A stretch of DNA of 64,000 nt. It comes from Stackebrandtia albiflava (GTDB lineage: Bacteria; Actinomycetota; Actinomycetes; Mycobacteriales; Micromonosporaceae). The translations under genes were made by a program, and so were the position numbers. Under the pieces are notes generated by a model, which worked only from the letters and a program-made list of their open reading frames with translations, searched no databases and had not been told where the DNA came from. Positions 1 to 64,000 of the stretch are shown here, one piece after another (the first letter of the stretch is position 1; every line of letters starts with the position of its first letter). The stretch covers positions 128,359 to 192,358 of the forward strand of contig NZ_VLLL01000005.1 in assembly GCF_007994225.1 (NCBI RefSeq), given 5' to 3'.

Positions 1-86
1 TGACCGGGTCCGGCGGACCGAGACGGGGAGGTTCCCGGACGGTCGCGACGGGATCCGGCCGACGCCCCCGACGAAGTGAGGAAACC

Positions 87-1346
87 ATGCGTCGCAGGAA
101 CCTGCTCGCCGCCACCGCCGGACTGGCCGCCGTACCGCTGCTGGCACCCGGCACCGCCCACGCCGACCCCGACGGCCGCCGCCGGGTCCGCACCGGTTTC
201 ACCGCCCTCGCCGACGACGACTACGCGCTGCTCGCCGGGCAGCGCGTCGGCGTCATCGCCAACCCGACCGCCGTCACCCCCGACCTCCGGCACGAGGTCG
301 ACGTGATGGCCGAATCCGGTGCCGTCGACCTGGTGGCGGTGTTCGGACCCGAACACGGATTCCGGGGCACGTCCCAGGCGGGGGAGGGCGAGGACTACTT
401 CATCGACCCCAAGACCGGCCTGCCCGTCTACAACGCCTACAACGACAAGGACAAGCTCGCCCGGTACTTCGGCGAGCTGGCGCTCGACACCGTCGTCTTC
501 GACATCCAGGACGTCGGGTCACGGTTCTACACCTACATCTGGACGATGTACCTGGCGATGGAGGCCGCCGCCCGCAACGACATGTCCTTCGTCGTCCTGG
601 ACCGCCCCAACCCCGTCACCGGGCGCGACGCCGAGGGACCGATCCTGCACGAGGAGGTGGCGTCCTTCGTCGGGCTCAAGGCCATATCGCAACGGCACGG
701 CATGACGGTCGGTGAACTGGCCCGCCTGTTCAACGCCGAGTTCCTGCCGGAGTCGGTCGGCCGCTCCGTCGACCTGACGGTGGTCCGTATGACCGGCTGG
801 AAACGCCGGATGCGGTACGAGGAGACCGGCCTGCCGTGGGTGGCGCCCTCCCCGAACATGCCCACCACGACGACGGCGCGCCTCTACCCGGGCACCTGCC
901 TGTTCGAGGCGACGCAGCTGTCGGAGGGACGCGGCACGACCCAGCCGTTCCAGGTGATCGGCGCCCCCGGCATCGACCACCGCTGGCAGGCCGCGCTCAC
1001 CGCCGCCGACCTGCCCGGCGTCGAGTTCCGGGAGGCGTACTTCAAACCGGTGTTCTCCAAGTGGCAGGGCGCCACCTGCGGAGGCGTGGAGGTACAGATC
1101 ACCGATCACGACGTCTTCGACCCGATCCGCACCGCCCTGGCGATGATCATCGTGCAGCGCAGGGAGTTCCCGCAGTACGGCTGGCGGGAGGGCGACACCG
1201 TCCCGTGGATCGACAAGCTGACCGGCTCCGATCAGGTCCGCACCGACATCGAGGCCGGAGCCGACGTCGACACCGTCATCGCCGGGTGGCGCGACGAGTT
1301 GGCCGATTTCCGCGACATACGGCGCGACCACCTGTTGTACCGCTAG
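87..1346 (+). CDS. namZ: Secreted NamZ-like exo-beta-N-acetylmuramidase (DUF1343)
   Basis: This 419-residue protein has a twin-arginine type signal (RRR near residue 2, a hydrophobic stretch, then AHA at about 24-26) and so is probably exported by Tat. The rest matches the DUF1343 family: a GPEHGF segment near residue 89, VFDIQDVGSRFYTYIWT near 138, RPNPVTG near 175 and PSPNMPT near 257. Family members of the NamZ type remove non-reducing-end MurNAc from wall fragments; I infer that role here. The ATG at 87 follows GAGGAAACC at good spacing. NagZ and two amidases elsewhere in the window fit a wall-recycling function. The catalytic residue cannot be proven from sequence alone, and the symbol rests on family recognition. 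Confidence 0.82.
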   Translation: MRRRNLLAATAGLAAVPLLAPGTAHADPDGRRRVRTGFTALADDDYALLAGQRVGVIANPTAVTPDLRHEVDVMAESGAVDLVAVFGPEHGFRGTSQAGEGEDYFIDPKTGLPVYNAYNDKDKLARYFGELALDTVVFDIQDVGSRFYTYIWTMYLAMEAAARNDMSFVVLDRPNPVTGRDAEGPILHEEVASFVGLKAISQRHGMTVGELARLFNAEFLPESVGRSVDLTVVRMTGWKRRMRYEETGLPWVAPSPNMPTTTTARLYPGTCLFEATQLSEGRGTTQPFQVIGAPGIDHRWQAALTAADLPGVEFREAYFKPVFSKWQGATCGGVEVQITDHDVFDPIRTALAMIIVQRREFPQYGWREGDTVPWIDKLTGSDQVRTDIEAGADVDTVIAGWRDELADFRDIRRDHLLYR

Positions 1347-1432
1347 CGACCGGCCGCGGGCACGGATCCGTCCGGCCGCCGGTGGTGCGAGAGTATCGCC
1401 ACACCGGTGGCCGGGCGCTGGTGGAGACGTCT

Positions 1433-1438
1433 TAGACT
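1433..1438 (+). promoter_or_regulatory. Candidate -10 element for tig
   Basis: TAGACT fits the actinobacterial TAnnnT -10 pattern about 95 bases before the tig start, in the 185-base gap after namZ. No convincing -35 box is visible 17-19 bases upstream. Confidence 0.35.
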
Positions 1439-1531
1439 CGACCGGGGTGGCTGTCTCACATGCGCTTTTCCGCCATGAATAATCCGATCTCAGCCCTCGC
1501 CAACAGCATCGCTAGACCAAGGAGTACGTCT

Positions 1532-2950
1532 GTGAAAAGCACCGTCGAGACCCTGAGCCCCACCAGGGTGCGACTGTCCGTCGAGGTGCCGTACGAAGAG
1601 TTCGCTCCGCACCTGACACAGGCGTATCAGCAGGTCGGGGCGCAGGTCAAGGTGCCCGGGTTCCGTCCCGGCAAGGCGCCGCGCGCCGTCATCGACCAGC
1701 GGGTCGGCAAGGACGCCATCCACGCCCAGGCCATCGACAACGCGCTGCCCCGCAAGATCGCCGAGGCGTACACCGACAACGACATCAAGGCGCTCGGGCG
1801 GCCCGAGGTCGACTTCGAGTCGAGCAACCTGGAGCAGGACCAGCCGTTCTCGTTCACCGTCGAGGTGGACGTGGCCCCCGAGATCGTCCTGCCGGAACTG
1901 TCCGAGCTGACCGTGACCGTCGACGGCACCGAGGTCACCGACGAGCAGGTCGACGACGAGATCGAGAACCTGCGCCTGCGGTTCGGCACCCTCAAGACCG
2001 TCGAGCGCGCCGTCCAGAACGGCGACTTCGTGACCATCGACCTGAAGGCCACCGTCGACGGTGAAGAGGTCGAGGGCGGCACCGCCGGCAACATGTCGCA
2101 CGAGGTCGGCTCCGGTGACCTGCTCGAAGGGCTCGACGAGACGCTGGTCGGAATGACCGCCGAGGAGACCCGCGAGTTCACCAGCACCCTTGCGGGCGGC
2201 GACCACGCGGGCCGCGAGGCCACCGTCGAGGTCAAGGTCAACTCCGTCAAGGAACGTGAACTCCCCGAGCTGGACGACGACTTCGCCCAACTCGCCTCCG
2301 AACACGACACGCTCGAAGAACTGCGCGAGGCCAGCCGCAACCAGCTCGCCGCCCGCGCCGAGGCCACCCAGTTGCAGCAGGCCCGGGAGCGCACCGCCGA
2401 GGCACTGGTCGCGGCCGTCGACATCCCGGTCCCCGAGGGCGTCATCGACGACGAGGTCAAGCACCGCCGCTCCCACCTGGACGAGCAGCTCTCCGCCATG
2501 GGCGCCAACCTGGACACCTACCTGGCGTCGCAGGGTCAGACCGTCGAGGAGTTCGAGGCCGAGCTCAAGGAGACGGCCTCCAACGGCCTGCGCCGTCAGC
2601 TCATCCTCGACAAGGTCGCCGAGACCACCGAGGTGCAGGTGACGAGTGAACTGCTCACCTCGGAGATCATCCGCCGCGCGCAGCAGCAGGGCGTCCCGCA
2701 GGACCGTCTCCAGGAGTTCGCCAACACGCTCCAGCAGCGCGGCCTGATCCCCGGCATCGCCGCCGAGGTGCGGCAGGGCCTCGCCCTGGAGGAGGTCGTG
2801 CGGCTCGCCAAGATCGTGGACACCTCGGGTGCCGAGCTCGACAACGACACGCTGTTCCCCAACGCGGCCGGTGCCGCCGAGGAGTCCGACGAGGACGAGA
2901 ACACCGACGAGACCGCCACCGAGGCGGCCGAGACGGCCAAATCGGAGTAA
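1532..2950 (+). CDS. tig: Trigger factor, ribosome-associated chaperone and prolyl isomerase
   Basis: Trigger factor binds near the ribosome exit tunnel and shields nascent chains. The N-terminal domain carries the ribosome-docking signature GFRPGKAPR at about residues 43-51. An FKBP-like domain follows at about 155-240 (NGDFVTIDLKATVDG, GSGDLLEGLDETLVGM), then a long helical C-terminal chaperone region and an acidic tail. I choose the GTG at 1532 because AAGGAG lies 7 bases before it; the longer in-frame ATG at 1460 has no ribosome site and adds a non-homologous leader. Length (472 residues) is normal. The clpP1-clpP2-clpX genes follow, the usual actinobacterial order. Confidence 0.96.
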   Translation: MKSTVETLSPTRVRLSVEVPYEEFAPHLTQAYQQVGAQVKVPGFRPGKAPRAVIDQRVGKDAIHAQAIDNALPRKIAEAYTDNDIKALGRPEVDFESSNLEQDQPFSFTVEVDVAPEIVLPELSELTVTVDGTEVTDEQVDDEIENLRLRFGTLKTVERAVQNGDFVTIDLKATVDGEEVEGGTAGNMSHEVGSGDLLEGLDETLVGMTAEETREFTSTLAGGDHAGREATVEVKVNSVKERELPELDDDFAQLASEHDTLEELREASRNQLAARAEATQLQQARERTAEALVAAVDIPVPEGVIDDEVKHRRSHLDEQLSAMGANLDTYLASQGQTVEEFEAELKETASNGLRRQLILDKVAETTEVQVTSELLTSEIIRRAQQQGVPQDRLQEFANTLQQRGLIPGIAAEVRQGLALEEVVRLAKIVDTSGAELDNDTLFPNAAGAAEESDEDENTDETATEAAETAKSE

Positions 2951-3008
2951 CCGGGCACCGGTGCGGGGCGACCACGGCCCCGGCACCGCCCGGCCGCCGT
3001 GAGACGAC

Positions 3009-3075
3009 GAGGGGACGGACCCGAGTCGCGGGTTGGACACGTGCCACCCGCGACACCACTCGGGACCGTCCCCTC
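3009..3075 (+). terminator. Long stem-loop after tig
   Basis: Bases 3009-3033 and 3046-3075 form a nearly continuous stem. GAGGGGACGG pairs with CCGTCCCCTC, ACCCGAGT with ACTCGGGA (one mismatch) and CGCGGGT with ACCCGCG, around a 12-base loop; five bases bulge on the 3' side. There is no T tract, as is usual at this G+C content. It probably ends tig transcription before clpP1. Confidence 0.7.
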
Positions 3076-3107
3076 ACCGCTTACCGTCCGGGAGCGCCGT
3101 ATTCCCG

Positions 3108-3199
3108 GTTCGCTTCCAGCTCCGCTGGACGGCTGGGCCTGCGGCCCGCCGTCGGCGCGCTGTATTCCTAGTTCGCTCTCCGCTCCGCTTCGAGCGAAC
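3108..3199 (+). promoter_or_regulatory. Cluster of three ClgR-type operator matches upstream of clpP1
   Basis: The published ClgR box in actinobacteria is GTTCGC-N5-GCG. A perfect match lies on the minus strand at 3186-3199 (CGC-TTCGA-GCGAAC on plus). Two plus-strand copies with one changed base (GTTCGC-N5-GCT) lie at 3108-3121 and 3171-3184, inside an imperfect 63-base direct duplication (GTATTCCCGGTTCGCT versus GTATTCCTAGTTCGCT). ClgR activates clpP1P2 in Streptomyces and mycobacteria, so direct control here is a reasonable inference. Confidence 0.65.
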
Positions 3200-3237
3200 A
3201 TCGCCCCGTCATGCGGCGGATGGTCGTCGTGGGCGGC

Positions 3238-3243
3238 TAGGGT
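3238..3243 (+). promoter_or_regulatory. Candidate -10 element for clpP1P2
   Basis: TAGGGT sits 43 bases before the clpP1 ATG and about 45 bases downstream of the perfect ClgR match. That arrangement suits an activator-dependent promoter with a poor -35 box. Confidence 0.4.
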
Positions 3244-3286
3244 CGGGAGTTGCTAGAGAATCCCGTATCGAACAAGAGAGGGCGTT

Positions 3287-3922
3287 ATGACACACCCGGT
3301 CACACCGTTCGCGCCCGTCGCCCGTCGCGGCGATGACAGCTCCTTCGCCGGTTTCGACGACATGGTCTACAACCGGTTGCTGAAGGACCGCATTATCTTC
3401 CTCGGCACCGAGGTCAACAGCCAGGTCGCCAACCGGATCTGCGCACAACTCCTGCTGCTGGCCGCCGAGGACCCCGAACGCGACATCAACCTGTACATCA
3501 ACTCGCCCGGTGGTTCGGTGTACGACGGCATGGCGATCTACGACACCATGCAGTTCATCCAGAACGACGTGGCCACGATCGCGATGGGCATGGCGGCATC
3601 CATGGGGCAGCTGCTGTTGTGCGCCGGGACGGAGGGCAAGCGTTACGCCCTGCCGCACGCCCGGATCATGATGCACCAACCCTCCGGTGGCATCGGTGGA
3701 ACGGCGTCCGATGTGGCCATCCTCGCCGAACAGATGCTCTACACGAAGAAGATGTTCCAGGAGCGGGTGTCCCAGCACACCGGGCGCAGCCTCGACGAGA
3801 TCGAGGCGGACTCCGACCGGGACCGCTGGTTCACCGCCGCGGAGGCCAAGGACTACGGCTTCATCGACCAGGTCATCACCGCCGCCGGTCAGGTGCCCAG
3901 CGGCGCAGGCACCCGCAACTAG
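3287..3922 (+). CDS. clpP1: ATP-dependent Clp protease proteolytic subunit ClpP1
   Basis: This serine peptidase subunit (family S14) forms part of the ClpP barrel that degrades unfolded proteins delivered by ClpX or ClpC. The triad is visible as Ser105 (GMAASMGQ), His130 (RIMMHQP) and Asp179 (DSDRDRW). The oxyanion and strand motif [11 protein letters not shown] lies at 71-81. Length (211 residues) is normal. The ATG at 3287 follows GAGAGGG. Eighteen bases separate it from clpP2, so the two are one operon, matching the mixed ClpP1P2 complex known in mycobacteria. Upstream ClgR-like boxes suggest stress-linked control. Confidence 0.96.
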
Positions 3923-3940
3923 TAGGGGATGAGGAACCAC

Positions 3941-4579
3941 ATGACACACGAGATGCACGGCCGGTACATCATCCCGTCGTTCACCGAGAAGACCTCGTAC
4001 GGGATCAAGGAGATGAACCCGTACAACAAGATGTTCGAGGACCGGATCATCTTCCTGGGCTCCCCGGTGGACGACACCTCGGCCAACGACATCATGTCCC
4101 AGCTGATCGTGCTGGAGGCCAACGACCCCGAGCGCGACATCGAGATCTACATCAACTCGCCCGGCGGCTCGCTGACCGCGTTGATGGCCATCTACGACAC
4201 CATGCAGTACGTCCGTCCGGACATCCGGACGGTGTGCATGGGGCAGGCGGCCTCGGCCGCGGCGATCCTGCTGGCGGCCGGTACGCCCGGCAAGCGGGTC
4301 GCGCTGCCGAACTCGCGGGTGATCATCCACCAGCCCGCCACCGAGGGGACCTACGGCCAGGCGTCCGACATGGAGATCCAGGCCCGCGAGATCCTGCGGA
4401 TGCGCGAGCAGATGGAGGCCATCCTCGCCCGGCACACGGGGCAGCCGGCCGACAAGGTCCGCAAGGACATCGAGCGGGACAAGATCTTCACCGCCGAGGA
4501 GGCCAAGGCGTACGGCATGGTCGACGCGGTGTTGACCTATCGGAAGAAGAACGCCGTCAAGGCGGTCTCCGCCTCCTGA
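3941..4579 (+). CDS. clpP2: ATP-dependent Clp protease proteolytic subunit ClpP2
   Basis: This is the second ClpP paralogue; actinobacterial ClpP1 and ClpP2 assemble into one hetero-oligomer. Counting from the chosen start, the triad is Ser105 (GQAASAAA), His130 (VIIHQPA) and Asp180 (IERDKIF). I use the ATG at 3941 because GAGGA lies five bases before it; an in-frame ATG at 3929 would leave no spacing from its G-rich tract. The product is 212 residues. The insert TEGTYGQASD replaces the glycine-rich GGIGGTASD loop of ClpP1, a usual difference between the paralogues. A 185-base gap then leads to clpX. Confidence 0.95.
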   Translation: MTHEMHGRYIIPSFTEKTSYGIKEMNPYNKMFEDRIIFLGSPVDDTSANDIMSQLIVLEANDPERDIEIYINSPGGSLTALMAIYDTMQYVRPDIRTVCMGQAASAAAILLAAGTPGKRVALPNSRVIIHQPATEGTYGQASDMEIQAREILRMREQMEAILARHTGQPADKVRKDIERDKIFTAEEAKAYGMVDAVLTYRKKNAVKAVSAS

Positions 4580-4764
4580 CCGCACGCCCGGGGGCCACGG
4601 TGAGCAAACCTTATGGCGCCGCGGCTCCCGGGCGGGTACGGTCGGTATGGTGCGGCATCGGCAGACGGCGATGCCGCGTGGCCCGAGCCGCCCAGGCTCG
4701 GTTCTACGGCGGGGACTCAAGGCGATCCGGGTGACCGGGCGAGTGATGCAGGGAGTGGGCAGGC

Positions 4765-6066
4765 GTGGCACCACGACTCAGCGACAGTGAGATGCTGAAA
4801 TGTTCCTTCTGCGGCAAGTCGCAACGTCAGGTCAAGAAGCTGATCGCCGGGCACGGCGTCTACATATGTGACGAGTGCGTCGATCTCTGCAACGAGATCA
4901 TCGAGGAGGAGGCCGCCGAGGAGGCGGCTTCGAACTGGCACGAACTGCCCAAGCCCAAGGAGATCTGCGAGTTCCTCGACGAGTACGTCGTCGGGCAGGT
5001 CGAGGCGAAGCGTTCGCTGGCGGTCGCCGTCTACAACCACTACAAGCGGGTGCAGGTCGACGCCGCCGGAGCGGTCCCGAGTAAGTCCGGCGAGCACGTC
5101 GAGCTCTCCAAGTCGAACATCCTCATGATCGGGCCGACCGGCAGCGGCAAGACACACCTGGCCCAGACGCTCGCGCGCATCCTCAACGTGCCGTTCGCCA
5201 TCGCGGACGCCACCGCCCTCACCGAGGCCGGTTACGTCGGTGAGGACGTCGAGAACATCCTCCTGAAACTCATCGTCGCCGCCGAATACGACATCAAGCG
5301 CGCCGAGACGGGCATCATCTACATCGACGAGATCGACAAGGCCGGCCGGAAGGCCGAGAGCCCGTCGATCACGCGGGACGTCTCCGGTGAAGGCGTGCAG
5401 CAGGCGTTGCTGAAGATCCTGGAGGGCACGGTCGCCTCGGTGCCGCCCCAGGGTGGCCGCAAGCACCCCCATCAGGACTTCCTCCAGATCAACACCTCGA
5501 ACATCCTGTTCATCTGCGGCGGCTCGTTCGCGGGCCTGGAGGACATCGTCGAGCAGCGGGTCGGCAAGCGGGGTCTGGGCTTCACCTCCACGATCCGCAG
5601 CAAGGCCGACCGGGACGCGGACGACCTGCTGTCGCAGGTGATGCCGGAGGACCTGCTCCAGTTCGGGTTGATCCCGGAGTTCATCGGCCGGGTGCCGGTG
5701 TTGACGACCGTGCGTCACCTGGACCGCAAGGCGCTCGTGAAGATCCTCACCGAGCCCCGCAACGCCCTCATCAAGCAGTACCAGCGCCTCATGGAGCTGG
5801 ACGGCGTCGAACTGGTCTTCGAGGACGAGGCGGTCGAGCCGATCGCCGACCTGGCCCTGTTGCGGGGAACGGGGGCGCGGGGGCTCCGGGCCATCATGGA
5901 GGAGGTGCTGGAGCCGGTCATGTACGAGATCCCCAGCCACGCCGACAAGGTGGCGAGGGTCGTCATCACCGCCGACGTCGTCCGTGAGAACGTCAACCCC
6001 ACTCTGATCCCGCGTACCAGCCAGATCCGGCAGACCCGGTCGTTGCGCCGCAAGAAGACCGCCTGA
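4765..6066 (+). CDS. clpX: ClpX, AAA+ unfoldase of the ClpXP protease
   Basis: ClpX recognises substrates, unfolds them with ATP and feeds them to ClpP. The N-terminal zinc-binding domain has Cys13, Cys16, Cys35 and Cys38. The AAA+ core shows Walker A GPTGSGKT at 123-130, the pore motif GYVGEDVEN near 156-164, Walker B IIYIDEID at 184-191 and a sensor-2 helix [12 protein letters not shown] near 370. The ClpP-docking loop reads RGLGF, equivalent to the IGF loop. The GTG at 4765 follows GGGAG with about 10 bases spacing. The 433-residue length is normal. Its last 74 bases overlap the convergent acetyltransferase ORF. Confidence 0.96.
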
Positions 6067-6964
6067 CCCTCCACATCGGCGTCGATCCCGCCGGAACCGG
6101 TAAGCCGGTGAACCGGTAGGCGACCGCGTCCAGGTACGGCCGGAAGCCGACCCGTCGGTAGATTCCGGCGGCAGTCGGGTTCGCCCGGTCGACGTATAGG
6201 ACGCAGGCGGTCAGGCCGGGAGTCGCCGTCAGGTCGCGGGCGGCCGTGCCGACGAGCGCCGCGGCGTAGCCGTTCCCACGTCGGGCCGGTGGAGTGTAGA
6301 CGTTCTGTATCCGCACGACCCCGTTGACCGGCAGTGATTCGTACATCATGGACACCGGGATGCCCTCCACCTGCCACAACCGGTACACGACTCCGGCGGC
6401 ACGCATCCGGTGGAAGGCGTCGGCGGCCTGTCGCAGTCCGATGCGTTCGCCGTCGTGCACCGACTCGGCGAACGCCCGGGTCCAGCCGACCACGGTGTCG
6501 GCGTCGTCGGCGGTGCCCGTCCGCATCCCGCCGGGCACGTCATCGGGCACCGAGGGCTCCGCCATGGCCAACAGGCCGGTCCGGCCGGTGACCTCGGCGG
6601 CGCGGCCGGTGCGCTCGCGCCAACGCGCGACGAAACGTTCCACCGCCGGGCGCGGCCCGTTGACGGACGACAGTCCGGGTCGCCACGCCGCCAGTTCCCG
6701 CGCGAGGGCGTCGACGGCGGAATCCGGCAGGCGGGGCAGTAGCAGTCCTCGGCCGGACTGGAGGGCGGCTCCGGTGACGCCGGTGGTGTCGTGGACGGTG
6801 AGCCAGAACTCGCCGTCCGCGCGGGGCGTCATCCCCAGGGCGCGGCCGTGGGCGACGGTCGCCAGGACGTTGGTGCCCACCGGGTCGCCGGTGAGCCAGT
6901 CCGCCACCGCGGCGACGAACTCGCCGGGAGTGTCGTGCCGGCGCACCGTCGTGGTGTCCTCCAT
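5993..6964 (-). CDS. GNAT-family N-acetyltransferase, two-domain
   Basis: The C-terminal half is a GNAT fold. The acetyl-CoA loop appears as [16 protein letters not shown] around residue 230, followed by [22 protein letters not shown], the standard beta5/alpha4 segment. The N-terminal half (about 150 residues) resembles the extra domain of actinobacterial two-domain GNATs and has no clear catalytic motif. I start at the ATG complement of 6964; a longer ORF begins at 7066 but lacks support. The reading frame runs 74 bases into the 3' end of clpX, so the true stop lies inside the opposite gene. Substrate unknown. Divergent from the GMC oxidoreductase with 89 bases between. Confidence 0.8.
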
Positions 6965-7053
6965 CACCTCAGCGTGCCAGACGGGCCGGGCTGACGCCTC
7001 CGGGTTTACCGGCGGTTGCCGGGCGCCCGGGACGGCTGGCAGTATGCCGGGAT

Positions 7054-8757
7054 ATGCCGACCACATCGACGCCCGACACCGACCGTTACGACGTGGTGGT
7101 GGTCGGGTCGGGCTTCGGCGGTGCCGTGATGGCGTTGCGGTTGACCGAGAAGGGGTACCGGGTCGCGGTGCTGGAGGCGGGCCGCAGGTTCGACGATCCC
7201 GCCGAGTCGGACCCGGCGCGGCGGCATCGCGCGTTGCCGCGCACCTCGTGGCGGTTGCGGCGCTACCTGTGGGCGCCCTGGGCGGGGTGTACCGGGATCC
7301 AGCGCATCCACCTCATCGGGGGACGACGCCGCAGCAGGGTCCTGGTCCTGGCCGGAGCGGGTGTCGGCGGCGGCTCACTGGTCTACGCCGGAACGCTGTA
7401 CCGGCCGCCACCGGAGTTCTACCGTGATCCACAGTGGTGCGACATCGCGGACTGGTACGCCGAACTGGCGCCGCACTACGACCAGGCCGCCCGGATGCTC
7501 GGTGTCGTGGCCAACCCCGTGACCACGCCCGCCGACCAGGCGGTGCGCCGCGTCGCGGTCCGGATGGGGGTGCCCGAGACGTTCCGGCCCACCGACGTCG
7601 GCGTGAACTTCTCCGGCGCCGCCGACCCCTACTTCGGCGGCAACGGTCCACGGCGGGCCGCCTGCACCGCCTGCGGCGCCTGCATGACCGGCTGCCGTGT
7701 CGGCGCCAAGAACATGTTGACCGAGAACTACCTGTACCTGGCCGAGCGGGCCGGGGCCGTCATCCGTCCGCTGACGACGGTGCGCCGCGTGACGCCGCTG
7801 CCCGGTGGCGGGTACCGGGTGACGACCACCAGGACCGGGCGCCCGGGTGGGCGCCGTGAGTTCACCGCCGACCAGGTGGTCGTCGCGGCCGGTACCCACG
7901 GGACGCAGACGCTGCTGCACCGGATGCGGTCCGGCGGAGAGCTGCCGCACCTGTCCGCCCGGCTGGGGGACCTGACCCGCACCAACTCCGAGGCGCTGCT
8001 CGGCGTCGAGCGGTTCCGGACGGCGGGACCCGACCACAGCCGGGGTCTGGCGATCACGTCGTCGTTCCACCCGGACCCGGACACCCACATCGAGCCGACA
8101 CGTTACGGCGCCGGTTCCGGCGCGATGGGGCTGCTGCGGACCCTGCTGGTCGACGGCGGTCCACGGCCGCGATGGCGGGGCCTTCTCGCCGCGGTGGCCC
8201 GCGATCCGGTATCCGGCCTCAAGCTGGCGAAGCTGCGGCACTGGTCGCGACGGACCGTGATCGCGCTCGTCATGCAGAGCCGCGACAACTCGATCCGGGT
8301 GCGGCTGCGGCGTGGGCGGTTGCGCGCGGAACCCGGGCACGGTGAACCGAATCCCACCTGGATACCGGTGGCGCACCATGCCGTGAGACTGCTGGCCGAG
8401 GAACTGGACGCCTACCCCGGCGGCACCTGGCTGGACCTGTGGGACATCCCCACGACCGCGCACTTCCTGGGCGGCTGCGTGATCGGCGGCTCGCCGGACA
8501 CCGGTGTCGTGGACGCGTACCACCGGGTGTACGGGCATCCGGGGCTGCACGTGGTGGACGGATCGGCGGTGCCGGCCAACCCCGGCGTGAACCCCTCCCT
8601 GACCATCACGGCCTTGGCGGAGCGGGCGGCGGCCGCGTGGCCGAACCGGGGCGACGTCGATCCCCGGCCGCCGCCGGGCGCGCCCTACCGGCGGGTGCCG
8701 GCGGTGCCGCCCGTCGCCCCGGCGGTGCCTCCCGGCGCGCCCGGCGCCCTGCGGTGA
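7054..8757 (+). CDS. GMC-family FAD oxidoreductase, cholesterol-oxidase-like (ChoD type)
   Basis: The N-terminal FAD-binding Rossmann motif is GSGFGG at residues 18-23, with Glu41 at the ribose position. The C-terminal GMC signature is clear: AHFLGGCVIGG, then HVVDGSAVPANPGVNPSLTI. The overall pattern matches the mycobacterial ChoD group rather than secreted cholesterol oxidases, and I see no signal peptide. A CX2CX2CX3C cluster (Cys204, 207, 210, 214) resembles an iron-sulphur ligand set and is characteristic of this subgroup. The tail (last 30 residues) is proline/alanine-rich and probably disordered. Substrate is likely a sterol or another bulky alcohol, but that is inference. The ABC exporter operon lies 212 bases downstream. 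Confidence 0.82.
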   Translation: MPTTSTPDTDRYDVVVVGSGFGGAVMALRLTEKGYRVAVLEAGRRFDDPAESDPARRHRALPRTSWRLRRYLWAPWAGCTGIQRIHLIGGRRRSRVLVLAGAGVGGGSLVYAGTLYRPPPEFYRDPQWCDIADWYAELAPHYDQAARMLGVVANPVTTPADQAVRRVAVRMGVPETFRPTDVGVNFSGAADPYFGGNGPRRAACTACGACMTGCRVGAKNMLTENYLYLAERAGAVIRPLTTVRRVTPLPGGGYRVTTTRTGRPGGRREFTADQVVVAAGTHGTQTLLHRMRSGGELPHLSARLGDLTRTNSEALLGVERFRTAGPDHSRGLAITSSFHPDPDTHIEPTRYGAGSGAMGLLRTLLVDGGPRPRWRGLLAAVARDPVSGLKLAKLRHWSRRTVIALVMQSRDNSIRVRLRRGRLRAEPGHGEPNPTWIPVAHHAVRLLAEELDAYPGGTWLDLWDIPTTAHFLGGCVIGGSPDTGVVDAYHRVYGHPGLHVVDGSAVPANPGVNPSLTITALAERAAAAWPNRGDVDPRPPPGAPYRRVPAVPPVAPAVPPGAPGALR

Positions 8758-8915
8758 CCGGCGTGACCTCCCGGAACACCGTGGTGGCGCCGATCCCGGC
8801 ACGGCCGTCCATCATGGATCGGCCGTCGCGCCGGTGTCGGTGTGTGGCGGTTTCGAAGCGGTCACGGGGAATCATCGGCTTGGCAACGAAACGTCCTCAC
8901 GGGGGTACTACCGGC

Positions 8916-8950
8916 CGGTTACCGGTGATCCTGGACAGCGGTTACCGGTG
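8916..8950 (+). promoter_or_regulatory. Pair of 12-bp direct repeats upstream of the ABC exporter operon
   Basis: CGGTTACCGGTG occurs exactly at 8916-8927 and again at 8939-8950, 23 bases apart (about two helical turns), just before the ribosome site of the permease gene. Each copy contains a small dyad (GGTTACC, ACCGGT). It may be an operator for an unidentified regulator. Confidence 0.4.
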
Positions 8951-8969
8951 GCACGGGGGAGGGACGACG

Positions 8970-11900
8970 TTGTTCGGGGTGATCCTTCGCGGTATCCGTT
9001 TCCGGCCCGCGCGGTCGCTGGTGGTGTTCCTGCTCGCCGTGGCGACCACCGCCGCGGCGGTTCTCACCCCGGCGTACACCGACGCGGCGGGGCGGTCGCT
9101 GCTGGTGGACGAGCTGACCTCACAGGACGGGCGCGCCCTGCAACTTCAGGTGGTCGACGTCCGGGATCTCGACGCCGGCCCGGACGACCCGGCCGCCTCG
9201 ATCGAGGCGGTGGCCGCGAAGGTCGCCGGGGCACCCGCCCTGGACGTGTACACCGACCCCGTGGGCTTCCTGCGCAGCGGCGGACTCGTCACCGGAGGGC
9301 GCTACGACGCGCGCGCCCTGCTCGCCTATCGGGAGAACGCCTGCGCCCACCTGTCGATGATCGACGGTGACTGTGTCGCCGGACCGGGAGAGGTCCTGAT
9401 CTCGGAACGCTCGGCGGGTGAGCAGCAGGTCGGGGTCGGAGACACCGTCGCACTGTCCGGACTCCAGGCGGCGGAGTCCGAGCCGGTACCCCACACCGTC
9501 GCCGGCGTCTACCGGCCCCACGACCCCGAGGACCCGTACTGGGGACGCAGCGGATACTTCGGCCACGGCACCGACTCCGGCGGCGACCGCCACCTGGACG
9601 CGCTGCTGGTGACCGACCCGGCGGCGCTGTTGGCGCTTCCCCGTGGCGTCCGGGTCGGCGCGGACTACCGGCTGGACGTCGCCGCGTTGCGGTCCGCCGA
9701 CGTGACGGCGGTACGGGAGGCGTTGGAAGGGCTGGAGACCCCGCCGGACGACCCCGCCGGCATCGCGTTGGCGGTGGACACGAACCTGCCCGGGGTGTTC
9801 GACGTGGTGGCGGACGGCCGGGCGGCGGTCGCGCGGACCGTTCCGCCGGTGGCCGTCCCGCTGCTGGTGTTGTGCTGGCTCGTGCTGTACCTCGTCACGA
9901 CCCGGTTGATGCACGAACGCGGCGCGGAGATCGGGCTGGCGAAGCTGCGCGGGCTGCGCCGCCGCTCCGTCGTGGCCTTCGCGATGGGTGAGGCGCTGCT
10001 GTTGATCGCGGCGGGTTCACCCGTCGGCATGGGCCTGGGGCTGCTCGTGGTCGAGGTGACCGGTCGCCTGGTCCTCGCCGAGGGGGTCGGCGTCGCGGTC
10101 ACCCCGGGGGCGTGGTGGTTCGCCGGTGTCGCGCTCGCCGGGTCCGGTGTCGCTCTCACGGCGGCCGCCTACCGGACCGTGCGCCGCCCGGTGCTGCGCC
10201 TGCTGCGCCGCGTGTCGGTGCGCCGACGGGTACCGGCGGGGATCTGGGAGGCCGTCGTGGTGGCCCTCGCGGTGGCCGCGACGGCACAGCTCCTCACCGG
10301 TGAGACCGGTGGGATGTCGATGCTGGCGCCCGCCCTGCTGGCGACGGTCGCGGGCGTGGTGGCGGCCAGGCTGCTCGGTGGGGTGTCGCGGCTGCGGCAC
10401 CGGGTCGCCGCCCGGCGCGGTTCGGTGGCGGCGATGCTGGCCACCTGGCAGTTGGCCAGGCGCGGCGAGTTCCGCCGCATGGTCGCGCTGTTGACCGTCG
10501 CGATCACCCTGCTGACGTTCGGGTTCGCGGCGTGGGACATGTCGGCGCACAACCGGCGGCTCGCCGCCTCCGACCAGGTGGGCGCCGACCTGGTGTACCA
10601 GGTGGACGTCGCCGACCCCGACCGGCTCATGGAGGTCGTCTCCACTCTGGACCCGGACGGCGGGGGCCTGATGGGTGTCATGCGCACCACGGAGCGATAC
10701 GGTTCCCGCAACTTCACGGTGATCGCCGCCCAGACCGACCGGATGGCCGAGGTCATGCGGTGGCGCGGCCACGACGCGACCACGCTGGCGGAACTGTCGG
10801 GGCGGCTCCACCCGGCGGCGCCCGATCCGGTGTCGGTGCGCGGTTCCATCGAGGTCACCGCGTCTGTGACGGTCGCGGAGGCGGAACGGCCCCTGCAGTT
10901 GACCGCCCGGATCCTGGAACCGGGTCGCAGCCCCCGCAACGTCCTGATGGGCGACCTGCGGACCGGCCGGCACGATTACCGGGTCTCGCTGTCCGGTTGC
11001 GACGACGGTTGCCGCCTGGTGGGCATCGGGGTGGCCAGGTACCCCGGTGACTTCGAGGACGTGTCCTTCGCGGTGGCGGTGGAGCGGGTCGCCGACGCCG
11101 ACGGGGAGGCCGAGGGACTGTTGACCACCGTGGACGGTTGGCGGTCCAGCGGACTCACGCCCCGGAACGTGCCCTTCGAGGTCGCCGCCGACGGCGTCGG
11201 GTTGACGATGTCGGCGACCGGGGTGGATGTCCCGGACCTGATCGCCGAGTACGTGACGGCGCCGTCGCCGTTGCCGGCGGTGCTGGCCGGGGACGCCCCC
11301 GACGACGACCCCTCCGCCGCCCGGTTCTGGTTCCCCGCCCCGCACGGCGCCCCCCAGCACTACGCGACCGTCGCGACCGCCTCGGTGATCCCCAGGGGAG
11401 GTGACCGGGCGCTGCTGGTCGACCTCGAATACACCGACCGCATCGCTGACGCCTTCACGTCGCTGGGTGGGCAGACCGACATCGGATACGAGGTGTGGGC
11501 GACCGCGGAGGCCGGGGCGGGACTGCCCGCCCGGCTGGCGGCCGAAGGCGTCACGGTCACCCGGACGCTCGACCGCGCGGATCTGCTCGACCGGATGAGC
11601 CGCCAGCCGTCGGCGTTGGCGCTGCGGCTGTACCTGCTCGCCGGAGGCGCCGCGTTGGCGTTGGCGGTGGGCGCGGTCGCGTTGACGGCGGCGGCGGGTT
11701 CCCGGCCCCGGGGCTACGACGACGCGGCGCTGCGGGTCGCGGGGGTGCCCCCGGGCACGTTGCGGCGGGCGGCGCGGATCGAGCACGTGCACTGGGCGGG
11801 CTTGTCGATCGTGATGGGGACGGCGACCGGCCTGGCGGCGACCTGGCTGGTGGTGCCGTCGATCCGGCTGGTCGACGGCGTCGCCTCGGGCGCCCTCGTG

Positions 11901-12038
11901 GAGTACCACGTGCGGGCGTGGTGGGTGGCGGCGGCGGTCGCCGTGGCCGCCGCCGCGCTGACCGGCACCGCCGCGGCCGTCGATCGGTGGCGGGCCAGGC
12001 ACGGCACGGTCCAACGGCTGCGGGAGGGTGAACGGTGA
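8970..12038 (+). CDS. FtsX-like ABC transporter permease, large
   Basis: The 1022-residue protein starts with one membrane segment (residues about 15-33), then a large extracytoplasmic domain. A block of membrane segments follows (around residues 285-480), a second large external domain, and a final set of segments near the C terminus. This is the duplicated FtsX/MacB-like layout of actinobacterial exporters. I choose TTG 8970 because GGGGGAGGG precedes it by about seven bases; the open frame extends upstream to 8439 but that stretch is the shadow of the GMC gene. The two ATPase genes follow with overlaps, forming an exporter operon. The cargo (lipid, peptide or antibiotic) is unknown. Confidence 0.8.
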   Translation: MFGVILRGIRFRPARSLVVFLLAVATTAAAVLTPAYTDAAGRSLLVDELTSQDGRALQLQVVDVRDLDAGPDDPAASIEAVAAKVAGAPALDVYTDPVGFLRSGGLVTGGRYDARALLAYRENACAHLSMIDGDCVAGPGEVLISERSAGEQQVGVGDTVALSGLQAAESEPVPHTVAGVYRPHDPEDPYWGRSGYFGHGTDSGGDRHLDALLVTDPAALLALPRGVRVGADYRLDVAALRSADVTAVREALEGLETPPDDPAGIALAVDTNLPGVFDVVADGRAAVARTVPPVAVPLLVLCWLVLYLVTTRLMHERGAEIGLAKLRGLRRRSVVAFAMGEALLLIAAGSPVGMGLGLLVVEVTGRLVLAEGVGVAVTPGAWWFAGVALAGSGVALTAAAYRTVRRPVLRLLRRVSVRRRVPAGIWEAVVVALAVAATAQLLTGETGGMSMLAPALLATVAGVVAARLLGGVSRLRHRVAARRGSVAAMLATWQLARRGEFRRMVALLTVAITLLTFGFAAWDMSAHNRRLAASDQVGADLVYQVDVADPDRLMEVVSTLDPDGGGLMGVMRTTERYGSRNFTVIAAQTDRMAEVMRWRGHDATTLAELSGRLHPAAPDPVSVRGSIEVTASVTVAEAERPLQLTARILEPGRSPRNVLMGDLRTGRHDYRVSLSGCDDGCRLVGIGVARYPGDFEDVSFAVAVERVADADGEAEGLLTTVDGWRSSGLTPRNVPFEVAADGVGLTMSATGVDVPDLIAEYVTAPSPLPAVLAGDAPDDDPSAARFWFPAPHGAPQHYATVATASVIPRGGDRALLVDLEYTDRIADAFTSLGGQTDIGYEVWATAEAGAGLPARLAAEGVTVTRTLDRADLLDRMSRQPSALALRLYLLAGGAALALAVGAVALTAAAGSRPRGYDDAALRVAGVPPGTLRRAARIEHVHWAGLSIVMGTATGLAATWLVVPSIRLVDGVASGALVEYHVRAWWVAAAVAVAAAALTGTAAAVDRWRARHGTVQRLREGER

Positions 12039-12069
12039 ACCGTACGACGCGGACGGGAGCGAGGTGGCG

Positions 12070-12915
12070 ATGCGGGTGACCGGCGTACCGGTGACCTGCC
12101 GGGGCCTGGTGTTCATCTACCGGCTCGACGGCTACGACGTGGTCGCGTTGTCGCGTGTGGACCTCGACATCGCGGCGGGGGAGGCGGTTGCGCTGGTGGG
12201 GCCGTCCGGTTCCGGCAAGTCCACCCTGCTGTCACTGATGGCGGGACTGCTGCGGCCTTCGGCGGGCAGCCTGCGGGTCGGCGACCACGACCTGTCGCGC
12301 GCCGGGGACGCCGAACTGCAACGGATGCGCGCCACCGAGCTGGGTGTCGTGCTCCAGGGCGACCGGAACCTGATCCCGTACCTGTCGGCGCTGGACAACG
12401 TCCGGTTCGCGCAACGGGGCGTGCCCCGGGCGCGCCGCGTCCCGGCGATGGACCTGTTGGAGACGGTCGGCATGTCCGGCGCCGCCGCCAGGACGCCGGG
12501 CGAGCTGACACCCGGTGGGCGGCAACGTCTCTCGGTCGCGGTGGGAGCGGCGGTCGGTGGCGGGCTGTTGCTGGCCGACGAGCCGACGTCCCAGCTCGAC
12601 GCCGAGGCGCGGGAGTCGGTGGTGGCGGCGCTGTCGGCGGTGCGCGACCGGGGCAGCACGGTCGTGGTGGTGACCCACGATCCCGGCGTCGCCGCCCGGT
12701 TCGGTCGTTCGGTGACGATCCGCGACGGCCGGGTGGGAGCGGAGGGCCGCCGGGGCGAGGACTTCCTCGTGGTGGGGACCGACGGCGCCGTGCACCTGCC
12801 CGCGGAACTGCTCACCGACATGCCGCCGGGCACGTTGCTGCGGGTGCGCCGCGACTCCGGTTCGGGGGAACTGAGACTGTCGCCGGCCGAGACGGCGGAG
12901 GTGCGACCGACGTGA
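12070..12915 (+). CDS. ABC transporter ATP-binding protein (first of two)
   Basis: Walker A GPSGSGKST, Walker B LLLADEPTSQLD and the H-loop VVVTHDP are intact, giving a MacB/LolD-type ATPase for the FtsX-like permease. The signature motif is degenerate, reading TPGGRQRLSVA where LSGGQQQR is expected, so this subunit may form a weakened site. A C-terminal extension of about 50 residues follows the ATPase fold. Start choice is uncertain: ATG 12070 has GAGG five bases upstream, whereas GTG 12028 overlaps the permease stop and also has GGGAGG nearby. The next ATPase gene overlaps its stop by four bases (GTGA), so translation is coupled. Confidence 0.83.
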   Translation: MRVTGVPVTCRGLVFIYRLDGYDVVALSRVDLDIAAGEAVALVGPSGSGKSTLLSLMAGLLRPSAGSLRVGDHDLSRAGDAELQRMRATELGVVLQGDRNLIPYLSALDNVRFAQRGVPRARRVPAMDLLETVGMSGAAARTPGELTPGGRQRLSVAVGAAVGGGLLLADEPTSQLDAEARESVVAALSAVRDRGSTVVVVTHDPGVAARFGRSVTIRDGRVGAEGRRGEDFLVVGTDGAVHLPAELLTDMPPGTLLRVRRDSGSGELRLSPAETAEVRPT

Positions 12916-13535
12916 TGACCGTGACCGGACTGTCGGTGTCCTATGGGGACCTCGTCGCGTTGCGTGACGTGTCGTTCCACGCGCCGGCGGGGAGTCTGCT
13001 CGCCGTCACCGGTGCCTCCGGCGCGGGCAAGACCAGCCTGCTGTGGGCGATGGCGGGGCTCGTGGCGCCGCGCGCGGGAACCGTCGCGCGGTCGCCGGAG
13101 GCGGCGACCGTCGCGTTGATCCCGCAGGGCAACGGCCTGGCCATGGTGCTGACCGCCCGCGAGAACCTGTTGGTGGCGCTGCTGGCGGCCGGAGTCGGCA
13201 GGCGGGACGCGGCGGCGCGGGCCGACGCGGCACTCGAACGGTTGGGCGTCGACGGGCAGTCCGGCCAACTCGTCGACGAACTGTCCGGCGGGCAGCGGCA
13301 GCGGGTCGCGATCGCGCGCGGCCTCGCCATGACCGCCGACGTCCTGCTGGCCGACGAGATCACCTCCGATCTGGACCCGCGCAACCGCGACGTGGCGATG
13401 GAGGTGCTGCGCGAGGAGGCCCGCCGCGGTGCCGCGGTCGTGTTCGCGACGCACGATCCGCGCGCGGCCGCCGACTGCGACGGGGAACTGCGGCTGGTCG
13501 ACGGCGCGGCGGTGTCCGCCACCCGGCCCGCTTAG
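12912..13535 (+). CDS. ABC transporter ATP-binding protein (second of two)
   Basis: This 207-residue ATPase has a complete set of motifs: Walker A GASGAGKTS near residue 36, a proper signature ELSGGQRQRVAIAR, Walker B VLLADEITSDLD and H-loop VVFATHDP. It starts at GTG 12912 (or ATG 12915) inside the stop of the previous ATPase. An intact ATPase paired with one that has a degenerate signature suggests a heterodimeric motor on the FtsX-like permease, in which only one composite site may be fully active. Cargo is unknown. The operon ends here, followed by a 271-base gap with a long inverted repeat. Confidence 0.85.
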   Translation: MMTVTGLSVSYGDLVALRDVSFHAPAGSLLAVTGASGAGKTSLLWAMAGLVAPRAGTVARSPEAATVALIPQGNGLAMVLTARENLLVALLAAGVGRRDAAARADAALERLGVDGQSGQLVDELSGGQRQRVAIARGLAMTADVLLADEITSDLDPRNRDVAMEVLREEARRGAAVVFATHDPRAAADCDGELRLVDGAAVSATRPA

Positions 13536-13607
13536 ACGCCGTCCTCAAACCCGCTGTCCTGCCGTGCTCACCCGGTCGGCGCGTGGACGCCCTCTTACGT
13601 CGTTGTC

Positions 13608-13675
13608 GAAGGCAATGCCGCTGAAGATCGGTGCGACCACACCGGTACGTACGGACCTTCTAAGGCATTGCCTTC
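13608..13675. promoter_or_regulatory. 12-bp perfect inverted repeat with 44-base spacer
   Basis: GAAGGCAATGCC (13608-13619) is exactly complementary to GGCATTGCCTTC (13664-13675). The arms are less G+C-rich than the surroundings and lie in the gap between the ABC operon and dacB. The wide spacer makes a simple terminator less likely than a pair of protein-binding sites or a looped operator. Confidence 0.45.
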
Positions 13676-13806
13676 CCCGCCTTGCGAACGCACTCGACCG
13701 GACACCGCTCGCGACGGACGAGGACCGAAGACGGCGTCTGATCGACACGTCGAGATTCCTGGATTGATCTGTTGCCCGGCGGGACCCGTCGTGGCAGGAT
13801 CCCTGC

Positions 13807-15375
13807 ATGCCGAAACGACCCCATGCCCACATACTCGCCGCGGTCGCGGTCACGGCGATCGGACTCACCACCGCCACCGTGGTCTCGGCGGAGGAACCGG
13901 GCGATGCGCGCCTGACCGCCGCACTCGACGAGATCCTCGCCGACGACCGCCTCTACGGTTCGCAGGCCGGTCTCGTCGTCGCCGACGCCCAGACCGGCGA
14001 CATCCTCTACGACCGGGGCGGCAACCAGCGACTCGTCCCCGCGTCCAACACGAAACTGCTCACCTCGGCCGCCGCCATGGAGATCCTGGGCGCCGACCAC
14101 CGGTTCGTCACCGACGTGGCCCACGACGGCCGCATCCGGGGCAAGACCCTCCACGGTGACCTGTACCTGCGGGGCACCGGCGACCCGACCATGCTCGCCG
14201 AGGACTACGACGCACTCGCGGCCCGCATCGCCGAGGCCGGCGTGAAGACCGTCAAGGGAGACCTCGTCGCCGACGACACCGCCTACGACGCCGTGCGGCT
14301 GGGGCCGGAATGGGGCTGGGACGACCAGAGCTACTACTACTCCGCCCAGATATCGGCACTGACCGTCGCCCCCGACACCGACTACGACGCGGGGACCGTC
14401 ATCGTCACGGTGGACGGCGGCGAGTCCGGTGACGCACCGGAGGTGTCGGTCGAGCCGGCCACCGACTACGTGGACTTCGACATCCGCGCCACCACCGTCG
14501 CCGCCGACGGTGAGACGGATCTGACGGTGGAGCGCGAACACGGCACCAACACGATCGTCGTGACCGGTGAGATCGCCGCCGGTGACTCCGTGGGCGAGTG
14601 GGTGACCGTGTGGGAGCCCACCGGTTACGCCGCCGACGTGTTCGCCTCGGCCCTGCGTGAACACGGCGTCCGTGTCAAGGGCGACGTCCGGCTCGGTGAG
14701 GCCACCCCCGCCGACGCCGAGGTGCTGGCGGACCACCGCTCGATGCCGCTGTCGGAACTGCTCGTGCCGTTCATGAAACTGTCCAACAACGGGCACGCGG
14801 AGACCCTCACCAAGGCGATCGGGCTGCACGTCTCCGGCGAGGGGAGCTGGCCGGCCGGCCTGGCCGCCGTCGAGGACTTCGTGGCCGGACTCGGCATGGA
14901 CACCGACGCGCAACGCCAGTCCGACGGTTCCGGACTGTCGCGGTGGAACCTCATCCCGCCGCGCGAGTTCATCGACCTGCTCGTCTCCGCGCGCGGCGCC
15001 GACTGGTTCGACGCCTGGTACGCCTCGCTGCCCGTGGCGTGCGACTCCGAGCGGTTCGTCGGCGGCACGCTGCGGAGCCGCATGTGCGACACCCCCGCCG
15101 AGGGCAACGTCCGCGCCAAGACCGGTTCCCTCACCTCGGTGAGCGGCCTGTCGGGATACGTCACCGACGCCGACGGTCGCGAACTGGTGTTCAGCCTCAT
15201 CAGCAACGACTACCTGGCGGGTTCGGTGAAGAACCTGGAGGACGCGGTCGCGATCACGCTGGCGTCCTTCAGCACCGAGGACACCGGCACGGCGTCGACG
15301 TACGACGCCATGGAATCCACACCGGACTCCGGTCGTGCCGACGTCGAGTGCTCCTGGACCAAGGACGGCTGCTGA
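13807..15375 (+). CDS. dacB: D-alanyl-D-alanine carboxypeptidase/endopeptidase (PBP4, family S13)
   Basis: This secreted or membrane-tethered low-molecular-mass penicillin-binding protein trims stem peptides of peptidoglycan. A signal peptide covers about residues 1-28 (cleavage after VSA). The three catalytic motifs are present: SxxK as Ser80-Asn-Thr-Lys83, SxN as Ser326-Asn-Asn328, and KTGS at 438-441. The region between the first two motifs is the long insert typical of S13 enzymes. Length (522 residues) is normal. It stands alone after a 271-base gap and is followed by a strong hairpin, then an uncharacterised gene. Confidence 0.92.
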   Translation: MPKRPHAHILAAVAVTAIGLTTATVVSAEEPGDARLTAALDEILADDRLYGSQAGLVVADAQTGDILYDRGGNQRLVPASNTKLLTSAAAMEILGADHRFVTDVAHDGRIRGKTLHGDLYLRGTGDPTMLAEDYDALAARIAEAGVKTVKGDLVADDTAYDAVRLGPEWGWDDQSYYYSAQISALTVAPDTDYDAGTVIVTVDGGESGDAPEVSVEPATDYVDFDIRATTVAADGETDLTVEREHGTNTIVVTGEIAAGDSVGEWVTVWEPTGYAADVFASALREHGVRVKGDVRLGEATPADAEVLADHRSMPLSELLVPFMKLSNNGHAETLTKAIGLHVSGEGSWPAGLAAVEDFVAGLGMDTDAQRQSDGSGLSRWNLIPPREFIDLLVSARGADWFDAWYASLPVACDSERFVGGTLRSRMCDTPAEGNVRAKTGSLTSVSGLSGYVTDADGRELVFSLISNDYLAGSVKNLEDAVAITLASFSTEDTGTASTYDAMESTPDSGRADVECSWTKDGC

Positions 15376-15386
15376 CAACGGGTACC

Positions 15387-15428
15387 GGGTCCGGGTCGCC
15401 CACGTTCTCCCGTGGGAGGCCCGGACCC
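15387..15428 (+). terminator. Stem-loop terminator after dacB
   Basis: GGGTCCGGG (15387-15395) pairs with CCCGGACCC (15420-15428), and inside it CCCACG (15399-15404) pairs with CGTGGG (15411-15416). Confidence 0.75.
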
Positions 15429-15472
15429 GTCACCACGCCGGCGACCGGACGCGATGCGGGGGAAGGGGCGGC

Positions 15473-16048
15473 ATGACGGGCATGTGGCCGGTACGTGACG
15501 ACACCGAACGCCTACAGTGGTCGTTCACGCCGTACGTGGGCGTCGGACCGGTGCGTTTCGGGATGACGTCCACCCGGATCCGCGAGGTCGTCGGCGACGT
15601 GCTCACACCCCGGCGGCGCCACGGTGGGGACGCCTCCGTGGAACTCTGGGACGAGCGGCCTCCCCCGGCCACCGGCGTACCACGGACGCGACCAGCCACA
15701 GCGGTGATGACCACCTACCACGACGATTCCGGCCGCACGGCGGCGATCGCGGTCGACGCCCGGAACCGTCCACAGGTGACGCTCGACGGCCTCGCGCTCG
15801 TGGGGCGGGTGCCCTCGGTACTGGAGGACCGTTTCATCGACCGTCTGTCGGCGACCGGCGCAGACCTGCGCTACTCCCTGCAGGGTCACCCGTGGTCGTC
15901 GCGGCTCGGCCTGTTGCTGCGCGTGCAGCGGGCCGGCGACCACGTGCTGACCCGGCCGGTGATGGCCTGCGAGGCGTGGGCGGAGCGATTCGGCGACAGC
16001 CACGAGGGCCCACTCCCCGAAGTGGAATGGCGCACCTTCGAATGTTGA
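15473..16048 (+). CDS. Uncharacterised 191-residue protein
   Basis: I do not recognise a family. The frame is open from 15335, but the ATG at 15473 has GGGGAAGGGG just upstream and removes a leader that overlaps the dacB terminator. The protein has a segment YVGVGPVRFGMTSTRIREVVG at its start, which resembles the repeat-like 'G-x-x-x-G-M-t' motif of small actinobacterial proteins of unknown role. No signal peptide or membrane segment is seen. It is isolated between terminators, upstream of the secreted SxxK hydrolase. The codon pattern supports a real gene. Confidence 0.6.
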   Translation: MTGMWPVRDDTERLQWSFTPYVGVGPVRFGMTSTRIREVVGDVLTPRRRHGGDASVELWDERPPPATGVPRTRPATAVMTTYHDDSGRTAAIAVDARNRPQVTLDGLALVGRVPSVLEDRFIDRLSATGADLRYSLQGHPWSSRLGLLLRVQRAGDHVLTRPVMACEAWAERFGDSHEGPLPEVEWRTFEC

Positions 16049-16160
16049 ACGCGTCGACCCTGACGTAACCGGAGGCGATTAGGGATGCCCGCCCCGCCGA
16101 AGTGAGACGAAGATCCGAACCTCGGAAAACCGTTGCCGCCCAGTGGTCTCACGAACGGCG

Positions 16161-16173
16161 AACCCTTAGGGTT
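16161..16173 (+). promoter_or_regulatory. Small dyad with candidate -10 element before the SxxK hydrolase
   Basis: AACCCT-T-AGGGTT is a perfect 13-base dyad 38 bases before the start codon. It contains TAGGGT, a possible -10 box, so a bound regulator would block the promoter. Confidence 0.35.
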
Positions 16174-16210
16174 TCCGAGTCGGACCCCTCACTACACAGG
16201 AGACACACAC

Positions 16211-17233
16211 ATGGAACGTCCGCTCAACCGCCGCACCGTGCTCGGACTCGGCGTCGGGGCCGCAGCCGCCGCGGCGTCCGGGCTGATCGCCACCCCGGCG
16301 CAGGCCGAGGAGGCCGGTGCCGACGTCACCGCCGCCGAATCCGCCGTCGCCGCCTGCGACTCGATCGCATGGTCGTACCAGCGTCACAGCGGCCGCGCCG
16401 GCGGCAAGTGGAACGCCCACATCAGCACGGTCTCGCCCGACGGCACCCGCCACCTGGCGGTGAGCCACGGTTCGGACGAGGTGCTCCAGGCGCTCAGCGT
16501 CAACAAGGTGCCCGTCGCCGTCGCCGTGCTCGACAAGGTCGACAGGGGACTGATCTCACTGGACCAGCAGGTCGAGGTGAGCGCGGCGATCATCATCCCC
16601 GACGGGGACGGCATGTTCCGCCTCGACGGGGCGTACCCCAGCATGGTGACCGTGGGACACGCCCTGGCCGCGCTGCTGACGATCTCCGACGACACCGCGG
16701 TCCGGTTGTCCGGCCTGGTCGCCCCGGCCCTGGAGATCAACGAGATCCTGGTCGCCAAGGGCTTCCCGAACACGCAGGTGGAGCCGGTCGCCAACCCGAA
16801 CCGGTTCTACCTGGGGACCAGTACACCACGCGAGATGCACGACCTGTTCAACGCGCTCGTCGCGGGTGAACTCCTGTCGGCCGGTTCCACCGAGTACCTG
16901 TTGAACCTGCTGCGGTCGCCGATCGCGTTCACCGACGGCGTCCGCCGCAACATGTCGTCCGACGAGCGGGCCCGGGTCGCCACCAAGGCGGGCTGGCTCA
17001 ACGACGAACGCCACGAGGCGGGCATCATGTTCGACTCCGCCGGTGCCCCCGTGCTGACCTATTCGCTGTTCGCCAGCGGCCAGGGCCAGCCAGGTAACTA
17101 CGGCGCCACCCACCCGGCGGTGGAGGCGCGGGCCAGGATGGGCCGCGACTTCTTCGACGGCATCGTGGAACTGCCCGGTGTCCGCGCCGAGACGTTCCCG
17201 ATCCCGGAGTACGAACCCAGCAACGGCGGCTGA
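16211..17233 (+). CDS. Tat-exported SxxK serine hydrolase, class A beta-lactamase fold
   Basis: A Tat signal is clear (NRRTVLGLGVG, cleavage after AQA near residue 32). The mature part has the order of motifs of class A beta-lactamases: SxxK as Ser96-Val-Asn-Lys99, then Ser159-Asp-Asp161 where SDN is usual, and Lys259-Ala-Gly261 where KTG/KSG is usual. No ExxLN motif with the deacylating Glu is obvious. It may therefore be a DD-peptidase-like or esterase-like relative rather than a true beta-lactamase. ATG 16211 has CAGGAG nine bases upstream. It sits alone between two hairpins. Confidence 0.75.
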   Translation: MERPLNRRTVLGLGVGAAAAAASGLIATPAQAEEAGADVTAAESAVAACDSIAWSYQRHSGRAGGKWNAHISTVSPDGTRHLAVSHGSDEVLQALSVNKVPVAVAVLDKVDRGLISLDQQVEVSAAIIIPDGDGMFRLDGAYPSMVTVGHALAALLTISDDTAVRLSGLVAPALEINEILVAKGFPNTQVEPVANPNRFYLGTSTPREMHDLFNALVAGELLSAGSTEYLLNLLRSPIAFTDGVRRNMSSDERARVATKAGWLNDERHEAGIMFDSAGAPVLTYSLFASGQGQPGNYGATHPAVEARARMGRDFFDGIVELPGVRAETFPIPEYEPSNGG

Positions 17234-17239
17234 GCCGAT

Positions 17240-17278
17240 GGCCGGAGCGCCGATCCCCACCGATCGGCGCTCCCGGCC
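17240..17278 (+). terminator. Stem-loop terminator after the SxxK hydrolase
   Basis: GGCCGGAGCGCCGAT (17240-17254) pairs with ATCGGCGCTCCCGGCC (about 17263-17278) with one bulged base. Confidence 0.7.
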
Positions 17279-17369
17279 GGGTGCGGGCCTGGGTTAAGCT
17301 CGGTGGCGTAGCGCCGGCCCGGTCGAGCCGTCCGGGCGGCGATCGCCGGAGCACTGTGAGGAGCCTTCG

Positions 17370-17987
17370 ATGTCGATGACCATCCTTCCGGTCGGCAAGC
17401 CCCTGGGCGCATGTTTCGCGGCATCTGAGCCACCCTCGGAGGAGCCCGAGTTCTACGAGGTGCACGTCGGCAACGAGGTCGAGCAGCTGACGCCACTGGA
17501 ATGGTTCGTCTACTGTGGCGCCTACGGTGACGCCGACCAGCACGCCGACCACCTGGTCGACCGCGACTGGTTGATAAAGCAACTGGCGTCGGAGGTGTCC
17601 GCGTCGAAGATCTCCGCCGAGATCGACGGCCTGCTCGGCAGGGGACTGCTGCTGGAGGCGAACCTGCGCGGCAACTCCGCGGTAGACGTCCTCACCGGCT
17701 ACCGCATCGTCCCGACCGGCGTCGGCATCAGCAACTCCCCGCAGGATCCGGGCCTGCGGTGGATCGGCCAGCACGGCGAGGGCATGCTGGGGATACCGCA
17801 GCTGTCGTTCCTCGTGTGGGCGTTCTCGTACCGCACGAACTCCATGTGGGACTGCTGCACGATGTTCGCCCAGAACCCCGACGGCGTGGACGGCGCCACC
17901 GCGGAGGACATCGCCGCGCAGATCGCCGACTCACTGCCGTCGATCGTGTCGATGGAACTGGGCTACCTGGAGCCGGCCGACCGGTAG
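17370..17987 (+). CDS. Uncharacterised 205-residue cytoplasmic protein
   Basis: No family is recognised. The N-terminal third has LTPLEWFVYCGAYGD followed by helices and RGLLLEANLRG, which looks like a winged-helix-type segment (helix, helix, then a short beta hairpin). The C-terminal part is helical and hydrophobic but has no clear membrane span. GAGGAG lies seven bases before ATG 17370, so the start is firm. It is followed after 93 bases by the isoaspartyl methyltransferase in the same direction; whether they share a transcript is not shown. Confidence 0.62.
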   Translation: MSMTILPVGKPLGACFAASEPPSEEPEFYEVHVGNEVEQLTPLEWFVYCGAYGDADQHADHLVDRDWLIKQLASEVSASKISAEIDGLLGRGLLLEANLRGNSAVDVLTGYRIVPTGVGISNSPQDPGLRWIGQHGEGMLGIPQLSFLVWAFSYRTNSMWDCCTMFAQNPDGVDGATAEDIAAQIADSLPSIVSMELGYLEPADR

Positions 17988-18080
17988 ACCCGCCCGGCCG
18001 CACTCACCCGTCCCGCCTCCGACCGGCGGCGATGCCCGCAACCCGCTGCGCCCGCAATCCCGGACTGCCATGCTGTACCG

Positions 18081-19310
18081 GTGAGCGACGAGACCGACGA
18101 CTGGCGTGATCACGCCCGGCGGCTGGCCCGTTTCCTGGTGGCCGAGGGGGTGCTCTCCGATCCGGAGTGGACGGCCCGGTTCGAGGCGGCGCCGCGGCAC
18201 CGGTTCATCCCCGAGGGGATGGTCGACGTCGGGGGGCGACTGGCCGACACCCGCACGTGGGACCGGGAGACACTGCTCCGCCACGGCTACGCCGATCAGG
18301 TCGTGGTCACCCGCTTCCACAGCGCCCGGGGCAGGCGGATCGCCACCTCGTCGCTGTCCCAGCCCACCATCATGGCGATCATGCTCGAACTGACCCGCCT
18401 GGCGGACGGGCACCGTGTCCTGGAGATAGGAACCGGCCCCGGCTACAACGCCTACCTGCTGTGCGCCAGGGTCGGCGACCACCACGTCACCAGCCTGGAC
18501 GTGCAGGCCGACCTGGTGCAGGAGGCCGCCGAACGGTTGGCGGCACTCGACATGTTCCCCGCGATCGTCGCCAGGGACGGCTGGCAGGGCCACCCCGACC
18601 GGGCGCCCTACGACCGGGTCCTGGCCACCTGCTCGCTCCCCGACATCCCCGTCGCGTGGCTCGACCAGCTCAACCCGGGCGCCCGGGTCGTGGCGCCCAT
18701 GACCTTCGGAGGGGCGCTGGCCGTCCTCGACCGCACCGACGACGGCACACTGACCGGCGGGTTCGACACCGAGGCCGGGTTCTTCATGCCGATGCGGCAC
18801 GTAGGGCAGCGCTGGCCCACCGAGGACCCCGAACCGCCCGGCGAGATCGTGGCCACCGACGGCGACGCACCGGGGGCCGCGTTGTTCGACCCCGACTTCC
18901 GGCTGTGGCTGGAGGTCGCGGTGCGGGCCACCGAGGTGGTGCCCTACCGGGTGCCGGGCGATCCCACGGCGGGCGTCCGCGTCGAACACGGCGACGACGT
19001 GGTGGACGTCGACCTCGGCTCCGGGGAGGTCCGCGGCGCGGCGCGGCTGTGGCGGCGGGTCGCCGCCGAGCACGCCGCATGGGAGGAGACCGGCAGGCCG
19101 CCGCGCGACCGGTTCGGCATGACGGTGACGCGGCACGGCCAGTGGGTGTGGCTCGACGGGACCGGGCTGCGGTGGCCCCTCGTCGAGACACCGGGCGGTC
19201 CACCGCCCCCGTTAAGCCGCGATGCGACCGGGGAGTGTGACGTGGTTGACCAGCCGGGATCGGCCACGGTGGCCCGACCGACTGAAACATCGTTAAGGTC
19301 GGCGGCCTAG
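18081..19310 (+). CDS. pcm: Protein-L-isoaspartate O-methyltransferase family protein with C-terminal extension
   Basis: The N-terminal domain matches PCMT enzymes, which methylate isoaspartyl residues in damaged proteins. It shows APRHRFIPEG, then the AdoMet motif VLEIGTGPGYNAYLL around residue 115 and APYDRVLATCSLPDIP around 175. About 190 residues follow the methyltransferase core, a common actinobacterial extension with no assigned role. Enzymes of this shape also modify ribosomal peptides (graspetide or FxLD lanthipeptide clusters), but no ATP-grasp, LanB/C or precursor gene is near, so repair is the simpler reading. Start is GTG 18081, with no strong ribosome site. Confidence 0.82.
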   Translation: MSDETDDWRDHARRLARFLVAEGVLSDPEWTARFEAAPRHRFIPEGMVDVGGRLADTRTWDRETLLRHGYADQVVVTRFHSARGRRIATSSLSQPTIMAIMLELTRLADGHRVLEIGTGPGYNAYLLCARVGDHHVTSLDVQADLVQEAAERLAALDMFPAIVARDGWQGHPDRAPYDRVLATCSLPDIPVAWLDQLNPGARVVAPMTFGGALAVLDRTDDGTLTGGFDTEAGFFMPMRHVGQRWPTEDPEPPGEIVATDGDAPGAALFDPDFRLWLEVAVRATEVVPYRVPGDPTAGVRVEHGDDVVDVDLGSGEVRGAARLWRRVAAEHAAWEETGRPPRDRFGMTVTRHGQWVWLDGTGLRWPLVETPGGPPPPLSRDATGECDVVDQPGSATVARPTETSLRSAA

Positions 19311-19350
19311 GATTGCGGGGACAGCCCCGAGCGCAGTGGAGGGACGCACC

Positions 19351-21087
19351 GTGGACGCCAAAGACATCGCCGCCGGGCGGGAACGCTGGCAGCAGCGTTA
19401 CGACAGTGCCCGTAAGCGGGACGCCGACTTCACGACCCTGTCCGGCCTTGAGGTCGACCCGGTGTACGGCCCGCCGGACGGCGAGTCGGACCCCCGCATG
19501 GACCGGATCGGCTGGCCGGGGGAGTTCCCGTTCACCCGCGGCCTGTACCCCACCGGTTACCGGGGCCGCGCCTGGACCATCCGGCAGTTCTCCGGCTTCG
19601 GCAACGCCGTACAGACCAACGAACGGTACAAGCTGCTGTTGCGTTCCGGCGGCGGCGGCCTGAGCGTCGCCTTCGACATGCCCACCCTCATGGGGCGCGA
19701 CTCCGACGACCCCAAGTCGCTGGGCGAGGTCGGGCACTGCGGAGTCGCGATCGACTCCGCCGCCGACATGGACGTGCTGTTCGGCGGCATCCCGCTGGCC
19801 GACGTCACCACGTCCATGACGATCTCCGGCCCGGCCGTCCCCGCCTTCTGCATGTACCTGGTGGCGGCGGAACGCCAGGGCGCCGACCTGTCCAAACTCG
19901 ACGGCACCCTGCAGACCGACATCTTCAAGGAGTACATCGCGCAGAAGGAGTGGCTGTTCCCACCGGAACCGCACCTGCGGTTGATCGGTGACCTGATGGC
20001 GTACTGCGCCGCCGAGATCCCCCGTTACAAGCCGCTGTCGGTGTCGGGCTACCACATCCGCGAGGCCGGCTCCACCGCCGCGCAGGAGCTCGCGTTCACC
20101 ATCGCCGACGGCTTCGGCTACGTCGAACTCGGACTGTCCCGGGGCCTCGACGTGAACGTGTTCGCGCCCGGCCTGTCGTTCTTCTTCGACTCCCACATCG
20201 ACTTCTTCGAGGAGATCGCCAAGTTCCGCGCCGCCCGCCGCATCTGGGCGAAGTGGCTGCGTGACGTCTACGGCGCGACCAGCGAGAAGGCGCAGTGGTT
20301 GCGGTTCCACACCCAGACGGCGGGCGTCTCCCTGACGGCCCAGCAGCCGGTCAACAACGTCGTACGGACCGGTGTCGAGGCGCTGGCCGCCGTGCTCGGC
20401 GGCACCAACTCCCTCCACACCAACGCCCTCGACGAGACGTTGGCGCTGCCCACCGACGAGACCGCCGAGATCGCCCTTCGCACCCAGGCCGTGATCATGG
20501 AGGAGACCGGGGTCACCAACGTCGCCGACCCGCTCGGCGGTTCCTGGTACGTGGAGGCGTTGACCGACAAGATCGAGGCGGAGGCCGAGGCGATCTTCCG
20601 ACGGATCCTCGCACTCGGCGGCGAGACCGAGGGCGAGTCCGCCGGTGAGACCGCCCGCGCCGCGATGGCGGCGGGCAGGCACGCCATCGGCCCGGTCACC
20701 AGCGGCATCCTGCGGGGGATCGAGGACGGCTGGTTCACCGCCGAGATCGCCGAGGCCGCGTTCGTGTACCAGCAGCAGTTGGAGCGCGGACAGAAGAAGA
20801 TCGTCGGCGTCAACAGCCACACCGAGACGGTCTCCAAGGACCTGGAGATCCTGCGCATCTCCGGTGACGTGGAACGCGACCAGGTGGCGGCGCTGGCCGA
20901 GCGCCGCGCGGGCCGCGACCAGCAGGCGGTGGAGTCGGCGTTGAAGCGGATGCTGGAGGTGGCCCGCACCGACGCCAACCTGATCCCGGCAATGCTGGAC
21001 GCCGTCCGCGCCGAGGCGACCATGGGCGAGATCTGCGACGTCCTCCGCGAGGAGTGGGGCGAATACCGCGAACCCGCGAGGTTCTGA
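19351..21087 (+). CDS. icmA: Acyl-CoA mutase large subunit, isobutyryl-CoA mutase-like
   Basis: This is the substrate-binding TIM-barrel subunit of an adenosylcobalamin-dependent carbon-skeleton mutase. It begins at GTG 19351 (TGGAGGGA upstream), giving 578 residues, and ends before any cobalamin-binding domain (no DxHxxG). Signatures include [20 protein letters not shown] and [10 protein letters not shown]. In the stretch that holds Arg207 of methylmalonyl-CoA mutase, it reads [16 protein letters not shown], with Gln in place of Arg. That change is typical of mutases for non-carboxylated acyl-CoAs such as isobutyryl-CoA. The small B12 subunit must be encoded elsewhere. A perfect hairpin ends the gene. 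Confidence 0.82.
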
Positions 21088-21099
21088 CACCGCCTTCGC

Positions 21100-21131
21100 A
21101 CGTGGGCGCCGCCTCCGGGCGGCGCCCACGT
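21100..21131 (+). terminator. Stem-loop terminator after icmA
   Basis: ACGTGGGCGCCGCC (21100-21113) and GGCGGCGCCCACGT (21118-21131) form a perfect 14-bp stem with a TCCG tetraloop. Confidence 0.85.
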
Positions 21132-21291
21132 TCCGTGCGGTGACGGGACCGACGCGCGACACGATCACGCGTCGCGGTCCTCTCGCAGGAGGGCCGTCGC
21201 CTCGTCCGTCGGCAGGGTGCCGTCCGCCCGTGGTTGACACCCCGGGGCACAGTGGTGCCGGGCGCCCGCCGGGGTGCGCGAGGGAGGTGCC

Positions 21292-21798
21292 GTGACACGG
21301 CGGTGGGAGTACCTGTCCACCCCCAGAGACGACGACGAGTCGTGGCTGCCGGACTGGCGGCCCACCCGCTACGCCGGCGACGAGCCGCTGACGTGGGAGG
21401 ACCTGCCCGAGGGCGAGATCATGTACCACCGGTTCCTCGTCGACACGCGACTGGTCGTCGACGGGTGCGAGATGTCGGCGATACACAACCCGCTGCTGGA
21501 CTTCGCGCTCGCCTGGGTGTGGATCCCGCACGCGCTCCCCGACGTCGGCGGCCGGGTGGAGGCGGACCTGACCATGCAGGCGCACTCCTACTTCGTGGAG
21601 AACCTGGGGGACGAGGTCGCGATCACCTCGACGGAGAACACGCACCGTGCGGTGCTGCCCCACGACGACTTCCGCGAACTGGTCGACCACATGGTCACGT
21701 CGGCCTTCGAGCTGTTGTACTCGCGGCACCCGGTGCTGCGCGGCAACCACTTCCTGCGTGGCCTGCGGCGGCGGATGCGGAAGGCCGGGTACCTGTGA
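21292..21798 (+). CDS. Uncharacterised 168-residue protein
   Basis: The family is not recognised. The GTG at 21292 follows GAGGGAGG at good spacing, so I prefer it over the GTG at 21274. The protein is acidic at first (PRDDDESWLPDW) and basic at the end (RGLRRRMRKAG), without signal peptide or membrane span. The middle contains MQAHSYFVENLGDEVAITS followed by predicted helices. It converges on the lipoprotein gene, with a shared hairpin between. Confidence 0.6.
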   Translation: MTRRWEYLSTPRDDDESWLPDWRPTRYAGDEPLTWEDLPEGEIMYHRFLVDTRLVVDGCEMSAIHNPLLDFALAWVWIPHALPDVGGRVEADLTMQAHSYFVENLGDEVAITSTENTHRAVLPHDDFRELVDHMVTSAFELLYSRHPVLRGNHFLRGLRRRMRKAGYL

Positions 21799-21811
21799 CG
21801 CAGGACACGGC

Positions 21812-21845
21812 GTGCCCCGGGCGTCCACGACGACACCCGGGGCAC
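21812..21845. terminator. Bidirectional stem-loop terminator
   Basis: GTGCCCCGGG (21812-21821) and CCCGGGGCAC (21836-21845) form a perfect 10-bp stem between convergent genes. Confidence 0.8.
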
Positions 21846-21905
21846 GTCTTCCACGGAGCGGTTCCGGTCACGCGGGTGGGGCCGCTCCGCCGAGCCGTAC
21901 GCGCG

Positions 21906-22586
21906 TCACTGCGGAGGGAAGAAGCTGAAGAACCCGAACGCCGCGGAGATCTCCGCGTTCCAGACCGACTCCTCGCCGTCGGCGAGCGACCGGCATTCCA
22001 CCGTGTAGCCCTCGGGGTCGGTCAACACGTGCTCCTCCATGTCGCAGAAGACGTCCGTCACGTTCTCGTCGAACCGCAACGCGTCCTCCACGTACTCGCG
22101 CGCGACGACCCGCTCGGACGCCTCGTACTCGTAGTTGGCCATGATCCCGCTGCCCGACACGGTGGTCAGGTAGTCGTAGGAGAGCCCGAAGTACGTCACC
22201 GTGCAGGTGTACTCGCCGTTGTCGCCGAAGTCGAACGCCGGGCACTCGACGGCCGCCTCGGGGTCCACGACCTTGGTGTACTCGACGGCGTCGAGGAGCA
22301 GTTCGTACGCCACCTGCTCGGACAGCGTCGCCGTGTCGGCCGGCTCCTCGGGAAGACCGGGGTCGTCCTGCCAGGCGTCCTTGGGATCGGACTCCGGTAC
22401 CGGACCGTTGCGGAAGTCGACGCCCGAGGACTCCTGCGTCTCCTCCGTCGCGGTGGGCTCGGGCGCGTCGCCGGAATCCGTCGGGGTGGCCTCGCCGCCG
22501 CAACCGCTCAACACCGCCGCCGCGAGGGCCGCCGAGGCGAGCAGGACCGGCCGGAGGACGCGACGGCCTGGAGATTTCGACTTCAT
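21906..22586 (-). CDS. Secreted lipoprotein of unknown function
   Basis: The 226-residue precursor has a lipoprotein signal: basic start, hydrophobic core LLASAALAAAV, and lipobox LSGC with Cys29. A Thr/Glu/Pro-rich linker to about residue 75 follows. The rest has paired patterns VECPAFDFGDNGEYTCTVT and VFCDMEEHV...YTVECRS, which recall the cysteine-paired DUF4333-type domain of actinobacterial lipoproteins; this is a tentative resemblance. ATG 22586 (complement) has GAAGGGAA upstream; the longer ORF start is not supported. It is divergent from the SARP gene with 170 bases between them. Confidence 0.78.
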   Translation of the reverse strand: MKSKSPGRRVLRPVLLASAALAAAVLSGCGGEATPTDSGDAPEPTATEETQESSGVDFRNGPVPESDPKDAWQDDPGLPEEPADTATLSEQVAYELLLDAVEYTKVVDPEAAVECPAFDFGDNGEYTCTVTYFGLSYDYLTTVSGSGIMANYEYEASERVVAREYVEDALRFDENVTDVFCDMEEHVLTDPEGYTVECRSLADGEESVWNAEISAAFGFFSFFPPQ

Positions 22587-22756
22587 GATGTTCCCTTCGA
22601 GTTCGCCGGAGGCGGAGACGGCCGCCCGGCCGTGCGCTCCGCCGGCGGCAACGGTATGAAGAGTTCCTTGCGCGGATCTGCCGGAACCGGCCGCGGTGGA
22701 GATCATGGGATCACGCTGCGTACGGACGACGCTCGGTCGGAAGGTGAGGTGCCGGG

Positions 22757-25700
22757 ATGTTGATCCGGCTGTTGGGAACCGTGGAGATCGCAGACGGAGC
22801 CGGCTGGCGACACGCCGGTTCCGGAAAACAGAGCGTCGTACTGGCGTGCCTGGCCCTCGCGCCGGGCAAGGTGGTGGCGACCGACACCCTCGTCAACCGG
22901 ATGTGGGGGACCGCTCCGCCGGCCTCGGCCCGTGGCGTCGTCTACGGCCACATCACCCGGTTGCGCGGTCTCTTCCGGCAGCACCCACAGGTGGGGCTGG
23001 ACCGGGCGAGCGTGGGGGGCTACCGCCTCGATCTGCCCCCCGAGGAGATCGACGTGTTCGAGATGCGGCGCCTGGCGTCGCTTGCCCGGGAGGCCGACTC
23101 GCGGTCGGACGCCGACACGGCGGTCCGGTACTGGCGTGAGGCGTGCGCGTTGTGGCGCGGGCCGGCGCTGCGCGGACTGGACGGCGGCTGGGCGATACGG
23201 ACCCGTGCGGCCCTGGAGATGGAGCGACTGACACTCGACCTGTCCCGGTTCGACGCGGAACTGGCGGTAGGCCGCCACGAGGAGGTGCTCGCCGACCTGG
23301 AGGAACTGGCCGTCCGTCACCCCGACTCCGAACCGGTCGCGATGCGGCTGCTCACCGCGCTGTACCGGGCCGACCGGCAACCCGAGGCGCTCGCCCGGTA
23401 CCGGCGCATCCGCGCGTTCCTGCGGGAACGGCAGGGCATGGAGCCCGGTGAACGCCTCGCCGAACTGCACCGCCGCATCCTGCGCCGGGACGAGGAACTG
23501 GCCTGGACCGGTCCCCCCACGCCCGGTCCCCGGCCTCCCCGGCAACTACCCGCCGTCACGGGCACCTTCGTGGGCCGGGACGGCGCGCTCGCGGAGGTCT
23601 CCGAGGCGATCGAGGCGGGACTCGCCGGCAACGGCGGCGTCACCAGGATCGCCGTGGACGGCATGGCGGGCGTCGGGAAGACCACCTTCGCGCTGCGGGT
23701 GGCCGCCGACCTCGCCCACCGGTTCCCCGACGGCCAGTTGTTCGTGGACCTGCGGGGTTTCGCGGGCGACCTGGCCCCCCGGGAGCCGGCGGAGGTGCTG
23801 GAGGAGATGCTGCGGGCCCTGCACGTGGCCGCGGTCCCGGCCGAACCGGCGGCCCGGGCGGCGGCACTGCGCAGCGCGTTGACCGGGCGCCGAGTCCTCA
23901 TGGTCCTCGACGACGCCGCTTCGGCCGACCAGGTGGCGCCGTTGTTGCCGGGCGTGTCGGACAGCGTCGTGCTGATCACCAGCCGCCGGATGCTCGGCGG
24001 CCTCGACGACGTCGTCTCGGTGTCCCTCGACCGCCTGCCGCCGGAGGACGGGGTCGCCCTGTTCCGCCGCGCCGTCGGCCGGGACGAGGACCCGGACGCG
24101 GTGGCGGAGCTGGTCGCGCTGTGCGACGGTCTGCCGCTGGCGATCCGGATCGCGGCCGGGCGGTTGCGCAGCCGCCCGTCGTGGCGTGCCGCCGACCTGC
24201 GCGACCGGCTGGCCACCGAGACCACCCGGTTGACGAACCTGCGGATCGGTGACCGCAGTGTCAGCCGTGTCTTCGACGTGACGGTGCGGGAGTTGGCCGC
24301 GCCGGTGCGCGAACTGTTCGCCCTGCTGGCGGTGGTGCCGCCCGGCGACTTCGGGATACGGGCGGTCGCGGCCACCGCCGCCACCACGGTCGGTGAGGTG
24401 CAGTGGATGCTGGACGAACTGGCGGACGTCCACCTCCTCGTGGCGCCCGCCGGTGACCGGTACCGGATGCACGACCTGGTGCGGCTGTTCAGCGCCCACC
24501 TCTCCGAGACGCTTCTCCCGCCGGAGGACGTGACGTCGGCGGTGGCCCGGCTGTCGGACTGGTACCTGGCGACCGTGGCCCACGCGACCGAGGTGGCGGC
24601 CATGCCGACCGCCAACTTCGTTCCGCCGATGGTGCCGGGGCCGTACCGGATGCTGTTCGAGACCGCCGGGGAGGCACTGGCCTGGTTGGACGCCGAACGC
24701 GACAACCTGACGGCGGTGGTCGCGCAGGCGGTGGCGCACGGCCACTACGAACCGGCCTGGCGGATCGTGGACGCGGTGTCCAACTACCTGCTCAGTCGGA
24801 GTGCCGCCGACACCCTGGAGCGGCTGACCGATCTCGGGCTCACCGCCGCCGACACGCTCGGCGACCTGACCGGGCGGGTCCGGATGCGGGTGCGGCGCGG
24901 CAACCTGGCGCATCTGCGCGGCGAGTACGAGTCGTTGCGTCAGGTGAGCCTTGAGGGTCTGGCCCTGATGGCCGGCACCGACCACAAGGATCTGGAGGCC
25001 TCGTTGCGGTCCCAGTTGGCTGTCGCCTTCCGGATGACCGGTGACCTGCCGGGAGCCGAGGAACACATCACCTGGGCGGTGGACTACCACCGCAGCACCG
25101 GATCTGACCGGCTGGCGGCCAGCCTCATCAATGCCGGGGTCGTCGCGCACGACCTGGGGGATCTCGGCCGCGCCGTGGATCTGTTCGAGGAGGCGTTGGG
25201 GCCGTTCCGGCGCCGGGACCGGTTGAACCTGCCGATCCTGCTCAGCAACATGGCGGAGATCCACTGCCGGTTGGGGAATCTCGACCGGGCCGAGGAGTTG
25301 CTGAACGAGGCGTTCGAGTTGGAACACGGGGTCGGTGTCCTGGTGAGCCGGAGCCGTAGCCTGACGGTGATGGGTTCGATCCTGGTGATCCGGGGGCGGA
25401 TCACGCAGGCTCGCGAAGTGCTGGCGGAGGCCTTGGCGGCCGCTGCGAACGACGAGAGCCTCGAATGGCACACCCAGACTCTCGCGGCTGTGACGTACGC
25501 GTGGCTGGATGAGCCGAAGCAGGCCGAGGAGTACGCGAGGGAGGGCCTGCGGCTGGTGGACGAGGGGCACGCCTCGCCCGCCGTCCAATTCACGTTGTGG
25601 GCGGGGTTGGCGAGTGCGCTGCGTTGCGCCGGACGTACCGGGGAGGCCGTGGAGATCGCCCGGCGGGCGACCCTCCCGTCAGAGCAGCCGCTCCCCGTCG

Positions 25701-25969
25701 GAGCCGGTGCGGTTCCCCTCTGCGTCCTGGCGGAGGCGCTGGTGGCCGACGGTCGCCCGGCCGAGGCCGTCGCCCCCGCCCGGTCCGCGGTGGAGTCGCA
25801 GTCCCGGCTCGACCTGCGAGTGGAGCTCGTCCGTTCACACCGGGCCCTGGCGGCGGCCCTGACGCGGACCGGTGAGACGGTTCCGGGACGGGAGCACGCC
25901 GAGACGGCGGCGCGGCTGGCCGCCGAGATCGGCGCCGATCCGACGGTGTACCGCAGCCCGGACGCCTGA
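22757..25969 (+). CDS. AfsR/SARP-family transcriptional regulator with NB-ARC and TPR domains
   Basis: The 1070-residue protein has the AfsR order. An OmpR-type winged helix occupies residues 1-95 (LACLALAPGKVVATDTLV, then SVGGYRLDL). A bacterial transcriptional activation domain follows to about 250 (RYRRIRAFLRERQGMEPGERL). The NB-ARC ATPase has its P-loop GMAGVGKTT at 302-310, a Walker B-like RVLMVLDDA and GLPLAIR. The C-terminal third is TPR-like repeats with a SARP-typical tail. Such proteins activate secondary-metabolism or developmental genes; no biosynthetic cluster is in this window, so the target is unknown. Start ATG 22757 follows GGAAGG and GAGG. Confidence 0.88.
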   Translation: MLIRLLGTVEIADGAGWRHAGSGKQSVVLACLALAPGKVVATDTLVNRMWGTAPPASARGVVYGHITRLRGLFRQHPQVGLDRASVGGYRLDLPPEEIDVFEMRRLASLAREADSRSDADTAVRYWREACALWRGPALRGLDGGWAIRTRAALEMERLTLDLSRFDAELAVGRHEEVLADLEELAVRHPDSEPVAMRLLTALYRADRQPEALARYRRIRAFLRERQGMEPGERLAELHRRILRRDEELAWTGPPTPGPRPPRQLPAVTGTFVGRDGALAEVSEAIEAGLAGNGGVTRIAVDGMAGVGKTTFALRVAADLAHRFPDGQLFVDLRGFAGDLAPREPAEVLEEMLRALHVAAVPAEPAARAAALRSALTGRRVLMVLDDAASADQVAPLLPGVSDSVVLITSRRMLGGLDDVVSVSLDRLPPEDGVALFRRAVGRDEDPDAVAELVALCDGLPLAIRIAAGRLRSRPSWRAADLRDRLATETTRLTNLRIGDRSVSRVFDVTVRELAAPVRELFALLAVVPPGDFGIRAVAATAATTVGEVQWMLDELADVHLLVAPAGDRYRMHDLVRLFSAHLSETLLPPEDVTSAVARLSDWYLATVAHATEVAAMPTANFVPPMVPGPYRMLFETAGEALAWLDAERDNLTAVVAQAVAHGHYEPAWRIVDAVSNYLLSRSAADTLERLTDLGLTAADTLGDLTGRVRMRVRRGNLAHLRGEYESLRQVSLEGLALMAGTDHKDLEASLRSQLAVAFRMTGDLPGAEEHITWAVDYHRSTGSDRLAASLINAGVVAHDLGDLGRAVDLFEEALGPFRRRDRLNLPILLSNMAEIHCRLGNLDRAEELLNEAFELEHGVGVLVSRSRSLTVMGSILVIRGRITQAREVLAEALAAAANDESLEWHTQTLAAVTYAWLDEPKQAEEYAREGLRLVDEGHASPAVQFTLWAGLASALRCAGRTGEAVEIARRATLPSEQPLPVGAGAVPLCVLAEALVADGRPAEAVAPARSAVESQSRLDLRVELVRSHRALAAALTRTGETVPGREHAETAARLAAEIGADPTVYRSPDA

Positions 25970-26003
25970 GCTACCCGAGTACGGGCTGCGCGGAAGTGCG
26001 TGG

Positions 26004-26561
26004 TCAGGCCGCGACCCGCCCGGTCGCGGCGCGGATCCACTCGTCCTCGGCCGACGCGGAGGTCCGGCGGCGGTGGTATTCGCGGGTGAGGAGGACCAGC
26101 AACGGCGGCCAACCCCACAGCGGCAGATAGCAGGCGACGAGGATCGCGGTCCCCTGGCCGGTCAACATGTCGGTTCCCAGGCCGAGGAGCGGGGCGAGCG
26201 TCCCCCAGACCACTATCAGGCCGACGAGTCCGGCTCCGGTGTAGGCGGTGACCACGGCCGCGAGTGGACGCACCGGCCGGCCACCGAGGCCGGGGATCCA
26301 CCGTGGCGCGACCTCACCCCACGGCCGGACCAGGCCGATGCTCATGAGCGCGGTGGCCTCCGCGACCACGGTCAGGCCGATCATGTAGACGGCGTCGCCC
26401 GTGGTGACGGCGCCGGAGCCCATCGGCCCGTCGGGGGAGAAACCGACCGGGACACCGAGGACCACCGCGATGCGCCACAGGCCGGAGGGCAGCACCAGGA
26501 GCGGGATGAGGTGGGCGACACGGACGGCCCATCGGGCGGGCGGGATGCGGTTGGTCGTCAT
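26004..26561 (-). CDS. Four-helix integral membrane protein, unknown function
   Basis: The predicted 185-residue protein contains four hydrophobic segments: about residues 12-32, 55-76, 98-120 and 135-158. It ends in a short basic and acidic cytoplasmic tail. No family motif is recognised. I start at ATG 26561 (complement), preceded by TGGGGA; the longer frame to 26684 would translate through a perfect 28-bp palindrome. The gene lies 34 bases from the convergent end of the SARP gene with no clear hairpin between. Its promoter must lie near the palindrome at 26612-26639. Confidence 0.68.
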   Translation of the reverse strand: MTTNRIPPARWAVRVAHLIPLLVLPSGLWRIAVVLGVPVGFSPDGPMGSGAVTTGDAVYMIGLTVVAEATALMSIGLVRPWGEVAPRWIPGLGGRPVRPLAAVVTAYTGAGLVGLIVVWGTLAPLLGLGTDMLTGQGTAILVACYLPLWGWPPLLVLLTREYHRRRTSASAEDEWIRAATGRVAA

Positions 26562-27030
26562 GTCCCCAGGATCGGCGCGTCGCGCGGTCCCGGCATCCCG
26601 CCGTGGAGTGGCGGGAGTCCCCCGGCCGGGGGACTCCCGGGTGGAGGGAGTCGATCGCGGCGATTCGTCCCGATCCGCCCACACCCGCGGCGGATCGGGT
26701 CACAATGGAGCGGTCTGTGTGGGGACCGCGGGGTCGGGTCGACTCGTGGCCGCGGCGCGTCCGGGGGAGGGTGGTGTCAGCGCACGTCGCGGAACGGTGG
26801 GCCGTTAGTCGTCGTCGCATCCGTTGCGGGGACGGAGGACCGGGCGTACCTCCCCGTGCGACGTCCGGTGCCGGTTCGGCACGAATCAGCGAATAACCGG
26901 ACAGTTCAGATGCTTGCCGACCATTGCGACGCATTGGTGTATATCGATACGGTGAGCCGTCAGCGAGGCGATCGTCACGCCCGGTCGTGGACGACCGCCC
27001 TACCGGCCGCGAAGACACAGGAGTACGTTG
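26562..27030. other. 469-base intergenic region before snpA
   Basis: This gap separates the membrane-protein gene (minus) from snpA (plus). It contains the 28-bp palindrome at 26612-26639 and an A+T-rich stretch at about 26930-26955 with TTGCGA and GTATATCGATAC, a plausible snpA promoter region. No convincing coding frame is seen. Confidence 0.5.
26612..26639. repeat. Perfect 28-bp palindrome
   Basis: CGGGAGTCCCCCGG is followed directly by its exact reverse complement CCGGGGGACTCCCG, with no spacer. GTGGAG occurs on both sides as a short direct repeat. It lies 51-78 bases upstream of the membrane-protein start, so it could be an operator or a cruciform-forming site. Confidence 0.7.
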
Positions 27031-27597
27031 ATGTTCAATGCCCGAATCAGGCGCGTGCTGACCACACTGGTCGCCACCGCCATGGCCCTCGTGGGTCTCC
27101 AGCTCGCCACCGTCGCCACCGCGTCCGCGGAGCCGGAAATCCAGGCGAGGACGGTCTACTACACCGCCTACGGATACCAGTCGCAGTCGGCGCAGGCCGC
27201 CGCGATCTGGAACAACGCCGTACCCAACCTCAACATGGTGTCGTCCTCCAACGGCAGCATCCGCATCTACGCCACCACCGGTGGAGGCAGCCGCGCCTAC
27301 CCCTGTGGACTGGGCTGCGCCACGATCTACATCGACAGCCGCGACGTCGCCGCGGGCCACAACGCCCTGCGCATCGTCTCCCACGAGATCGGTCACGGCC
27401 ATCGCCTGCCCGACAACTACAACGGCAACTGCGCGATCCTGATGTCGGGCGGCAGCGCCGGCACCTCGTGCACCAACCCGTACCCCAGCTCGGGCGAGGC
27501 GGCCACCGTCAACTCGTACTACTCGGGTTGGATGGCGGCGTCCGAACCGTTGACGCCCAGCGTCTACGACCCGTCACTGGTGACCGTCACCGGCTAG
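27031..27597 (+). CDS. snpA: Snapalysin-type small neutral metalloprotease (M7)
   Basis: Snapalysins are small secreted zinc proteases of actinomycetes. This 188-residue precursor has a signal peptide (cleavage near ASA at 33-35), and no long propeptide. The zinc site His118-Glu119-x-x-His122 is followed by Asp128, the M7 pattern HExxHxxGxxD. The family glycine at position 125 is Arg here (HEIGHGHRLPD). Four cysteines (near CGLGC and NC/SC) suit two disulphides. ATG 27031 has AGGAG seven bases upstream. The usual divergent LysR regulator gene is absent. A GTATATCGATAC element lies about 80 bases upstream. Confidence 0.9.
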   Translation: MFNARIRRVLTTLVATAMALVGLQLATVATASAEPEIQARTVYYTAYGYQSQSAQAAAIWNNAVPNLNMVSSSNGSIRIYATTGGGSRAYPCGLGCATIYIDSRDVAAGHNALRIVSHEIGHGHRLPDNYNGNCAILMSGGSAGTSCTNPYPSSGEAATVNSYYSGWMAASEPLTPSVYDPSLVTVTG

Positions 27598-27638
27598 CAC
27601 GACCGACGTCCACAGTAGGCCGTTCCGGTCCGTTCCGG

Positions 27639-27668
27639 CGGCCCCGCCCCGCTCACGGGACGGGGCCG
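27639..27668 (+). terminator. Stem-loop after snpA
   Basis: CGGCCCCG (27639-27646) pairs with CGGGGCCG (27661-27668); the inner bases pair partly. Confidence 0.55.
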
Positions 27669-27803
27669 TCGGCGTGTCCGGTGGACCGCATCCACCGATC
27701 GGTTGACGCCACGGATCCACCGTCCGCGCACCGGCTGAGCGATGCCGGCGGCCCCGGATCCGGCGATTCTCGATGTGTTCCCCCCACACGCCGAGGAGAG
27801 ACA

Positions 27804-28712
27804 ATGGCCATCATCGAGGTCGACTCGATCGTCAAACGCTACGAGGACCACACCGCCGTCGACGGGGTCTCGCTGCACGTCGAACCCGGGGAGATATTCG
27901 GGATCCTCGGACCCAACGGCGCCGGCAAGACCACCACGGTGGAGTCCATCGCCGGGCTGCGGGTCCCCGACGAGGGCCGCATCTCCGTCGCCGGACTCGA
28001 CCCGGTCCGGCAACGCCGGGAACTGCGGAGGATCCTGGGGGTGCAACTCCAGGAGAGCAAGCTGCCCGAGCGACTGCGCGTCGCCGAGGCGATGGAACTG
28101 TACGGCTCCTTCTACCCCGAACCGGCCGACTGGCGCGAACTGCTGGACATGCTGAACCTGTCCGCCAAGGCCAAGACCGCGTACGGCAAACTCTCCGGCG
28201 GCCAACAGCAGCGACTCTCCATCGCCCTCGCCCTGGTGGGCAGGCCCCGGATCGCGATCCTGGACGAGTTGACCACCGGCCTCGACCCGCAGGCCCGCCG
28301 CGACACCTGGGACCTCGTCGAACGGGTCCGCGACACCGGCGTCACGATCGTGCTGGTCACCCACTTCATGGACGAGGCCGAACGGCTGTGCGACCGGATC
28401 GCCGTCATCGACTCCGGCAAGGTCGTCGCGATCGACACCCCCGGCGGCCTCACGGCGCGGGTCGACGGCGGGCAGCGCGTCCGGTTCCGGCCGTCCGCGC
28501 CGATCGACGACGCCGAACTCCTGCGGCTTCCCGAGGTCACCGACGTGACCCACCACGGGACCCAGATCGTCGTCTCCGGTGACGGGGAACTGCTCCACGC
28601 CGTCACCTCGCTGCTGGCCCGTCACCGGATCGTCGCCGCGGACCTGCGGATCGAACAGGCCGACCTCGACGACGCCTTCGTCGCCCTGACCGGCCGGTCA
28701 CTGCGCGACTGA
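27804..28712 (+). CDS. ABC-2 type exporter ATP-binding protein
   Basis: This DrrA/CcmA-like ATPase (302 residues) has Walker A GPNGAGKTTT near residue 37, signature KLSGGQQQRLSIA near 132, Walker B IAILDELTTGLD and H-loop VTHFMDEAE. A C-terminal domain of about 80 residues follows (DDAFVALTG near the end), as in drug and lipid exporters. ATG 27804 has GAGGAG at 27793; the open frame continues far upstream but only as non-coding shadow. The permease gene starts 41 bases downstream and a two-component system follows, a common arrangement for exporters induced by cell-envelope stress. Confidence 0.9.
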   Translation: MAIIEVDSIVKRYEDHTAVDGVSLHVEPGEIFGILGPNGAGKTTTVESIAGLRVPDEGRISVAGLDPVRQRRELRRILGVQLQESKLPERLRVAEAMELYGSFYPEPADWRELLDMLNLSAKAKTAYGKLSGGQQQRLSIALALVGRPRIAILDELTTGLDPQARRDTWDLVERVRDTGVTIVLVTHFMDEAERLCDRIAVIDSGKVVAIDTPGGLTARVDGGQRVRFRPSAPIDDAELLRLPEVTDVTHHGTQIVVSGDGELLHAVTSLLARHRIVAADLRIEQADLDDAFVALTGRSLRD

Positions 28713-28753
28713 CACCGCCCCGCCCCGCCGACCCCACATCCCGAGGAGTACCC

Positions 28754-29488
28754 GTGTCCACCTTCCTGAAGATCACGGCCGTGGAGGCCCGACTGTTCTG
28801 CCGCGACCGCGCGGCCCTCATCCTGTCCCTGGTCCTGCCCGTGGCGATCCTGGTGGTCCTGGGCGCCATTCCGATGTTGCGCACCCCGGACGAGAACTTC
28901 GGCGGCATGCGCTTCATCGACTACTTCGTACCGTCCCTGCTGGTCATCTCGATCGCCATGCTCGGCCTGTCGACGCTGCCCTCCATCATCACCACCTACC
29001 GGGAACGCGGCGTGCTGCGCCGGATGTCGGCGACACCGGTCCACCCCGCGATGCTGCTGGGCGCGCAGTTGGTCGTCAACATCGCCGCCGCCCTCGCCTC
29101 CGCCCTGCTCCTGATGGGCGTCGGCGCGATCGGGTTCGACATCGCCATGCCGCGTCACATCGGCGGGTTCGTCCTGACGTTCCTGCTCGGCATCACGGCG
29201 GTCTTCGCGATCGGTCTCATCGTGGCGGCCACCGCCAAGACCACCCGCTCCGCCAACGGGCTGTCCAGCGTCCTGTTCATGGTGACCATGTTCCTCAGCG
29301 GCGTGTACCTGCCCCGGTTCATGCTCCCCGACGCCGTGAACCGGATCGGCGACTTCACCCCGCCCGGCGTGCAGGGGCTGCTCGACACCTGGAACGGCCA
29401 GGCCCCCGAACCGCTGCCGCTCGTCGTCATGGCGGTCGTGGCGCTCGGCGCCCTGGCCCTGTCGGCCAGGTTGTTCCGCTGGGAGTGA
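28754..29488 (+). CDS. ABC-2 type exporter permease
   Basis: The 244-residue protein has six hydrophobic segments: near residues 18-38, 53-75, 93-120, 130-155, 162-185 and 220-240. The ABC-2 hallmark RERGVLRRMSATPV lies between segments 2 and 3. GTG 28754 has GAGGAG upstream. It works with the ATPase just upstream as a homodimeric or dimeric exporter. The sensor kinase starts 83 bases later, so the four genes probably form one operon or two linked units. Substrate is unknown; the LiaS/DesK-like kinase suggests export of an envelope-active compound or lipid. Confidence 0.9.
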   Translation: MSTFLKITAVEARLFCRDRAALILSLVLPVAILVVLGAIPMLRTPDENFGGMRFIDYFVPSLLVISIAMLGLSTLPSIITTYRERGVLRRMSATPVHPAMLLGAQLVVNIAAALASALLLMGVGAIGFDIAMPRHIGGFVLTFLLGITAVFAIGLIVAATAKTTRSANGLSSVLFMVTMFLSGVYLPRFMLPDAVNRIGDFTPPGVQGLLDTWNGQAPEPLPLVVMAVVALGALALSARLFRWE

Positions 29489-29571
29489 CGCCGCCACCAC
29501 GGCTATCGTTCGAATCCTCCGCCGCCGGCGTCCACGCCGGCGGCTCAACCCCCACCCCCGGGAGCCACGTC

Positions 29572-30816
29572 ATGTCGGTAGCGCCGTCACCGCCGGACCA
29601 CGCCAGGCTCTACGAACGGTACGACCGGTACCTGGCGGTCCTGCCCTACGTCCTCCTGGGCCTCTCACTGGTGTTGAGCCAGGTCGTCGACGACCCGGCC
29701 CCGCAGCGGCGGTGGCAGGCCGTGGCCCTGAGCGTCGTCGCCGCGATCTGGGTGTTCGTCACGTTCACCCTCCCCCGTCGCCGCGGCACCGCCTCGGCGA
29801 ACCGGATGACGCTGTACTTCGCCGGCCTGGTCGTGTTGTGGCTGTTCATGATGCCGATCCACGGGGTGTTCTTCGTATTCGTCATCACGGGCTTCTTCCA
29901 CGCGCACCTGCTGGAACGCGGCGTCGTGACGCTGGCCGGGGTGACGGTGACCTCGCTGATCGTCAACCAGGGGATCGTGAGCGGGCCGGACCCGACCGGT
30001 ACCGACATCACCGTGTACGTCGTGGTCGTCCTCGTGCAGGCGGGGGCGATCGGCGGCGGGATGGTGGTGGCGCAGCGGGTGGAGTACATGGACCGGGAAC
30101 GCCTCCGGACGATGCGGGAACTCGAGGCCGCGCTCGCCGAGAACGCCGGACTGCACCGGCAGCTCCTCACCCAGGCCAGGGAGGCCGGCGCGCTCGACGA
30201 ACGGCAGCGGATGGCCCGCGAGATCCACGACACCGTGGCGCAGGGCCTCACCGGGATCATCGCGCAGTTGCAGGCCGCCGACAACCTCGCCGACGACCCG
30301 CAGGCGCGGCGGCGGCACCTCGACACCGCCGCGGAACTGGCCCGGAGCAGCCTGACGGAGGCCCGCCGGTCGGTACAGGCGATCGGGCCGCCGGTACTGG
30401 AGGAGACCCGGCTGCCGGAGGCCGTCCGGGACGTCGCGACTCGCTGGTCGAACGTCACCAACACCGCCGTCGTGGTGACGGTGACCGGCGACGACCGGCC
30501 GATGCATCCCGAGATAGAGGTGACCCTGCTGCGCACCGTCCAGGAGGGCCTGGCCAACGTCGGCAAACACGCCCGCGCGGGCAGGGTCGGCATCACCTTG
30601 ACGTACATGGAGGACGTGGTGACCCTCGACATCCGCGACGACGGTGTCGGTTTCACCCCGGGCGCGGCGCCCCGCGAGGACGGCGGCTACGGGCTGACCG
30701 CCATGCGGCAGCGCATCACGCGACTGGCCGGGGAGCTGTCCGTAGAATCCGAACCCGGAGCGGGCACCGCCATCTCCGCGAACCTTCCCGCCATCCCGCA
30801 GGTGACGACGCCATGA
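29572..30816 (+). CDS. Sensor histidine kinase (HisKA_3 / NarL-DesK type)
   Basis: The N-terminal half holds about five or six membrane helices (residues 20-165) and no large external sensor, so it probably senses the membrane or works with the exporter. A coiled-coil signalling helix (about 170-205) leads to the HisKA_3 H-box ERQRMAREIHDTVAQG with phospho-acceptor His219. The ATPase domain shows the N-box QEGLANVGKHA and G-box RDDGVGF, then GGYGLTAMRQR. ATG 29572 has GGAG eight bases upstream. The stop overlaps the response regulator start by four bases, which couples their translation. Confidence 0.92.
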   Translation: MSVAPSPPDHARLYERYDRYLAVLPYVLLGLSLVLSQVVDDPAPQRRWQAVALSVVAAIWVFVTFTLPRRRGTASANRMTLYFAGLVVLWLFMMPIHGVFFVFVITGFFHAHLLERGVVTLAGVTVTSLIVNQGIVSGPDPTGTDITVYVVVVLVQAGAIGGGMVVAQRVEYMDRERLRTMRELEAALAENAGLHRQLLTQAREAGALDERQRMAREIHDTVAQGLTGIIAQLQAADNLADDPQARRRHLDTAAELARSSLTEARRSVQAIGPPVLEETRLPEAVRDVATRWSNVTNTAVVVTVTGDDRPMHPEIEVTLLRTVQEGLANVGKHARAGRVGITLTYMEDVVTLDIRDDGVGFTPGAAPREDGGYGLTAMRQRITRLAGELSVESEPGAGTAISANLPAIPQVTTP

Positions 30817-31460
30817 CCGAGACCCCGACCACCCTCCTCATCGCCGACGACCACCCGGTGGTGCGCGACGGCCTGCGCGGCATGCTGACCGGGGCGGGTG
30901 GATTCGACGTCGTCGGTGAGGCCGCCGACGGCCGGGAGGCCGTCGACAAGGCCGGGGTGTTGCGTCCCGACGTGATCCTGATGGACCTGCGGATGCCGGT
31001 CATGGACGGCGTCGCGGCGATCCGCAGGCTCACCGAGCTGGGAATACCCTCCAAGGTCCTGGTCCTCACCACCTACGACACCGACGGCGAGGTACTGCCC
31101 GCCATCGAGGCCGGCGCCACAGGCTACCTGCTCAAGGACGCCTCACCGGAGGAACTGCGCCGCGCCATCCGCACCGCCGCGCGCGGTGAGGCGGTGCTGT
31201 CGCCCAGCGTCGCCGCCCGCCTCATGGGCAGGATCCGCACCCCCGTCGCCGAGACCGGCCCGCTCAGCCCGCGCGAGGTCGAGGTGCTGTCGCTGATCGC
31301 CCGCGGCCACACCAACAAGGAGGCCGCGCGGGAACTGTTCATCAGCGAGGCGACCATCAAGACGCACCTGCTGCACATCTACGCCAAGCTGGAGGTCAAG
31401 GACCGGGCCTCGGCGGTCGCCGCCGGTTACGAACGCGGCCTGTTGACCGGCCGGGGTTGA
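30813..31460 (+). CDS. NarL/FixJ-type response regulator
   Basis: This 215-residue regulator has the receiver-domain acid pair Asp12-Asp13, phosphorylation site Asp58 (ILMDLRMP), Thr near 88 and Lys near 109. The C-terminal LuxR-type helix-turn-helix reads LSPREVEVLSLIARGHTNKEAA then ISEATIKTHLLHIYAKL. It is the partner of the kinase it overlaps (ATGA). The likely target is the upstream exporter operon. It converges on the giant TPR gene with only four bases between stop codons, so there is no room for a terminator between them. Confidence 0.93.
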   Translation: MTETPTTLLIADDHPVVRDGLRGMLTGAGGFDVVGEAADGREAVDKAGVLRPDVILMDLRMPVMDGVAAIRRLTELGIPSKVLVLTTYDTDGEVLPAIEAGATGYLLKDASPEELRRAIRTAARGEAVLSPSVAARLMGRIRTPVAETGPLSPREVEVLSLIARGHTNKEAARELFISEATIKTHLLHIYAKLEVKDRASAVAAGYERGLLTGRG

Positions 31461-31464
31461 GCAC

Positions 31465-34400
31465 TCAGCCCGGCCGCCACGGGTAGTAGGCGTCCCGGTT
31501 GGCGTAGTACCCGGTGACGAGCAGCCCGACCGCCGGACCGAGCCGGGGGAACCGCGTGTCGCTGAGCCAGCCCGGCGGTCCGGCGTCCGGCTCGAAACCA
31601 CCCGCCAGGCCCGGCATCAGGTTCTCCCCGGTGTCGGGCAGCGCGTTGGGGGAGGCGTCCAGTTCCGGCGGATCGTGACGGTCTATCCGCAACAGTGGAT
31701 TGTGGATGCTCTTCAACTGGTTCACCATGACACCGGCGAGTGCCGCCACCAGCAGCGGCAACAACAGCGCCACCGCCGCGGCGGGGGAGTCGGTCGGCGC
31801 GGTCAGCAGGAAACGGAACACGATCAGCCCGATGCCGGCCATCGCCAGCGCCGACACCGTCCAGCCGACACCCTGCTCGACCCACTGCCGCAACCGCGGC
31901 AGGTTCCCCTCCGCCGGGTCCTCGCCGGGACCGTCGACGGCGGCCTGCCACGCCTCGCACTGTTCCACGATCAGCCGCGCCCGCGGTGCCCGGGAGGTGA
32001 CGTGCGCCCGTCCCGCCTGCCGTCTCGCCCGCTCCAGCAGTTCGGGGTCGCCGCTGACCCGGTACCGGCACAGCAGCCATTCCGCGTGCACCTCCATGAG
32101 GTCGGCCGCCACGAGGGGTTTGCGGTCCCCGGTCTGCGCCTCGATGGTCTCGGTGAGCAGGCGTTCCATGTCGGACGTCTGCGCCGACGGCCGTTCCCGC
32201 TGACGCCAGCGCGGCCACCGGCGGGCCGGTGCCGCCTGCGCGATACGCCGCCACCGCAGGATGTCGGCCATCACTCGGCCACGCACCGCCACCGGGTGAT
32301 GCGGTGACTCCGAAAGCACCGAGGCGAAACAGTCCTCGGCGAGTCCGGCGTGTTCTCCACCGGGGTAGCGGATGGCCGCCTGGAGGTGGACGGTGCCCAG
32401 CATCGCGCGGATGCCGGGGGAACCGGGGTTGCGGGCCAGGCCGGCGGTCAACACGTCCTGTGCCCGGTCCAGTTCCCCGAGCGAGGTCAACACCAGGCCC
32501 AGCGCCGTGTACGGCCCCTGCGCCGGGTGGACCCGGATCGCGGCGCTCAGGTGCTCCCTCGCCCGGTGGAGGTCGCCCAGGTGGAACTCGACGTAACCGG
32601 CGAGCGTCAGGCTCCGTTCGGACCTCTCGTGGCTCAACAGCTCCCGCACCTGCTCGCGGGCGTTCACGAGGTAGGTGCGGCGCAGTCCCGGACCCGCCGT
32701 CGACTGCTCCACCTCGCGCAGGCCGCACACGACGAGGCCGTACAGCGCCTCGGTGCAGGCCAGTCCGAACCCCATCGCCTCGGTGAAGTGGTGCCTGGCG
32801 GTGTCGGGGGAACCGTCCCGCAACGCCAGCCAGCCACGTCCACAGTGGGCCAGCATCCGGGCGTTGACGTCGGCGCTCTCGATCAACTCGTCGAACTGCT
32901 CACCTCCGCCGGTGCCCAGCCTGATTCTCGCCCAGGCCAGGTCGGTCAACAGCCCGGCGTCGTGCGGCAGATGCCGCAACGCCCACGACAGCACCGCCTC
33001 CGCCTTCTCGTAGTTCCCGTCGAGACGGTGCAGGAACGCCGTCTGCGCCACCACCGCCGGGTTCACCGGCAGCTCCCGCACCACATCGGACAACTCCCGC
33101 AGCGCCTCGGTCCGCCGGTGCACGTCCTCGAGACTGCCCGCCAACGCCAGCCGCGCCCGCCCGCTCGCCGGGTAGTCGCGCCGCAACCGCCACGCCAGTT
33201 CCAGGGCGCGGTCGATCCGGCCCGTCGCCCGGATCGCCCGCAGGCGCAGGATACGGCCCCGGATCGACAGGTCCTCCTCCTCGATGTGACGCAGCAGCGA
33301 CAACGCCCCGTGGGGATCCCCAGTCGCGACGAGGTGTTCGCCCAGCAGCACGCGCAGCCGCGTGGACGTCGGCCGCCGCGCGATCTCGGTCCGCAGCAGC
33401 CGGATCGCCTCCTCACCGTCGCCCTGGATCATGAGGAGGTGCGCGCGGCGCTTGATGAGCGTGCGCGAATGTGGCAACTGGTCGGCGCACCGCCGCAGAT
33501 GCGCCGCCACCTGGTCGAAGTCGCCCCTCACCGCGGCGATCTCGGCCAGCTCGCTCCACAGCCGGGGATCCGATCGGTTGCCGGCCGCCATGCAGCGCCG
33601 CACCACCGCCTCGGCGGTGGCGAGCTGGAGGTTCGCCCGGTACAACGCGGCGGCGGTCCGTACCGCCTCCGGTTTGTCGGTGTGCGCGGCCAACCGGTCG
33701 GCCAACCCCCTGGCGTCACGGTCCCACCGTCCGGCGCGCGCGTACACGGTCGCGGCCTGCACCGCCGTCACGACGTCGGTGATCGGCGCCGCCGCCGTCT
33801 CCCGGACCCGCTCGACGGCCTCGTCGGGTTCACCCCGCTTCAACAACGCGTGAGACAGCGCGTCACGGACCTCCGGGTTCTCGGGCCGCCGGTGCCACGC
33901 CCGCTCCGCGGCGGTCACCGCCTCGGCGTGACGGCCCGCCTTGGTCAGGTAACGCGCCCGCCAGGCCAGCGCGTGCGGATTGCCCGGTTCGATCGCCAGC
34001 GCGGTGTCGAGCGCGGTCAACGCCTCCTCATACCGGTGCTGCTCGCCGTGCAGCCACGCGTGTTCACAGCGGATCGTCACGTCACGCGGTAGCTCCCGCT
34101 GCGCGGCCGACGCCTCCTGATGCGCCTGCCGGTACCGCTTCAACATGCGGAGCGCGTGGATACGGCCACGGGTGGCCCCGGGATGCCGGGGCGACCTGGC
34201 CAACGCCCGGTCGAACTCACGCAGCGCGGCGCCGGGCCGGTACTGGTCGACCAGGAGCCAACCGTGCTCCTCGGCCAGCTCCGGCGAATCCGGGAAGCGT
34301 TCACGCGCGGTGAGCACCGCCGCCTCGGCCTCCCGCAGCCGCAACTGCCAGCGCAGCGCCGTGACCTGCCACTGCAACACCGTCGCCAGGGTCTCGGACC

Positions 34401-35997
34401 GCATCGGGATGCCCGCCTCCCGTTGCCGCAGGAACGTGCGTTCCGCCTCGGCGAACAACCGCGCCGCACCCTGGTAGTTCAGTTGGTCGCCCTCGACCAT
34501 GCCCAACGCCAGCAGGATCCTCACCCGTGGCACCGGGGAGGCGCCCGGATCGGTCGCCAACGCCCGCTCCCGGTCCGCCAGCTCCTCCTCGATCCGCGCG
34601 ACCGTGTCGAACCGGCGCGCCCACGACCAGCAGCGGATCAGTCCCGCCCAGACGATGCCGTGGGAGGGGTTCGCGGCGATGGCCTGCCGGAACAACCGGT
34701 CGGCCTCGGTGTAGAAGCCCCGCTGTGCCAGGCCCTCACCGGCCAGGCACAGCACGATCGGGTCCTCCGGAAGCCGCTCCCGCAGGTCGTCGGCCGCGGC
34801 GGTCACCTCGGCCGGGTCGGCCGGGGAATGCCGGTCGGCGCACAGCAGGATCCGGGCCAACAGCGCCTCACGCTGAAAGGGATCGGTCGCCAACACACCG
34901 GCCACGACGGAGAGCGCGGCGGCACGCCTTCCCCGGTCGACGAGATACTGGCCGTACTCGACCGTCAGGTCGGCGGTGGCGTCGCGTTCCTCGGCGAGCC
35001 GCCGCAGCTCCGCACCGGCGCCGGACGCCCGCAACACCTGCGCCCGGGTCACCAGGGACTCGGTGAATCCGCCGGAGAGGGCATCGCAGCGGTCGAGCAG
35101 CCGCAGCGCCTCCGGCCCCCAGTCGTGGCGCGCGGCGTACCTTCCCCGGCCCAGCTGGCGGGCACGTTCCAGCAGGATCACCGGATGCTCCGACATCGGA
35201 CGCCTGGGGCCGTCCGGGCCGGCGGGAAGGGAGAACTTCGCCGGGTCCTCCGTGTCGGCCAGCAGCCGCCGCGACTCGGCGACGTCGCTGCGGTGGTGAT
35301 GCAACCGGGCGAGCCACCGCCACGGGTTCGCCAACCAGATCCCGTGCGTGGAGGCGACGTCCCGGGCCACGTCCATCGCCCGGTGAAGGCTCTCCACCGC
35401 ACCGGGAAGGTCGCCGATGCGTTCCTGGATGCGACCGGCACTGGTCAGCCACCGCACCTCGGCCTGGCCGGCGGCGAATCCCGAACCGGAGTCGGAGCGG
35501 GTGAAACCCTGGCCGATCTCGCCCCGGATGTCGCGGTGGCGGCCCAGCCGCAGCAGCAGAATCAGCCGCAGTGTGAAGACGGTGACGCTGCCGGTCTCCT
35601 CGCCCAGCACGCGCAGCCCGCGGTTCACCTCGCCGCGCGACGCGTGCCAGCGCGCGATCGCCACCCGCAGATAGCGCAGGCCGTCGTCACCGTGGTAGCG
35701 GCCGTCGGCGATGTCCCGCTCGGCGCCGGCGACCAGTGCGCCGGTCTCGGTGTGGCGGCGCAGCCGGCAGCCCGCGGCGATGCGTTCGGCGAGTAGGGCC
35801 GGCCGGGGGTCGGCCCATTCCTCGCACTGCCGGATGACGGCCTCCGCGTCGCCCAGGTCCCGCAGGATGCGCAGGTGGAGCAGCCGCGGCTCCGGGTCGT
35901 CCGGCCGTTCCCGGATCAGTTCGGTCGTCATCCGAGACGCCTCGCCGAACAGCCACAGGTGCCGCAGCCGGTCGGCGGTGATGAGGGAGTGCGACAT
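31465..35997 (-). CDS. Giant TPR-repeat protein with C-terminal membrane hairpin
   Basis: The 1510-residue protein is almost entirely tetratricopeptide-like helical pairs up to about residue 1370, for example AHQEASAAQRELPRDVTIR and ALTALDTALAIEPGNPHALAWRARY. Two hydrophobic segments follow (about 1377-1396 and 1405-1427), then an 80-residue Pro/Gly-rich tail. There is no signal peptide, so the TPR solenoid is probably cytoplasmic and anchored to the membrane by its C terminus. No enzymatic or DNA-binding domain is seen, so I assign only a scaffold role. The start codon lies 11 bases downstream of a TTATCGA dyad and near the repeat array. Confidence 0.85.
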   Translation of the reverse strand: MSHSLITADRLRHLWLFGEASRMTTELIRERPDDPEPRLLHLRILRDLGDAEAVIRQCEEWADPRPALLAERIAAGCRLRRHTETGALVAGAERDIADGRYHGDDGLRYLRVAIARWHASRGEVNRGLRVLGEETGSVTVFTLRLILLLRLGRHRDIRGEIGQGFTRSDSGSGFAAGQAEVRWLTSAGRIQERIGDLPGAVESLHRAMDVARDVASTHGIWLANPWRWLARLHHHRSDVAESRRLLADTEDPAKFSLPAGPDGPRRPMSEHPVILLERARQLGRGRYAARHDWGPEALRLLDRCDALSGGFTESLVTRAQVLRASGAGAELRRLAEERDATADLTVEYGQYLVDRGRRAAALSVVAGVLATDPFQREALLARILLCADRHSPADPAEVTAAADDLRERLPEDPIVLCLAGEGLAQRGFYTEADRLFRQAIAANPSHGIVWAGLIRCWSWARRFDTVARIEEELADRERALATDPGASPVPRVRILLALGMVEGDQLNYQGAARLFAEAERTFLRQREAGIPMRSETLATVLQWQVTALRWQLRLREAEAAVLTARERFPDSPELAEEHGWLLVDQYRPGAALREFDRALARSPRHPGATRGRIHALRMLKRYRQAHQEASAAQRELPRDVTIRCEHAWLHGEQHRYEEALTALDTALAIEPGNPHALAWRARYLTKAGRHAEAVTAAERAWHRRPENPEVRDALSHALLKRGEPDEAVERVRETAAAPITDVVTAVQAATVYARAGRWDRDARGLADRLAAHTDKPEAVRTAAALYRANLQLATAEAVVRRCMAAGNRSDPRLWSELAEIAAVRGDFDQVAAHLRRCADQLPHSRTLIKRRAHLLMIQGDGEEAIRLLRTEIARRPTSTRLRVLLGEHLVATGDPHGALSLLRHIEEEDLSIRGRILRLRAIRATGRIDRALELAWRLRRDYPASGRARLALAGSLEDVHRRTEALRELSDVVRELPVNPAVVAQTAFLHRLDGNYEKAEAVLSWALRHLPHDAGLLTDLAWARIRLGTGGGEQFDELIESADVNARMLAHCGRGWLALRDGSPDTARHHFTEAMGFGLACTEALYGLVVCGLREVEQSTAGPGLRRTYLVNAREQVRELLSHERSERSLTLAGYVEFHLGDLHRAREHLSAAIRVHPAQGPYTALGLVLTSLGELDRAQDVLTAGLARNPGSPGIRAMLGTVHLQAAIRYPGGEHAGLAEDCFASVLSESPHHPVAVRGRVMADILRWRRIAQAAPARRWPRWRQRERPSAQTSDMERLLTETIEAQTGDRKPLVAADLMEVHAEWLLCRYRVSGDPELLERARRQAGRAHVTSRAPRARLIVEQCEAWQAAVDGPGEDPAEGNLPRLRQWVEQGVGWTVSALAMAGIGLIVFRFLLTAPTDSPAAAVALLLPLLVAALAGVMVNQLKSIHNPLLRIDRHDPPELDASPNALPDTGENLMPGLAGGFEPDAGPPGWLSDTRFPRLGPAVGLLVTGYYANRDAYYPWRPG

Positions 35998-36009
35998 CGG
36001 CCCACCGCC

Positions 36010-36029
36010 TTATCGATGACTTTCGATAA
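36010..36029 (-). promoter_or_regulatory. Operator-like dyad at the giant TPR gene
   Basis: TTATCGA-TGACTT-TCGATAA is a perfect 7-bp inverted repeat 13 bases upstream of the start codon, in an A+T-rich island. It probably overlaps the promoter of the giant TPR gene and resembles the ATCGATA elements at 46839 and 61887. Confidence 0.55.
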
Positions 36030-36125
36030 TTATGGCGTGGTCCCGCCACCCCACCCCGCCTCCGTGACCCGCCCCGCCCCCTACCTCTGCCGCCCCGCCC
36101 CCCGCTTCCTCTGCCGCCCACGACC

Positions 36126-36407
36126 CGCTTGGTCCCCGCCATGTCGCGCTTGGTCCCCGCCCGATCGGCACGGTGGTCCGCTTGGTCCCCGCCATGTCGC
36201 GCTTGGTCCCCGCCCGATCGGCACGGTGGTCCGCTTGGTCCCCGCCGTTGTGCGCTTGGTCCTCGCAAGATTGGGATATTCAGGCATGAAAGGTGCGTTT
36301 CGGGCCCCATTTCGGATTAGACGGCAACCGGGCGGGGACCAAGTGGTCTGGAAGGGTCACCGGGCGGGGACCAAGCGGTTCAGAAGGGTCGCCGGGCGGG
36401 GACCAAG
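36126..36407. repeat. Inverted cluster of GCTTGGTCCCCGCC repeats
   Basis: Five exact forward copies start at 36127, 36148, 36180, 36201 and 36233, with a decayed sixth near 36254. They include a perfect 53-base tandem duplication (36126-36178 and 36179-36231). Three copies in the opposite direction (GGCGGGGACCAAG) start at 36331, 36363 and 36395. About 64 less G+C-rich bases lie between the two groups, so the array could fold into a large cruciform or act as a multi-site binding region. No cas genes or uniform spacers are present. Confidence 0.85.
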
Positions 36408-36452
36408 TGGCCAGAGCCGGGTGAAGGGTGAGGGCCGGGCGCGGGGGGCGGG

Positions 36453-36743
36453 TCAGCCGAGGTCTTCGAGGCGGGCGTCGGCGGCCGCGATGAATCCGCG
36501 CGTGTCGATGATCTCGCGCCGGAACCCGGTGAGCTGTCGCAGTGTCCGGGCGGCGGTCACCAGTCCCTCGCGCGCCTGCCTCGCCTGTTCCTCGGAGGTG
36601 TCGGGGTCCGCCAGCACCGCGCGCAGTGTCGCCACCGCCTCGTGGATGCGGTCCTCCGATGCGACCAGTACCCGGAGTACGCCGGTGATGTCCTGTTCGG
36701 CGCGCATCAGCAGTTCACGGCGACGGCTAATGTCCAATGACAT
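36453..36743 (-). CDS. Small helical protein, 96 residues
   Basis: The family is not recognised. Composition and heptad-like spacing (RRRELLMRAEQDITGVLRVL, then ATLRAVLADPDTSEEQARQAREGL) suggest two or three long helices, perhaps a coiled coil. No signal, membrane span or cysteine is present. GGGAGGA lies about eight bases before the ATG complement at 36743, so translation is credible. It is transcribed toward the repeat array and the giant TPR gene. A scaffold or partner role is possible but unproven. Confidence 0.62.
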   Translation of the reverse strand: MSLDISRRRELLMRAEQDITGVLRVLVASEDRIHEAVATLRAVLADPDTSEEQARQAREGLVTAARTLRQLTGFRREIIDTRGFIAAADARLEDLG

Positions 36744-36906
36744 CGGTCGGGTCCTCCCACCGGATGCGGCTGATGATCCAGCTTAACCCCGCGATCCGGC
36801 GCCCACGGGGGTTCACGGACCCGGATTCCCGCCCCGGTCACACCCGAACGCGGCGCCGCCCGCCACCCCGGTGACCTCGCGGCCACTCTGATGTAAGACT
36901 TGTCGC

Positions 36907-37812
36907 ATGAACTCGTCCGACCCTCGTCAGGCACCCCAGCGTCTGCTGGCCGGTGCGGTGGATCTGTCTTCACTCGCGTCCCCACGTCCGGCTCCGGCCG
37001 CTCCTCCTCCGGGAGGTGGCGCACCGGCGGCCGGGTCCGGTGTCGCCGTCATCGACGTCACCGAGGCCACGTTCCAGTCGGAGGTGCTGGAACGGTCGTT
37101 GCAGACCCCGGTGGTCATCGACTTCTGGGCGGAGTGGTGCGGCCCGTGCAAGCAGTTGTCGCCGGTCCTGGAGAAGCTGGCTCAGGAGGGTGGCGGCTCC
37201 TGGGTGCTGGCCAAGATCGACGTGGACGCGAACCCGCAGTTGGCGGGGGCGTTCCAGGTGCAGAGCATCCCGATGGTGGTGGCGGTCGTGGGTGGCCGTC
37301 CCGTCGACGCCTTCCAGGGCGTCCAGCCGGAGAGCACGTTGCGGCAGTGGATCGGGCAGCTGATCCAGGCCGCCGGCGGCGAGCCGCCGGAGGTGCCCAC
37401 CGATCCGCAGTTGGTGGCCGCGGAAACGGCCCTGGAGTCGGGGGACCTGGACGGCGCCGAGACGGCGTTCTCCCGGTACCTGGCCGACAACCCGGGTGAC
37501 GACGCGGCCCGCTCCGGTCTCGCGCAGGTGAAGTTGTTGCGCCGCATCGGTGACGCCGACATCGAGGCGGCCATGGCGAAGTCCGCCGCCGACCCCGACG
37601 ACGTGCCCTCGGCGCTGCTGGCCGCCGACGCGCTGGTGGTCTCCGGTCAGGCCGACGTCGCCTACGAGCGGTTGATCGCCCTGATCGCGCGCAGCGCCGG
37701 TGATCAACGTGACACCGTGCGGAAACACTTGCTGGAACTGTTCTCCATAGCGTCCCCTGAGGACCCGGTCGTCAACAAGGCCCGCAGGAGACTCTCGGCC
37801 GTGCTTTTCTGA
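36907..37812 (+). CDS. Thioredoxin-TPR co-chaperone, CnoX/YbbN-like
   Basis: After a Pro/Ala/Gly-rich linker (residues 20-45) there is a thioredoxin domain with an intact active site Trp77-Cys-Gly-Pro-Cys81. A C-terminal domain of degenerate TPRs follows from about 165 to 301 (LESGDLDGAETAFSRYLADNPGDD). This is the CnoX/YbbN design, which protects unfolded proteins during oxidative stress and passes them to GroEL or DnaK. Unlike E. coli CnoX, it keeps both active-site cysteines, so it may also have reductase activity. No ribosome site precedes ATG 36907, and TAAGACT ends only six bases upstream, so the mRNA may be leaderless. The arginase-fold gene follows after 24 bases. Confidence 0.87.
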   Translation: MNSSDPRQAPQRLLAGAVDLSSLASPRPAPAAPPPGGGAPAAGSGVAVIDVTEATFQSEVLERSLQTPVVIDFWAEWCGPCKQLSPVLEKLAQEGGGSWVLAKIDVDANPQLAGAFQVQSIPMVVAVVGGRPVDAFQGVQPESTLRQWIGQLIQAAGGEPPEVPTDPQLVAAETALESGDLDGAETAFSRYLADNPGDDAARSGLAQVKLLRRIGDADIEAAMAKSAADPDDVPSALLAADALVVSGQADVAYERLIALIARSAGDQRDTVRKHLLELFSIASPEDPVVNKARRRLSAVLF

Positions 37813-37824
37813 CCTGTATGTGGT

Positions 37825-37830
37825 TACCTT
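37825..37830 (+). promoter_or_regulatory. Candidate -10 element of a leaderless mRNA
   Basis: TACCTT lies six bases before the GTG of the arginase-fold gene and no ribosome site is present. This is the usual layout of leaderless actinobacterial transcripts. Confidence 0.4.
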
Positions 37831-37836
37831 GGTGCG

Positions 37837-38736
37837 GTGAGACGCCTCGCCATCCTGGACGCTCCCTCGAATCTGGGGTTGCGTCCACCCACCCCCACTA
37901 CGGTGCCGGGTTGCGCGAAGGCGCCCGGGGCGTTGCGGGATCACGGGTTGGTGGCGAGGCTTTCGGCGCGCGACGCGGGATGCCTGACGCCGCCCAGGTT
38001 CGACACCGGCGACTGGCAGCCGGGGGACGGCGTGTCGCAGGCGGCCGAGATCGCCGGGTACTCCCGTCGGCTGGCCGACCGGATCGACGCGATCGTCGAC
38101 GCGGGGGAGTGGCCGTTGGTGCTGGGCGGTGACTGTTCGATCCTGCTGGGTGCCGGTCTGGCGATGCGGCGCCGTGCGGTGGCGAGGCAGGTGTCGTACG
38201 GGCTGGTGTTCATGGACGGCCACTCCGACTTCCGCCATCCCGGGAACGCGCCGTACGTGGGCGCGGCGGCGGGGGAGGACCTGGCGTTGGTCACCGGTCG
38301 CGGCCAACCGGACCTCACCGACATCGACGGGCACCGGCCCTATTTCGAGTCGGCGCAGGTCGCGGTGTTGGGCATCCGGGAGTCCGACGCCCACCGCATC
38401 GAGCTGTCCGCCACGGGGATCGCCCACCGCACGGTGCCGCAGCTCCGCACGGCGGGCGCGATCCGCAGCGCGGAGTGGGCGGTGGAGCAGTTGGGGGACG
38501 TCGCCGGTTTCTGGCTCCACGTGGACGTCGACGTGCTGGACGCCTCCGTCATGCCCGCTGTGGACAGTCCCGATCCGGGCGGGATCGCCTACGGGGAACT
38601 GCAGCAGCTCATCGAGGTGTTCGCCTCGTACGAGGAGTGCATGGGGATGGAGCTGACCGTGTTCGATCCCGACTACGACCCCGACGGGGAGTACGCGGCG
38701 GCTCTGGTGGACATCCTGGTGCGCGCGCTCACCTAG
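37837..38736 (+). CDS. Arginase/agmatinase-fold (ureohydrolase) family protein
   Basis: The 299-residue protein shows the ureohydrolase fold motifs: GGDCSILLG near residue 99, MDGHSDFRHPG near 127 and HVDVDVLDAS near 228. In classical arginases the first motif is GGDHS, and the His binds manganese; here it is Cys, and DAHxD reads DGHSD. This variant subgroup is common in actinobacteria, and its substrate is not settled, so I do not name arginine or agmatine. The GTG start at 37837 lacks a ribosome site. The gene follows the CnoX-like gene by 24 bases but may have its own promoter. Confidence 0.8.
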   Translation: MRRLAILDAPSNLGLRPPTPTTVPGCAKAPGALRDHGLVARLSARDAGCLTPPRFDTGDWQPGDGVSQAAEIAGYSRRLADRIDAIVDAGEWPLVLGGDCSILLGAGLAMRRRAVARQVSYGLVFMDGHSDFRHPGNAPYVGAAAGEDLALVTGRGQPDLTDIDGHRPYFESAQVAVLGIRESDAHRIELSATGIAHRTVPQLRTAGAIRSAEWAVEQLGDVAGFWLHVDVDVLDASVMPAVDSPDPGGIAYGELQQLIEVFASYEECMGMELTVFDPDYDPDGEYAAALVDILVRALT

Positions 38737-38982
38737 CGCGAATCCACACTGGAGGCTTCTTCTCGCGGGGGCCGGGAATGGCACCGAGTGTCCGATATAT
38801 GCTCGATCGCCTGAATGCCCGCCGGCCGGTCACGACACCGACCTCGGGTTTCACGGGTTGCGGTGTGACGTGCCACCCGGCGAGGATGGGGTGTGTGATC
38901 TTCGCCGGACGCACGTAGTCTCTTTCATAGCGCGGTGCTCACACTGGCGTGGGCACGGAATCATTTGGGAGCTGGCGACACA

Positions 38983-41900
38983 GTGTTGGCGATAGTGGCA
39001 GATGACGACGAACGGGAATTCGACGACGAGCTGCCCAACCGGGAACGACTCATCTCGGAGGCGGCGGATCTGGCCGGGGACGATCGGCGGCTCGCCGATC
39101 TGGTGCGACTGTACTGGCGGTTCGTTCCCGACGAGGACCTGGCGGGCCGCGAGCCCGCCGACCTGTTCAAGACCGTGGCCGACCATCGCGAACTCGCCGC
39201 CCAGCGGCTCCCCGGTGAACTGAAACTCCGGGTCACCACTCCGCCGCCGCGGGAGTCGGCGGGCGGCAACGCCGTCCCGGCGCCCACCCACATCGACGTC
39301 GTCACCGACGACATGCCCTTCCTGGTCGACTCCGTCACCGGCGCCCTGACCAGCCGCAAACACGACATCAACCTGCTGGTCCACCCGCAGGTGCGGGTCC
39401 GTCGCGAGGTGATGGGCAAGCTCGTCACCGCCCCGGTCGACGGCGAGGACGACACCGAGGGCACCGACGTGGTCCAGGAGAGCTGGATGCACATCGAGAT
39501 CGACCGGCTGCGTGACGGCGCCGCCGAGGACGAGGTCCACAACGAGGTCACCGGCGTCCTCACCGACGTCCGCGAGTGCGTCGAGGACTGGCCGAAGATG
39601 CGTGAGGCGGCACTGGGGCTCGCCGCCGAGTTCACCGAGGACGGCGACCGCCTCCCGGTGCCGAAGAAGGACCTCTCCGACGCCGTCGATCTGTTGCGGT
39701 GGCTGGTCAACGACCAGTTCATCTTCCTCGGATACCGGGAGTACCGGCTGGTCGACTCCGAGGACGGCCTGGCGCTGGAGTCGGTGATGGGGTCCGGCCT
39801 GGGGCTGCTGCGCACCGACTCCGGTCACGTCAAACCGCTGTCGGCCATGACCCCCGAGGCACGGGAACGCGCCCTGGAGAAGCGGCTGCTCATCGTCACC
39901 AAGGCGAACTCGCGGGCGACGGTCCACCGCAACGCCTACATGGACTACATCGGTTTCAAGACCTTTGACGCGGACGGGAACGTGATCGGGGAACGCCGGT
40001 TCCTCGGCCTGTTCACGTCGTCGGCGTACCTGTCGTCGGTGAAGGACCTCCCGGTCGTCAGCCGCAAGGTCTACGAGGTCATGGAGCGTTCCGGCCTGCC
40101 GCCGACCAGCCACTCGGGCAAGGATCTGATGACGATCCTGGAGACCTACCCGCGTGACGAGCTGTTCCAGATCCGCACCGACGACCTGTACCGCACGGCA
40201 ATGGCGGTGCTGCGGCTCGCCGGCCGCCGCCGGCTGCGGCTGTTCACCCGCCGCGACACCTACGGCAGGTTCATCTCCTGCCTGGTCTACCTGCCCCGGG
40301 ACCGGTTCAACACCGACAACCGGTTGAAGATCCAGAACATCCTGTTGGAGCGGCTGCACGGCGTCGGCGTCGACTTCGCCACGCACGTGTCCGACTCGGT
40401 GCTCGCGCGGATCCACCTCACGGTGCGCACCGACCCGGCCGACCCGCCGGGCGACATCGACACCGAGTCGATACAGCAGGAACTCATCGACGCCACCCGT
40501 TCCTGGGACGCCGACTTCGAGATGCTGTTGGACAGGAAGCTCGGCACCGAGCAGTCCAACGAACTGGTCGAACGGTACGGCCGCGCCTTCTCCAACACCT
40601 ACAAGGACTGGCATTCGCCGTTCGAGGCCGCCAAGGACATCGCGAAGCTCGAACTGGTCGACGAGCCCGGTGAGCTGGCCCTGCACCTGTACCGCCGCCG
40701 CAAGAGCGACGACGACGTCCGGTTCAAGGTGTTCCGGTTCGGTGAGCCGATGATGCTGTCGGCGGTGCTGCCGGTGCTGCACTCGCTGGGCGTGCAGGTC
40801 GTCGACGAGCGGCCCTACGAGGTAAAACGCGACGACGGTTCGATCTTCCTGCACGACTTCGGCCTGCGACTGTCCGACCCCGACATCCACGTACCGCAGG
40901 TGCGGTCCATCGTGGAGAACGCGTTCTCCGCGTCGTGGCGGGGCGAGGCCGAGACCGACGAGTTCAACGAACTGGTCCTCAAGGCCGGCCTCACCTGGCG
41001 GCAGGTCGTCATCCTGCGCGCCTACAGCCGTTACCTGCGGCAGACCGGCAGCATCCACACGCCGTCGTTCATGGCGGTCACGCTGGGCGCCAACCCCACG
41101 CTGGCCGCGCAACTGGTGACCCTGTTCGAGACCAGGTTCGACCCGGAACTCCAGCTCACCTCGCAGGCCCGCAAGGACCAGGCCGAGGCGCTGATCGCGG
41201 AGTTCGAGGCCGGTCTCGAGGAGGTCCCCAGTCTCGACGCCGACAGGATCCTGCGGTCGTTCCTGGCGCTGATCCAGGCGACCCTGCGCACCTCGTACTT
41301 CCAGCGCGGCTCCAGCGGGCGCCCCAAGTCGTACATCGCGTTCAAGCTGGACCCGACGTCGATCCCGGACCTGCCCGCGCCGCGGCCCGCCTTCGAGATC
41401 TTCGTGTACTCGCCCCGGTTCGAGGGCGTCCACCTGCGGTTCGGCAAGGTCGCCCGCGGTGGCCTGCGGTGGTCCGACCGGCAGGAGGACTTCCGCACCG
41501 AGATCCTGGGACTCGTCAAGGCGCAGATGGTCAAGAACGCCGTCATCGTGCCAGTCGGCGCCAAGGGCGGCTTCGTCCTCAAGGACCCGCCGTCGGATCG
41601 CGAGTCGCTGCAGACCGAGGGCGTCGCCTGCTACCGGTCGTTCATCTCGGCACTTCTGGACGTCACCGACAACATCGACCCGTCCGGGAAGGTGGTGCCC
41701 CCGCCGGACGTCGTCCGGCACGACGGCGACGACACCTACCTGGTGGTCGCCGCCGACAAGGGCACCGCGACGTTCTCCGACCTGGCCAACGAGGTCGCCG
41801 CCAAGTACCACTTCTGGCTCGGTGACGCCTTCGCGTCCGGCGGCTCGGCCGGCTACGACCACAAGAAGATGGGCATCACCGCGCGCGGCGCCTGGGAGTC

Positions 41901-43875
41901 GGTCAAACGGCACTTCCGGCTGCTGGGAATCGACACCCAGACGCAGGACCACACCGCCGTCGGCATCGGCGACATGGCCGGCGACGTGTTCGGGAACGGC
42001 CTGTTGTGCTCCCCGCACACCCGCCTGATCGCGGCGTTCAACCACATGCACGTCTTCATCGACCCGGACCCCGACACCGCCGCGGCCTTCGAGGAGCGGC
42101 GGAGGCTGTTCGCGCTGCCCCGGTCCACCTGGGCCGACTACGACGCCGACCTCATCAGTGAGGGCGGCGGCGTGTGGCCGCGCTCGGCCAAGTCGATCCC
42201 GGTGTCGCCGCAGGTGCGTGAGGTGCTGGGCCTGGACGACGACGTCACCAGCATGCCCCCGAACGCCCTGATCCGGGCGATCCTCACCGCCGACGTCGAC
42301 CTGTTGTGGAACGGCGGCATCGGCACCTACGTCAAGGGTGGTGGGGAGAGCCACGCCGAGGTCGGCGACAAGGCGAACGACGCGCTGCGCGTCAACGGCG
42401 CGGACCTGCGCTGCACGGTCGTCGGTGAGGGCGGGAACCTCGGCTTCACCCAGCGGGGCCGTATCGAGTTCGCCGACAAGGGCGGCAGCATCGCCACCGA
42501 CTTCATCGACAACTCCGCCGGAGTGGACTGCTCCGACCACGAGGTCAACATCAAGGTACTGCTGTCGCGGGCGATCACCGCCGGTGAACTGCCCGCCGAC
42601 GCGCGCGACGAACTGCTCGCCGACATGACCGACGAGGTCGCCGCGCTGGTGCTGCGCGACAACTACGACCAGAACCTCGCGCTGGCCAACGCCGACGCGC
42701 AGGCTCCCAAACTGCTGTCGGTCCACCGGCGGCTGATCGACCACCTGGCGACCACCGCCGGGCTCGACCGGGAACTGGAGGCGCTGCCGGGCGACAAGCA
42801 GCTCAACACCCGGATCGCGGCCGGGAACGGCCTCACCGAACCGGAACTGGCGGTCCTGCTGTCCTATGTGAAGCTGGGCCTGTCCGACCAGATCCTCGCC
42901 TCCGACCTCCCGGACGAGAGCTGGACCGGCGACATCCTCACCGGGTACTTCCCGACCCCGCTGCGGGAGCGGTTCGCCCGGCTGATGCCGGAGCACCCGT
43001 TGCGGCGGGAGATCGTCACGACCGCGATCGTCAACGAGGTCGTCAACCGCGGCGGGACGTCCTACGTGTTCCGGGTCGCGGAGGAGACCAGTTGCGACGC
43101 CGCGGACGTCCTGCGCGCCTACGTCATCGTGCGTGACGTGTTCGGGCTGGCCGACATCTGGGCCGAGATCGAGTCCCTCGACAACGAGGTGCCCGCGACC
43201 GGCCAGGTGGCGGCGATGCTGGTGGTCCGGCGGCTGCTCGACCGGGGCGCCCGCTGGCTGGTCCAGAACCGCAGCGTCCCGCTCGACGTGCCGGGCGAGA
43301 TCGCCCGGATGCGGCCGGGCGTGTCCACACTGCTTCCCCGCATCGGTGAACTGCTGCGCGGCGGCGAACGCGACGGGATGCGCGTCTACTCCGCCCGCCT
43401 CGTCGAGAAGGGAGTCCCGGAGGGTCTCGCCGACCGGGTCGTCGGGCTGATGTACGGCTTCGGCCTGGTGGACGTCGTGGACATCGCCGACACCGTCGGC
43501 CAGGACCTGGAGACAGTCGCGGACGTCTACTACACCGTCACCGAACGGTTCCGCGGCGACGAGGTGCTGGACAAGATCTCGGCGCTGTCCCGCGAGGACC
43601 GGTGGCAGACCCTCGCCCGGATGGCGTTGCGGTACGACCTCTACGCCGCGATGGCGGCGTTGACGTCGCAGGTCATGCAGACCACCGACGCCGACGGGTC
43701 ACCCGCCGAGCGGGTGGAGCAGTGGGAGCACGACAACGCCACCGCCCTCGGGCGGGTGAACGGCGCGATCGAGGAGTTCGCGACCTCCGACGCCGACCTG
43801 GCGGCCCTGTCGGTCCTGCTGCGGCAGGTCCGCACGCTCGCCCAGGCGTCCGCCGCCCGCAACTCGCGGGCCTGA
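38983..43875 (+). CDS. gdh: NAD-specific glutamate dehydrogenase, large (L180) class
   Basis: This very large catabolic enzyme (about 1630 residues) oxidatively deaminates glutamate to 2-oxoglutarate with NAD. A long N-terminal region with ACT-like regulatory segments precedes the catalytic domain. That domain shows GGLRWSDRQEDFRTEILG near residue 825, VPVGAKGGFVLK near 855 and a Rossmann segment near 970-1030 (GIGDMAGDVFGNG). A helical C-terminal domain completes the family pattern. The start is unsettled: GTG 38983 has GGGAG about 11 bases upstream, GTG 38935 extends the frame and GTG 38995 is also possible. A -10-like TATGCT lies at 38798. A strong hairpin ends the gene. Confidence 0.93.
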   Translation: MLAIVADDDEREFDDELPNRERLISEAADLAGDDRRLADLVRLYWRFVPDEDLAGREPADLFKTVADHRELAAQRLPGELKLRVTTPPPRESAGGNAVPAPTHIDVVTDDMPFLVDSVTGALTSRKHDINLLVHPQVRVRREVMGKLVTAPVDGEDDTEGTDVVQESWMHIEIDRLRDGAAEDEVHNEVTGVLTDVRECVEDWPKMREAALGLAAEFTEDGDRLPVPKKDLSDAVDLLRWLVNDQFIFLGYREYRLVDSEDGLALESVMGSGLGLLRTDSGHVKPLSAMTPEARERALEKRLLIVTKANSRATVHRNAYMDYIGFKTFDADGNVIGERRFLGLFTSSAYLSSVKDLPVVSRKVYEVMERSGLPPTSHSGKDLMTILETYPRDELFQIRTDDLYRTAMAVLRLAGRRRLRLFTRRDTYGRFISCLVYLPRDRFNTDNRLKIQNILLERLHGVGVDFATHVSDSVLARIHLTVRTDPADPPGDIDTESIQQELIDATRSWDADFEMLLDRKLGTEQSNELVERYGRAFSNTYKDWHSPFEAAKDIAKLELVDEPGELALHLYRRRKSDDDVRFKVFRFGEPMMLSAVLPVLHSLGVQVVDERPYEVKRDDGSIFLHDFGLRLSDPDIHVPQVRSIVENAFSASWRGEAETDEFNELVLKAGLTWRQVVILRAYSRYLRQTGSIHTPSFMAVTLGANPTLAAQLVTLFETRFDPELQLTSQARKDQAEALIAEFEAGLEEVPSLDADRILRSFLALIQATLRTSYFQRGSSGRPKSYIAFKLDPTSIPDLPAPRPAFEIFVYSPRFEGVHLRFGKVARGGLRWSDRQEDFRTEILGLVKAQMVKNAVIVPVGAKGGFVLKDPPSDRESLQTEGVACYRSFISALLDVTDNIDPSGKVVPPPDVVRHDGDDTYLVVAADKGTATFSDLANEVAAKYHFWLGDAFASGGSAGYDHKKMGITARGAWESVKRHFRLLGIDTQTQDHTAVGIGDMAGDVFGNGLLCSPHTRLIAAFNHMHVFIDPDPDTAAAFEERRRLFALPRSTWADYDADLISEGGGVWPRSAKSIPVSPQVREVLGLDDDVTSMPPNALIRAILTADVDLLWNGGIGTYVKGGGESHAEVGDKANDALRVNGADLRCTVVGEGGNLGFTQRGRIEFADKGGSIATDFIDNSAGVDCSDHEVNIKVLLSRAITAGELPADARDELLADMTDEVAALVLRDNYDQNLALANADAQAPKLLSVHRRLIDHLATTAGLDRELEALPGDKQLNTRIAAGNGLTEPELAVLLSYVKLGLSDQILASDLPDESWTGDILTGYFPTPLRERFARLMPEHPLRREIVTTAIVNEVVNRGGTSYVFRVAEETSCDAADVLRAYVIVRDVFGLADIWAEIESLDNEVPATGQVAAMLVVRRLLDRGARWLVQNRSVPLDVPGEIARMRPGVSTLLPRIGELLRGGERDGMRVYSARLVEKGVPEGLADRVVGLMYGFGLVDVVDIADTVGQDLETVADVYYTVTERFRGDEVLDKISALSREDRWQTLARMALRYDLYAAMAALTSQVMQTTDADGSPAERVEQWEHDNATALGRVNGAIEEFATSDADLAALSVLLRQVRTLAQASAARNSRA

Positions 43876-43889
43876 CCCGGTCACTTCCG

Positions 43890-43921
43890 CGAAGGCCGGC
43901 CCGTCACCGGGCCGGCCTTCG
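43890..43921 (+). terminator. Stem-loop terminator after gdh
   Basis: CGAAGGCCGGCCCG (43890-43903) and CGGGCCGGCCTTCG (43908-43921) form a perfect 14-bp stem with a TCAC loop. Confidence 0.88.
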
Positions 43922-44160
43922 TCGTTCCGCCGTCCGGGCGCGCCGATCATGGTTCCGGTGTGGACCCGCGAAGCCGGGCGGGCACCTACGGTCGCGGTCG
44001 GCAGCATGCCGATGACCTGCCGTGACGGTCGCACAATTTGTACATATTCGCCGTCCTTCGGTCTTCCCCGGGACTCGAGTGGCGTGGTAGGAACACATTC
44101 CGGCCTCACCGGGCCGGACGCTCCACCCTCTGCCCCTCTGCCCCCATGGGAGCCGTGTCC

Positions 44161-45252
44161 ATGTCTGAAAGCCCCCGGGTCTCCCGCCGCTCCGCGCTCC
44201 GTGGAGCGGTGGTGTTGGGTGTCGGTGCCGCCGCAGGTGGCGGCGCGGTCCTCACGCCGACCGCCGCCCAGGCCGCCGTGCCCCGCCCCACCATCGCCAG
44301 CACGTCCGACTGGGGTGCCCGCCGCCCGGGCAGCCTCACCCAGTTGTCGAACGACCCCGACAAGATCGTCATCCACCACACCGCCTCGGCGAACTCCAAC
44401 GACTTCTCGCTCCAGCACGCCTACGACCTGGCCTACACGATCCAGGGTTGGCACATGAACGAGAACAACTGGTCCGACTCGGGTCAGCACTTCACCATCA
44501 GCCGTGGTGGTCACATCATGGAGGGCCGTCACACCAGCCTGCGGCACCTGCTCGACGGTGACGGCATGGTGCAGGGCGCCCACGCCCCGGGCGCCAACAC
44601 CAGCGGCATCGGGATCGAGAACGAGGGCCTGTACACCTCGGTGCTGCCGACGACGCAGTTGTGGAACAGCATGGTGACGTTCTGCGCCTACATCTGCCAG
44701 CAGTACGGCATCCGGTCGTCGCAGATCTTCGGGCACCGCGACTTCTCCGCGACCGCCTGCCCCGGCAACGCCCTGTACGCCCGGCTTCCGCAGTTGCGCA
44801 GCGAGGTCCAGGCGAAGCTGGACGGCGGCGGCGGCGACCCGCCGGACTTCCAGGTCGTGGTGGACAACGGCGGTTCCGGATTCGGCGCCAGTGACAACTG
44901 GGGGACGTCCACGTACTCCAGTCAACGACACGGTGCCGACTACCGGTTCGCCGATCCGCAGACCGTCTCGGACGCCGCGTACTTCCGCGCCGACATCCCC
45001 GCGGCCGGGAACTACAAGATCGAGACCTGGTACCCGGCCAACGCCGGCTACAACAGCGCGACCCCGTACGTGATCTACGCCAGCGACGGCAACCGCACGG
45101 TCCACGTCGACCAGCGGTCGAACGGCGGCCGGTGGGTGTCGCTGGGCACCTTCCCGCTGGCCGCCGGGAACCGCAGTGTCGTGGCGGTCAGCCGGTGGAC
45201 CGGTACCACCGGATACGTCATCGCCGACGCCGTACGGATCAGCTCGGCCTGA
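44161..45252 (+). CDS. Tat-exported N-acetylmuramoyl-L-alanine amidase with golvesin-like C-terminal domain
   Basis: A Tat signal (SRRSALRG, cleavage after AQA near 38) leads to a PGRP/Amidase_2 domain. Zinc ligands are visible in KIVIHHTAS, GHRDFSATACPG (His and Cys) and the active-site HFTISRGG segment. A Gly/Asp linker then leads to a C-terminal beta domain of about 125 residues (DNGGSGFGASDNWGTS through YVIADAVRIS), matching the golvesin C-terminal-like domain, which probably binds wall or polysaccharide. The protein is 363 residues. ATG 44161 follows GGGAG. The same tail domain occurs in the amidase at 49445. Cleaves the MurNAc-L-Ala bond by family analogy. Confidence 0.88.
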   Translation: MSESPRVSRRSALRGAVVLGVGAAAGGGAVLTPTAAQAAVPRPTIASTSDWGARRPGSLTQLSNDPDKIVIHHTASANSNDFSLQHAYDLAYTIQGWHMNENNWSDSGQHFTISRGGHIMEGRHTSLRHLLDGDGMVQGAHAPGANTSGIGIENEGLYTSVLPTTQLWNSMVTFCAYICQQYGIRSSQIFGHRDFSATACPGNALYARLPQLRSEVQAKLDGGGGDPPDFQVVVDNGGSGFGASDNWGTSTYSSQRHGADYRFADPQTVSDAAYFRADIPAAGNYKIETWYPANAGYNSATPYVIYASDGNRTVHVDQRSNGGRWVSLGTFPLAAGNRSVVAVSRWTGTTGYVIADAVRISSA

Positions 45253-45282
45253 TCTCCGAAGACCGAACCTCTCCTCCCCTCC

Positions 45283-45317
45283 ACGTGGCCGCCGCCCCAC
45301 CCGGGCGGCGGCCACGT
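45283..45317. terminator. Bidirectional stem-loop terminator
   Basis: ACGTGGCCGCCGCCC (45283-45297) and GGGCGGCGGCCACGT (45303-45317) form a perfect 15-bp stem between the convergent amidase and hexosaminidase genes. Confidence 0.9.
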
Positions 45318-45330
45318 CGCGTGTGGCGGG

Positions 45331-46803
45331 TCAGTCGCCCAGCAGCCGTTCCGCCGCGGCCTGCGCGTTGGCGCCGGCGGCACCGAAGGTCGCCAGGTAC
45401 GCGGTCACGCCCTCGGGGCGCCACGCCGCGGGCCAGCCCATCTCCACGAGCACGACCGGGCTCGGGCCGGCCGCCAGGCCCGCCAGCAACGCCCGCGCGG
45501 CGGGTCGGCGGTGGGTGTCGCGGGAGACCACCACGATGGGGCGGCCCGCCGCCAGCGCCGACAGTTCCGCCGACTCGTCGGACTCGACGTCGGTGTGCCG
45601 CACGACCGCGTCGGGCAGCCGCTTGGTCAGCAGCGGTGTCACGCCCCACGGGAACTCGCCGACCGCGATGTTGGCGGGGGAGTCGATCTGGACGATGACG
45701 GCGTCGTCCAGGCGGGGGACGGTGCCCTCCAGGTGCAGTGCCCGGCGTGCCGCCTCCAGTCCCAGCGGCCGGTTCGCGGCGGCGGCGTGGTGTTCACGCT
45801 GCCAGGCGCGCAGCGCGTCGCCGCGCGCGACCGCCGATTCGAGCCGTTCCAGCGGCATGCGTCCCGAGACGACGGCGTCCGCGACGGCGTCGGCGGTGGC
45901 GTGGACGAGTTCGGTCATGGGGCCCGCCTTCTGCGACTCGCCGCCGGTGCAGATGAGGTCGCAGCCGGCCATGAGCGCGCGGACGATGGCCTCGGGCATC
46001 CCGGTCGCGCCACTGGCGCCCTGCATCTCCATGGCGTCGGTGACGATGACGCCGTCGAAGCCCATCTCCTCGCGCAGCAGGCCGGTCATCGCGGCGTGGG
46101 ACAGCGTGCCGGGCGCGTCGCCGGTCAGCGCGGGGACCCGGATGTGGCCGCTCATGATCACCTGGATGCCCGCGTCGATCACGGCCTGGAACGGTACGAG
46201 TTCCCGCCGCCGCAGCACGTCCAGGGAGACGTCCACCGTGGGCACCGTCAGGTGTGAGTCGACGGAGGTGGCGCCGTGGCCGGGGAAGTGTTTAGCGCAG
46301 GCGGCCACCCCGGCCTGTTGCAGTCCCCGGACCGCCGCGACGGCGTGCCGGGCGACCGCCTCGGGGTCGCGCCCGAACGAGCGGGTGCCGATGACCGGGT
46401 TGTCGTCCTCCACGTTGACGTCCACGGCGGGCGCGAAGTTCAGGTTGACGCCCGCCTGGACGAGTTCGGAGCCGATCGAGCGGTGGATCGCGGTGGTGAG
46501 TTCGGGGTCGTCCACGGCGCCCAGTGCGGCGTTGCCCGGGTAGGGGCTGCCGGTGGCGGTGTGGAGGCGGGTGACGTCGCCGCCCTCCTCGTCGATCGCG
46601 ATGACGGCGTCGGGGGATGCCTCTCGCAGTGACGCGTTGAGCCGGGCGAGTTGGTCCGCGTCCGCGATGTTGAAGGCGAAGAGGCAGTATCCGCCGAGGC
46701 CGGCCTCCAGCAACTCCAATGCCCAGGGCGGCGCGGTCGTGCCGGTGAAACCGGGGATGAGGGTGCGCAGGGCGAGGGCGTGGAGTTCGGAACGGTGTGT
46801 CAT
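45331..46803 (-). CDS. nagZ: Beta-N-acetylhexosaminidase, GH3 NagZ type
   Basis: The 490-residue enzyme is a GH3 glycosidase that removes terminal GlcNAc from wall fragments or chitooligosaccharides. NagZ hallmarks are the His/Asp dyad in KHFPGHGATSVDSH near residue 185 and the nucleophile Asp in VTDAMEM near 260. A C-terminal region of about 150 residues is an alpha/beta domain as in actinobacterial two-domain NagZ. No signal peptide is seen, so it is probably cytoplasmic and acts on imported fragments. Start ATG 46803 (complement) has GGGAA. An ATCGATTA-type promoter element lies 36 bases upstream, and a ROK regulator is divergent. Confidence 0.9.
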   Translation of the reverse strand: MTHRSELHALALRTLIPGFTGTTAPPWALELLEAGLGGYCLFAFNIADADQLARLNASLREASPDAVIAIDEEGGDVTRLHTATGSPYPGNAALGAVDDPELTTAIHRSIGSELVQAGVNLNFAPAVDVNVEDDNPVIGTRSFGRDPEAVARHAVAAVRGLQQAGVAACAKHFPGHGATSVDSHLTVPTVDVSLDVLRRRELVPFQAVIDAGIQVIMSGHIRVPALTGDAPGTLSHAAMTGLLREEMGFDGVIVTDAMEMQGASGATGMPEAIVRALMAGCDLICTGGESQKAGPMTELVHATADAVADAVVSGRMPLERLESAVARGDALRAWQREHHAAAANRPLGLEAARRALHLEGTVPRLDDAVIVQIDSPANIAVGEFPWGVTPLLTKRLPDAVVRHTDVESDESAELSALAAGRPIVVVSRDTHRRPAARALLAGLAAGPSPVVLVEMGWPAAWRPEGVTAYLATFGAAGANAQAAAERLLGD

Positions 46804-46826
46804 GGGGTTCCCATTCGCCGACGTTA

Positions 46827-46855
46827 CTAGAAACAAAACTATCGATTATTCTAGG
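46827..46855 (-). promoter_or_regulatory. A+T-rich promoter/operator of nagZ
   Basis: CTAGAA (46827-46832) and TTCTAG (46849-46854) form a dyad around an A+T-rich core. On the coding strand the block at 46855-46839 reads CCTAGAATAATCGATAG, nearly identical to the element before the pseudoprotease gene (61903-61887), at 36 and 34 bases before each start codon. Confidence 0.6.
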
Positions 46856-46890
46856 TCTTCACGCGGCGTGCGCGTCGTCGGCTTGCCGAT

Positions 46891-46919
46891 CGGCCGGTAA
46901 CCGAATCGGTGACCGGCCG
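46891..46919. promoter_or_regulatory. 29-base near-perfect palindrome, likely operator
   Basis: CGGCCGGT-A-ACCG, centre AAT, then CGGT-G-ACCGGCCG: 12 of 13 arm positions pair. It lies about 90 bases upstream of the nagZ start and 214 bases upstream of the ROK start. Confidence 0.6.
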
Positions 46920-47132
46920 CACCGGGCCGTCCCCACGGCGGAGTAGATTCGGGATACCGGTGTGTGGCAGGCGCCATTCGCGACGTGCCCGCGGGGTGGT
47001 CTCCTCCCGAGCGACACGCCCGACGACACGTGCCCACCGACGGCCCGTCCGCCGCCCGGTGACCCTTGCGGTCGGCCGGTACGGTACGACCGGCCGCCGC
47101 CACACCTCCAGCGATGAAAGGCGTCCCGATCG

Positions 47133-48299
47133 ATGGCACAGCGACAGTCACCCGGCGTACCTCAACTGCTGCGGGTCCTCAACGACCGCGCCGCGCTGAA
47201 CCTGCTGTTCACCGAAGGACCGCAGACCAGAGCGCAGATGGCCGCCGCGACCTCGTTGTCCAAGGTGACCGCCTCCCAGATGGTGGAGCGGCTCGAATCC
47301 CGTGGCCTCATCGAGGCCGTCGGCACCCGCCCCGGGAACCGGGGACCGAACGCGCAGGTCTACGCGGTCGTCGGCTCGTACGCGCACGTCGTCGGCGTCA
47401 ACGTCGGCCCCGAGACCATAGTGGCCGCCTGCGCCGACCTCACCGGTGAGGTACGCGGCAGGGTCGAACTCGCCCTCACCGACGGCGACGAACCCGTGTC
47501 CGTCGTGCACCGCGCCGTCGCGGCGGCCGCCGCCGACGCCGGCACCACCCTCGACGGCGTCAACCGCGTCATGCTCGCGACCCCGGGCATCATCGACCCC
47601 GGTTCCGGCGACATCGGATTCGCCTGGGACCTGCCCTCCTGGCACCGCGGCCTCCACGAGGCCCTGGAGAAGGACCTCGGCACACCGGTCGTCATCGAGA
47701 ACGACGTCAACCTCGCCGCGGTCGCCGAACACCGGGAAGGCGCCGCGCGCGGCGTCGACGACTTCGTCTACGTGTGGTTCAGCCGCGGACTGGGCGTCGG
47801 CGTCGTCCTGGGCGGGAAACTGCACCGCGGCGCCAACGGCGGCGCCGGCGAGATCGGCTACCTGCCCGTGCCGGGCGTGTCCCTTCCGGAGGAACCGGTC
47901 ACCAGGCGCGCCAAGGGCTCCTTCCAACGGCTCGCCGGTGGTGAGGTCGTGGAGGAACTGGGACGGTCGCACGGGTTCTCCGGCGAGCCGCACGAGATCG
48001 TGGCCGCCGCCGTCGCCTCGCCCGACGGCGTCGCCTTCCTCGACGAGATCGCCGACCGGATGGCGCTCGGCGTGGCCTCGGTGTGCTCGGTGCTGGATCC
48101 GGCGCTGGTCGTCCTCGGCGGCGAGGTCGGATACGCGGGCGGCACCGCCCTGGCCGACCGGGTCGCCGCCGCCCTGCCCAGGATCGCCCCGCTGGAGCCG
48201 CGGGTGGTGGTCGGCACCGCCGCCGTCGAACCCGTCCTGAGGGGGGCCATGCGGGTCGCCCTCGACACGGTCCGGGACGAGATCTTCTCCGAGGAGTGA
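47133..48299 (+). CDS. ROK-family transcriptional regulator
   Basis: A winged-helix DNA-binding domain (residues about 10-75, TRAQMAAATSLSKVTASQMVERLESRGL) precedes a sugar-kinase-like ROK domain. The phosphate motif reads VGVNVGPETI, and the region after NDVNLAAVAEHREGAARGVDD and GAGEIGYLPV matches ROK repressors. The CxCGxxGCxE zinc site of most ROK proteins is missing. Divergent from nagZ, so amino-sugar-responsive repression of wall recycling is a plausible role, though not shown. ATG 47133 has GAAAGG upstream. A short dyad follows the stop. Confidence 0.85.
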   Translation: MAQRQSPGVPQLLRVLNDRAALNLLFTEGPQTRAQMAAATSLSKVTASQMVERLESRGLIEAVGTRPGNRGPNAQVYAVVGSYAHVVGVNVGPETIVAACADLTGEVRGRVELALTDGDEPVSVVHRAVAAAAADAGTTLDGVNRVMLATPGIIDPGSGDIGFAWDLPSWHRGLHEALEKDLGTPVVIENDVNLAAVAEHREGAARGVDDFVYVWFSRGLGVGVVLGGKLHRGANGGAGEIGYLPVPGVSLPEEPVTRRAKGSFQRLAGGEVVEELGRSHGFSGEPHEIVAAAVASPDGVAFLDEIADRMALGVASVCSVLDPALVVLGGEVGYAGGTALADRVAAALPRIAPLEPRVVVGTAAVEPVLRGAMRVALDTVRDEIFSEE

Positions 48300-48388
48300 C
48301 GGCCGACGCCGGAGTGTCGGCGACCGCGAAACCCCCGGCACGGGGACCGCCGTCCGTTCCGGGAGACGTCCGGCGAACAATCGGACCC

Positions 48389-49372
48389 ATGACACCACCG
48401 ACCATCACCGACGTCCACCGCGCCGCGAACGGCCTACGCGGCAGGCTCGCCCCGACTCCGTTGCTGTCGTACCCGGCACTCGACGAGATCACGGGTACAC
48501 GTGTCCTGGTCAAGCACGAGAACCTGCAACCGACCGGGGCGTTCAAGGTCCGGGGCGGGCTCACGCTGCTGGCGGGCATGGACCCGGCGGAACGGGAACG
48601 CGGCGTCGTCGGATACTCCACCGGAAACCACGCCCAGTCGCTCGCGTACGCCGCCCGCGAGTTCGGCGTGCCCTGCCTGATCGTGATGCCGGAGGCGGCC
48701 AACCCCGTCAAGGCCCGGGCGGTGCGGCGGCTCGGCGCCGAACTGGTCACGCACGGCCCCGACTTCGAGGCCGCCACCGCTCACGCCCACGAACTGGCCC
48801 GTGACCGAGGCATGCGATTGGTGGGCGCCGCCGACGAGCCCGGAATCATCGCGGGTGTCGCGACCGCCTACCTGGAGATCCTCACCGCAGCGCCCGACCT
48901 GTCCGCGATCGTGGTCCCGGTGGGCAGCGGAACCGGTGCGGCGGCGGCCTGCCTGGTCGCGGCGGCGGTCAACCCGGCGTGCCGGATCGTCGCCGTACAG
49001 TCCGAGTCGTCGCCGGCCGGGTACGAGTCGTGGCGGTCGGGGACACCGGAACGCCGTCCCAACCGCACGGCGGTGGAGGGCCTGGCGACCGGCTCGGGGT
49101 TCGCGCTGCCGCAGTCGATGCTCCGCGACCGGCTCCACGACTTCCGGCTGGTCACCGACGACCGGATCGCGCGGGCGCAGTGGATGATGCTGAGCCGGGC
49201 GCGGACCGTCGCCGAGGGTGCGGGCGCCGCCGCGCTGGCCGCCGTTCTCGACGACCCGGAGGACTTCTCCGACGGCCCGATCGCGATCGTGTGCACCGGA
49301 GGGAACGCCGCGGAGGCCGAGCTGCGTCGTTGTGTCGCGCTCGCCTCGTCGACGGAACCGGGATTCCACTGA
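48389..49372 (+). CDS. PLP-dependent threonine/serine ammonia-lyase-like protein
   Basis: Fold type II PLP enzyme of 327 residues. The Schiff-base lysine is Lys53 in TGAFKVRGG; the ASGNH-type motif reads STGNHAQ; the phosphate-binding loop is GSGTGAAAA. There is no C-terminal ACT regulatory domain, so it belongs with short catabolic threonine/serine dehydratases or serine racemases. Substrate cannot be chosen from sequence. ATG 48389 has no ribosome site; the longer frame to 48083 overlaps the ROK gene and is a shadow. It may be leaderless or coupled to the ROK transcript. Confidence 0.85.
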   Translation: MTPPTITDVHRAANGLRGRLAPTPLLSYPALDEITGTRVLVKHENLQPTGAFKVRGGLTLLAGMDPAERERGVVGYSTGNHAQSLAYAAREFGVPCLIVMPEAANPVKARAVRRLGAELVTHGPDFEAATAHAHELARDRGMRLVGAADEPGIIAGVATAYLEILTAAPDLSAIVVPVGSGTGAAAACLVAAAVNPACRIVAVQSESSPAGYESWRSGTPERRPNRTAVEGLATGSGFALPQSMLRDRLHDFRLVTDDRIARAQWMMLSRARTVAEGAGAAALAAVLDDPEDFSDGPIAIVCTGGNAAEAELRRCVALASSTEPGFH

Positions 49373-49444
49373 GTCCGTACGGCGTGGTGCCCGATTTCCG
49401 GCAATCCATAATGCTATGAGGGCCGGCTTGGCAGACTGTCCACC

Positions 49445-50503
49445 ATGCGGGGATGGTGGATCACGATGTTGACGGCGGTCCTGGTGGCGGTGACGGTGGC
49501 GACGCCCGTCCACGCCGAGCCCGGTGGCCGCGGCGAGGACCACGGCGACGCGTTCCGGCCGCACGGGCGGGGGCCGGAGGCGGCGACGGCCGACTACGGG
49601 GGCGCGAAGTGGGTCGCGGCCCACAAGGGCAACTACACCAACGCGGACCGGCCCGAGAGCGACCCGATCGACAGGATCGTCGTCCACACGATGCAGGGGA
49701 GCTACGAGGGCACCAAGGCGTGGTTCCGCAATCCTCGGTCCCAGGTGACCACGCACTACATAATCCGGGCGGAGGACGGCGAGATCACCCAGATGGTCCA
49801 CGAGTCCGACATCGCGTGGCACGCCGGGAACTGGGACTACAACGTGACCTCGATCGGCATCGAACACGAGGGCTACGTCGACGACCCGGAGAAGTGGTAC
49901 ACCGACGCCATGTACGAGTCCTCGGCGAAACTGGTCAGGACGATCGCCGTAAAGTACGGCATTCCGCTGGACCGCGAGCACGTCATCGGCCACAGCGAGG
50001 TGCCCGGAGCCGACCACACCGACCCCGGCGACGGCTGGGACTGGGACCGGTACATGCGGCTCCTGCGCTCCTCGGCCGCCGACGGGGAACCCATCACACT
50101 GGACGACGGCGACGAGTCGCGGGTCACCGCCGGTGACGGGTGGCGGCGCGGCACCGCCGACGGTGACCTCTCCGGCGGCCACACCGGCGCGTCACCGGTG
50201 ACGTACTCCGATCCGTTGTGGTACCGGTTCGCGGTCCCCGCGACCGGCCGGTACCGGATCGAGGTGAGGCACCCGGCCTCGCCACGGTTCAACGACCGCA
50301 CGCCCTACATCGTCAACACCGCCGGTGACGGCGACTGGCAGACCGTGTACCTGGACCAACGTTCCTCCGGTGGGGTGTGGCGCTCCATCGGGGAGTTCGC
50401 GCTGGCCGCCGGCGACCACCCGACGGTGGCGGTGTCGCGGTGGACCGGCGGCACCGGGACCGTCGTCGCGGACGGGGTCAGGCTCATCCCGCAGGACGGC
50501 TGA
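49445..50503 (+). CDS. Secreted N-acetylmuramoyl-L-alanine amidase with golvesin-like C-terminal domain
   Basis: A Sec signal peptide (about residues 1-24, cleavage after VHA) is followed by an AmpD-type Amidase_2 domain. Zinc ligands fit His in RIVVHTMQGS, His in HVIGHSEVPG and Asp in DHTDPGDGW. The middle THYIIRAEDGEITQMV is typical. The C-terminal domain (from about 225) mirrors that of the amidase at 44161, sharing LDQRSSGG, LAAGDHPTVAVSRWTGGTG and VADGVRL. No ribosome site precedes ATG 49445, but CAGACT ends seven bases upstream, so the transcript may be leaderless. 352 residues. Probably acts on peptidoglycan outside the membrane. Confidence 0.88.
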   Translation: MRGWWITMLTAVLVAVTVATPVHAEPGGRGEDHGDAFRPHGRGPEAATADYGGAKWVAAHKGNYTNADRPESDPIDRIVVHTMQGSYEGTKAWFRNPRSQVTTHYIIRAEDGEITQMVHESDIAWHAGNWDYNVTSIGIEHEGYVDDPEKWYTDAMYESSAKLVRTIAVKYGIPLDREHVIGHSEVPGADHTDPGDGWDWDRYMRLLRSSAADGEPITLDDGDESRVTAGDGWRRGTADGDLSGGHTGASPVTYSDPLWYRFAVPATGRYRIEVRHPASPRFNDRTPYIVNTAGDGDWQTVYLDQRSSGGVWRSIGEFALAAGDHPTVAVSRWTGGTGTVVADGVRLIPQDG

Positions 50504-50529
50504 CGCCGCCGCACCGCCCGGTCCGCCGG

Positions 50530-50844
50530 TCAGTGGTAGACCTTCAGCCCGACGACGCCGGCCACCACGAGCAGCAGGCAGACGATCCGCTGCCAGTTGA
50601 CCGACTCGCCGAGCCAGACCATGCCGATCACGGCCGTGCCGACGGCGCCGATGCCGACCCACACGACGTAGCCGGTACCGACCGGGATGTCCTTGAGCGC
50701 CCAGCCGAGTCCGGCCATGCTCAACACCAGCGCGACACCGAACACGGCGGTCGGCCACGGTCTACTGAAGCCCTGTGAGCGTTCGAGGGCTATCGCCCAG
50801 GTCGTCTCCAGGAGGCCCGAGATGACGAGAATGATCCATGACAT
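50530..50844 (-). CDS. sugE: SMR-family transporter, SugE/Gdx-like
   Basis: The 104-residue protein has four membrane helices and starts MSWIILVISGLLETTWA, with Glu13 as the proton/substrate-coupling residue. The pattern WALKDIPVGTGYVVWVGIGAVG is that of the SugE/Gdx group, whose members export guanidinium. No guanidine riboswitch is recognisable upstream and no ribosome site is clear. It lies 108 bases downstream of the GntR gene on the same strand. The longer ORF start at 50886 adds a non-conserved leader. Identification as SugE rather than EmrE/QacE is by motif only. Confidence 0.83.
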   Translation of the reverse strand: MSWIILVISGLLETTWAIALERSQGFSRPWPTAVFGVALVLSMAGLGWALKDIPVGTGYVVWVGIGAVGTAVIGMVWLGESVNWQRIVCLLLVVAGVVGLKVYH

Positions 50845-50952
50845 CTGGAAACTTTTAGCAAAGTCCACGGTCCCGAACCCGGCCAAACCGGATGAAGCGG
50901 ACCGGTCAGATTCCTCACCACTTCCTGCGGGGCGGGCCGTATCGGCTGGGGC

Positions 50953-51669
50953 TCAACGGTTCCGGTCGTCCCGGGGGGTGCGGCGGCGGGTGTGGACGGC
51001 CTTCTCGGGGTCTATCTCGGATTCGCTCCACTGCGCGGCCATGGCCAACGTGGGGCCCCGGCTGTTCTCGATGTGCTGGGCGGCGAGCCGGGTGGCCTCC
51101 TCGACGTCGTGCGCGGCTATCGCCCGGTAGATGGTCTCGTGTTCGCGGCACTGCGCGACCGGGTCGAGTTCGACCGCCAGGTGGAACAGCCAGCGGAGCC
51201 GGGAGTCCAACGGCCGCATCAGCGTCTCCAGGAGACGGTTGCCGGACACGGCGACGAGTTCGTTGTGGAAGTCGGCGTTGTGTTCGGTGAGCCGGTGCGG
51301 GTCGTCGGTGTGTCGCCTGGCGACCGCCAGCAGCTCCCGGAGCCGGGCGAGGTCGTCCTCGGTGGCGCGTTCGGCGGCGAGCCGGGTCGCGAGGACCTCG
51401 ACGCCGGTCCGCACGTCGAACAGGTCGCGGACGTCCCGGGGTGTGAAGGGGCTGACGATGGTGCCGCGTCCGGGGACGATCACGACCAGCCCCTCGGCCG
51501 ACAGCAGTCGCAACGCCTCCCGGACCGGTATCCGGGACACGTCGAGTTCGGTGGCGAGGTCACGTTCGATGAGCCGGTGGCCCGGTGGCACCCGCACCTC
51601 GATGATGCGGCGTTTGAGTGTGCGATAGACCAGGTCACGAAGTGAATCGGGCTTGCGGTCGATCGTCAT
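50953..51669 (-). CDS. GntR/FadR-family transcriptional regulator
   Basis: The N-terminal winged helix (residues 6-75) has LRDLVYRTLKRRIIEVRVPPG and DVSRIPVREALRLLSAEGLV, typical of GntR. A helical FCD effector domain follows, with its metal ligand positions in EHNADFHNELV, a His near 170 and a His near 195. I start at ATG 51669 (complement), with AGGGAT upstream. It is divergent from the amidohydrolase gene, and the shared 103-base gap contains GGTATACC. Repression of that enzyme gene and itself is the simplest reading; the effector is unknown. Confidence 0.88.
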   Translation of the reverse strand: MTIDRKPDSLRDLVYRTLKRRIIEVRVPPGHRLIERDLATELDVSRIPVREALRLLSAEGLVVIVPGRGTIVSPFTPRDVRDLFDVRTGVEVLATRLAAERATEDDLARLRELLAVARRHTDDPHRLTEHNADFHNELVAVSGNRLLETLMRPLDSRLRWLFHLAVELDPVAQCREHETIYRAIAAHDVEEATRLAAQHIENSRGPTLAMAAQWSESEIDPEKAVHTRRRTPRDDRNR

Positions 51670-51717
51670 GCGGTATCCCTGCGCGTGGGCGGTTGCTGGA
51701 AGGAGCCGGGAGGCCGA

Positions 51718-51733
51718 TAGTGGTATACCTTTA
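51718..51733. promoter_or_regulatory. GntR-type operator, GGTATACC palindrome
   Basis: TAGTGGTATACCTTTA has a perfect core GGTATACC at 51722-51729, fitting the FadR-subfamily pattern TnGTnnnACnA loosely. It lies in the divergent GntR/amidohydrolase gap. Confidence 0.6.
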
Positions 51734-51772
51734 AATCGGCAAACCCCACCTCTGGAGAGGATACGTACCACG

Positions 51773-52972
51773 ATGACCGACCTACTGCTTCGCGCAGCCC
51801 GGGTGTGGGGACACCCCGGCGCCACCGACCTGCGCATCCGCGCCGGTCACGTCGCCGAGATCGGCACCGGCCTGGCGCCCGCACCCGGCGACGCCGTCGA
51901 AGACCTGCCGGACGCGCTCCTGCTGCCGGGCCTCGTCGACTCACACGCGCACCTCGACAAGACGCTCATGGGCGGCCCCTGGGTCCCCCACGAGTCCGGA
52001 CCCGGCCTCATCGGCAAGATCCGCAACGGGCAGGAACGCCGGAGCGAACTCGGCATCCCCGACCCCCGGTACATCGGCACCCTCGCCCGCCGGATGGTCG
52101 CCCTGGGCACCACCCACGTCCGCAGTCACGTCGACGTCGACCCGCTGCTGGGGATCGACGCCGTGCACGCCGTCCGCGAGGCGGTGGCCGGCCTCGGCGG
52201 CGCGCTCACCGCCGAACTGGTGGCGTTCCCCCAGGCGGGCCTGCTCACCGCCCCCGGAACCGAAGGACTGCTGGCGGACGCGCTGGAGGCGGGCGTCGAG
52301 ATCATCGGCGGCATCGACCCCGCCGGGCTCGACAACGACCCGGTCCGGCACCTCGACGTCGTGTTCGGCCTGGCCGAACGCTTCGGCGTCGGCGTCGACA
52401 TCCACCTGCACGACGGCGGCAGCCTCGGCGCCTGGCAGTTCGGCCTCATCATCGAACGGACCAGGGCACTGGGCCTGGCGGGCAAGGTCACCATCAGCCA
52501 CGCGTTCGCACTCCACGACGCCGACGCCGCCACCCGGGTCCGGCTCATCGACGGCCTCGCCGAGGCGGGCGTCTCACTGACCTCGGTCGCCCCGGTGCGG
52601 GTACTGCCGCTGGCGGACCTGCGCGCCGCCGGAGTCCCCATGGGACTCGGCAACGACGGCATCCGGGACCTGTGGAGCCCGTTCGGCACCGGCGACATGC
52701 TGGAACGCGCCATGTTCTGCGCCAAGAACTCCGGCTACGCCACCGACCCGCTGATCGAGACCGCGCTGGACGCGGCGACCTCCGGCGGTGCCCGGGTCAT
52801 GGGGATCACCGGATACGGCCTGTCGGTCGGCGCCGCCGCCGACGTCGTCGCGGTCCCCGCCCGGACCGCCGCCGAGGCCGTCGTCATGCGGCCGACCCGG
52901 ACCCTGGTGGTCAAAGGCGGCGTCGTGGTGGCCAGGAACGGCGAATACCTGGAGGACCACCCGGCGGTGTGA
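51773..52972 (+). CDS. Amidohydrolase, cytosine-deaminase-like
   Basis: The 399-residue TIM-barrel metal hydrolase has DSHAHLDKT (the HxH pair) near residue 60, HLHDGG near 208, SHAFALHD near 242 and GNDGIRDLWSPFG near 296, matching the CodA pattern. Where E. coli cytosine deaminase has the HCDE catalytic Glu, this has HLHD, so the substrate may differ. ATG 51773 has GGAGAGG upstream. It is divergent from the GntR regulator and ends in a 21-bp hairpin. No transporter gene is adjacent. Likely substrate class: a nitrogen heterocycle or related cyclic amide; unassigned. Confidence 0.82.
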   Translation: MTDLLLRAARVWGHPGATDLRIRAGHVAEIGTGLAPAPGDAVEDLPDALLLPGLVDSHAHLDKTLMGGPWVPHESGPGLIGKIRNGQERRSELGIPDPRYIGTLARRMVALGTTHVRSHVDVDPLLGIDAVHAVREAVAGLGGALTAELVAFPQAGLLTAPGTEGLLADALEAGVEIIGGIDPAGLDNDPVRHLDVVFGLAERFGVGVDIHLHDGGSLGAWQFGLIIERTRALGLAGKVTISHAFALHDADAATRVRLIDGLAEAGVSLTSVAPVRVLPLADLRAAGVPMGLGNDGIRDLWSPFGTGDMLERAMFCAKNSGYATDPLIETALDAATSGGARVMGITGYGLSVGAAADVVAVPARTAAEAVVMRPTRTLVVKGGVVVARNGEYLEDHPAV

Positions 52973-52991
52973 CCGGCACTCCTCGCCGCCG

Positions 52992-53046
52992 AGGCCGGGG
53001 GGACGTCGACACCGCCGAACGACGTCGACGTCTCCCCGGCCTCGCA
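52992..53046 (+). terminator. Long stem-loop terminator after the amidohydrolase
   Basis: Bases 52992-53012 and 53026-53046 pair over 21 positions (CGAGGCCGGGG...GACGTCGAC) with one G-U pair and a 13-base loop. Confidence 0.88.
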
Positions 53047-53182
53047 CACAGGGATCGTCCCGGGGCGCCGACGTCTCAGCCGTCCCGGAGAATGGAAACC
53101 GGCTCCCATTCTGCGGTACGCCGGGTCTAGGGTCGGCTGACCGGCCGCGCCCCGGCGGCCGCCTACGACACGGAGACCACCC

Positions 53183-53977
53183 TTGACCGACGACTACGTA
53201 CACGGCCACGCCCCCGCCGTACTGCGCTCGCACCGCGGCCGCACCGTCGAGAACTCCGCCGCCTACCTGCGGCCCCGGCTCCGCCCGGGACTGTCGATCC
53301 TGGACATCGGCTGCGGACCGGGCACCATCACCGCCGACCTCGCCCGCATCGTCGCGCCCGGAGACGTGCTCGGCATCGACCCCGAACCCGGCGTCGTCGC
53401 CGAGGCCGCCGCGCACGCCGGGGACGTCGGCAACGCCGAGTTCCGCGTCGGCGACGTCTACCACCTCGACCTACCCGACGACTCCTTCGACGTCGTACAC
53501 GCTCACCAGGTGCTCCAACACCTGCCCGACCCGGTGCGCGCACTGCGGGAGATGCGGCGGGTGTGCCGGCCCGGCGGCGTGGTCGCGGTACGCGACGCCG
53601 ACTACCCCGCCATGTCCTGGTATCCGCTGCTGCCCGGCCTCGACACCTGGCTGCGGGTGTACCGGGCGGTCGCCGCCGACGCCCACGGCACCCCCGACGC
53701 AGGACGCCGACTGCTGTCCTGGGCGCGGGAGGCGGGCTTCGACGACATCACGCCCTCCGCGTCCGTCTGGTGCCACGCCACCCCGGAACGGCGCGCCGAA
53801 TGGGGCGGCATGTGGGCCGACCGGATCGTCTCCTCCCGGGTCGGACACGCCGCCGTCGCCGCAGGGCACGCCACACCCGCCGACATCCGCGACATCTCCG
53901 ACACCTGGCGGGCGTGGGCCGCCGACCCCGACGGCTGGTTCACCGTCCCCCACGGTGAACTCCTGTGCACCGCGTGA
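53183..53977 (+). CDS. AdoMet-dependent methyltransferase, UbiE/class I
   Basis: The AdoMet-binding motif I is ILDIGCGPGTITADLA (residues about 39-54). Motif II/post-I follows as VLGIDPEPGVV and FDVVHAHQVLQHLPDP, typical of small-molecule class I methyltransferases. Total length is 264 residues, with a C-terminal lid region of about 120. TTG 53183 has GGAG upstream; no better ATG is available. Substrate is unknown. It lies alone after the terminator, with TAGGGT at 53128 as a possible -10 box. Confidence 0.84.
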   Translation: MTDDYVHGHAPAVLRSHRGRTVENSAAYLRPRLRPGLSILDIGCGPGTITADLARIVAPGDVLGIDPEPGVVAEAAAHAGDVGNAEFRVGDVYHLDLPDDSFDVVHAHQVLQHLPDPVRALREMRRVCRPGGVVAVRDADYPAMSWYPLLPGLDTWLRVYRAVAADAHGTPDAGRRLLSWAREAGFDDITPSASVWCHATPERRAEWGGMWADRIVSSRVGHAAVAAGHATPADIRDISDTWRAWAADPDGWFTVPHGELLCTA

Positions 53978-54088
53978 CCGGGTGAACCGGCGGCCGCACC
54001 CCGGTCGCCGTGCGGTGTCCCGGACTGGACGCGACGGATAGCATGGGGCCGCGGCAGCCGGGCTGCCGTGGAGACACAGGAGATCACG

Positions 54089-54880
54089 ATGCGGATCGCA
54101 CGGCGACTTGCGGGCCTGGCGGTGGTGGTGGCGACGGCGTCGACGGCCGCCCTGGCCCCGGTCTCTCCGGCGCAGGCGCAACCCGGAGCCCACTACGTCT
54201 CGCTGGGCGACTCGTTCTCCTCCGGCAGCGGAGCCGCCGACTACCGCGACGGCGACTGCCTGCGCTCGGAGCACTCGTTCCCGGTGCTGCTCACCGAACT
54301 CAACGAGCTGGAACTGTCGTTCGCCGCCTGCGGAGGCGCCGACATCCACGACGTCAGGAACTCGCAACTGCCGATGCTGGACCCCTCGACCGACCGGGTC
54401 ACCATCTCGGTCGGGGGCAATGACGCCGGCTGGGCCGACGTCATCGGCCACTGTGTACTGGCCGCCGACGACGCCTGCGCCGAACGCATCGACACCGCCG
54501 AGGACTACATCACCGGAGAACTCCACGCCGCCCTCACCGGCCTCTACCGGGACATCCGGACACGGGCACCCGAGGCGGCCGTCATGGCCGTCGGATACCC
54601 GCGACTGTTCGCCGAGGCCCCCTGCGAGTCCGCGCCCGGATTGACCGAACAGGAACAGCAGTGGCTCAACGACGCCGCCGACCTGCTGAACCGGGTGACA
54701 CTGCGCGCCGCGACCGAGGCCGGGATCCGGTTCGCCGACCCGCGCACCGCCTTCACCGGCCACGCCGTGTGCGACGAGGACCCGTGGATGCACGGGCTCA
54801 GCAACGTCCCCGGCGACGCCTTCCACCCCAACCCCGCCGGCTACGCCGGATACGCGGAGTTCATCGACTGGATGTGGTAG
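54089..54880 (+). CDS. Secreted SGNH/GDSL hydrolase (lipase/esterase)
   Basis: After a signal peptide (cleavage near AQA at about 30) the four SGNH blocks appear: GDSFSSGSG with the catalytic Ser, CGGADIHD, VGGNDAGW, and FHPNPAGYAGY with the catalytic Asp/His pair. Six cysteines suit extracellular disulphides. This matches Streptomyces-type SGNH lipases and esterases. ATG 54089 has AGGAG seven bases before it, better than GTG 54068. 263 residues. Confidence 0.88.
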   Translation: MRIARRLAGLAVVVATASTAALAPVSPAQAQPGAHYVSLGDSFSSGSGAADYRDGDCLRSEHSFPVLLTELNELELSFAACGGADIHDVRNSQLPMLDPSTDRVTISVGGNDAGWADVIGHCVLAADDACAERIDTAEDYITGELHAALTGLYRDIRTRAPEAAVMAVGYPRLFAEAPCESAPGLTEQEQQWLNDAADLLNRVTLRAATEAGIRFADPRTAFTGHAVCDEDPWMHGLSNVPGDAFHPNPAGYAGYAEFIDWMW

Positions 54881-54947
54881 CCGCCACCCGGCCGTAGCGC
54901 ACGCCACACCCGGCGTCGGTGACGGTCGTCCACCGTCGCGCCGGGCC

Positions 54948-54953
54948 TAGGCT
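54948..54953 (+). promoter_or_regulatory. Candidate -10 element of a leaderless mRNA
   Basis: TAGGCT ends six bases before the GTG of the acetyltransferase gene and no ribosome site is present. Confidence 0.5.
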
Positions 54954-54959
54954 CACACG

Positions 54960-55412
54960 GTGACGCCCATGACGATCCGCGCCGCCCGAGAATCCGACCT
55001 GCAGGCCGTGGTCGACATGCTGGCCGACGATCCGCTCGGCGCCACCCGGGAGTCCCCCACCGAGCTCGACCGCTACCTCCCCGCCTTCCGCGCCATCGAG
55101 GCCGACCCGCACCAACACCTCGCGGTCGTCGAGATCGACGGCCGGGTCGCCGGATGCCTGCAACTGACCGTCATCCCGGGCCTGTCCCGCACCGGGATGA
55201 CCCGCGGACTCATCGAGGCCGTCAGGGTCCACCGCGACCACCGTGGATCCGGCGTCGGCAGCCGGCTCGTGGAGTGGGCGCTCGACCGCGCCCGCCGGGA
55301 GGGCTGCGGCATCGTGCAGCTGACCACGGACCTCACCCGGCACGACGCCCACCGCTTCTACGAGCGGCTCGGCTTCGTCCGGTCGCACTACGGCATGAAA
55401 CACCCCCTGTGA
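54960..55412 (+). CDS. GNAT-family N-acetyltransferase
   Basis: This 150-residue single-domain GNAT has the acetyl-CoA pyrophosphate loop VHRDHRGSGVGSRLV near residue 92 and the beta5 strand LTTDLTRHDAHRFYERLGF near 122. The small acetyl-acceptor is unknown. The GTG start has TAGGCT six bases upstream and no ribosome site, so it is probably leaderless. The MFS exporter gene begins 16 bases after the stop, so the two are likely co-transcribed and may serve resistance together. Confidence 0.87.
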   Translation: MTPMTIRAARESDLQAVVDMLADDPLGATRESPTELDRYLPAFRAIEADPHQHLAVVEIDGRVAGCLQLTVIPGLSRTGMTRGLIEAVRVHRDHRGSGVGSRLVEWALDRARREGCGIVQLTTDLTRHDAHRFYERLGFVRSHYGMKHPL

Positions 55413-55428
55413 CCCGAGCCGACGCTCG

Positions 55429-56820
55429 GTGACCGACAGAACCGAGGTCAACGCGATGCCCACCCGCCGGACGTTCCGGGGCGGCGCCGTACTCGCCGTA
55501 CTGGCGACCGTCAACTTCATGGCGATCATCAACATCAGCATCGTCAACGTCGCACTCCCCGCCATGCAGACCGCCCTCGGCACCGACCTGGCGGGCCTGC
55601 AGTGGGTCATCAACGCGTTCGCCATCTGCCTGTCCGCCCTCACCCTCACCGGCGGCGCACTCGGCGACCGATACGGCCGCAAGCGGATCTTCCTGCTGGG
55701 CGTGGCGCTGTTCATCGCCGGATCCGTCGCCTGTGGACTCGCGGACGGCCTGGCCACCCTCATCGTCGGCCGCGTCGTGCAGGGCCTCGGCGCCGCCATG
55801 CTGATCCCCGGGTCACTGTCCATCCTGGCGCAGACGTTCACCGACCCCGCCGAACGCGCCCGCCGCATCGGAGTGTGGGCCGCCGTGTCCGCCGTGGGGC
55901 TCGCCGCCGGCCCCGTCATCGGCGGCGTCCTCATCGACGCCTACGGCTGGCCGGCGATCTTCTGGGTCGGCGTGCCCATCGGAGTCCTCGGGTTCGTCGG
56001 CGTCGTCCTCGTCGTCCCCGAGAGCTCCGACCCCGCACACACCTCACTGGACCCCGTCGGCCAACTGCTCGGCGTCGCCGCGCTCGCCGCCCTGTCGTAC
56101 GGACTGATCCGGCTCGGCGAGACCGGCCTGTCCGACCCACTGACCTCCGGAACCCTCGCGGTGTCCATCCTGCTCCTGGTCGTGTTCGTGATCGTGGAGT
56201 GGCGGAGCCCGGCGCCGATGCTGCCGGTGCGGATGTTCGCCGACCGGCACTTCATGGTGATGAACGCCGCCTCCGCCGCCCTCGGGTTCGCGCCCTACGC
56301 CATCTACGCGTTCCTGTCGCTGTTCATGCAGCAGGTGCAGGACCTCAGCGCCACCGAGGCGGGACTGGCGTTCCTCCCGATGGCCGCCGCCACCGGCGTC
56401 GTCGCCCCCTACGCGGGCCGCCTCACCGGGCGGTACGGCCCGAAACCGGCCCTCATCGCCGGATACGCCATGTCCACCGTCGGCGTGTCGGCGCTGGTGT
56501 TCCTCGACGCCGACACGCCGTACTGGATCGCCGGCCCCATGTACCTGCTCATCGGCCTCGGAATCGGACTGTCGATGACGCCGACCACCACCGCCGCCGT
56601 CACCGCCGTGCCCCGGGAACGTTCCGGGATCGCCGCCGCGACCGTCAACACCACCCGGCAGACCGGAATGGCCCTGGGAGTGGCCATGCTCGGCGCGATC
56701 GTCGCCGCCGCCGACGACTTCCAGACGGGACTGCACGCCGCGGCCCTGGTGGCGGGCGTGGTGTCACTGCTGGCGCTGGTACTGATCCTGGCCACCGCCA
56801 GCCCACGACCCACCGGGTGA
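55429..56820 (+). CDS. MFS drug exporter, DHA2 family
   Basis: The 463-residue protein has about 14 membrane helices, with motif A GDRYGRKRIFLLG between helices 2 and 3 and GRVVQGLGAAMLIPGSLS, the motif B/C region of proton-drug antiporters. Start may be GTG 55429 or ATG 55456 (residue 10). The last 57 bases overlap the 3' end of the convergent ROK gene. Likely exports toxic compounds. It forms an operon with the acetyltransferase. Confidence 0.88.
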   Translation: MTDRTEVNAMPTRRTFRGGAVLAVLATVNFMAIINISIVNVALPAMQTALGTDLAGLQWVINAFAICLSALTLTGGALGDRYGRKRIFLLGVALFIAGSVACGLADGLATLIVGRVVQGLGAAMLIPGSLSILAQTFTDPAERARRIGVWAAVSAVGLAAGPVIGGVLIDAYGWPAIFWVGVPIGVLGFVGVVLVVPESSDPAHTSLDPVGQLLGVAALAALSYGLIRLGETGLSDPLTSGTLAVSILLLVVFVIVEWRSPAPMLPVRMFADRHFMVMNAASAALGFAPYAIYAFLSLFMQQVQDLSATEAGLAFLPMAAATGVVAPYAGRLTGRYGPKPALIAGYAMSTVGVSALVFLDADTPYWIAGPMYLLIGLGIGLSMTPTTTAAVTAVPRERSGIAAATVNTTRQTGMALGVAMLGAIVAAADDFQTGLHAAALVAGVVSLLALVLILATASPRPTG

Positions 56821-57972
56821 GGCGCCGAGCAGGCCGTCACGCAACCCGGCGGCCACCACGCTGACGGCACCCGACAGCACCGTGTCGCCCGCGACCGTCG
56901 ACGGCACCACCGGGCACCCGAACGCGGTCTCGGCAAGCGCGTCCGACAACGCCGCGGCCAGTGCCGGGCCACCGGCCCGGCCGACCTCCCCGGCCAGCAC
57001 GATGACCGCCGGGTCCACCACCGCCGCCACGGCGGTCAGCCCGGCGGTGAGCCGGTCGGCGAGCGCCGCGAGGAAGCCGGTGTCGCCCGCCTCGACCGCC
57101 CACCTCACCGCGGCCTCCGCCGACTCCGCGTCGCATCCGGCCTCCCTCGCCAGGGCCAGCACCGCCGGTCCACCCGCCAGATCCTGAAGGGTGCCGCCGT
57201 CGGCGCGGCCCGTCACCGGCAGATAGCCCAGTTCCCCGGCGGCGCCCTGATGGCCGTGCAGCAGGCCGCCGCCCAGGTCGATGCCCAGGCCGATGCCGCG
57301 TTCCCCCAGCCACAGCAGCGCGAAACCGCAGTCCCCGCCCGCGCCGTGGTGTCGTTCGGCGAGGGTCGCGAGGTTCACGTCGTTGTCGACGACCACGGCC
57401 GTGCCCAGCGCGGCGGCGGTCGCCGCCCGCAGGCCCGGCTCCCGGCATCCCGGTATGTCCACGTTGGTCACGACGTCGTGCCGGGCGTGATAGGAACCCG
57501 GTACCGCCACCTGCACCCGCGCCAGTCGTTCCACCGGCAGGGCCGCCGCGCCCAGCTCACCGCGGACCTGCTCGGCCAACCAGTCGGCCAGGCCGCTCTC
57601 CGGGAACCGGGGACGTGACTCGGAACGGTGGCGGATCTCGCCGGTCAGGTCCACGACCGCGACCCCCAGCGAATCGGGTTCGCGCAGTGACACGGCGACG
57701 CCGTACCGGGCGTCCGGGTCCACCGCGTACACGTCGGCGCGGGGTCCCGGCCCTCCGATCGTGCGGCCGACCGCGCGTACCAGTCCGGCCGCCTCCAGGC
57801 GGCGGATCACCTCCGAGGCGGTGGGTTTGGAGAAACCGGTCAACTCCACCAGTTCGGGTCGGGTGAGGGTGCCGCGCAGGAAGAAGCAGCCGAGCGCGGC
57901 CCGTTCGTTGATCTGGCGAAGCAGACGTGACGAGCCCGAGGGGCTCGTCACGTCCGGGGTGCGGGCGGTCAT
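56764..57972 (-). CDS. ROK-family transcriptional regulator
   Basis: A winged-helix domain (residues 20-85, LTRPELVELTGFSKPTASEVIRRLEAAGL) precedes a ROK sugar-kinase-like domain with DNDVNLATLAERH and GAAGELGYLPV. The CxCGxxGCxE zinc site is absent. The gene lies 39 bases downstream of the GH5 cellulase on the same strand, so both are probably one transcript, which would let the regulator control its own operon. ATG 57972 (complement) has AGGG upstream. Its C-terminal codons overlap the MFS gene. 402 residues. Confidence 0.85.
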   Translation of the reverse strand: MTARTPDVTSPSGSSRLLRQINERAALGCFFLRGTLTRPELVELTGFSKPTASEVIRRLEAAGLVRAVGRTIGGPGPRADVYAVDPDARYGVAVSLREPDSLGVAVVDLTGEIRHRSESRPRFPESGLADWLAEQVRGELGAAALPVERLARVQVAVPGSYHARHDVVTNVDIPGCREPGLRAATAAALGTAVVVDNDVNLATLAERHHGAGGDCGFALLWLGERGIGLGIDLGGGLLHGHQGAAGELGYLPVTGRADGGTLQDLAGGPAVLALAREAGCDAESAEAAVRWAVEAGDTGFLAALADRLTAGLTAVAAVVDPAVIVLAGEVGRAGGPALAAALSDALAETAFGCPVVPSTVAGDTVLSGAVSVVAAGLRDGLLGASPGGSWAGGGQDQYQRQQ

Positions 57973-58011
57973 GCGGTGTGCCCTGGTTTCATGGGTGGGT
58001 CTCCGGTGTCG

Positions 58012-59055
58012 TCAGTCGCCGAGTCGCTGGTGGATCCACTGGCCCGCCGGCTTCAACGAACCGTAGTCGAACGGCCCGTTCGGGCAGGTGCCCGTCTGGA
58101 ACACCGCGCCCGAGCGGAAGTCGTCGGAGAAGTTCCAGTTGGTCCAGCTGATGTTCTTGCGGTTCATCAGGTCCAGGTAGCGTCCGGCCATCGCGAAGTC
58201 GTTCGCGCCGTCGCCGGAGTAGTCCTGGGTGCCGAACTCGGTGACGAAGATCGGCAACACGTCCGACGCCCGGTCCAGGGTGTCCAGGTAGTACTCCCGG
58301 TGAGACGCGGCGTAGAAGTGGAAGGTGTACATGACGTTGTCGGCGTCCACCGGGTCGTCGATCACCTCGGTCTCGTCGGCGCCGTCGCTGACGCCCAGCG
58401 ACGACCAGGCCCGGGTGCCCAGCAGGATCACCGAGTCGGGATCGTGCTGCCTGATCACCGGGATGATCTGTTCGTGGTAGCTCTTGATCCGGGGCCAGTC
58501 GACGCCGTTGGGCTCGTTGGCGACCTCGTACAGCACGTTCTCCTTGTCGGCGTGCTCCCGGGCCACTGCGGTGAAGAACGTCTTCGCGCGTGACAGGTTG
58601 TAGTGGGGGTCGCCGGGGCTCAGCATGTGCCAGTCGATGATCACGTACAGGCCGCGATCGGTGGCCTTCTCCACGACGGAGTTGACCAGGGCGGTGTATC
58701 CGGCCGGGTCGGTCTCGTAGCCGCCCTCCTGCACGTACATGGACACGCGCAGGACGTCGGCGTTCCAGTCGTACGCCAGGGCGTCCAGCGACTCGTCGGT
58801 GACGCAGTCGCCGTACCACTGGAGGCCGTGGGTGCTCATGCCGCGCAGTTGTACCGGTTGCCCGGATTCGTCGCACAGCGTCGTGCCGCACACCGAGACC
58901 TGTCCGTACGCCTGGACTGCGGTCTCGGTGGTTGCCGGGTCGGCGGAGCTGTCGGGGGCGGCCGTGCCGTGCGCCGCGCCGGAGGGGACGAGGAGGGCCG
59001 CGGCGACGGCGGTCGCCGCGGCGAATCGGATGCGGGAGCGTCTGGAGGGTCTCAT
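58012..59055 (-). CDS. Secreted GH5 cellulase (endo-beta-1,4-glucanase)
   Basis: A signal peptide (about residues 1-31) is followed directly by a GH5 subfamily-2-like catalytic domain. The acid/base Glu is in EVANEPNG near residue 178 and the nucleophile Glu in VTEFGTQ near 277. RGMSTHGLQW, VIIDWHM and FHFYAASH complete the family pattern. No cellulose-binding module is present. 347 residues. AAGGGAGAG precedes ATG 59055 (complement). Upstream is a GTTAGTCA/TGACTTAC dyad that could serve the ROK regulator encoded just downstream. Confidence 0.92.
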   Translation of the reverse strand: MRPSRRSRIRFAAATAVAAALLVPSGAAHGTAAPDSSADPATTETAVQAYGQVSVCGTTLCDESGQPVQLRGMSTHGLQWYGDCVTDESLDALAYDWNADVLRVSMYVQEGGYETDPAGYTALVNSVVEKATDRGLYVIIDWHMLSPGDPHYNLSRAKTFFTAVAREHADKENVLYEVANEPNGVDWPRIKSYHEQIIPVIRQHDPDSVILLGTRAWSSLGVSDGADETEVIDDPVDADNVMYTFHFYAASHREYYLDTLDRASDVLPIFVTEFGTQDYSGDGANDFAMAGRYLDLMNRKNISWTNWNFSDDFRSGAVFQTGTCPNGPFDYGSLKPAGQWIHQRLGD

Positions 59056-59096
59056 TGCGGGCTCTCCCTTCTGGCCGGTGTGTGCCGGGCCAGACG

Positions 59097-59115
59097 GTTA
59101 GTCAGGTTGACTTAC
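59097..59115 (-). promoter_or_regulatory. Operator-like dyad before the cellulase gene
   Basis: GTTAGTCA-GGT-TGACTTAC is a 19-base dyad with one mismatch, 42 bases upstream of the start, inside an A+T-rich patch that continues with TTATTAAG. It is a good candidate site for the linked ROK regulator. Confidence 0.55.
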
Positions 59116-59203
59116 TTATTAAGCCATGGACATCCACTGCTGTCAATGGCCCTCGGTCTCCCGCCTCGGGGTGGCCGGACGTCGCCGGAGCCGGGCACCG
59201 GCC

Positions 59204-59824
59204 TCATGCGGCGGAGTGCCGTACCCGCCATCCCCTCTGGACGGACCGGCGGCAGCGTCCGGCTTCGTCCCCGGCCGCCGTGAACAGCGCGGTGAGCATG
59301 GGCACGGCGTGGCCGATCGCCTGCGGGGGAAGGGGACCGGTGGCGACCAGTGATGCCAGGCCGTGACCGATCATCCAGCTCTGCGTCGCCAGATCCCGGG
59401 CTTCCACGTCGTCGCGGAACCGGCCGTCCGCCTTGGCCCGTTCCACCTCCCGGACCAGGCGGAGCAGGGTCGCGTCCGCCTGGCCGGCGTCGGCCAGGTC
59501 GAACGTGGCGTCGAACATGACGCGGTAGAGGTCGGGACTCTCCCGCGCGTTCTCCAGATACGCGGCGCCGAGTGCGGCGAGGTCCCGGACCGGGTCGGAG
59601 GTGGGGCGGACCGCCGCCAGGCGGGCGGCCAGGCGGACGAAACCCTCCTGGCGCAGGGCGCGCCACAGGCCGTCCATGCCGCCGAAGTACGTGTACACGG
59701 CCATCGTCGACACGCCAGTGCCCTCGACCAGGCCGCGCAGCGTCACCGGCCGTCGCTCCCGGAGCATCCCGGCGGCACGTTCCAACAGCAGTGTGCGGAC
59801 CGCCGGGTCCTTCGTCCTCGCCAT
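59204..59824 (-). CDS. TetR-family transcriptional regulator
   Basis: The 206-residue protein has the TetR helix-turn-helix VTLRGLVEGTGVSTMAVYTYFGGMDGLWRAL (residues 27-57), then a helical ligand domain of the TetR_C group. It is divergent from the RidA-like gene across a 72-base gap holding a CATA/TATG dyad, which suggests mutual control. GAGG is very close to the start codon, so the exact start is less certain. The ligand is unknown. Confidence 0.85.
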   Translation of the reverse strand: MARTKDPAVRTLLLERAAGMLRERRPVTLRGLVEGTGVSTMAVYTYFGGMDGLWRALRQEGFVRLAARLAAVRPTSDPVRDLAALGAAYLENARESPDLYRVMFDATFDLADAGQADATLLRLVREVERAKADGRFRDDVEARDLATQSWMIGHGLASLVATGPLPPQAIGHAVPMLTALFTAAGDEAGRCRRSVQRGWRVRHSAA

Positions 59825-59835
59825 GCCTCATATTA

Positions 59836-59852
59836 CATAACACTGCTATGCT
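59836..59852 (+). promoter_or_regulatory. Candidate TetR operator overlapping the ridA-like promoter
   Basis: CATA (59836-59839) and TATG (59847-59850) form a small dyad; TATGCT (59847-59852) is a fair -10 box for the RidA-like gene, so binding would block it. Confidence 0.4.
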
Positions 59853-59896
59853 TCGCGGGCGAGGCCGTAACCCGCCACACCGAGGGAGAGACCACC

Positions 59897-60304
59897 ATGA
59901 CCGTCACACTCGTGAACCCCGAGGGCCTGCCGAAACCCGAGGTGTACCGGCAGATGTCGATCGCGACCGGCTCCCGGCTGGTGTTCCTCGCCGGACAGGT
60001 CGCCCGAGACGCCGACGGCCGGCCGGTGGGCGGGGGAGACCTCGCCGCCCAGGTCGAACAGTGCTACCTCAACATCGCCACCGCGCTGGCCGAGGCCGGC
60101 GGATCCTTCGACGACGTGGCGAAGTTGACCGTCTACATCGTCGACTGGCGGCCCGAGAAGATGCCGTTGCTGGGGGAGGGCGTCAGCCGGGCGGCGGTGA
60201 GACTGGGCATCGACCCGGTCAAACCGATCACCCTGCTCGGAGTGGCGGCACTCGGCGAACCCGACCTGCTCGTCGAGGTGGAGGCGACGGCCGTCCTGGA
60301 CTAG
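59897..60304 (+). CDS. RidA/YjgF-family protein lacking the catalytic arginine
   Basis: This 135-residue protein has the RidA fold pattern: LVFLAGQVARDADGRPVGGG, AQVEQCYLNIATALAEAGG, VAKLTVYIVDWRP and GVAALGEPDLLVEVEATAVL. The arginine of the (P/A)-R-(S/T) motif, needed for enamine/imine deamination in RidA, is not present (the stretch reads VKPITLLGVAAL). It therefore falls among Rid subgroups without that activity. ATG 59897 has GAGGGAGAG. It is probably controlled by the divergent TetR. Confidence 0.85.
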   Translation: MTVTLVNPEGLPKPEVYRQMSIATGSRLVFLAGQVARDADGRPVGGGDLAAQVEQCYLNIATALAEAGGSFDDVAKLTVYIVDWRPEKMPLLGEGVSRAAVRLGIDPVKPITLLGVAALGEPDLLVEVEATAVLD

Positions 60305-60520
60305 GCTCCCGGCCGGGCTCCGGCGACCGTGACGGGCGTGAGAGTCGCGGCAGGGTGACGGTGGGGCCGTTCGTTTCGGCGCCGCGTGCCGCCGCCCGGA
60401 GCCGGCCGTGCCGACCGCTGAGGCTCGTGGCCGACCTCTTCACGGCGGTGTTCGTGTGGTGCGACGGGTGTCCGTCGCCTCGCGCGGCGACGGGCGCGCG
60501 ACCGCCGAACCGGGCGACCT

Positions 60521-60526
60521 TAGAAT
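60521..60526 (+). promoter_or_regulatory. Candidate -10 element of a near-leaderless mRNA
   Basis: TAGAAT ends eight bases before ATG 60535 and no ribosome site is present. Confidence 0.45.
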
Positions 60527-60534
60527 CGCATCCC

Positions 60535-60843
60535 ATGTCCGTCAATGTGGGAGTCGACCTTCGGGTCGAGGGTCTGGATTCCGTCGACCAGGCACACCGG
60601 GTCGCCGCCGCGGTCACCGAGTTCGCCGCGACCGAGCGGATCGATCGCCGGGAGTTCCCGGTCCGGACCGCCGTGGTCAGGCGCCGCCCGATCGTCCGGG
60701 CCAGGACACCGCATCCGCTGATCATCGGCGGCAACGGCGACTGGGACGAACGGTTCGAGGCGGGCGTCCGCGCCGCGATCACCGGTGTCGCACCCGATGC
60801 CGTGATCATGTTCGAGTACGACTATCCCGACTTCGACCTGTGA
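60535..60843 (+). CDS. Uncharacterised 102-residue protein
   Basis: No family is recognised. The protein has a beta-alpha start (MSVNVGVDLRVEGLDSVDQAHRVA), a central arginine-rich strand (RTAVVRRRPIVRAR) and an acidic end (FEYDYPDFDL). It has no signal peptide or membrane segment. A TAGAAT box lies just upstream with no ribosome site. It is isolated between a 230-base gap and the 344-base gap. I am fairly sure it is a gene because of this promoter and codon use. Confidence 0.55.
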   Translation: MSVNVGVDLRVEGLDSVDQAHRVAAAVTEFAATERIDRREFPVRTAVVRRRPIVRARTPHPLIIGGNGDWDERFEAGVRAAITGVAPDAVIMFEYDYPDFDL

Positions 60844-61187
60844 CCGCCGACTAGGGCGACGTCCGGGACTCGTCGGCGCCGGTAGACCGCGACAGGCCGG
60901 GACTCGTCGGCGCAGCCGGACCGGCGGTGTACTCGGGGGTGGTTCCCCGAGCGGATCGCCGGTCGCGGGTCACGACGTCCCCATGGGGTTCGCCGGTCGC
61001 GGTGACCCGCGAGCCGGTACCCGCTCTTCCGCCCGCCTTCACGACGCTCCGTCCCCAGTGGATTTTCCACAACGCGTGCGTCGTCCACAACCGCCCGTGC
61101 GGACGCTTCCCCCGGCCGGACCTTCCGGCATAGGCTCGACGCCATGGGGAGGAGGAGTGGCGGCCCCCGAGGACGTTCGCGGCGGGA
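60844..61187. other. 344-base intergenic region with a 17-bp direct repeat
   Basis: CCGGGACTCGTCGGCGC occurs exactly at 60863-60879 and 60897-60913. Two DnaA-box-like words (TTTTCCACA, CGTCCACAA) lie at about 61063 and 61082. No gene is supported. An ORF starting at 61144 is the antisense shadow of the pseudoprotease. Confidence 0.5.
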
Positions 61188-61853
61188 TCACACCGTCATC
61201 AGCGACAGGCTCGGGTACGCGGCGAAGATCGGGCGCAACGGCTGGAAGAAGCTCGTGCCGCCGCTCGCGCAGTTCCCGGAGCCGCCAACGTGGATGCCCT
61301 GGGCGTTCCCGCCGGAGAGGTACGGCCCGCCGGTGTCACCCGGTTCGGCGCAGACGTTGGTGCGGGTGAGTCCGTAGAGGACGCCTCCGGGGTAGGAGAC
61401 CGTCTGGTTGAGCGCCTGCACGATGCCGCAGTGCCAGCCGGTGGTGCTCCCGGCCCGGCACACCGACGCGCCGACCGGCGACTGCGCTCCCCCGGTCACG
61501 GGATGGTTCGGCGCCACGTACGGAAGCGCCGTCCAGCCGGCGGCGAGATCGACCCACAGCCACGCGGCGGACTTGATCTTCACCACGCCTATGACGGATC
61601 CGTCGGCGGCGTACACGGGGTCGTTGAGCTGGCCGCAACCGCCGTACGCGAGGAAGCCGTGTCCGTAGGTGGTGTGTTCCACGGAGAAGCCGGTGGTGCA
61701 GCGCCCGGCCGTCGCGGTGCGGAAGTGCTGCCCGCCCATGATCTCCATCGCCTGAGGCGCCGCCGGTGGTGCGGCGGCGGCGAGGGTGGGCGCGAACAGC
61801 GTGAGGGCGGCGAACAGTGCGATGAGGATTCCGGAGATGCGTCGGGGAGTCAT
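61188..61853 (-). CDS. Secreted streptogrisin-like (S1E) pseudoprotease
   Basis: The 221-residue precursor has a signal peptide (about residues 1-28) and aligns with streptogrisin B over its mature length: GRCTTGFSV, VCRAGSTTGWHCG, TRTNVCAEPGD and NCASGGTSFFQPL. Conserved cysteines sit at 52/73, 132/142 and 168/195. The triad is lost: the AGHC motif reads YGGC (Gly72 for His), the NDYG motif reads SAAW (Ala for Asp), and GDSGGP reads GDTGGP (Thr174 for Ser). The long pro-region of active streptogrisins is missing too. It probably binds rather than cuts. ATG 61853 (complement) follows GAGGACACC. An ATCGATA promoter element lies upstream. Confidence 0.85.
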   Translation of the reverse strand: MTPRRISGILIALFAALTLFAPTLAAAAPPAAPQAMEIMGGQHFRTATAGRCTTGFSVEHTTYGHGFLAYGGCGQLNDPVYAADGSVIGVVKIKSAAWLWVDLAAGWTALPYVAPNHPVTGGAQSPVGASVCRAGSTTGWHCGIVQALNQTVSYPGGVLYGLTRTNVCAEPGDTGGPYLSGGNAQGIHVGGSGNCASGGTSFFQPLRPIFAAYPSLSLMTV

Positions 61854-61886
61854 GGTGTCCTCGGGTCTACGAAATGAAATAGATTG

Positions 61887-61903
61887 CTATCGATTAGTTT
61901 AGG
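61887..61903 (-). promoter_or_regulatory. A+T-rich element shared with the nagZ promoter
   Basis: On the coding strand it reads CCTAAACTAATCGATAG, with 14 of 17 bases identical to the nagZ element, 34 bases before the start codon. Confidence 0.6.
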
Positions 61904-62038
61904 ACCGGTGACCGCTGCGGAAAACCTCTGAAACTTCAGCGTTCGAGGCGTCGGCGCCGTGCTCGCACCCCTGTGGACAGCGCGTCGCGATCGGGCCTCC
62001 CGGACCGTTTCCGTCCGGAATCTGTCGCACCGGCTCCA

Positions 62039-62044
62039 TACACT
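62039..62044 (+). promoter_or_regulatory. Candidate -10 element of a leaderless mRNA
   Basis: TACACT ends seven bases before ATG 62052 and no ribosome site is present. Confidence 0.45.
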
Positions 62045-62051
62045 GCGCCGC

Positions 62052-62444
62052 ATGACGACAGTGGCGTTCATTGACGAGACGACCGCCGGTGCGCGAAGCG
62101 ACGCCTGGCACCTGGAGATATTCGAGGAACGGCTGAGCCTGGGTGAGCTGCTTCGCCGGCGGGTCTTCCAGGAGGTCGCCGAATACAACGCGAAACAGCC
62201 GGAGGTCTTCACCGGCCTGGTGCGACCGACCGACGCCGAGGTCGCCATCAACGGATTCCGGATGCGCGAGCGCCGCCGCGTCGACCCGGAGAAGCAGTAC
62301 GAGTTGGCGGTGGAGTCGTTCGGCCGCAACGGTTTCGTCGTACTGGTGGACGACCGGCAGATCGAGGAGCTGGACGCCGAGATCGAGATCCGGCAGGGCA
62401 CCGAGATCACGTTCCTCAAACTGGTCCCACTGGTCGGTGGCTGA
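62052..62444 (+). CDS. Small uncharacterised protein coupled to DUF4132
   Basis: The 130-residue protein is acidic and soluble, with predicted helix-rich ends (EIFEERLSLGELLRRRVFQEVAEYNAK) and a central block RPTDAEVAINGFRMRERRRV. The final part looks like a short beta strand, FVVLVDDRQIEELD and TFLKLVPLVGG. I do not know its role. Its stop codon TGA shares one base with the next ATG (TGATG), so the pair is translationally coupled. TACACT seven bases upstream suggests a leaderless transcript. Confidence 0.7.
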   Translation: MTTVAFIDETTAGARSDAWHLEIFEERLSLGELLRRRVFQEVAEYNAKQPEVFTGLVRPTDAEVAINGFRMRERRRVDPEKQYELAVESFGRNGFVVLVDDRQIEELDAEIEIRQGTEITFLKLVPLVGG

Positions 62445-64000
62445 TGTCCAAGACGGTCACACCCGAGCGGATCACCGCACTCGTCGAGGCGCGGGACGTC
62501 GAGGGCCTGTACGAGGCGTTCGCACAGCTCGCCGCACACCGGTCACTGTTCTGGCTCACCGGGGAGGCCCCGCACGTCGCGGCGCTCGACGCCCTGCCCG
62601 CCGACGAACGCAAGGCGCTCGGCGACCGCCTGCACGGCAGCACCAGGTACGGCCGGTCCCGCCCGTGGCTGGTGAAGGCGCGGCTGCGCAACCTGTGCGA
62701 ACTGCTGCGGCTGCGTCACCGGGACCAGGGCGTCACCGACCGGCACCGAAAGCTCATGACGGAGGCGGCCGGTATGTGGGCGTGCTGGCCGGCGATACGG
62801 CTCCAGGACGCGCTGGAACGGTATCGCGCCGCAGGCGAACCCGTGGACCCACGTGTCGTCGCGACGGCGCGCCGGACGGCCTCGTCGGGCGACGAGAGTG
62901 ACCAGTTCCGGCTTTTCATGGCTACTTGGAGGGAACCCGTGCTCAACCCCGGTGAGGTCTGGTCCGACGAGGTCATCGCGGATCTGAAGTCCCTGCCACC
63001 CGCGTGGACCGACCTGGTCTTCCACGCCGCCACCGTCAGCGGCTCCAAACCGACCCGCAAGTGGCTGACGGAGGCGGAACGCCTCGTCGCGGCGGTCGGC
63101 CCCGGCGAGGAGACGGTGGAGCGGATCGGTCGATGGCTGGCGTTGGTCGGCGCGGGCCGTAGTGAGGCGACGACGATAGACGCCCAGTACTACGTCGACC
63201 ACATCGACTCCTACAACTCCGAGGTCGCCCGGGGTCTCGCGTGGACGCTGGGCCTCCTGCCGGGTACCGCGGAGTCGGCGCGCGTTCTGGGCGCGACGGT
63301 GGAGGCGATGCTGCGGAAGGTGCCCGGCGTCGGACCGTACTCCCCGAAGATCGCCAACGCGGCGGTGTACGCGCTGGCCGCCGCCGACGGCGAACACGCG
63401 CTGGCGCAACTGGCGCGGCTGGCGTCGACGGTCAAGTTCAAGGGCACCCTGAAGGTCATCGGCAACCAACTCGACGCCAAGGCCGAAGCCCTGGGCATCA
63501 CCCGCGACGAGATCGAGGAGATGTCCGTCCCGGGCTACGGGATGACGGAGGTCGGTCGGCTCGACCGCGAGCTGGGCGACTGCCGCGCCATACTCACCGT
63601 CACCGACGCGCCCCGCCTCACCTGGGTGAACGCCGCCGGCAAGACGGTGAAGACCGCGCCCGCCGCCGTCCGCCGCGACCACGCCGAGTCCGTGAAGGAA
63701 CTGAAGGGCCTCGTCAAGGACGTTTCCAAGATGCTCACCGCCCAGTCCGAACGACTCGACCGGCAGTTCCTCGCCTGCCGGACGTGGCGGGGCGAGACGT
63801 GGCGACGCCGGTACGCCGAGCATCCGCTGCTGGGCGTCCTCGCCCGGCGGCTCATCTGGCGGGCCGGCGACGTGGCCTTCGGCTTCGCCGAGGACGCCTG
63901 GCGCGACGTCGACGGTGAGCCGGTCGAGGTCGCCGACACCGACGAGGTGACGTTGTGGCACCCGATCGGGCGGGAGATCGACGAGATCATCGCCTGGCGC
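62444..64000 (+). CDS. DUF4132-domain protein, truncated by the window edge
   Basis: The frame from ATG 62444 is open for all 519 codons to the window end; the stop is outside. The visible part is mostly helical, with MLRKVPGVGPYSPKIANAAVYAL and VKFKGTLKVIGNQLDAKAEAL near residues 290-345. The end shows the DUF4132 pattern: RRLIWRAGDVAFGFAEDAWRDVDGEPVE and LWHPIGREI. DUF4132 (the MolR-like family) has no settled function. It is coupled to the small gene before it. Confidence 0.8.
   Translation, partial: MSKTVTPERITALVEARDVEGLYEAFAQLAAHRSLFWLTGEAPHVAALDALPADERKALGDRLHGSTRYGRSRPWLVKARLRNLCELLRLRHRDQGVTDRHRKLMTEAAGMWACWPAIRLQDALERYRAAGEPVDPRVVATARRTASSGDESDQFRLFMATWREPVLNPGEVWSDEVIADLKSLPPAWTDLVFHAATVSGSKPTRKWLTEAERLVAAVGPGEETVERIGRWLALVGAGRSEATTIDAQYYVDHIDSYNSEVARGLAWTLGLLPGTAESARVLGATVEAMLRKVPGVGPYSPKIANAAVYALAAADGEHALAQLARLASTVKFKGTLKVIGNQLDAKAEALGITRDEIEEMSVPGYGMTEVGRLDRELGDCRAILTVTDAPRLTWVNAAGKTVKTAPAAVRRDHAESVKELKGLVKDVSKMLTAQSERLDRQFLACRTWRGETWRRRYAEHPLLGVLARRLIWRAGDVAFGFAEDAWRDVDGEPVEVADTDEVTLWHPIGREIDEIIAWR

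Follow-up and report, generated by a model that had tools for sequence, protein, structure and literature searches.

The stretch of Stackebrandtia albiflava DNA analysed here, 64,000 nucleotides in length and referred to as the window, was found to carry an open reading frame running from 61853 to 61188, that is on the minus strand, which the first-pass annotation had described without giving a strand. Its product is a protein of 221 aa in which a signal-peptide-like stretch leads directly into a domain of the alpha-lytic/streptogrisin type, and its ATG lies approximately 200 bp from the ATG (62052) of a divergent neighbour gene. The features of the locus are:

61188..61853, minus strand: coding sequence of the predicted pseudoprotease, 221 aa and stop (ORF, Pfam and PDB matches, AF2 model)
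61770..61853, minus strand: signal-peptide-like N-terminus, residues 1-28 (approximate end, assigned by eye)
61191..61769, minus strand: mature two-barrel domain, residues about 29 to 221, with the fold match beginning at residue 36
61858..61862, minus strand: GAGGA, Shine-Dalgarno-like, 4 nt before the ATG, assigned by eye
62052-62444, plus strand: conserved small gene, present in four of the five genomes of the genus
62147-64000, plus strand: frame of a DUF4132-type gene, after the small gene

The protein is near neutral (7 Lys and Arg, 6 Asp and Glu) and is predicted to be exported via its signal peptide. No Pfam match was obtained in the frame of the conserved small gene (62052-62444).

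The streptogrisin-type fold proposed in the first-pass annotation was borne out by sequence and by structure. The best match of the window protein among PDB sequences was 2ea3 (E 2.8e-37), with further matches to 2oua (E 4e-37), 2pfe (E 5.3e-36) and streptogrisin B (E 1.3e-28), so that its homology is not due to chance, and Pfam Trypsin was matched at E 6e-10. An AF2 model built on a 45-row alignment (pLDDT 87.5, pTM 0.79; pLDDT 46-61 over residues 1-30) superimposed on alpha-lytic protease over 183 residues (Z 30.9, rmsd 1.4), and Foldseek matched it to 2ea3 at E 8.7e-20. A second dead homologue, L039 from Amycolatopsis pittospori, was modelled separately (28 rows, pLDDT 88.0, pTM 0.82) and gave Z 30.9 and rmsd 1.5 over 189 residues against the same protease. 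As both input alignments consisted mostly of active homologues, both models lean on these. A fold other than that of the S1 proteases was considered for the two proteins and rejected, their structure match lists being filled by S1 proteases.

The window protein thus combines the S1 double beta-barrel fold with sequence similarity to the streptogrisin/alpha-lytic protease group, which we take to be MEROPS S1E. Against 2ea3, NAPase 2oua, TFPA 2pfe, SGPB and alpha-lytic protease its model scored Z 27.9-30.9, with 39-46% identity in the structural alignments. It shares with this group six cysteines and the TNVCAEPGD and FFQP stretches but, unlike the active S1E peptidases, it is without His, Asp, Ser and Ser214 and without a pro-domain. 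With the catalytic residues His57, Asp102, Ser195 and Ser214 given in chymotrypsin numbering, alignments placed the following residues in their columns:

61638..61640, minus strand: G72, column of catalytic His57
61563..61565, minus strand: A97, column of catalytic Asp102
61332..61334, minus strand: T174, column of catalytic Ser195 (GDTGGP)
61287..61289, minus strand: V189, Ser214 column (GIHVGG), Ser in 99% of active rows

The His-Asp-Ser triad of the active S1E peptidases is therefore lost (G72, A97, T174), and the protein is a pseudoprotease in that a homologous fold remains after loss of the catalytic residues. The loss had been annotated with G72 in the His column and T174 in the Ser column, both of which were recovered in the alignments; for Asp 'Ala96 or Ala97' had been offered, of which A97 was right and A96 was not. 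The residue preceding the Ser214 column is H188, where 97% of the active rows have Thr. All six Cys (52, 73, 132, 142, 168 and 195), presumably joined in three disulphide pairs, align with those of active homologues, as had also been claimed.

A dead short copy was found in four of the five genomes of the window's genus, three of them at one locus (window, G001 and G002), and the fifth genome, G003, gave a triad-intact match only. The triad columns (His-Asp-Ser) read G-A-T in the window, H-T-N in G004, G-A-L in G001 and P-G-I in G002, the nucleophile column thus holding T, N, L and I in the four copies. That the change in the window might be a one-off mutation, an outcome against which the first-pass annotation had warned, is contradicted by the positional orthologues in two further species, which carry other triad letters. 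In G001 and G002 one neighbour of the dead gene is of GH5 type, with 72% and 67% identity to the GH5 cellulase of the window; on the other side of the dead gene, and on the opposite strand, come the conserved small gene and then the DUF4132-type gene. The window has the same gene order, with TetR and RidA-type genes in addition between GH5 and the dead gene; neither was detected in the G001 and G002 stretches. In G004 the small gene and a DUF4132-type ORF are located at 2.06 Mb and the dead copy at 5.09 Mb. Three more homologues, with intact triads and long upstream regions, are present on contig C4 of the window's own genome:

G000:C4:229901-233726: triad-intact paralogue cluster L002, L003 and L004

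At 34 of the 54 sites that are at least 95% conserved in the active frames, including all six Cys, the four genus copies are invariant, and ten of the 54, including 72, 97, 173, 174 and 188, show three or four letters. When a new triad was sought in the four copies, no invariant His, Asp, Glu, Ser or Cys was found that is absent from the same column in active homologues, and an alternative His/Asp/Ser triad in the window protein appears unlikely. His60 is invariant in the four dead copies, and is also present in the active proteases of the genus and in two family groups of other genera. The window protein has both H60 and H65; residue 65 is Asp in its three genus relatives.

The search for similar genes covered 300 genomes of the family, 6 of genus g31, 397 of the order and 394 of the class, as well as a public genome collection in which 80 loci of 522 candidates were kept. 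Searches were started from either the window protein or an alignment of 10 dead rows, and triads were read in the fetched loci, hence the sample follows similarity to the query, and the counts are of the matches listed and are no census. At least 20 short homologues without an intact triad, plus L215, were found among the loci read; L191, L214 and L215 entered the dead set after the searches of order and class genomes. Dead copies occur in three of the six g31 genomes (L095, Q-D-S; L118, Q-D-A; L110, R-D-A) and in eight of the 13 genomes of g76 for which a match was listed (L154 and L156-L162), where the triad is mostly A-G-N, L158 keeps Ser, and the letter in the Asp column varies with the alignment (Gly or Ile) and is never Asp. 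The g76 group is here named Amycolatopsis-type from its likeness to L039. Other dead copies are L039 itself, L046 (Actinosynnema sp. ALI-1.44), L191 (genus g121), L041 (Nocardiopsis chromatogenes) and L214 (family f31). Some losses are partial: L095 is without His only, L118 and L110 keep Asp, and L005 keeps His.

Net charge is positive in the Amycolatopsis-type and g31 copies. A basic charge, which group means had suggested as a clue to the ligand, was discarded as a shared trait, since the three genus relatives of the window protein carry a net negative charge and the window protein itself is close to neutral. The locus of the dead gene was conserved in all eight g76 stretches compared, and no shared neighbour was found among the three g31 loci; gene neighbourhood was likewise discarded as a clue to function, being conserved within the window's genus and within g76 but not common across groups. 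In each of the eight g76 stretches the dead gene adjoins a luciferase-like monooxygenase ORF, identified by Pfam on L184 alone:

L184:7466-8551, with equivalents in L183 and L185-L190: Amycolatopsis-type dead-gene neighbourhood (monooxygenase)

The active site was compared in nine representatives of the 15 main-group dead rows then known. The cleft positions F91, S134 and S189 are changed in all nine and S94, T188 and Q204 in eight, with Q204 kept in the window, and G172, G190, G191, G193, C168 and C195 are unchanged in all nine. G190, G191, G193 and the C168-C195 pair presumably frame the substrate pocket in this protease family. In the dead main group the residues that perform the chemistry are gone, and the presumed pocket framework stays.

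The homologues read before L191, L214 and L215 joined the dead set amount to 171 distinct frames, 151 triad-intact and 18 triad-less; L142 and one edge frame of L003 have no triad columns and were left out of both classes. The 151 are frames and not genes, and a gene may count twice, through a cut at a locus edge or a species present in two collections; the 40-residue core round GDSGG takes at least 117 distinct forms among 153 such rows. At least 150 aa lie ahead of the mature domain in 146 of the 151 triad-intact frames, and four are cut by a locus edge; L108 has 138 aa upstream together with a Pfam pro-domain, and a long upstream region is thus present in 147 of 151. The N-terminal alpha-lytic pro-domain Pro_Al_protease (PF02983), characteristic of S1E, was matched in all three active relatives of the g31 forms scanned (L120, L108 and L097) but not in the window protein, in agreement with the first-pass annotation, and all 11 short dead proteins scanned, window included (11 of the 20 known), were without a Pfam match to it. 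L041 has a long stop-to-stop frame, yet is without a Pfam pro-domain match. A pro-domain hidden upstream in another frame was set aside, because the gene has its own signal-peptide-like start about 200 bp from the divergent conserved gene.

The further claim that triad and pro-region were lost simultaneously was not supported by the wider comparison, since one homologue of family f31 has lost Asp and Ser and kept the pro-domain (PF02983, E 1.9e-11), so that the two losses can come apart:

G730:C33, 1343-2281, minus strand: L215, frame running off the contig end

L215 keeps His; its Asp, Ser and Ser214 columns are occupied by Gly, Ala and Val, respectively. This protein, whose frame is cut by the contig end, shows that the loss of the triad and that of the pro-domain are not strictly coupled, and it is possible that it represents an intermediate step toward the dead, pro-domain-less forms. 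The absence of the pro-region suggests that the dead proteins fold unaided, and the window protein would accordingly be one that folds without it.

The origin of the dead forms was analysed in trees built with the four active-site columns removed, the first including 59 of the 151 active rows with signal peptides left in, the second 58, with L143 (very long branch) omitted. The g31 copies were nested in an active group (L120, L108 and L097) in both trees with starred support, which was 100/98 and 100/97 in the second. A single origin of all 21 dead rows was rejected (AU p = 0.00016); for the 18 that remain once the g31 rows are set aside, a single origin was not rejected (p = 0.506, with a likelihood 0.20 better than that of the free tree), and at least two origins are therefore needed. 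Fifteen of these 18 rows were grouped at 91/90 in the first tree, with signal peptides in; backbone bootstrap values in the second tree were 21-40 and, since the backbone is not resolved, more than two origins are possible. Descent of the genus copies from the active type found in their own genus and in Glycomyces-like kin was disfavoured but not rejected (p = 0.079); the genus copies and that active type share H60 and a G-x-G-F loop. A wider reading, to which we give somewhat less than an even chance, is that pseudoproteases of alpha-lytic fold emerged at least two times among actinobacteria, that catalysis and pro-domain were lost together in both lines, and that such proteins, should they fold unaided, part the fold from kinetic stability and pro-region dependence, L215 being a possible step on this path.

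Selection was estimated as dN/dS by NG86, which is crude for GC-rich genes. Ten Amycolatopsis-type dead genes (45 pairs) gave dN/dS of 0.097-0.272 at dS 0.18-0.72, and six of the same genomes contributed seven active genes (21 pairs), which gave 0.008-0.275, the high values lying between two sub-types. For the same pairs of genomes the active and dead genes gave 0.021 versus 0.133 (G446-G350), 0.008 versus 0.193 (G446-G362), 0.021 versus 0.148 (G350-G550) and 0.045 versus 0.21 (G529-G362), and were alike for G380-G446 (0.17 versus 0.175). The Amycolatopsis-type dead gene is under purifying selection, weaker than that on its active kin. Values were 0.387-0.563 for the g31 dead copies (3 pairs) and 0.45-0.871 for those of the window's genus (6 pairs), the latter being near saturation and hence uninformative. 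In a crude neutral simulation that modelled no indels, 4.3% of runs retained an open frame and 0.7% retained every Cys at 0.3 substitutions per site. Selection, as first proposed for the window gene, was supported as purifying selection in the Amycolatopsis-type group (0.10-0.27) and not in the window's genus (0.45-0.87); the dead state is found in four of five genus genomes, and selection is clear solely in the former group.

The window protein is likely to be a secreted pseudoprotease that descends from a protease of the streptogrisin/alpha-lytic type, and its gene has probably been kept for a catalytically dead product with a binding role outside the cell. In the ancestral protease the catalytic residues and the folding pro-domain would have disappeared while the cysteine-rich double beta-barrel persisted, which would then have served extracellularly as a binding protein. 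The inherited substrate cleft might accommodate peptide-shaped ligands but leave them uncut. One such use would be as a decoy, drawing off protein inhibitors by which the genome's three active paralogues would otherwise be blocked. Binding via the old cleft is the mechanism we prefer, tentatively and with considerable doubt, because the pocket glycines and C168-C195 stay invariant while the residues of the chemistry drift; the cleft is nevertheless altered, and the replacement of F91, S134 and S189 in nine of nine representatives speaks against it. Against the gene being kept for binding at all, dN/dS in the genus and in g31 is compatible with weak constraint, neighbours differ between groups, and the dead gene is less constrained than the active genes.

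Two other roles for a pseudoprotease were weighed against cleft binding. The protein might use some part of its surface distinct from the old cleft to bind a polymer of the wall or surface, or a metal, which we judge unlikely: trypsin-like alpha-lytic relatives have been linked to cell-wall lysis in passages of two sources (PMC2605481; PMC12250508) and the Amycolatopsis-type and g31 copies are net positive, but the basic charge does not extend to the window's genus, and the H60/H65 pair that might hold a metal is not kept in the other three genus copies, with their Asp65. Alternatively, the dead copy might bind an active protease or its pro-domain and so tune folding or activity. Three triad-intact paralogues in the same genome would be available as partners, and the account of MamO in PMC4794232, where it promotes MamE-dependent proteolysis, offers a precedent; the dead gene, however, is on contig C1 and the active cluster on C4, and we consider this role distinctly unlikely.

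Simple decay of a gene whose frame has stayed open by chance would explain the dN/dS values (0.45-0.87 for the genus copies, 0.39-0.56 for those of g31), as well as the variation of the triad letters across all genus copies. It is made improbable by the dead copies listed by the genome searches, which have zero internal stops, by the six Cys kept in all four genus copies, by the small share of single simulated runs in which the frame stayed open or all Cys remained, and by the low dN/dS of the Amycolatopsis-type genes. A hydrolase re-wired around T174 or another set of residues is very improbable, for, even though T174 occupies the nucleophile column and the g31 copy L095, without His only, has Asp and Ser, that column holds T, N, L and I in the four genus copies, which have no invariant His, Asp, Glu, Ser or Cys beyond those in the columns of active homologues. 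A catalytically dead protein kept for binding remains the preferred reading.

Dead S1 homologues are already known. According to the relevant passages of PMC2605481, inactive homologues made up 42 of the 966 serine proteases counted across 91 genomes of prokaryotes; like the window protein, they belong to serine protease families and miss essential residues. That count covers five families, and the same passages mention no pro-domain-less alpha-lytic subgroup. MamO, as described in PMC4794232, is likewise a bacterial protein of serine-protease fold whose active site is degenerate and which has taken on a non-catalytic function; it binds metal and promotes MamE-dependent proteolysis, and pseudoproteases of magnetotactic bacteria arose independently in three taxa (PMC4794232). 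Its structure (5hma) matched the window model with Z 17.1 and 12% identity; MamO binds metal by a surface di-histidine motif. ChpG, an alpha-lytic-like secreted protein of a plant pathogen, is thought by its authors to be probably active, and the passages of PMC11290698 report that no activity was detected. A search of the open-licence literature turned up no paper on inactive homologues of alpha-lytic protease or streptogrisin that are without the pro-domain, and the recurrent combination of lost catalytic residues with a lost alpha-lytic pro-domain seems to be new.

The half-time of folding of alpha-lytic protease without its pro-region is given as about 1800 years in passages of PMC2829044, the pro-region speeding the process by about nine orders of magnitude. 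If the dead proteins fold unaided, they would be natural experiments in which the fold is parted from kinetic stability and from dependence on the pro-region, and they allow a test of whether losing self-digestion frees the fold from kinetic stability and the foldase. Their existence further suggests that, in bacteria, the scaffold of a secreted protease is reused for binding. Such homologues are easily overlooked, as Pfam Trypsin at E 0.01 misses five of the 12 scanned as whole frames, and automatic annotation may therefore overlook their kinship. The dead homologues missed are:

L148:9270-10040
L149:8645-9328
L041:4038-5567
L191:6345-7073
L215:1343-2281
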